Source: Nitrospinota bacterium (GTDB lineage: Bacteria > 2-12-FULL-45-22 > JACOWJ01). Taken from it: a DNA stretch of 22,032 nt. Under the pieces are notes generated by a model, which saw only the letters and a list, made by a program, of their open reading frames with translations, made no database searches and was not told where the DNA came from. Below are positions 1 through 22,032 of the stretch, piece after piece. Numbering within the stretch: position 1 is the first letter of the stretch; the number at the start of each line of letters is the position of its first letter. The stretch spans positions 1 through 22,032 of the forward strand of contig JACOWJ010000037.1 of NCBI GenBank assembly GCA_016176845.1, given 5' to 3'. A program made the translations under genes and the position numbers.

Positions 1-1085
1 CCGCCGGCGAAGAACTCGGGGTTCATGGAGAAGCCGCCCTTGATCAGGCGATTGTCGTGGTCGTACTGCTCCTCCCGAACGGGGGTCTTGGTGACCTTCT
101 CAACCCAGGTGATCCGGTACTTCAGGTAATAGTCCTTGGGGTTGGGAAAGACGTGGGAGCCGAACTTATCCGTCCGTTTGGCCCACTGGCTCAGGACCAC
201 CCAGCACTCGATCCCCCCATCGGGCCGGTAGGGGCTCAGCCGCTCCTCGCCCCGGCTGGGGTCCAGGTTTTTGGCAAACCACTCGCCATCCTTCTTGAGA
301 TCTCCCGTGTTCTCGGCGCGATCGGGGGCGATGATCTGGGGGTCAAGCATCTGCATGTAGAGCACATCCTCGCCGATCAGGAGGTGATCCTCTTCCCAGA
401 CGTTCCGCTCCCCGTTGTCATCGTTGGTCACCGGGGTCCCCAGGACCTCGTCCTGCCGGTCCCCTCCCTGGGAGCGGGTGACCCTGCGGAGGCCGGGGGA
501 GTAAGTCCAGGCGTCCGTCATCTTCCATTTTCCTACTGGGCTGTTGAGGTAGGTCAGTTTGACCTGGGAGGTCCCTCGGACGTCGGCGGGAGTCTCGTAG
601 AGCACCAGGAACTTGTTCATCAGGCCCCCGGTCCCCGTCTTGCCGCCCCTGTCCTCGTCGAACTGCATCACGTCGAGGTAGCTGTCGTACATGACCTCCC
701 GCAGGGCATAGCCCTTCCTCTGGGTCATGAGCCCCCGCTTGTTCAGCCGGGCCGAGTTCAGCGAGTAATCCTGGTATTTGCTCGAGTAGAGCTTGTGGTC
801 ATCGGTGGCGAAGTACATCAACATTGTGGCCGAATAGGGCTGCTTCCAGGGGTACTCCCCCTTGGGCTGCCATGGCCGGGTGGAGTGGCCCAGGGGGTCC
901 TTGAGGGGCGTAGCGTACTCCCTCCAGGTTTGCTTCGATACGTCGAGGTAATCCCCCTGCCCGTACCCGATCGCTCCCGGCGGCGCCCCTTGGGAACGCG
1001 GCAGAAACCCCAGCAGGGAGATCAAAAACAGACCGACCGAAAGACAGAGTTTGGCATTCCTGATCTTCATCTTCTCCATCTCCAT
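1..1085 (-). CDS. DUF1329 family periplasmic protein, paralogue 1 (3' end outside window)
   Basis: The reverse strand is open from an ATG at 1085 to the left edge, giving about 361 residues of a protein closely similar to the two complete DUF1329 proteins at 1692-3239 and 4482-6008. It begins MEMEKMKIRNAKLCLSVGL, followed by a hydrophobic stretch and a GAPPG cleavage region, so a Sec signal peptide is likely. The mature part shows the shared blocks GQGDYLDVSKQT near the start and EQYDHDNRLIKGGFSMNPEF at the cut edge. An AAAGGAA site lies just before the chosen ATG; the in-frame ATG two codons later or MKIRN is possible. DUF1329 proteins have a predicted LolA/LolB-like fold and commonly sit beside RND exporters and DUF1302 outer-membrane proteins. 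The substrate is unknown. The roughly 150 C-terminal residues expected from the paralogues are not visible. Confidence 0.9.
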   Translation of the reverse strand, partial: MEMEKMKIRNAKLCLSVGLFLISLLGFLPRSQGAPPGAIGYGQGDYLDVSKQTWREYATPLKDPLGHSTRPWQPKGEYPWKQPYSATMLMYFATDDHKLYSSKYQDYSLNSARLNKRGLMTQRKGYALREVMYDSYLDVMQFDEDRGGKTGTGGLMNKFLVLYETPADVRGTSQVKLTYLNSPVGKWKMTDAWTYSPGLRRVTRSQGGDRQDEVLGTPVTNDDNGERNVWEEDHLLIGEDVLYMQMLDPQIIAPDRAENTGDLKKDGEWFAKNLDPSRGEERLSPYRPDGGIECWVVLSQWAKRTDKFGSHVFPNPKDYYLKYRITWVEKVTKTPVREEQYDHDNRLIKGGFSMNPEFFAG

Positions 1086-1420
1086 TTCCTTTCCATGCCA
1101 TCTTTTTCAGCTTGTTGGGTCACCTGGATCCTCTGAAGCGGAAACGCATGGGATTCATCAGCGCCATTGGCATCCTTACAGCTAACGAGATTCCCTGGTT
1201 TGCGAGGGACTCTCAGAAATTCCCGGCGGGAAAGCCGTCAGCGACCCAGAGCCCGGTGGGGTCGTGGAAATCGCTGATCACTCCTCAGCCTTAGAGCTGC
1301 GTCAAGCCAAGAAGTCGTCATGGAAGGTCGGCATCGTCTTCCGTCGTGGTCTGAAGTCCTGGTAGAATCTCTGGCGATCGAATTTCACTAGGAGAAGGAT
1401 CGGCAGAATTTCTGAATGCC
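1086..1420. repeat. Duplicated leader upstream of DUF1329 paralogue 1
   Basis: This gene-free stretch resembles the leader of paralogue 2 (3240-3710). Both contain TTTGCGAGG close to CTCAGAAATTCCCGG, and both end with GGTCGGCATCGTCTTCC, then GAAGTCCTGG, AGGAGAAGGATCGGCA and TTTCTGAATGCCCTCC. A shorter match to the leader of paralogue 3 (near 6030-6060) includes a TTGTTGGGTCA/TCGTTGGGTCA block. The duplication unit therefore included upstream DNA, probably the promoter. I cannot assign the promoter boxes. Confidence 0.65.
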
Positions 1421-1557
1421 CTCCTTGTCGCTGCGCTCCATTGAAAATTGGAAATTGGAAAGTGTAAATTGAAAAAGTTGGGATACACGTCTTCTTCCAT
1501 TTTACAATTTCCAATCTTAAATTTTCAATTTCTATTCGCTCTTGTACGAAGATAGCA
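1421..1557. repeat. ATTGAAA-heptamer inverted-repeat element, copy 1
   Basis: The left border is CTCCTTGTCGCTGCGCTCC, followed by ATTGAAA-type heptamers, then a middle part containing ATACACGTCTTCTTCCATTTT, and a right arm of the complementary TTTCAAT type. The right end has a degenerate version of the border hairpin (GCTCTT...AAGATAGC). It lies directly beside copy 2 in the same orientation. Confidence 0.8.
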
Positions 1558-1560
1558 TCA

Positions 1561-1696
1561 CCTCCTTGTCGCTGCGCTCCATTGAAAATTGAAAATTGGA
1601 AATTGCAAATTGAAAAAATTAGGATACACGTCTTCTTCCATTTTACAATTTTCAATTTTCAATTTTCAATTGCGTCCTTCTCCGAAGGTCGCTAGC
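1561..1696. repeat. ATTGAAA-heptamer inverted-repeat element, copy 2, abutting a stop codon
   Basis: The left border CCTCCTTGTCGCTGCGCTCC is followed by about five heptamers with a 7-bp period (ATTGAAA, ATTGGAA, ATTGCAA). A short middle follows, then a TTTTCAA-type right arm ending at 1671. The right end GCGTCCTTC-TCC-GAAGGTCGC (1673-1693) is a hairpin with one mismatch. It overlaps the TAG stop (1692-1694) of the reverse-strand DUF1329 gene. No T-run follows the hairpin on the transcribed strand, so it is not a classic intrinsic terminator. Confidence 0.85.
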
Positions 1697-3239
1697 TTGT
1701 GGGGAACTTCACCGGCAGGGGCTTGCCCTGGATAAAAGCCGGCCGGAAATTGCGCCGGACCGGGACCATCTTGCCGCCCTTGCGGACCATCCCGTCCCCA
1801 TTCATCATGGCATCGACCTCCTCATCGGTGAAGCCATGCTCCTTCCAGATTTTGGTCATGTAGTCCATGTCCTCCTTGGAGTTCGCCATCCAGTCGCTGG
1901 TCCCCTTGCGGTACTTGGGGAACTTGGCCCGGTAAAGCTCCGGGGGAGGGGCGAAATCCTTGGTGCTCTTTAACAAGGGGATCCTCAGCTTCTTCCAGAA
2001 ATACTCCCGGAAGAGGTGGTCCGGGGTGAACCAGTCGTCGGGGACCTTTGCCTTGGGGCCCAGCTCGGCCCGGTCGTAAGAGCCCCAGGCGCGGAAGTGC
2101 CTCCGGTAATCGTATATGGTGTATTGCGTCCGGTTCATGCCCCCGTTGACGAAACCGCCGGCGAAGAACTCGGGGTTCATGGAGAAGCCGCCCTTGATCA
2201 GCCGGTTGTCATGGTCGTACTGTTCCTCCCGGATGGGAGCCTTGGTGACCTTCTCGACCCAGGTAAGCCGGTACTTCAAGTAGTAGTCCTTGGGGTTAGG
2301 GAAGACGTGAGAGCCGAACTTCTCCGTCCGCCTGGCCCACTGGCTCAAGACCACCCAGCACTCGATCCCCCCGTCGGGCCGGTAGGGGCTGATCTTCTCC
2401 TCGCCCCGGCTCGTGTCCGCGTTCTTGGCCAGCCACTCGCCGTCCTTCTTGATGTCGCCGGTATTCTCGGCGCGGTCCGGAGCGACGATCTGGGGGTCGA
2501 GCATCTGCATGTAGAGGACGTCCTCGCCGATGAGCATATGCTCCTCTTCCCAGATGTTGCGCTCCCCGTTGTCATCGCCGGTGAGCGGCGTTCCCAGGAT
2601 CTCGTCCTGCCGGTCCCCCCCTTGGGAGCGGACGACCCTGCGCAGGCCCGGGGAGTAGTTCCAGGTGTCTGACATCTTCCACTTGACGACGGGGCTGTTC
2701 AAATAGACCAGCTTGACCTGGGAGGTCCCCCGGACGTCGGCGGGGGTCTCGTAGATCACCAGGAACTTGTTCATCAGGCCACCGGCCTTTACCTTGCCGC
2801 CTTTGTCATCGTCGAACTGCATCACGTCGAGGTAGTTGTCGTAGGTAACCTCCCGGAGGGCATAGCCCTTCCGCTGGGTCAGCAGCCCCCGCCGGTTCAG
2901 CCGGGCCGAGTTGGCGGCATAGTTTGAATACCTGCTCGAGTAGAACTTGTGGTCATCGGTGGCAAAGTACATCAGCATGGTGGCCGAGTAAGGCTGCTTC
3001 CAGGGATATTCCCCTTTGGGCTGCCAGGGGCGGGTGGAGTGACCCAGGGGGTCTTTGATGGGAGTGGGGTATTCGATCCAGGTTTGTTTGGATACGTCGA
3101 TATAGTCCCCCTGGCCGTACGCGATAGTTCCCGGGGGTGCCCCCTGAGAAAGCAGAGGGAACGCCAGCAGGAAAGCCAGCAGCAGACCTACTGAAAGGCA
3201 GATTCTTGAATTCATGATCTTCATCTTCTCCATCTCCAT
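1692..3239 (-). CDS. DUF1329 family periplasmic protein, paralogue 2
   Basis: This is a complete DUF1329 protein of about 515 residues, within the usual family length of about 450-520. The start is placed at MEMEKMKIMNSR by analogy with paralogue 1. The frame stays open another 27 codons upstream, but that extension is not shared by the paralogues; the later ATG at MNSRIC is also possible. A signal peptide (VGLLLAFLLAFPLLSQGAPPG) precedes the mature part, which opens with GQGDYIDVSKQT. Shared blocks include YETPADVRGTSQVKLVYLN, SQGGDRQDEILGTPLTGDD, EEEHMLIGEDVLYM and a C-terminal HGFTDEEVDAMMNGDG. Aromatic and charged residues dominate, as expected for a LolA-like lipid-handling fold. It stands between copies of the heptamer repeat and in the same direction as the RND, YCF48 and LolA-like genes, suggesting a role in one export pathway. 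The substrate cannot be read from sequence. Confidence 0.93.
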   Translation of the reverse strand: MEMEKMKIMNSRICLSVGLLLAFLLAFPLLSQGAPPGTIAYGQGDYIDVSKQTWIEYPTPIKDPLGHSTRPWQPKGEYPWKQPYSATMLMYFATDDHKFYSSRYSNYAANSARLNRRGLLTQRKGYALREVTYDNYLDVMQFDDDKGGKVKAGGLMNKFLVIYETPADVRGTSQVKLVYLNSPVVKWKMSDTWNYSPGLRRVVRSQGGDRQDEILGTPLTGDDNGERNIWEEEHMLIGEDVLYMQMLDPQIVAPDRAENTGDIKKDGEWLAKNADTSRGEEKISPYRPDGGIECWVVLSQWARRTEKFGSHVFPNPKDYYLKYRLTWVEKVTKAPIREEQYDHDNRLIKGGFSMNPEFFAGGFVNGGMNRTQYTIYDYRRHFRAWGSYDRAELGPKAKVPDDWFTPDHLFREYFWKKLRIPLLKSTKDFAPPPELYRAKFPKYRKGTSDWMANSKEDMDYMTKIWKEHGFTDEEVDAMMNGDGMVRKGGKMVPVRRNFRPAFIQGKPLPVKFPTS

Positions 3240-3760
3240 CTTCAGCTCTCTTGGAAATTGGATCATCATTGGGCGGAAACCCTTGGAGCTCATCTGCGCC
3301 TGTAGCGCCCGTAGGTCCATTGAAATTCCCTGGTTTGCGAGGAACCCTCAGAAATTCCCGGCTCATAGTCCTTAGCGATCCGTTGCCCCGTGGAGTCATG
3401 AATCGCTGAGCACACTCTTCGGCCTAAGACGATTTCTTAAAAAGAAAATCCCTCTGTTGTGGGGATTGCTTCGCTTCGCTCGCAATGACAAAATATTGGG
3501 TCATTGCGAGGAGCGCTAGCGACGAAGCAATCTCAACAGAGGTATAACCTTTCCCAGAAATCGCCTAAGAACCCCGTCATGTCAAAAAATCAAAATGGGT
3601 CGGGAGGGTCGGCATCGTCTTCCAACGTCGGCTGAAGTCCTGGCAAAATCCCTGGTCACCAGCATCTCAAGGAGAAGGATCGGCAAAATTTCTGAATGCC
3701 CTCCAGTTCGTCAAGCCGTAAACCGGCTAACTTTTTGCTGCTTACCGCTTCCTTCTTCCT
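3240..3760. other. Leader of DUF1329 paralogue 2, interrupted by an inserted repeat
   Basis: The parts at 3240-3430 and 3594-3710 align in order with the leader of paralogue 1 (1086-1420). Between them about 150 bp is present only here, including the palindromic repeat at 3451-3542. No convincing gene is present in this stretch; the open frame that starts at 3595 is repeat-derived. Confidence 0.6.
3451..3542. repeat. Long imperfect palindrome of the TCATTGCGAGGAGCG type
   Basis: The left arm runs CCTCTGTTG...ATTGCTTCG...CAATGAC (3451-3489). The right arm runs GTCATTGCGAGGAGCG, CGACGAAGCAATCTC and AACAGAGG (3500-3542). They pair over most of their length with a loop of about 10 nt. Repeats with this core are a known type of intergenic palindrome in several bacterial groups (recalled, not searched). 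Its absence from the matching leader of paralogue 1 marks it as an insertion or a selective loss. Confidence 0.8.
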
Positions 3761-3875
3761 ACCCTCATATAGCCATCACCCCCTTGTCCCTCTTCTCTCC
3801 ATTGAAAATTGAAAAACTTGTGAGACGCACGTCTTCTTCCATTTTGCAATTTCCAATCTTCAATTTCCAATTTTA
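3761..3875. repeat. ATTGAAA-heptamer element, copy 3, abutting hicA
   Basis: It starts with ACCCTCATATAGCCATCACC (also found at copy 6), then a diverged border CCTTGTCCCTCTTCTCTCC, two heptamers, the shared middle CACGTCTTCTTCCATTTTGC and a right arm AATTTCCAATCTTCAATTTCC. It ends one base before the hicA stop codon (3877-3879). The terminal GC hairpin seen in copies 2, 4 and 6 is missing here. Confidence 0.75.
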
Positions 3876-3876
3876 A

Positions 3877-4092
3877 CTAAGCCTTATTCCATTCCTCATC
3901 CGTTATGCCGGCTTGCCTGAGTATCTCTCTAACCAGGCTTACATCAAGATCTCCAGATCCATGAGGATTGGGGATACGGATCTTCTTCTTCCCTTTTATC
4001 ATAAACTGATGTCTTCCACCAGAGAAAGGACCTTCATATTCAAGAGATCTAAACTTCCTAATCAATTCTTTTCTTGAAATATTAAAAGGCAT
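3877..4092 (-). CDS. hicA: HicA family toxin (mRNA interferase)
   Basis: This 71-residue protein has the HicA double-stranded-RNA-binding-like fold. It opens with SRKELIRKFRSLEYE, followed by the GGRHQFMIKGKKKIRIPNPH core that carries the family's catalytic histidine. It ends with the typical HGSGDLDVSLVREILRQAGI helix. HicA toxins cleave mRNA and are neutralised by HicB. The ATG follows the hicB TAA with no gap (TAAATG), so the two are translationally coupled in the hicB-hicA order. The pair is markedly more AT-rich than the flanking DUF1329 genes and is bracketed by repeat copies 3 and 4, consistent with acquisition by transfer. Length and motifs are normal, so it looks intact. Confidence 0.9.
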   Translation of the reverse strand: MPFNISRKELIRKFRSLEYEGPFSGGRHQFMIKGKKKIRIPNPHGSGDLDVSLVREILRQAGITDEEWNKA

Positions 4093-4338
4093 TTAAGGAG
4101 TTGCCGCTTCTTTTATCTGTAAGCTAATCCCTTCAATTTCTGGAACAGGTTCATTATCTCTAAGCTTTAGAACTAACCATTCTTCTAAAACCTCTAAAAG
4201 CTCTGTCCTACACTCCTCCACCGTATGTCCATTGGCCCATACGCCCTCAAAGCCTGGAATTTCAGCAAACCAGGTACCATCATCTAACTTTTTATATTCT
4301 GCCTTTTCCAAGACCTTCTTTGTGTATTCAAATAACAT
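4093..4338 (-). CDS. hicB: HicB family antitoxin
   Basis: This 81-residue protein has the HicB N-terminal partial RNase H-like fold: YKKLDDGTWFAEIPGFEGVW, then ANGHTVEECRTELLEVLEEW. That is the usual strand-strand-helix pattern of antitoxins that block HicA. It is a short form. After the helix comes only a tail (LKLRDNEPVPEIEGISLQIK) and no helix-turn-helix or ribbon-helix-helix domain, so how it would autoregulate is unclear. The start is well supported by AGGAGG five bases before the ATG. That AGGAGG lies at the border of repeat copy 4. It is the upstream gene of the pair. Confidence 0.9.
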   Translation of the reverse strand: MLFEYTKKVLEKAEYKKLDDGTWFAEIPGFEGVWANGHTVEECRTELLEVLEEWLVLKLRDNEPVPEIEGISLQIKEAATP

Positions 4339-4343
4339 GTTTA

Positions 4344-4484
4344 CCTCCTGTCGCTGCGCTCCATTGAAAATTGAAAATTGAAAATTTTAAATTGTAAAGC
4401 ATTTATCTGGCATTTTCTTTACATTTTGCAATTTTCAATTTTCAATTTTCAATTTTCAATGGCGACCTTCTCCGAAGGTCGCTA
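4344..4484. repeat. ATTGAAA-heptamer element, copy 4, between hicB and a DUF1329 stop codon
   Basis: The left border CCTCCTGTCGCTGCGCTCC supplies the AGGAGG ribosome site of hicB on the reverse strand. ATTGAAA heptamers, a different middle (about 4390-4425) and four TTTTCAA-type units follow. The right end GCGACCTTC-TCC-GAAGGTCGC (4462-4482) is a perfect 9-bp hairpin. It overlaps the TAG stop of DUF1329 paralogue 3 (4482-4484) by one base. Confidence 0.87.
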
Positions 4485-6008
4485 GCTCGTAGGGAACTTC
4501 ACCGGCAGGGGCTTGCCATGGATATGGGCCGGCCGGAAGTTGCGCCGGACCGGGACGACCTTGCCGCCCTTGCGGATCACCCCATCCCCATTCATCATGG
4601 CATCGATCTCCTCGTCGGTGAAGCCATGATCCTTCCAGGTCTTGGTTATATACTCCATGTCCTCCTGGGGGAGCCAATCGCTCGCCCCCTTGCGGTACTT
4701 GGGGAACTTGGTCCGGAAGAGCTCGGGAGCAGGAACGAACTCCTTGGGGCTCTTCATCATGGGGACCTTCACCTTCCTCCAGAAGTATTCCCGGAACATG
4801 TGGTCAGGGGTGTACCAATCATCGGGGGCCTTGGCCTTGGGACCCACGTCGGCCCGGTCGTACGTTCCCCAGGAGCGGAATTGCCTTCGGTAGTCGTACA
4901 TGATGTATTGCGTCCGGTTGTTGCCGCCATTGACGAACCCGCCCGCATAGTATTCCGGGTTGAGGGAGAAGCCGTGCTTGATCAGCCGGCCGTCATGGTC
5001 GTACTGCTCCTCCCGGATGGGGGTCTTGGTAACCTTCTCAACCCAGGTGATCCGGTACTTCAGATAATAGTCCTTCGGGTCGGGGAAGATCTGGGAGCCA
5101 AACTTCTCCGTCCGTTTAGCCCACTGGCTCAAGACCACCCAGCACTCGACCCCCCCATCGGGCCGGTAGGGGCTCATCAGCTCCTGACCCCGGTTGGGGT
5201 CCAGGTTCCTGGCCAGCCACTCGCCGTCCTTCTTGAAGTCGCCCGTGTTGAACATCCGGTCCGGGGCGATCATCTGGGGGTCGAGCATCTCCATGTAGAG
5301 GACGTCCTCGCCGATGAGCATGTGCTCCTCCTCCCAGACGTTCCGATCTCCCTCGTCGTCACCCGTAACCGGCGTCCCCAGGATCTCGTCCTGCCGGTCT
5401 CCCCCCTGGGAGCGGTTGATCCTGCGGAGGCCCGGGGAGTAAGTCCAGGTGTCCGACATCCTCCATTTGGCCACGGGACTGTTCAGATGGATGAGCTTGG
5501 TCTGGGAGGTCCCCCGGACATCGGCGGGGGTCTCGTAGATCAGCATGGACTTGAGCATCACGCCGCCAGCCCCCACCTTGCCGCCTTTGTCCTCGTCGAA
5601 CTGCATCAGATCGAGGTAGTTGTCGTACGAGGCTTCCCGGACGGCGTAGGCCTTCCGCTGGGTCAACAGCCCCCGCTTGTTCAGCCGGGCCGAGATCGCG
5701 GAGTAGTTCTGAAACTTGGCGCTGTAAAGCCTCTTGTCTGGGGCAAAGTACATCAGCATGGTGGCCGAGTAAGGCTGCTTCCAGGGATATTCCCCCTTGG
5801 GCTGCCACGGGCGGGTGGCATGGCCCAGGGGATCCTTGATGGGCGTGGGATACTCCTTCCAGGTTTGTTTGGATACGTCGAGATAATCCCCCTGCCCGTA
5901 CGCGATCACTCCCGGGGGCGCCCCCGGGGAGAGTGCGGGAAATGCCAGCAGAGAGGCCAACAACAGGCCTACCGAAAGGCAAATTTTCGTGTTCATGATC
6001 TTCTCCAT
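4482..6008 (-). CDS. DUF1329 family periplasmic protein, paralogue 3
   Basis: This complete DUF1329 protein has about 508 residues from the start MEKIMNTK; MNTKICLSVGL four codons later has a better-spaced GGAG. An upstream extension to 6107 is open but not conserved and runs into a repeat. A signal peptide (VGLLLASLLAFPALSPGAPPG) is followed by GQGDYLDVSKQTWKEYPTP and the same ordered blocks as paralogue 2, most residues being identical. It differs by local substitutions and by a C-terminal gap (DWLPQEDMEYITKTW against DWMANSKEDMDYMTKIW). It is the paralogue nearest the RND exporter, after a repeat-filled spacer. Like the others it probably works in the periplasm or at the outer membrane, handing on a hydrophobic cargo. 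That is inferred from family context, not shown by motifs. Confidence 0.93.
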   Translation of the reverse strand: MEKIMNTKICLSVGLLLASLLAFPALSPGAPPGVIAYGQGDYLDVSKQTWKEYPTPIKDPLGHATRPWQPKGEYPWKQPYSATMLMYFAPDKRLYSAKFQNYSAISARLNKRGLLTQRKAYAVREASYDNYLDLMQFDEDKGGKVGAGGVMLKSMLIYETPADVRGTSQTKLIHLNSPVAKWRMSDTWTYSPGLRRINRSQGGDRQDEILGTPVTGDDEGDRNVWEEEHMLIGEDVLYMEMLDPQMIAPDRMFNTGDFKKDGEWLARNLDPNRGQELMSPYRPDGGVECWVVLSQWAKRTEKFGSQIFPDPKDYYLKYRITWVEKVTKTPIREEQYDHDGRLIKHGFSLNPEYYAGGFVNGGNNRTQYIMYDYRRQFRSWGTYDRADVGPKAKAPDDWYTPDHMFREYFWRKVKVPMMKSPKEFVPAPELFRTKFPKYRKGASDWLPQEDMEYITKTWKDHGFTDEEIDAMMNGDGVIRKGGKVVPVRRNFRPAHIHGKPLPVKFPTS

Positions 6009-6087
6009 TCTCGTTTTCAGCCTCAGCTTTCCAGGTCGTTGGGTCATCTTAGACAGCAGCGGATTAGATCCATTGGTGTCAGCAGTG

Positions 6088-6160
6088 GCCTTGTCGCTAC
6101 GCTCCATTGGAAATTGGAAATTGAAAATTGGAAATTGAAAATTTTAAATTGAAAAAACAT
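6088..6160. repeat. ATTGAAA-heptamer element, copy 5 (left half only)
   Basis: The border CCTTGTCGCTACGCTCC is followed by seven or eight heptamers (ATTGGAA/ATTGAAA) and then ends. There is no right arm or border hairpin. The sequence instead runs into the palindromic element at 6180-6308, which may have replaced the right half. Confidence 0.7.
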
Positions 6161-6179
6161 GGGTTTCCTTTACATTTAA

Positions 6180-6308
6180 CGTATAGGAAGTTCCATTTTT
6201 TTCAGATTCCTCAGTCGCTATCGCTTCTTCGGAATGACAGGTTCTACGACTGTCATTCTGAGCGAAGCGAGGAATCTAAGTTCAACAATCTCCAATAATG
6301 GAATTTCC
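6180..6308. repeat. Composite palindromic element (possible miniature mobile element)
   Basis: The outer ends GGAAGTTCCATT (6186-6197) and AATGGAATTTCC (6297-6308) are inverted repeats with one wobble pair. Inside them, AGATTCCTC...GGAATGACAG (6204-6240) pairs with CTGTCATTCTGAGCGAAGCG and AGGAATCT (6250-6277). The start CGTATAGGAAGTTCC also occurs, as CGTATAGGAATTTCC, at 15946 and 21359. A right inner arm like this one recurs at 21415. Confidence 0.7.
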
Positions 6309-6344
6309 CAGTTTTGAGGAGCACTTACGGGATCAAGTTCTCAC

Positions 6345-6475
6345 ACCCTCATATCGCATCACCACCTTGTCGCTGCGCTCCATTGAAAATTGTAAATTGT
6401 GAAACGCATGCTTTCTTATCATTTTGAAATTTTCAATTTTCAATTTTCAATTGCGACGTTCTCCGAACGTCGCTA
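6345..6475. repeat. ATTGAAA-heptamer element, copy 6, abutting the RND exporter stop codon
   Basis: It begins ACCCTCATATCGCATCACC, then CCTTGTCGCTGCGCTCC, two heptamers, a short middle, and a right arm of TTTTCAA units. The end GCGACGTTC-TCC-GAACGTCGC (6453-6473) is a perfect hairpin overlapping the exporter's TAG by one base. Compared with copy 4, one stem pair has changed on both sides (C/G to G/C), keeping the pairing. Confidence 0.87.
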
Positions 6476-8857
6476 CCGGTTTCCGTAGATGAACTTGGGC
6501 TTCCACCAGTGGATCAGGGCGGGCAGCAGGATGATCGACCCGAGCATGTTGGCGGTCAGCACCACCGCCAGCATCCCTCCCAGGATCGCCTGGAATCGGA
6601 TGGCCGACCAGAGGAGGACGAACACCCCCATGGCGATGGCCATGGCGGTGAAGAAGACCGCCTTCCCGGCGTTGGTCAGGGTCTCGTGGTGCATCTCCTC
6701 GATGCTCTTGCCGGCCCGCTTCTCCTCCAGCATGCGGCTGATGATGTAGAGGGTATAGTCCACCCCCAGCCCCATGCCCAACGAGGCGACCGGCACGGTG
6801 TAAATGAAGAGGCCGATCTCCCCAAACCCCATGGTGGCGAAGGTGATCAGCGTCCCCAGCGCCAGGACCACCATCACGATCAGGCCGGCCATGATCGACC
6901 GGAACGTCAGGAGGACGAAAAGGAGAACCACGATCGAGATCTGCCAGAGGGACTCGATCTGGCTCTTCTTGATCGTCTCCATGATGGCCGAGAAGACCCC
7001 TAACACCCCCCCTGCCTGTACGAGCTTCGCAGGTGCCTTGCCATCGTGGTTCTTCTGGATCCATTCGTTCGTGTCATCGATGATGCTGTGGATGGTGCTG
7101 GCCTTGTGGTCCCGCACGTAGAACTGGATGTTTCCCTCCCCGAAGTCCATTTCGAAGTAAGGCTGCGAGTCCTCCGGCCCCCCGCCCTCGATGAACTTCA
7201 GCAGATACTCATAGGTCATGCCCCGTTGCTTGGGCAGGAAGAAGAAGCGCGGGTCGGCATCGTGCTGGGCCTTGTTGTAGGCCTTGAGGACATCGGTATA
7301 CCCCAGGGAGCCGCTCACCTCGGGCCGGTCCTCCAGGTGCGCCACCAGGGCCGCAACCTGCTTGGTTACCGCCGGCTCGGTGAGGGGCCCCTCGACCTTC
7401 TCCTTCTCCCCTTGGATGTAAACGTTGTAAGTAGAGGTCCCGAAGAAGCGCTGGTTGACGAATTTGTCGGCGATATTGTACTCCGAGTCAGCCCAAAAGA
7501 GGGGCGAGCCCTCCTGCAGGTCGCCCACCACCACGTAAGTGGTCCCCACGATGGTCAACAGCACCATGGCGAACGAGACCCCCAGGACCGCCACCCGGGG
7601 CTTTGGGGAGAAGGAGAGGTGGGCGACCTTAGCCATGATCCCCTTGAAGATCCGATCGCGGCCATGAATACGCGCCATCTCTTTCTTGGTCGGGGGAGGG
7701 ATGATGGCCACGAAGGCGTGGATGAAAACGGTGGTGGTGAAGAAGATCCGGAGGACGCCGAAACAGGCCGAGGTGGCCATCTGCTGCAGGAGCGCGAAGG
7801 GGATGAAGAAAAGGGTGGCAAAGCCCGCCCCATCGGTCACAATCGAGGCCACGCTGGGGATGGTCAGGCCCTTCAACGTTTCCTCGGCGGCTTTCTGATT
7901 GTCCCCCCACTTGTCGTACTCCTCGTAGAAGCGGCTGATGATCTGGACGCAGTGGCTCACCTCCATGGCCATGATCATGAAGGGGACGATGATGGTCATG
8001 ATGTCCATCTTCATCCCCAGCAGGTACTCGGAGCCCAGCCCCCAGGCCACGGCCACGTAGCCGGCCCACAGGGGGATGAAGATTCCCCGCCAGGTGCCGA
8101 AGGCCGCAAAGAGCAGCAGGACCGTCACCGCCAGGGCCGCTCCGAAGATGTAAACCATGTAGCCCATGTACTTGTGGAGATAACCCATCTCGTAGATCCG
8201 GCCCGCGACGTAGAAGTTATGCTTGCCGTCCTTCTCCTTCTCGATGATCTGGTTGACCCGCTTAAAGATCTCTTTGAACTCCCGCTCGTTGAAGAAGGTG
8301 ATCAGGATCACCGTGGCCTTCCGGTCCCAGGAGATCAGCCGTCCGTAAACCGCCGGGTTGCCCAGGCATTTGCGTTTGAAGTCGTGCATTTGGGTTTCCC
8401 GAGTCGCCGTATCCGAGGCGTTGATCACCCGTTCGGCCAGGACGTGATACCCCTTGATCGAGACCATGGGGTAGCCATACTCGTCGTAGCTGGTCAGGGT
8501 GTCCTTGACCCGGCTGCGAGAGGCGATCGAGATCACCTGCCCCGGGATCGTCTGAGGCATGAGATAGAGCTGCTTGCCGATCCGGTTGATCTTTGCGATC
8601 GTCTCCAGGTTGAAGACATCGCCCTGCTTCACCTCCAGGGCGACCTCGATCAATGCCCCGGTCCGGAAGACCTTCTCCATATAGTGGTTCAACTCGACGT
8701 AGGGGTGTCCCTTGGGGGCGATATCCGCCACCTCCTGGGGCAGCGTGACATAGCGCAGGAGGTAGGTAAAGTAAAACGTGATGAGCATCACCCCGATGAC
8801 GATAGGCCAGCGAAAGCGGACCACAAAAGCGGCGAACAGGTCTACGAATCGTTGCAC
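6473..8857 (-). CDS. MMPL/RND family exporter
   Basis: This 794-residue inner-membrane transporter belongs to the COG1033/MMPL branch of the RND superfamily. A first membrane helix at about residues 17-37 is followed by a large periplasmic domain to about 225. A block of helices follows (about 230-370, including GFATLFFIPFALLQQMATSA and the polar helix segment MTIIVPFMIMAMEVSHCVQI). Another helix near 420-445, a second periplasmic domain and a last helical block from about 640 (VASLGMGLGVDYTLYIISRM) complete the two-fold RND plan. Such proteins export lipids or hydrophobic small molecules using the proton gradient. The start is GTG, with AAGGAG just upstream. It begins five bases before the TAG of the YCF48 gene ends its reading, so the two are co-translated. 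The stop codon is embedded in repeat copy 6. Substrate unknown. Confidence 0.93.
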   Translation of the reverse strand: MQRFVDLFAAFVVRFRWPIVIGVMLITFYFTYLLRYVTLPQEVADIAPKGHPYVELNHYMEKVFRTGALIEVALEVKQGDVFNLETIAKINRIGKQLYLMPQTIPGQVISIASRSRVKDTLTSYDEYGYPMVSIKGYHVLAERVINASDTATRETQMHDFKRKCLGNPAVYGRLISWDRKATVILITFFNEREFKEIFKRVNQIIEKEKDGKHNFYVAGRIYEMGYLHKYMGYMVYIFGAALAVTVLLLFAAFGTWRGIFIPLWAGYVAVAWGLGSEYLLGMKMDIMTIIVPFMIMAMEVSHCVQIISRFYEEYDKWGDNQKAAEETLKGLTIPSVASIVTDGAGFATLFFIPFALLQQMATSACFGVLRIFFTTTVFIHAFVAIIPPPTKKEMARIHGRDRIFKGIMAKVAHLSFSPKPRVAVLGVSFAMVLLTIVGTTYVVVGDLQEGSPLFWADSEYNIADKFVNQRFFGTSTYNVYIQGEKEKVEGPLTEPAVTKQVAALVAHLEDRPEVSGSLGYTDVLKAYNKAQHDADPRFFFLPKQRGMTYEYLLKFIEGGGPEDSQPYFEMDFGEGNIQFYVRDHKASTIHSIIDDTNEWIQKNHDGKAPAKLVQAGGVLGVFSAIMETIKKSQIESLWQISIVVLLFVLLTFRSIMAGLIVMVVLALGTLITFATMGFGEIGLFIYTVPVASLGMGLGVDYTLYIISRMLEEKRAGKSIEEMHHETLTNAGKAVFFTAMAIAMGVFVLLWSAIRFQAILGGMLAVVLTANMLGSIILLPALIHWWKPKFIYGNR

Positions 8858-8862
8858 GGAGC

Positions 8863-9858
8863 CTACTCCTTTACCTTGGGGTTGTTGAAGATCATCTTCT
8901 CCCGGCCCGCCACCAGAAGGCCCAGGGGGTTCTCATAGGCAACGGCGTATAAAAAATGGGGGGTAGGGTTATCCTTCAACTCCTCCCACTTCCCGCCCCG
9001 GTACCGGAGGACGGTCCCCGCCGACCCCACCGCGTAGCCCTTCTGGGGGCTGCGGAAGTAAACCGAGAAAAGGGTCAGATCTGTAGGGCTCGAGGTCAAG
9101 GTCCAGGCCCCCCCCTGGTAGTGCAGGATGGTCCCCATATCCCCCACCGCCCAGCCCTCCTGAGCACTGGAGAAATGAAGGCCATAGAGGTGCTCCTTGG
9201 TGGGACTGGTGGCCACGCTCCAGGCCGTCCCATCGTAATGGAGAATCACGCCCTCGTTGCCCACCGCCCAGCCGTTCTCGGGGGAAGTGAAGAATACCCG
9301 GGAGAGGTAGCAGAACCGGGGGGGTTGGACCTTCTCCCAGGTGGTCCCATTGAAATGGAGGAGGTTGCTGCTCGCCCCGACCGCCCAGCCATTCTCGGGG
9401 GAGGTGAAGTGGATACTCGTGAGGGAGTCGTTCGAGGGATTGTCCACCTGGCTCCAGCCTTTCCCATCGTAATGGAACATCACTCCTTGTTTCTTGGGAA
9501 TAACCATGTCCTCCCCCACGGCCCAACCGTTATCGGGGGAGGTGAAGAAGAGGTCGAAGAGGTGGAAATCCTTGTACTGGCTGGGAACGGGAGAGGGTTT
9601 CCACTCTTTTCCGTCGTAGTGGAAGATCTTGCCAAAGGCCCCGGCTGCCCAGACATTCTCTTTCCCCAGGGGAAAGAGGTCGTAGATATATCCCTCGTTG
9701 AGGAGCGCCACGGATCTGCTCCAGTCGGTGGGGGCTGATGTGGCTGCCCCCGCGCCCTTGACCCTCTCATTACAGCCGAGGGTGATCCCTCCCATGAATC
9801 CCATGAAGAGGATAACTCCCCCCGCCCAGACCCCCGGATGCCATCTCCTTTTCCTCAT
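8863..9858 (-). CDS. YCF48-like beta-propeller lipoprotein
   Basis: This 331-residue protein has a lipoprotein signal peptide ending TLGC (lipidated Cys29). It then has at least six repeats of the form W-A-V-G...G-x-I-L-H-Y-D-G-x-W, for example ENGWAVGNEGVILHYDGTAW and QEGWAVGDMGTILHYQGGAW. This is the BNR/YCF48 pattern of the photosystem II assembly factor HCF136. In non-photosynthetic bacteria such proteins recur beside RND exporters and DUF1329/DUF1302 genes and are thought to be assembly or scaffold factors. A strong GGAGG lies seven bases before the ATG. It directly precedes the exporter gene with almost no spacer, so it is probably an accessory part of that exporter, tethered to a membrane in the periplasm. 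Confidence 0.9.
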   Translation of the reverse strand: MRKRRWHPGVWAGGVILFMGFMGGITLGCNERVKGAGAATSAPTDWSRSVALLNEGYIYDLFPLGKENVWAAGAFGKIFHYDGKEWKPSPVPSQYKDFHLFDLFFTSPDNGWAVGEDMVIPKKQGVMFHYDGKGWSQVDNPSNDSLTSIHFTSPENGWAVGASSNLLHFNGTTWEKVQPPRFCYLSRVFFTSPENGWAVGNEGVILHYDGTAWSVATSPTKEHLYGLHFSSAQEGWAVGDMGTILHYQGGAWTLTSSPTDLTLFSVYFRSPQKGYAVGSAGTVLRYRGGKWEELKDNPTPHFLYAVAYENPLGLLVAGREKMIFNNPKVKE

Positions 9859-10211
9859 ACTAGGTCCTCCCCTGAGTGAAATCGACCTCGAAATATTGTG
9901 TCACAAAGATCTCCTGTGTTCGGCGGGAGACTTCCCCCCGTAACCAACCGGCCCTGGAAGGGAGCCTCCTACCTTATAGGGCTTTCACCAATTGTCCGGA
10001 AACTCCTCTTGCCTGCCAGGTTCCTACTTGCAGGAGAAGCCTTCCGGGAGGTTTTCGAATAGGCGCTTCATGAATGAAGGACTTCTTAGCGCTTCCTTTG
10101 TTTATTCTGATAATGAACCAGCCCCAGTTTACCATGGGGTCTTTTCGCGCGTCAATCATTTTTTCGGTTGCCTTGCCTTTCCCGGATCTGCACGTCGCCC
10201 CAGACGGCTCT
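9859..10211. other. 353-bp spacer between the LolA-like and YCF48 genes
   Basis: I see no convincing gene here. A short reverse open frame (9974-10228) has no family signature. GTGTCACA at 9899-9906 lies about 40 bases upstream of the YCF48 start and could be part of a regulator site, but it is too short to call. No hairpin followed by a T-run was seen after the LolA-like gene. Confidence 0.45.
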
Positions 10212-11114
10212 CTAATGAGGGGGTTCATCGGAGCTTTCTTTCTCTCTCTGGGTATAAAATTCTGCGGCTACCTGCAAATTACTCGGAAGGAAGAAGCTAT
10301 CGACGATTTTTGTGTTGTACCGAACATCATCTGTCGCGATGATGGTCAAGTGGTCTTTATGCTGGTCTTTCATAAGGGATTGGGTCAAAGTCCAAAACCC
10401 CTGAATTTTCTTCCAGTGGTTGTGCAGGGTCTTGATCAATTTCCCCTTTCCATCGTAATGCTCCATCCTTAGCAGAAGCCAGTTATCCTTCCAAATCCAG
10501 GATATCCTTTTCCCATAAGGATCTCCCTGGTTTATAGAGATATCCTTTCTGGGAGTGCTCTCAATGACAAAGCATTCTTTATTATTTAGGATTTCTTTCC
10601 TTAAGATTTTGTGATTGTCCCTGTCCAGATTCCTTTCTAAAATATCTCCATATGTGAAATCCGTTCCATAAAGTAGGCGATAACGAGTTAGGAAGTTTTC
10701 ATCCTCATGATAATTTAAGCGAATGATTCTTCGAATATCGTCAGAATAAATCCAATCAATATTTGGTTTACTAATTTCATTATATCTCCAACTTAGATAA
10801 GCATCTTTATAATTTGTCCGAGGATGTAGAAAAATGAGGAGCATTTTCGTACTTATATCCTCTGTAATTCTATAATGCTTTCGCAATCTTCGCGCCACCC
10901 ATTTTGCTTGCTCTTTATTTTTTTCAGCCATGAAGAACGTGACATAGGCATCCTCCTCCTCCCAATTCCCTTGTGATCTCATCAGGCCCAACACTTTGTC
11001 GGCCGTCAGCTCGTCGGCGAGGGATGCAGTGCAGGGGGCTGGGCCGATCATCCCCAGGGAGACCCCCAGAAGAAGCGCCGAAAGGGCCACTGACCTTTTC
11101 AGGGTGCGTCCCAT
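10212..11114 (-). CDS. Outer-membrane lipoprotein-sorting (LolA-like) periplasmic protein
   Basis: This 300-residue protein has a signal peptide (KRSVALSALLLGVSLGMIG) and a body typical of the LolA-like family that accompanies MMPL exporters. It shows STKMLLIFLHPRTNYKDAYL, then NIDWIYSDDIRRIIRLNYHE, then GTDFTYGDILERNLDRDNHK, and a C-terminal half with KRISWIWKDNWLLLRMEHYD, GKLIKTLHNHW and a TIIATDDVRYNTK strand. These proteins are thought to carry lipid across the periplasm for their cognate RND pump. It starts 18 bases after the UroD-family gene, so the two are probably one operon. The first 45 or so codons are GC-rich like the neighbours, while the rest is clearly AT-rich, unlike the flanking exporter genes. 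That suggests transfer or a chimeric origin. Family assignment is by pattern and context. Confidence 0.8.
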   Translation of the reverse strand: MGRTLKRSVALSALLLGVSLGMIGPAPCTASLADELTADKVLGLMRSQGNWEEEDAYVTFFMAEKNKEQAKWVARRLRKHYRITEDISTKMLLIFLHPRTNYKDAYLSWRYNEISKPNIDWIYSDDIRRIIRLNYHEDENFLTRYRLLYGTDFTYGDILERNLDRDNHKILRKEILNNKECFVIESTPRKDISINQGDPYGKRISWIWKDNWLLLRMEHYDGKGKLIKTLHNHWKKIQGFWTLTQSLMKDQHKDHLTIIATDDVRYNTKIVDSFFLPSNLQVAAEFYTQREKESSDEPPH

Positions 11115-11132
11115 AAGGGTCTCTTGCTCCTT

Positions 11133-12128
11133 CTAACTTGAAAACGATCCCGGATCGGCCCCCGCTGCCTCGATCGCGGCCCGAAGGTTCCGCTCCGGGG
11201 TGGTGAGGGGGATGACGCAGCCGGCCCCGACCATGTAGCGCCGGCCCCCGGTCTGGGCAAGGGCTTCTCTGACCTCTGCCCGTACTTGCTCGGGGGTATC
11301 CTGGAGCAGCGTCTCCCATTGGCGCAGGCCTCCGACCACTGCCCCCCGGGAGAGCCTCTTGCCCTCGGCCAGGGAAGGGGGTGTTGACCGGTCGTGCCAG
11401 TTGATTGCCTGAACGGGGTAGTCCGCCAACAACTCGAAGAGGACATCTTCGCCATGCAGGTGGAGCAGATGGAACCAGCCCCGGCTGGCCGCTTCCAATA
11501 CTCGCCGGTCATAGGGAACCCCGAACTCCCGGTACTCGGCCTCGTTCAGGATGCGATAGCTGGCCTGCTGAACGGCGAGGAAGATGCCATCTGCCCCCTC
11601 TTCGATCGCGGCCTCTGCGAAACGGGCCACCGTATCGGCAATAGTCTCCAGCCCGGTGCGGAGCTCCTCGGGGTTGCGGCGCAGATCCACCAGGAAGGCC
11701 TCCCCTCGGAGGTAGCGGGCCACCGCCAAGGGGTTGAAGATCGTCTGGAGGACAGGGGTCTTGTCCTCCAGCCCCTCTTTCACCAACCGCAGGCAGCGAA
11801 GCTGCCCGCCCAGCACGCCCTGGTGGACGTCCAGGGATTCCAGCTCTCGCCAGTCCTGAGGCGTCTGGATGCGCCGCCGGATGTACTCCCGGGTCCCCTC
11901 TTGATTGCCCCGCCAGACCGTCTCCACCCCCCAGTGTTCCACGGAGAAGGCACTGGAAGGGGTGACCTTGACGAAATCAAAGTTATACCGCTTTTGGAAG
12001 GCCAGGGTGGCCTGGGCCAGCGCCTGGGGGTCCTGGTCGTCCCCCGGAAAGTGGCGCCAAAAGGCCACGGGCGGTCGATCCACCGCCTCCCCAACGATGG
12101 CCGCCTGCAGACGCTCCCGCTTGTTCAT
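11133..12128 (-). CDS. UroD/MtaA-family protein (uroporphyrinogen decarboxylase-like)
   Basis: This 331-residue TIM-barrel protein opens MNKRERLQAAIVGEAVDRPP-VAFWRHFPG, the signature start of the UroD superfamily. A metal-site-like set follows: His223-Leu-His225 (FHLLHLHGED), INWHD at 243-246 and Cys304 in VGAGCVIPLTTP. The MtaA/CmuA methyltransferases of this superfamily use His-x-Cys...Cys to hold zinc. Here the second ligand would be His, so a corrinoid-linked methyl transfer role is possible but unproven, and haem synthesis is unlikely as sole role. Its ATG overlaps the TGA of a truncated VOC gene (ATGA, 12125-12128), showing translational coupling. The LolA-like gene follows 18 bases after its TAG. 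What it would do in an export operon is unknown. Confidence 0.85.
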   Translation of the reverse strand: MNKRERLQAAIVGEAVDRPPVAFWRHFPGDDQDPQALAQATLAFQKRYNFDFVKVTPSSAFSVEHWGVETVWRGNQEGTREYIRRRIQTPQDWRELESLDVHQGVLGGQLRCLRLVKEGLEDKTPVLQTIFNPLAVARYLRGEAFLVDLRRNPEELRTGLETIADTVARFAEAAIEEGADGIFLAVQQASYRILNEAEYREFGVPYDRRVLEAASRGWFHLLHLHGEDVLFELLADYPVQAINWHDRSTPPSLAEGKRLSRGAVVGGLRQWETLLQDTPEQVRAEVREALAQTGGRRYMVGAGCVIPLTTPERNLRAAIEAAGADPGSFSS

Positions 12129-12415
12129 TTCTCCTCCTTCACGATCTCCAGCAATTCCAGCGTGATCCCGTCGGGATCGTGGAGGTAAACGATCTTGGCG
12201 GTTCCGACCTCCGTCGGGTCCATGGTTTGCACCGGCGAGTTAAAGCGAACCCCGCGCGCCGCCAGATCCTGACTGAGCTTCTCGATTCCGGTAATGGTGA
12301 AACAGACATGGGTTACCCCGACATCGCATGGTCGAAACTCGATCGGCAGGGGACGTCCCTGCGGTGAAAGGTATTGGAGAATAAATAGCAGGGATCGCAG
12401 GAGAGGGTTAACGGT
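12125..12415 (-). pseudogene. VOC (glyoxalase-like) gene fragment, N-terminal half missing
   Basis: Reading the reverse strand into the UroD-family start gives about 96 residues. They include LLFILQYLSPQGRPLPIEF, CDVGVTHVCFTI, a GVRFNSPVQ block and YLHDPDGITLELLE, the C-terminal half of a vicinal-oxygen-chelate domain with its metal-binding His and Glu. The first half (the usual HVGI...FY start) is absent. An in-frame TAG lies at 12416-12418, there is no ATG or GTG in the N-terminal part of the frame, and no matching sequence is seen farther upstream. The TGA overlaps the next gene's ATG, so this was once the first gene of that operon. A 5' deletion is the simplest reading. Confidence 0.8.
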
Positions 12416-12580
12416 CTATCCGCAAACCCTCCTTATCATCTCCTTATCTCCTTGGCTTTTTTGGTTAAAGAAAGCCTTTGGGGATGTTTTCGGATAGGCT
12501 CTAAGGACGGGGGCTTCAGAATTTACCCCCGCCCTTCCATCCGGCCCGGCCCCTCGAAGGTCCATAGCCGAGGGGCAAGG

Positions 12581-12769
12581 TCAGCCGCAAGAGCCAACGG
12601 TTACCCGTGTCATTCTCGGCTCGGAAGAGTCGTTCGTTTGCCTCTTTCCGATGGCTCTGCCCACGGCAAAGCCAATCACGCCAGCTCAGACGATTCCGCC
12701 CACCGAGAAGGCCACAATGGCCGGCAGGGTGACCAGCCGGATCATTCTTAAAGGGCTCAAAAGCAGCAT
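12581..12769 (-). pseudogene. Small membrane protein frame interrupted by TGA
   Basis: From an ATG at 12769 the reverse strand reads MLLLSPLRMIRLVTLPAIVA, continues FSVGGIV, meets TGA at 12686-12688, then continues AGVIGFAVGRAIGKRQ and a polar tail to a second TGA at 12581. Across the stop the sequence is one continuous hydrophobic segment followed by a basic and polar tail, typical of a single-pass small membrane protein. An AGGTGA lies upstream of the ATG, and an in-frame TGA just before it fixes the start. A TGG-to-TGA change (Trp to stop) or a sequencing error would explain it. TGA clearly ends dapF and other genes here, so recoding is unlikely. No family recognised. Confidence 0.45.
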
Positions 12770-12836
12770 TCTTCATTCACCTGTTCCTTTCTTTGTACTC
12801 AATGGGGTACAAATAGGGTCATTCGCTCCCGGATTG

Positions 12837-13001
12837 ACTGGGTCACCAGTATCTCGGGTCCTGGGTGGACAGTCTCACCCGAACGGAAGCATCCCTCAAA
12901 ACCACTACAGCTCCGGGTGTCAAGGAAGTGGGCTTTGAGTAGGCTTCTTGCTTTGTTCTGGAACCTACCTGTAGCCCTGCCACACCGTACTAACAGGCAG
13001 T
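12837..13001. ncRNA. Candidate structured RNA: 165-nt rod-like inverted repeat
   Basis: Both halves pair in register with small internal loops. From the tip outward: CCACT/AGTGG and CTCAAA/TTTGAG (12895-12906 with 12927-12939), GAAGC/GCTTC (12886-12890, 12943-12947), GAAC/GTTC, ACAG/CTGT, GGG/CCC, CGG/CCG, AGTA/TACT and ACTG/CAGT (12837-12840, 12998-13001). A long irregular rod with a wide central bubble resembles the overall shape of 6S RNA, but I recognise no family sequence and cannot tell the strand. The pairing was found by eye and needs an energy calculation. A reverse frame of 102 codons crosses it but looks non-coding. Confidence 0.35.
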
Positions 13002-13004
13002 GAA

Positions 13005-13039
13005 GTATGTCTTTTAGGAGACGGCTCCAAAAGACATAC
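13005..13039. repeat. Strong hairpin, 15-bp stem with one bulge
   Basis: GTATGTCTTTTAGGAG (13005-13020), loop ACGG, then CTCCAAAAGACATAC (13025-13039) pair with a single bulged base. It lies three bases beyond the rod-like structure. No T-run follows on either strand, so it is not a standard intrinsic terminator. Confidence 0.75.
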
Positions 13040-13070
13040 CTGTGATACCAGTAGATCCCCCAAAACAGCA

Positions 13071-13089
13071 CTCTTAGCACCGCTAAGAG
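13071..13089. repeat. Perfect 8-bp hairpin
   Basis: CTCTTAGC-ACC-GCTAAGAG. It is the third inverted repeat in the series beginning at 12837. An AGGAGGTGA lies on the reverse strand about 40 bases away (13119-13127), which suggests a leader or a decayed gene start rather than a terminator. Confidence 0.65.
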
Positions 13090-13107
13090 AACACCTCGTA
13101 CTATCAT

Positions 13108-13575
13108 TACCCCGACTCACCTCCTCTCATGATCCAAAATGCCTCACGCTGAACCGCTTTGAGCATGAAGCTGGTTAATAGTTAAACCTCCTTGGGGTTG
13201 GGTGAGGATGGATTCTTTTTCTTCCCTCTTTGTACCGGCCAGCCCTGGGCGAGCATGACCTCCAGCTCCAGGGAGGGTCCGATAGTATTGGCCGAGAGTT
13301 TAACAGAACTGGGGGATTTCGTCAAAAGGTTTTAACGGTCATCCGGAATAAGGGACTCAAGAAAAATTAAATATCCCAGCCAGTAGCTATGGGGTCAAAC
13401 AAGATCTGCTCAGAAAGCCAAATTTTGGGATAATTTATTTTCATAGAGTCCCTAAGGGGAGAATGGGCGGTTGACGATCCGCTAAAGGTCTGCTATGGTA
13501 AGCGAAGGGCCACAATCGGACGGGAGATTTGCCCCAGAACCTGACACAATCTCGGAAGATGGGAGAAGAACGCCT
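13108..13575. other. Spacer upstream of the acyl-CoA dehydrogenase
   Basis: There is no recognisable gene in this roughly 470-bp stretch. A short reverse frame near 13190-13330 contains LELEVMLAQGWPVQRGKKK, but it has no clear start and no family I know. TTTTGGGATAATTT (13423-13436) could be a promoter -10 region for the downstream gene. This is a weak call. Confidence 0.35.
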
Positions 13576-14733
13576 ATGGATTTTCAGCTTACCCCAGAGC
13601 AGGAGGAGCTGCGCCGATCGGTGCGGGATTTTATCGACCAGGAGTGCCCCAAACACTACGCCCGGCGGTTGGACCGCCAGGGGGAATTCCCTCACGATCT
13701 CTGGAACAAGATCGCCCAGCGAGGGTGGCTGGGCCTTCCCATTCCCAAGGAGTATGGTGGCCTGGGGGGAAACATCTTCGATATGGCCCTCTTCCTGGAA
13801 GAACTGAGCCGGGCGATGTTTGCCCCGGCCATGACCTATTTGATCTCCAGCGTCTTCGGGGCCACCTCCGTGGGCCATCATGCCAGCGAAGAGCAAAAGC
13901 GCTTCTACCTGCCCAGGCTGGCCAACGGGGAGATCAAGTTCGCCTTTGCCCTGACCGAGCCCCATAGCGGGACGGATGCCCTGGGGATGACCACCTGGGC
14001 CCGGCGGGATGGCGATCACTATGTCATTCAAGGACCCAAGATCTTCGTCACGGCCGCCCAGATGGCCGACTACATCCTGACGATCTGCCGCACCAGCCAG
14101 GACCCCAAAAAGAAGTCCCATGGGATCTCCATGTTCGTGGTGGATGCCAAGAGCCCGGGAATTACCCCGCGGATGCTCGACATCCTGGGAGGGAAGTCGG
14201 TCGGGACGACCACCATCGTCTACAAGCAGGTCCGGGTGCCGGCCAGCTGTCTCCTGGGGGAGCTCGACCGGGGCTGGCACCAGCTGGTCCATACCTTAAA
14301 CAACGAACGGATCTCCATCGCGGCCATGGCAATCGGAGTGGCCCAGGCGGCCTTCGAGGATGCACTCAAGTTTTCCAAGAAGCGGATCGCCTTCGATAAG
14401 CCCATCGGCCAGTTTCAGTCGATCCAGCACTACCTGGCCGATATGGCCGCCAGCCTGGAGTACTCCCGTCTGCTGACCTACAAGGCGGCCTGGATGCAGT
14501 CGTTGGGGAAACCTTGTGGGGTGCAGGCCACGATGGCCAAGATGGTCGCGTCGGATATGGCCTGCAAGGTGACCTACAATGGGATGCAGATCCTGGGAGG
14601 GTACAGCTACATGATGGGATGCGATATGCAGCGCTACTGGCGGGACTCGCGGCTCTTGACCATCGGGCCCATCAGCAACGAGATGGCGCGCAACTTCATC
14701 GCCATGGATCTGGGGCTGCCACGGTCGTATTAG
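13576..14733 (+). CDS. Acyl-CoA dehydrogenase family protein
   Basis: This 385-residue flavoenzyme oxidises an acyl-CoA to an enoyl-CoA, passing electrons to an electron-transfer flavoprotein. The start MDFQLTPEQEELRRSVRDFI is the family's usual opening and has GGGAG upstream; the frame is open 27 codons earlier, but that part is not family-like. The FAD and substrate block FAFALTEPHSGTDALGMTTW (residues 123-142) and the C-terminal ILGGYSYMMGCDMQRYWRDS are clear. The canonical catalytic Glu of the YEGT loop is absent (LLTIGPISNEMARNFIA instead). Glu244 in NNERISIAA sits where isovaleryl- and long-chain enzymes keep their base, so that residue probably serves. Substrate chain type is uncertain. 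The gene converges on the aminotransferase gene with six bases between. Confidence 0.92.
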   Translation: MDFQLTPEQEELRRSVRDFIDQECPKHYARRLDRQGEFPHDLWNKIAQRGWLGLPIPKEYGGLGGNIFDMALFLEELSRAMFAPAMTYLISSVFGATSVGHHASEEQKRFYLPRLANGEIKFAFALTEPHSGTDALGMTTWARRDGDHYVIQGPKIFVTAAQMADYILTICRTSQDPKKKSHGISMFVVDAKSPGITPRMLDILGGKSVGTTTIVYKQVRVPASCLLGELDRGWHQLVHTLNNERISIAAMAIGVAQAAFEDALKFSKKRIAFDKPIGQFQSIQHYLADMAASLEYSRLLTYKAAWMQSLGKPCGVQATMAKMVASDMACKVTYNGMQILGGYSYMMGCDMQRYWRDSRLLTIGPISNEMARNFIAMDLGLPRSY

Positions 14734-14739
14734 CATGCT

Positions 14740-15918
14740 TTATTCCCCATAGGCATCGAGGGCCGAGACCACCGCCGCCCCCGGCTCCAGCCGGTGTCCT
14801 TCGGCCCTTAAGGCCTGCTCCAGGGCGCCCAGGACCAGCAGGACGTTGTTACGAGTCGAGGAGTGGCCCATCAGGCCGATGCGCCAGATCTTTCCTTTCA
14901 AGGGGCCCAGCCCCCCGCCGATCTCGATCCCAAACTCATGCAAAAGGTAACGGCGGATCTTGAGGTCATCGATCCCTTCGGGGATCCGGACGGCGTTGAG
15001 CATGGGAAGCCGGTGCCCCTTCTGGGCGGAGAGCTCCAACCCCAACCCCTTCAGGCCGGCCACAAGGGCCAGGTGGTTCCGTTGATGGCGGGCAAACTGC
15101 TCCTCCAGCCCTTCCTCCTGGATGAGCCTCAGGGCCTCTCGGAGAGCGTAAATCATGGAGATGGGAGCGGTGTGATGGTAGAAGCGCTCCTCTCCCCAGT
15201 ACCGCTCCACCATCGAGAGGTCCAGGTACCAGCTCTGGACCTTCTGTTTCCTTCTTTTCACTACCTCCAGGGCCCGGGGGCTCAAGGTAATCGGGGCCAG
15301 GCCGGGCGGGGCGCTCAAACATTTTTGTGTGCCACTGTAAGCCGCATCGATTCCCCAGCGGTCAACCGTCACGGGGCAACCCCCCAACGAGGTCACCGTG
15401 TCCACCAGCAGCAAGGCCCCGTGCTCCCAGGTCAGGCGGCTGATCTCCTCCAGAGGCTGGCAGATGCCGGTAGAGGTCTCGGCATGGACCAGGGCCAGCA
15501 GTTTGGTCTTCCCCTGCTTCAGGGCCGCCCCTACTTGTTCCGGCTCCAGGATCTTTCCCCACTCCGCCTCCACCCGCTGTACCTCGGCGCCGCAGCGGCC
15601 TGCCACGTCGCACATCCGCTCACCGAAGAGGCCGTTCACTCCGATGATGACCTCGTCCCCCGGCTCGAGGAGATTGCAAAGGCAGGCCTCCATCCCGGCG
15701 CTCCCCGTGCCGGATAGGGGGATGGTGAGGCGATTGTCGGTCTGGAAGACGAAGCGCAGCAGTTCCATCGTCTCGTTCATGATGCCCAGGAAATCAGGGT
15801 CCAGGTGTCCCACCAGGGGGGTGGACATGGCCTTGAGGACCCGGGGATGGACGTTGCTGGGGCCGGGCCCCAACAAGATCCGCAAGCCCGGGTTCAACTC
15901 GGGAACGCTCTGAATCAC
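14740..15918 (-). CDS. Class V aminotransferase, alanine/serine-glyoxylate type
   Basis: This 392-residue PLP enzyme of the AGXT-like group transfers an amino group from alanine or serine, usually to glyoxylate. The opening LLGPGPSNVHPRVLKAMS is typical. Other marks are the SGTGSAGMEA phosphate-side loop (69-78), Asp173 in LLVDTVTSLGG, which pairs with the PLP nitrogen, and the Schiff-base Lys199 in YSGTQKCLSAPPG. The C-terminal KIWRIGLMGHSS is also typical. The start is GTG with AGGAGG eight bases upstream. It faces the acyl-CoA dehydrogenase tail to tail, and behind it lie two repeats and the tryptophanase gene in the same direction. The exact donor and acceptor cannot be set from motifs; a phosphonate or serine-pyruvate role is also possible. 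Confidence 0.9.
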   Translation of the reverse strand: MIQSVPELNPGLRILLGPGPSNVHPRVLKAMSTPLVGHLDPDFLGIMNETMELLRFVFQTDNRLTIPLSGTGSAGMEACLCNLLEPGDEVIIGVNGLFGERMCDVAGRCGAEVQRVEAEWGKILEPEQVGAALKQGKTKLLALVHAETSTGICQPLEEISRLTWEHGALLLVDTVTSLGGCPVTVDRWGIDAAYSGTQKCLSAPPGLAPITLSPRALEVVKRRKQKVQSWYLDLSMVERYWGEERFYHHTAPISMIYALREALRLIQEEGLEEQFARHQRNHLALVAGLKGLGLELSAQKGHRLPMLNAVRIPEGIDDLKIRRYLLHEFGIEIGGGLGPLKGKIWRIGLMGHSSTRNNVLLVLGALEQALRAEGHRLEPGAAVVSALDAYGE

Positions 15919-15945
15919 CGCTTCGCCCTCCTAAGATAAGCTCAT

Positions 15946-15965
15946 CGTATAGGAATTTCCTTTTT
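15946..15965. repeat. CGTATAGGAATTTCC repeat, copy 2
   Basis: This short sequence, followed by TTTTT, matches the starts of the elements at 6180 and 21359. It lies just upstream of the class V aminotransferase start. Confidence 0.6.
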
Positions 15966-15984
15966 AGACAGGATTTACAGGAAA

Positions 15985-16049
15985 GTTTTAAGTTTCAGGT
16001 TTTAAGTGTTAAGCAAGAAACCTAAAACTTAACACCTAAAACTTAAAAC
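15985..16049. repeat. TTTTAAG-heptamer inverted repeat abutting the tryptophanase stop
   Basis: The left arm GTTTTAAGTTTCAGGTTTTAAG pairs with the right arm AACACCTAAAACTTAAAAC, with mostly 7-base periodicity. The right arm ends on the base before the TAA of the reverse-strand tryptophanase gene (16050-16052). It is a second heptamer family, related in design but not in sequence to the ATTGAAA elements. Confidence 0.8.
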
Positions 16050-17429
16050 TTAGCTTCCCATCTCCTCCAGTCTGGCCGTGAAATGCCTCAGGACGGGGGC
16101 CTCATAGACCAGCTTCAGGCCCCGGACCCGATTCCGGTTCCGGAAAAGTTCGATGATCGACTCGGCCACGTAACTGATCTGCATGTTGGTATAAACCCGC
16201 CGGGGGATGGCTAACCGCACCATCTCCAGCTCCGGGCAGATGATCTTTCCCGTGGCGGGATCTTTTTTGCCGAACATCAGCGTCCCGATCTCCACTGCCC
16301 GGATCCCGTATTCCCGGTAAAGGGCCACCACCAAGGACTGGCCCGGAAACTGCTCCTGAGGGATGGCGGGCAGGAACTCCTTGGCGTTCAGGTAAACGGC
16401 ATGGCCACCGATGGGCTTGAGGATGGGAACGCCCGCGTTATCCAGCAGTTCCCCCAGGTATCGGACTTGCCCGACGCGAAACCGAAGGTACTCCTCATCC
16501 AAGACCTCCTGCAGGCCGATCGCCATCGCCTCCAGGTCTCGACCCGCCAGGCCCCCATAGGTGGGGAAGCCCTCGACCAGGATCAGCAGGTTGGTGATCT
16601 TCTCGGCCAGCTGGTCGTCATTGGTGGCGATGAAGCCTCCGATGTTGACCAGACCATCTTTCTTGGCGCTCATGGTACAGCCGTCCCCGTAACTGAAGAT
16701 CTCCCGCACAATGTCGGAGATCTTCTTGTCCTGGTAACCCGCCTCTCGCTCCTGAATAAAGAAGGCGTTTTCCGCAAAGCGGCAGGCATCGAAGAAAAGG
16801 GGGATGCCATAGCGGGAGAGAAGCAGTTTGGTCTGGCGAATATTCTCCAGCGAGACAGGTTGTCCACCGCCGCTGTTATTAGTGATCGTCAGCATCACCA
16901 GGGGGATGCGCTCCCGCCCCTCCCGCCGGATGGTCTCTGCCAGTTTCCTGAGGTCCATGTTCCCCTTGAAGGGGTGCTCCGCCTTGGGGTCGTAAGCCTC
17001 GTCGATCACCTGGTCTAGGGCGATCCCCTCGTTGTGCTCGACGTTGGCCCGGGTCGTGTCGAAGTGGATGTTGTTGGGAACGACGTCGCCCGGCCTCACC
17101 ATGCTGGTAAAAAGGAGGTTTTCGGCCATCCGTCCCTGGTGCGTGGGGATGATGTGTTTGAAGCCGAAGATGGCGTGAACCGTCTCCTCGAACCGGTAGT
17201 AGCTGCGACTGCCGGCGTATGACTCGTCCCCCACCATCAGTCCCGACCATTGCCGGTCGCTCATGGCGGCGGTGCCGCTATCCGTGAGGAGGTCGATATA
17301 AATGCTCTCGGCCGGCAGGTTGAAGACGTTATACCCGGCCTCCCGGATGAGCTGCTCGCGCTCCGGCTGTGTAGTCATCCGGAGCGGCTCGACCACTTTG
17401 ATTTTAAAGGGTTCAGCTGGAAACCTCAC
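16050..17429 (-). CDS. tnaA: Tryptophanase (beta-eliminating lyase)
   Basis: This 459-residue PLP enzyme splits tryptophan to indole, pyruvate and ammonia. The conserved blocks are IDLLTDSGTAAMSD, FGFKHIIPTHQGR, NNSGGGQPVSLENI, FFDACRFAENAFFI, and MSAKKDGLVNIGG with the PLP-binding Lys257. Two positions separate it from the sister enzyme tyrosine phenol-lyase. The lyase's phenol-specific Arg381 is Ile here (GIRAVEIGTL, as in TnaA), and His449 in VLRHFTARL matches the conserved tryptophanase histidine where the lyase has Phe. The start is GTG, with GGAGG eight bases upstream. No tnaC-like leader peptide was recognised upstream. The tryptophan permease that often accompanies tnaA is absent. Confidence 0.93.
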   Translation of the reverse strand: MRFPAEPFKIKVVEPLRMTTQPEREQLIREAGYNVFNLPAESIYIDLLTDSGTAAMSDRQWSGLMVGDESYAGSRSYYRFEETVHAIFGFKHIIPTHQGRMAENLLFTSMVRPGDVVPNNIHFDTTRANVEHNEGIALDQVIDEAYDPKAEHPFKGNMDLRKLAETIRREGRERIPLVMLTITNNSGGGQPVSLENIRQTKLLLSRYGIPLFFDACRFAENAFFIQEREAGYQDKKISDIVREIFSYGDGCTMSAKKDGLVNIGGFIATNDDQLAEKITNLLILVEGFPTYGGLAGRDLEAMAIGLQEVLDEEYLRFRVGQVRYLGELLDNAGVPILKPIGGHAVYLNAKEFLPAIPQEQFPGQSLVVALYREYGIRAVEIGTLMFGKKDPATGKIICPELEMVRLAIPRRVYTNMQISYVAESIIELFRNRNRVRGLKLVYEAPVLRHFTARLEEMGS

Positions 17430-17655
17430 GCTCAGTCCCTCCGTTCCCTTTCTTTTTCAACGGTTCTAGTGGATTAAGCTATTTTAACACCTTTGGTCGG
17501 GGAAAGTAAATGTTGGGGGTGACAAGGTGGGCCAGAAGCGGGTATATTATTCAGGCAGGTAGTTCACGGAATCCAAAATCGTATACTACCCGGCAATAGC
17601 GGATCTCATGGGATAAGATATTTTTCGTGTGAATCATAAGGATTCGGAGGACCTC
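17430..17655. other. Divergent spacer between tryptophanase and the coiled-coil gene
   Basis: This 226-bp spacer probably holds promoters for both directions. TATATTAT at 17542-17549 is AT-rich and could form a -10 region, but I cannot define either promoter. Confidence 0.35.
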
Positions 17656-17976
17656 ATGCCCACGGTGCTGGAACTGTATGAGAAGCTGAAACCCAAACTC
17701 GGAGAAGAAGAGGCGAAGGCCCTCATCGAGTTTGTCGAAGCCAGCGTTGAGCGGAGGGCCGCGACGAAAGAGGATCTCCAGCGGACTGAAATGGCGTTTA
17801 AAGAGAATCTCCAGCGGACTGAAATGGCGCTTCGAGAGGAGATCCACCGGCTGGACCAAAAAATCGAAGCCACCAAGACTGACCTCATCAAATGGAACTT
17901 TGGCTTTTGGATCGGCAACGTGGCCGTACTCTCTGGAATTATGTTTACCATCCTCCGTGCCTTTGCCGAGAAGTAA
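17656..17976 (+). CDS. Small coiled-coil protein with C-terminal membrane anchor
   Basis: This 106-residue protein starts MPTVLELYEKLKPKLGEEEA, with GGAGG five bases upstream of this ATG; an in-frame ATG nine codons earlier lacks such a site. A central charged helix has an 11-residue tandem repeat (LQRTEMAFKEN, LQRTEMALREE). A further segment, IHRLDQKIEATKTDLIKW, and one membrane helix, NFGFWIGNVAVLSGIMFTIL, follow. This layout matches the DUF1640/CCDC90-like small proteins common in bacteria, whose role is not established. A degraded copy of its repeat-to-anchor junction lies downstream at 18018-18066. Confidence 0.75.
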   Translation: MPTVLELYEKLKPKLGEEEAKALIEFVEASVERRAATKEDLQRTEMAFKENLQRTEMALREEIHRLDQKIEATKTDLIKWNFGFWIGNVAVLSGIMFTILRAFAEK

Positions 17977-18017
17977 TCACAACGTCAATCTGCTCTCGTC
18001 ACGGCCTTCTCACTCAA

Positions 18018-18066
18018 ACGGCTGGACCCAAAAATCGAAGCCACCAACGTCATCCAATGGACTTTA
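18018..18066 (+). repeat. Partial duplicate of the coiled-coil gene
   Basis: CGGCTGGACCCAAAAATCG, then AAGCCACCAA and CATC(C)AATGGACTTT, closely match the coding sequence at 17848-17897 (HRLDQKIEATK...KW). About ten bases are missing (GACTGACCT in the parent), and a TAG follows. It is a non-coding remnant of a tandem duplication lying between the coiled-coil gene and rlmD. Confidence 0.75.
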
Positions 18067-18108
18067 GCCGACGACTGATGGCTGATCGCTCATAGCAAAG
18101 GGAAGCGC

Positions 18109-19551
18109 ATGTTGGCGGAAGGGGAGATCATCCTGCTGATGATTGAAAAGCTGGTCTATGGCGGGCAGGGCCTGGGCCATCATGGCGAGCAGGCTGTCTT
18201 CGTGCCCCGGGCCGCCCCGGGGGACGAGCTTCGGGTGCGGATCGTAAGGTCGAAGCGGGGGTATGCGGTGGGAGAGATCGCGGATATCGTCCGTCCCTCT
18301 TCCTTGCGGGTTTCCCCGCCCTGTCCTTACTACGAGAGGTGTGGTGGCTGTCAGCTCCAGCACCTGAGCTATGCGGACCAGCTTCGGGCGAAGGTCCACC
18401 AGGTCCGGGAGACCCTGGTGCGGATCGGCGGGTTCCCCGACCCGCCGGTGCGCGACATCCTCTCGGGCGTTGAACCTTTTGGATATCGCAACAAGGCGAT
18501 CTATCACGCCCGGGCTTCCGGGGAAGGCCGGTTGCTCCTCGGCCTGGTGGGGGTAAGGCAGGACGAGGTCGTCGATCTGGATCATTGTCCCCTGCAGCCG
18601 GACAGCTCCAACCGCATCCTGGCCAGGGTGCGAACGGCCTTGGAGAGGGCCATCCGAGAGGGTGCGGTCGATCCCGCCCTCTTTCGCCACGTGATGATCC
18701 GGACCAGTGAGGCCACCGGTCAGGCCATGGTGGTCGTGGTGATGAGACAGCGAGGTTTCCCGGGAAAGGATCGGCTGATCGAAGAGCTCAAGCGGGAGGA
18801 ACCATCCATCGATTCCTGCTGGCTGAACTTCAACCCCCGTTTGGATCACTCGACGTTGGGCCCGGAATACGAGCGGATCTGGGGTCCCGCCCGCCTGAGG
18901 GAGCGGTTGGGGGAGATGGAGTTCGAGATCTCTCCCGAGGCCTTCTTCCAGGTCAATATCCGCCAGACGGAGAGGCTGCTGGAGACGGTGAATGGTTACG
19001 CGGCCCTTACCGGACGAGAGATCGTCCTGGACCTCTACAGCGGCACTGGTTTGATCGCCATCTCCCTGGCACCCAGGTGCCTCCTGGCCTACGGGATCGA
19101 GATCAGCCGCTCAGCCACGCTGGATGCCATCCGGAACGCCCAGATCAATGGCCTGAATAACTGCCGGTTCCGGACGGGAAAGGTGGAAAGGCTCATGCGA
19201 AAGCTCCTCGCCCGGGATTTCCGGGCCGATGCTTCGGGGTTTCCTGACGGAATGGGCCAGGGGAGTGAGGCGGCGCAGGAGGAGATCCGGGCTGCGGAAC
19301 TACCCGCAGGAGCACCGGTAGTGGCGGTCCTGGACCCACCTCGTGGGGGATGTCCCCCACAGGTCCTGGAGGGGCTGGCAAAGATGCGGGTCAAGCGGGT
19401 GATCTACGTCTCCTGTAACCCTCCCACACTCGCCCGGGACTTGAAGCTCTTGAAAAAAAGGGGATACAACCTGATCGCGGTCCAGCCCCTCGATATGTTC
19501 CCCCAGACTTACCATATCGAGTGTGTGGCGCTGCTTGCTCGAACATGGTAA
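18109..19551 (+). CDS. rlmD: 23S rRNA (uracil-C5)-methyltransferase, RlmD/RumA type
   Basis: This 480-residue enzyme makes 5-methyluridine in 23S rRNA using S-adenosylmethionine. An N-terminal TRAM-like domain (about 1-65) is followed by iron-sulfur ligands Cys72, Cys78, Cys81 (C-x5-C-x2-C) and Cys160. FFQVN (279-283), the SAM loop VLDLYSGTG (306-314), DPPRGG (409-414), catalytic Cys436 in YVSCNPPT, and Glu471 in YHIECV follow, all as in RlmD. A polar insertion at about 370-403 between the SAM domain strands makes it longer than the usual 430-460. AAGGGAAG precedes the ATG. It leads dapF by 30 bases, so the two are likely co-transcribed. Closely related RlmC and TrmA lack some of these features, so target U1939 is probable but not certain. 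Confidence 0.9.
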   Translation: MLAEGEIILLMIEKLVYGGQGLGHHGEQAVFVPRAAPGDELRVRIVRSKRGYAVGEIADIVRPSSLRVSPPCPYYERCGGCQLQHLSYADQLRAKVHQVRETLVRIGGFPDPPVRDILSGVEPFGYRNKAIYHARASGEGRLLLGLVGVRQDEVVDLDHCPLQPDSSNRILARVRTALERAIREGAVDPALFRHVMIRTSEATGQAMVVVVMRQRGFPGKDRLIEELKREEPSIDSCWLNFNPRLDHSTLGPEYERIWGPARLRERLGEMEFEISPEAFFQVNIRQTERLLETVNGYAALTGREIVLDLYSGTGLIAISLAPRCLLAYGIEISRSATLDAIRNAQINGLNNCRFRTGKVERLMRKLLARDFRADASGFPDGMGQGSEAAQEEIRAAELPAGAPVVAVLDPPRGGCPPQVLEGLAKMRVKRVIYVSCNPPTLARDLKLLKKRGYNLIAVQPLDMFPQTYHIECVALLARTW

Positions 19552-19581
19552 ACTAACGCAAATTCAATGAGGGAGGCTGAG

Positions 19582-20412
19582 ATGTTGCGTTTTACCAAGA
19601 TGCACGGAGCCGGCAACGATTACGTCTACGTGAACGGCTTCGAGGAGACGGTGCCCGATCCCGCTGCCCTGGCGGTCCGGGTCAGCGATCGGCACTTCGG
19701 TGTCGGCTCCGATGGCCTCATCTTGATCCTGCCTTCGTATAAGGCCGACTGTTGCATGCGGATCTTCAATGCCGATGGCTCTGAGGCGGAGATGTGCGGC
19801 AATGGAGTGCGTTGTGTGGCCAAATACGTGTACGATCACGGCATTGCCCGGAAGGAGGAGATCACGGTGGAGACGGGCGCCGGGGTGCTCTCGTTGCGCA
19901 TTTTTCCGGAGAAGGGGAGGGTGGCCAGGGTCCGGGTAAACATGGGGATGCCGCGGATGGACCGATCGGAGATCCCCATGGTTGGCCCGGAAGGTCGGGT
20001 GGTCGGAGAGCCTTTTCCCGTCCTGGACCGCACATTTTCCGTTACCTGCGTCTCCATGGGCAATCCCCATTGCGTCATCTTCGTGGACGAAGTGGACCGC
20101 TTTCCCGTCGAGCGATACGGGCGGGCCATCGAGAACCATCCGGCCTTTCCAAGACGGACTAACGTGGAGTTCGTCCAGGTTGTCGGCCGGGATGAGCTCC
20201 AACAACGCACGTGGGAGCGGGGCAGCGGCGAGACGCTGGCCTGCGGTACCGGGGCCAGCGCCGTGGCCGTATCTGCCTTTCTCAATGGCATTGCCGGCCG
20301 AAGGGTCCGCATCCACCTGCGCGGGGGGGAGCTGGAGCTGGAATGGTCCGAGGAAGGCCCGGTCTACATGACTGGCCCGGCCGTGGAGGTGTTCACGGGC
20401 GTTATCGATTGA
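19582..20412 (+). CDS. dapF: Diaminopimelate epimerase
   Basis: This 276-residue enzyme converts LL- to meso-diaminopimelate, the lysine precursor and peptidoglycan cross-linker. [20 protein letters not shown] is the standard start, and GGGAGG lies just upstream of this ATG; an ATG five codons earlier lacks a site. The two active-site cysteines are Cys72 (MCGNGVRC) and Cys221 (ACGTGAS). [25 protein letters not shown] and [14 protein letters not shown] complete the family pattern, and length is normal. It sits between rlmD and a D-amino-acid aminotransferase gene. The latter starts 17 bases after its TGA, giving a small cell-wall precursor cluster. Confidence 0.96.
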
Positions 20413-20429
20413 AGAGGGTCAATACCAGA

Positions 20430-21296
20430 ATGTCAGGCATCGCGTATCTGAATGGGCAATGGATGGCGCTGGAAGAGGCGAAGGTCTCCGTGGAGGATCG
20501 TGGCTTCCAGTTTGCCGATGGAGTTTATGAGGCCATTCGTACTTATGGGGGCAGGCCTTTTGCCGTCGACCGTCATCTGGCCCGGCTGTCTCGCAGCCTG
20601 GACGGGATCGAGCTGGCGTGGCCGGTAGCGTCGGAGGAGTTGGCCGGCCTCATCGAGGAGGCAGCGCGGCGCAGCCCGTTTTCCGAGTCCTTCATCTACC
20701 TGCAGATCACCCGCGGGGTAGCCCCGCGGAGGAAGGAGTACCCGCCGGGGGGAGCGGCGACCCTGGTGGTGACGGTGCGTAAGCTCGAGATGCCGCCGGC
20801 TGAGATATGCGAGCGGGGGGCGAGCATCATCACCGTCGAGGACCTCCGTTGGGGACGCTGTGACCTCAAGACCACTCAGCTCCTGCCCAACCTCCTGGCA
20901 GCCAACCGCGCTTATCGAGCGGGGGCCTTTGAGGCGGCCTTCATAGGTCCCGGAGGCGATGTGCGGGAGTGCTGCTCTGCCAATCTCTTTGTTGTGCTGG
21001 GCGGGGAGATTCGCACGCCTCCGAGAGGGCCACATATCCTGCCGGGCATCACCCGTGAATTGGTCCTGGAGCTTGCCCCGGCCGTAGGCCTGCGCGCCGG
21101 GGAATATCCCCTCTCGCGGGCAGAACTGGGGCAGGCCGAGGAGGTCTTTCTTACGGGCACCAGCCTCGGGATATTACCGGTTACGCGCGTGGATGGTCTT
21201 CCCGTCGGGAAAGGCCGTCCTGGTCCGATTGCTCTCCAGCTGGCGGGGCAGTTTGAGGAGCAGTTTGTGAGGAGGAAGGACCCACAAAAATCTTGA
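20430..21296 (+). CDS. D-amino-acid aminotransferase (class IV)
   Basis: This 288-residue fold-type IV PLP enzyme is like D-alanine transaminase, making D-amino acids from 2-oxo acids. The start MSGIAYLNGQW lies after AGAGGG; the frame is open upstream, but that region is dapF. Marks include VEDRGFQFADGVYEAIR, Lys147 for PLP in GRCDLKTTQLLPNLLA, Glu180 in VRECCSANLF, and ILPGITRELV. In well-studied D-transaminases an Arg-x-His pair after the TRG motif binds the substrate carboxylate; here it reads PRRKEYP, so the His is Lys (102). That may shift substrate preference, perhaps toward branched-chain or other amino acids. With dapF it suggests peptidoglycan precursor supply. Confidence 0.87.
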   Translation: MSGIAYLNGQWMALEEAKVSVEDRGFQFADGVYEAIRTYGGRPFAVDRHLARLSRSLDGIELAWPVASEELAGLIEEAARRSPFSESFIYLQITRGVAPRRKEYPPGGAATLVVTVRKLEMPPAEICERGASIITVEDLRWGRCDLKTTQLLPNLLAANRAYRAGAFEAAFIGPGGDVRECCSANLFVVLGGEIRTPPRGPHILPGITRELVLELAPAVGLRAGEYPLSRAELGQAEEVFLTGTSLGILPVTRVDGLPVGKGRPGPIALQLAGQFEEQFVRRKDPQKS

Positions 21297-21358
21297 CCGG
21301 AGCTCCTGGATTCGCTAAACTCTTGGCCGATACGACCAGACTTTGCCTGGAGCTTGAT

Positions 21359-21378
21359 CGTATAGGAATTTCCATTTT
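21359..21378. repeat. CGTATAGGAATTTCC repeat, copy 3
   Basis: CGTATAGGAATTTCCATTTT is the same sequence that starts the element at 6180. Here it is followed by a different GC-rich hairpin. Confidence 0.65.
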
Positions 21379-21379
21379 G

Positions 21380-21410
21380 AGTAGGGGCGACCCGGCGGGT
21401 CGCCCCTACT
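21380..21410. repeat. Perfect 14-bp GC-rich hairpin
   Basis: AGTAGGGGCGACCC-GGC-GGGTCGCCCCTACT. It lies about 85 bases after the aminotransferase stop and may help end or stabilise that transcript, but no T-run follows. Hairpins with a GTAGGGGC...GCCCCTAC frame are a familiar intergenic repeat in many genomes (recalled, not searched). Confidence 0.8.
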
Positions 21411-21414
21411 GTCT

Positions 21415-21442
21415 GTCATTCCGAGCAAAGCGAGGAATCTAA
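21415..21442. repeat. GTCATTCCGAGC...GAGGAATCTAA repeat arm
   Basis: It matches the right inner arm of the composite element at 6252-6279 (GTCATTCTGAGCGAAGCG, then AGGAATCTAA) with two differences. The matching left arm is missing here, so it is a solo half. Confidence 0.7.
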
Positions 21443-21525
21443 TTTAAGGTGTATCGGCCAGGGCCATGGGGGCTAGTGCTTAGGACTGGCGACCAAATAA
21501 CTTTCCCATGGTCGAATGGGATAAT

Positions 21526-21617
21526 AGGTTTTAAGTTTTAAGTTTTAGGTTTTAGGGCTTAAAACTTAAAACCTATAGGTTTTAGGGCTTAAAACTTAAA
21601 ACCTAAAACCTAAAACT
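21526..21617. repeat. TTTTAAG-heptamer inverted and direct repeat
   Basis: The left arm is AGGTTTTAAGTTTTAAG plus TTTTAGG units; the right arms are CTTAAAACTTAAAACC plus CTAAAACC units. A block of about 29 bp (GGTTTTAGGGCTTAAAACTT, then AAAACCTATA) occurs twice in a row. It is the same family as 15985-16049, but lies in a 400-bp spacer rather than at a stop codon. Confidence 0.8.
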
Positions 21618-21702
21618 TTCTGCAGGGAACCAAATGGGCAAGTTATTTAGTCCACGATCTTTAGTTGCATGAATCACTGCCGAAAGCAGAAGGAAAGAGG
21701 AA

Positions 21703-22032
21703 ATGGGATATCAGATCACAGAGGGTTGTAAAGGCTGCACGCTGTGCGCGCAGAAGTGTCCAGTGGGGGCGATCACCGGCGAAAGAAAAGAGATGCATTT
21801 CATTTCCGAGCGGCTCTGCGTCGAGTGTGGGGTGTGTGGCCGCTATTGCCCTTCTTCGGCCATACTTGACGGCTTCGGCCAGTCCTGCGTCCGGGTATTG
21901 CCCAAGAACATGCCCAAGGCCAGCTTGTTTTTTCCGGAAAATTGCAACGGCTGCGAGTATTGTGTGAACATCTGCCCCTTCGGGTGCCTCTCCATTCAGG
22001 CAGACCCCTCTGCCAGTGGCGCCATTGGGATC
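21703..22032 (+). CDS. Multi-cluster 4Fe-4S ferredoxin-type protein (3' end outside window)
   Basis: The visible 110 residues carry three cysteine motifs: CKGCTLCAQKCP (C-x2-C-x2-C-x3-C-P), CVECGVCGRYCP and CNGCEYCVNICP. Extra cysteines lie between and after them (SCVRV, FGCLS). This predicts at least three 4Fe-4S clusters and an electron-transfer role, soluble because no signal or membrane segment is seen. AGAGG precedes the ATG (MGYQITEGCKGC). Such modules are found free or at the end of NuoF/HydB-like flavoprotein subunits; as this one starts with the ferredoxin, it is probably a separate protein or an N-terminal domain. The right edge cuts it before any stop. Confidence 0.88.
   Translation, partial: MGYQITEGCKGCTLCAQKCPVGAITGERKEMHFISERLCVECGVCGRYCPSSAILDGFGQSCVRVLPKNMPKASLFFPENCNGCEYCVNICPFGCLSIQADPSASGAIGI

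Follow-up and report, generated by a model that had tools for sequence, protein, structure and literature searches.

Bacterial heptamer repeats have been noted for years without explanation. The closest published match to the elements described here is the set of heptameric intergenic repeats of Xanthomonas (GGGAATC) and Nostoc/Anabaena (GGGGAYT), to which Rehm et al. (2015; PMC4692102) assign no function. As described there, about 90% of these repeats are intergenic, lying mostly 0-50 bp from a coding-strand stop and sometimes overlapping it; convergent pairs occur, and the distribution is sporadic, beside genes of all functions. The 7-nt period, intergenic enrichment, stop proximity or overlap, and convergence are all shared with the MAG studied here. 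The Xanthomonas and Nostoc repeats, however, employ one G-rich, G-quadruplex-capable unit, whereas the MAG carries five families, three of which (ATTGRAA, TTTTARG and TAGCTCA) lack G-tracts and two of which (TTAGGGR and ACAGGGR) could form G-quadruplexes. Hairpin caps, stops within arrays and in-frame inserts in essential genes are features of the MAG that go unmentioned for Xanthomonas and Nostoc in the consulted sections of PMC4692102.

Other systems offer partial parallels. The TAACTGA direct repeats of Beggiatoaceae (MacGregor 2015; PMC4679880), for instance, are intergenic heptamers that place stops in all three forward frames and in some cases overlap the stop of the gene upstream, but they are direct only (with one inverted case), lie mostly just 5' of start codons, and are hairpin-free. 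Rickettsia palindromic elements are short palindromic repeats that also occur in frame within unrelated housekeeping genes (PMC10969869); they belong to a different phylum, heptamer structure is unmentioned in that paper, and the likeness we draw is one of mode of working rather than a classification by sequence. REP sequences, marked by GTAG or CGTC tags, form short GC hairpins with variable stems, are often arranged as inverted dimers, and are mainly intergenic, although sometimes found within replication genes (PMC3733652). Finally, the GNA mini-hairpins of PMC4686876—a C-GNA-G loop, tolerant of any N, on at least two G-C pairs—recall the caps described below, with the difference that the former are in vitro oligonucleotide structures and the genomic caps are predicted from sequence.

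Heptamer elements and stop hairpins in the window

The window, meaning the whole 22,032-nt stretch of DNA analyzed, holds six copies of an ATTGAAA-heptamer element (family A), as the sequence-only reading had noticed; each was re-located individually (Table 1). The right-end motif CCTTGTCGCTNCGCTCC lies at 1425, 1566, ~3785 (degenerate), 4348, 6091 and 6367. Copy 4 fills the gap from the DUF1329 stop to the Shine-Dalgarno sequence (AGGAGG) of hicB, while copy 3, rightly said to lack the hairpin and to sit near the hicA stop (3877-3879), reaches to within about 1-5 bases of it, a single base having been given at first. Next after copy 5 is a different dispersed repeat, at 6178-6300. The elements are not a product of chance, folding as wholes at z = -6.9, -6.8 and -3.1. 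Family B is also represented, and one of its elements keeps its unit in phase with a stop codon, the TAA at 16050-16052 that ends gene 16050-17429 (TAAGTTTTAAG).

Table 1. Elements, hairpins and genes located in the window
Feature	Position	Strand	Details
Copy 1, without hairpin	1425-1530	-	arms 1440-1475 and ~1505-1530
Copy 1 right-end motif	1425-1439	-	reads GGAGCGCAGCGACA on the - strand
Copy 2, complete element with core	1566-1692	-	hairpin, arms 1636-1671 and 1581-1616, right-end motif 1566-1580
Copy 2 hairpin	1672-1692	-	GCGACCTTC-GGA-GAAGGACGC; one mismatched pair
DUF1329/LolA-like gene	1692-3269	-	C-terminus ...KPLPVKFPTS, then stop; longest ORF to 3320
Copy 3, without hairpin	3785-3876	-	arms 3801-3814 and 3841-3876
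Copy 4, complete element	4348-4482	-	arms 4423-4460 and 4363-4398
Copy 4 hairpin	4462-4482	-	GCGACCTTC-GGA-GAAGGTCGC
DUF1329/LolA-like paralogue	4482-6008	-	C-terminus as in gene 1692-3269; longest ORF to 6107
Copy 5, half element	6091-6155	-	single arm of 7 units plus right-end motif
Copy 6, complete element 3' of MMPL/RND gene	6367-6473	-	arms 6428-6452 and 6382-6408
Copy 6 hairpin	6453-6473	-	GCGACGTTC-GGA-GAACGTCGC; G-C where copy 4 has C-G
MMPL-family RND exporter	6473-8857	-	
Family B convergent heptamer element	15985-16058	-	TTTTARG
Family B convergent heptamer element	21525-21618	.	TTTTARG / CYTAAAA; not at a stop

Copies 2, 4 and 6 each end in a hairpin with a 9-bp stem and a 3-base loop, with RNA energies of -9.8, -14.7 and -14.4 kcal/mol, respectively (z -3.7 to -4.8). 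All three lie at gene stops, two exactly where they had been placed and the first one base from the 1673-1693 originally given. Each overlaps a reverse-strand TAG—the first G of the copy 2 hairpin doubles as the last base of the DUF1329 TAG, and copies 4 and 6 likewise overlap the G of theirs—and the sequence from the stop reads TAGCGAC in 3/3. We rejected TAGCGAC as a fixed part of the element, since the sequence around other stops varies from gene to gene, and for the same reason rejected the notion that a conserved TAG comes with the end of the element. As had been suspected for copies 2 and 4, both serving DUF1329 genes, the three stops should not be counted as independent events; genome-wide, DUF1329 paralogues precede 5/6 hairpins of the exact window type at stops. 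Glycine before the stop is mildly enriched (10/28 versus 32/295, p=0.001), an excess that shrinks once the three glycine-ending DUF1329 paralogues are set aside.

The reported C/G to G/C switch in the stem from copy 4 to copy 6 was confirmed, on both sides. When the three window hairpins are analyzed with four further genomic hairpins of that type, paired changes are seen at two stem positions (A-T/G-C at one, C-G/G-C/A-T at the other), pairing is kept in 95% of cells, and 0/500 shuffles attain the covariation score. The further suggestion of a non-standard terminator found no support: a consensus scan was negative for intrinsic terminator sites at 3/3 hairpins, the sequence that follows the hairpin (AATTGAAA) has no T-tract, and Rfam gave 0 matches in the window, leading us to reject both an intrinsic terminator and a known RNA family.

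Period-7 arrays across the genome

The genome, an isolated 1.53 Mb MAG that is 68% complete, was surveyed as sampled stretches. Period-7 arrays occupy 4.35% of sampled intergenic DNA versus 0.07% of coding DNA, and no other period from 4 to 13 exceeds 0.2% of the same intergenic sample. Genome searches returned 10 hairpin-pattern and 199 heptamer-array matches, against 0-1 for reversed-pattern controls, and nearly all arrays belong to the five unit families listed above, which reappear beside unrelated genes. A complete element consists of a heptamer array, a spacer and an inverted array, and forms a hairpin as a whole; every two-arm element is convergent, with the identical unit 5' (48/48). 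The nearest genome (same order) is without the ATTGAAA family. In a further genome, G169, period-7 arrays make up 6.1% of intergenic DNA; it was left out of the anchoring test, with 0 arrays in the examined 20-350-base regions between two called genes.

Such arrays could be immobile, long simple sequence repeats that form locally through polymerase slippage, with a preference for a 7-base period, and are kept where selection permits, in line with the slippage hypothesis of Mrazek as cited in PMC4692102 and PMC4679880. The enrichment of period 7 alone, the variable number of units, and the sharing of this architecture, with other units, by the nearest relative and unrelated genomes are all consistent with slippage. 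On its own, however, slippage gives no convergent pairs of fixed polarity (48:0), adds no structured cap with a conserved loop, and puts no two-arm units into carB and dnaE; the presence of the same five families at unrelated genes also speaks against it. We regard slippage as an improbable account.

The GC-rich hairpin cap is limited to the ATTGAAA family among the five, with strong caps at 32% in family A, compared with 2.4% for shuffled sequence and 0-7% across the other families. Cap stems vary by gene, but in 32/37 caps one strand of the loop reads GNA, as against 14/131 other hairpins in the genome (p=2e-18); loops of this kind belong to very stable DNA mini-hairpins of the d(GCGAAGC) type (PMC4686876). 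A hairpin of the same kind also caps the opposite end of the element, adjoining the next gene's Shine-Dalgarno sequence. A spacer flanked by a pair of inverted GC hairpins is reminiscent of a REPIN, and GTAG precedes some of the hairpins, as might be expected of REP/REPIN elements mobilized by a RAYT transposase. Yet the tetranucleotide preceding the hairpin, where the GTAG or CGTC tag would stand, lacks conservation, most clearly on the start side; the hairpin continues into heptamer arms; and no RAYT or Y1_Tnp domain (PF01797) was found in the 68%-complete MAG, while control genomes gave matches. A REP/REPIN origin seems most improbable.

Stop proximity and gene-end function

Relative to uniform placement within the same intergenic regions, arrays lie nearer to stops (p=8e-4; 4e-5 for the ATTGAAA family), as anticipated from the window. 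Family A also shows strict polarity relative to the preceding gene, with F orientation after stops in 40/42 cases (40:2). TGA ends 7/35 genes adjoining family A arrays, nearly all of these TGAs falling within the array, and 0/28 family A elements follow a native TGA stop, versus 42% TGA in the genome. That last absence, and the finding of 0/44 family A elements between divergent genes, exceed what simple tolerance predicts.

It is conceivable that these are functional gene-end elements, in which the GC hairpin at the stop and the long AU-rich stem behind it shield the 3' end of the mRNA, as first proposed, or uncouple the expression of adjacent co-directional genes. Stop-side bias, polarity at stops, stem covariation, strong folding and the avoidance of divergent gene pairs by family A all argue for this. 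Weighing against it, the terminator signature is absent, the start side is capped by a hairpin too, essential genes contain complete elements, and the pooled families are equally frequent between divergent genes and elsewhere (6/24 versus 51/161, p=0.64). In addition, arms are no more similar within one element than between elements (percentile 0.57, p=0.15), so that co-evolving arms were rejected and the long stem is left without locus-level covariation. We consider such a function unlikely, and the start-side caps, with the complete elements in frame inside carB and dnaE, are at odds with the initial proposal that the repeat targets or defines gene ends.

In-frame copies and a proposed mobile palindromic repeat

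In CarB (carbamoyl-phosphate synthase), 98 residues replace 10 of E. coli CarB (query 496/595 = chain 478/489), and this insert encodes the family A hairpin, F arm, R arm and right-end motif, plus a second array. In DnaE (DNA polymerase), 64 residues replace 10 of the E. coli protein (617/682 = 575/586), the insert encoding both arms, and a glycolate-oxidase-like gene holds an in-frame array. Within-gene arrays occur only in families with stop-free frames (A and E, 9/101, versus B, C and D, 0/88; p=0.004).

We favor, at a probability of roughly 60%, the reading that these are mobile, non-autonomous, insertion-like palindromic elements whose stop-hugging comes mainly from selection on tolerated sites rather than from targeting. 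Both the mobility and the primacy of selection are inferred, the latter because elements also sit in frame inside dnaE and carB. The elements would insert as units, those of the ATTGAAA family with a GNA-loop mini-hairpin at their outer ends. Most surviving copies occupy the space from a stop codon to the following ribosome-binding site, where an insertion would be tolerated. The 3' end of a gene would tolerate one too, since an array of 7-base period that includes a stop triplet shuts all reading frames within 21 bases and adds just a short tail to the gene (...ELEIEN or ...SIGN, then the stop). Rare stop-free in-frame insertions within genes persist as protein inserts of 55-90 residues. At one locus (C14), a direct repeat of 32 bases flanks the whole element. 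The target-site duplication expected of a MITE is not general, since 1/48 two-arm elements is bordered by a direct repeat that exceeds the null, and this counts against mobility, as does the failure to find a REP-type transposase in the 68%-complete MAG. The nearest genome, of the same order and devoid of the family, offers no true empty site for comparison.

More broadly, and tentatively, the convergent heptamer hairpins that separate a stop from the following ribosome-binding site may represent a widespread, unrecognized class of bacterial element, conserved by its 7-base period, arm polarity and gene-end anchoring rather than by unit sequence, made or spread by an as yet hypothetical enzyme, and in one family delimited by GNA mini-hairpins. 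We offer this as a doubtful but possible extension of the mobile-element reading.

Perspective

The original observation in the window was correct, yet it captured a small part of a genome-wide set of elements, and the in-frame copies in dnaE and carB point to insertion as a unit. This genome provides three handles—in-frame copies, caps with a variable stem and constant loop, and frame-ending arrays—which make the placement of heptamer arrays at stops a testable question in other genomes. For annotation, predicted-protein tails like ELEIEN, and inserts like KLEIGN..HFPISN, in such genomes are repeat-derived.

Window copies and their genomic relatives

The six heptamer elements and three hairpins described in the sequence-only reading were confirmed in the window, with copy 2 shifted by one base. 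On the gene strand, a complete copy runs from the stop TAG, whose G is the first G of a 21-base hairpin, through AATTGAAAATTGAAA..., a core and an inverted array (...TTTTCAATTTTCAAT) to GGAGCGNAGCGACA; copy 4 ends at the hicB Shine-Dalgarno sequence. RNA folding of the complete copies gives the hairpin a 9-bp stem and a three-base loop and pairs the two arms into a long AU-rich stem, with z-scores of -6.8 and -6.9 for copies 2 and 4 and -3.1 for copy 6. Between copies 3 and 4 lies a HicA/HicB-type toxin-antitoxin pair, toxin downstream. The ATTGAAA arrays are richer in sigma-70-like promoter matches than shuffles (10 vs 2.7 across 1200-6700), probably a composition effect of the TTGAAA/TAAAAT units.

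As contig C60, the window belongs to a MAG of 1.53 Mb and 68% completeness, for which the closest comparison genome shares order only; among named relatives the best is Nitrospinae bacterium RIFCSPLOWO2_12_FULL_45_22 (RND protein 54% identical). Because the exact window hairpin recurs at three further loci in the genome, each on the stop of a DUF1329 paralogue, and the common core agrees, the three hairpin-bearing window copies are one sub-family around the DUF1329/RND cluster, with five of six behind paralogues, rather than three separate events. At one of these loci, on contig C14, the final 32 bases of the DUF1329 gene recur immediately behind the complete element, which therefore lies between two copies of a direct repeat; this is the sole such duplication among 48 two-arm elements.

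Heptamer arrays and stop codons

Stretches around heptamer matches were supplemented with a 363 kb sample picked without regard to repeats, and genes were called with our own simple codon-usage caller, whose stop positions can be trusted more than its starts and its small genes. In that sample, period-7 arrays occupy 4.35% of intergenic vs 0.07% of coding DNA, and other periods are near zero save the multiple 14. Five units account for almost all arrays: ATTGRAA (family A), TTTTARG (B), TAGCTCA (C), TTAGGGR (D) and ACAGGGR (E). Opposed arms no more than 250 bases apart are always convergent, with the identical unit on the 5' side (48/48).

A dispersed motif, NCGTATAGGAATTTCCWTTTT, often adjoins heptamer arrays and gave 46 pattern matches in the 363 kb sample, many sites being double-counted and all outside called genes; it is also found in the same-order genome. 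Two further dispersed palindromic repeats, of GATTGCTTCG...GAAGCAATC and AGATTCCTC...GAGGAATCT types, share a GAGCG(N)AGCGA motif that the ATTGAAA element has at its right end.

Coordinates of repeats and associated genes
Feature	Location	Remark
ATTGAAA arrays	window 1420-1530, 1580-1670, 4363-4460, 6106-6155	promoter-like matches
HicA/HicB-type pair	window 3877-4338	
Motif NCGTATAGGAATTTCCWTTTT	window 6178-6199, 15944-15965, 21357-21378; L108-L127; L061	
Motif NCGTATAGGAATTTCCWTTTT, same-order genome	L131, L132, L135, L147	
Palindromic repeats	window 3449-3545, 6207-6284	
C14 direct repeat	L055 2585-2617 and after 2760	DUF1329 gene
CarB gene	L061 962-4528	insert between CarB's two halves
DnaE gene	L054 661-4446	insert just before finger domain
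Period 8 or 7/8 arrays, same-order genome	L078 3720-3790; L128 6091-6195; L135 9656-9930	RND orthologue among them

The proposed proximity to stops holds beyond the window: relative to uniform placement within their own intergenic regions, array elements are shifted stopward (mean relative position 0.41, KS p=8e-4 for all families; 0.35, p=4e-5 for family A) and avoid the start side. The lag-7 signal is up at the stop and missing from the ~28 bases that precede the start, save for a slight increase between -14 and -7, as is expected if arrays fill the space from stop to ribosome-binding site. Several genes have a stop codon that is one of the array units (TAG-CTCATAGCTCATAG; TAA-GTTTTAG). Because a 7-base period leaves a remainder of 1 on division by three, any unit that includes a stop triplet shuts all frames within three units. 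TGA ends 7 of the 35 genes adjoining family A arrays, six of them after an array-encoded tail such as ELEIEN or SIGN, and native stops beside these arrays are never TGA (0/28 vs 123/295, or 42%, in the genome). None of 44 family A elements lies between divergent genes. Simple tolerance predicts neither this placement nor the lack of native TGA.

The hairpin cap

A strong GC hairpin caps 32% of family A outer edges vs 2.4% in shuffled flanks, and 0-7% of edges in other families. Stems vary by locus (CTCGC/GCGAG, GCCCC/GGGGC, GCGACC/GGTCGC, CGCGC/GCGCG and others), and the suggested covariation is borne out among seven window-type hairpins by paired changes at two positions, one with three pair types. 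The three-base loops read GNA on one strand in 32/37 caps vs 14/131 such hairpins elsewhere in the genome (p=2e-18), and C precedes the loop in 35 of 37. The extraordinarily stable DNA mini-hairpins that Hirao and Yoshizawa worked on are of this type, a GNA loop with G-C closing pairs (described in PMC4686876). The GNA strand is variable relative to the gene—DUF1329 hairpins read GGA, GCA and TGC in gene sense—which would speak more for DNA than for mRNA structure. Caps are also found on the start side, immediately before the Shine-Dalgarno sequence, so the hairpin is one end of the element rather than a marker of the stop codon.

Related repeats

The same-order genome carries intergenic period-7 and some period-8 arrays of different units, several of them running in phase into a stop codon that they overlap, and its RND orthologue terminates in an 8-mer array. 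Period 8 or mixed 7/8 arrays there (TCATTAG/GGTCATTA) begin at or near stops. The TAGCTCA/GAGCTAT unit occurs in 6/386 genomes, four of which share only domain with the MAG; three of these four (G184, G238, G251) have convergent heptamer hairpins between stop and ribosome-binding site.

Rehm et al. 2015 described intergenic repeats, GGGAATC in Xanthomonas and GGGGAYT in Nostoc, that mostly lie within 50 bp of a stop codon, on the coding strand, and in some cases overlap it; they often form convergent pairs, and no function has been assigned to them (PMC4692102). The TAACTGA repeats of MacGregor 2015 carry stops in three frames (PMC4679880). The present repeats are a variant of the same kind, one that comes in several families, has a cap with secondary structure and includes copies in frame within genes.

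In-frame copies and proposed insertion as a unit

Family A elements also lie in frame within genes, where they work like Rickettsia palindromic elements (PMC10969869). CarB has 98 residues in place of the 10 of E. coli CarB, encoded by hairpin GCCCCCTTCGGGGGC, F arm, R arm (the opposed heptamer arrays), GGAGCGAAGCGAC, then an array of family E plus a GGAAATTCCTATRCGAT-type motif; a variant of NCGTATAGGAATTTCCWTTTT is also in frame within this insert. DnaE has 64 residues in place of E. coli's 10. The repeat-derived inserts of the two proteins span 55-90 residues. Three more genes carry arrays: one is glycolate-oxidase-like, one encodes an M16 peptidase and one is unassigned. Families A and E account for all arrays in genes (9/101 vs 0/88 for B, C and D, p=0.004); arms of families B and D are almost without an open frame, and neither family was found within genes.

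Filled sites, compared with homologues, offer the best evidence that the element inserts. Insertion would explain much of the stop-hugging, because mid-gene insertions would mostly truncate the product, those at the 3' end would cost few residues and intergenic ones would cost nothing.
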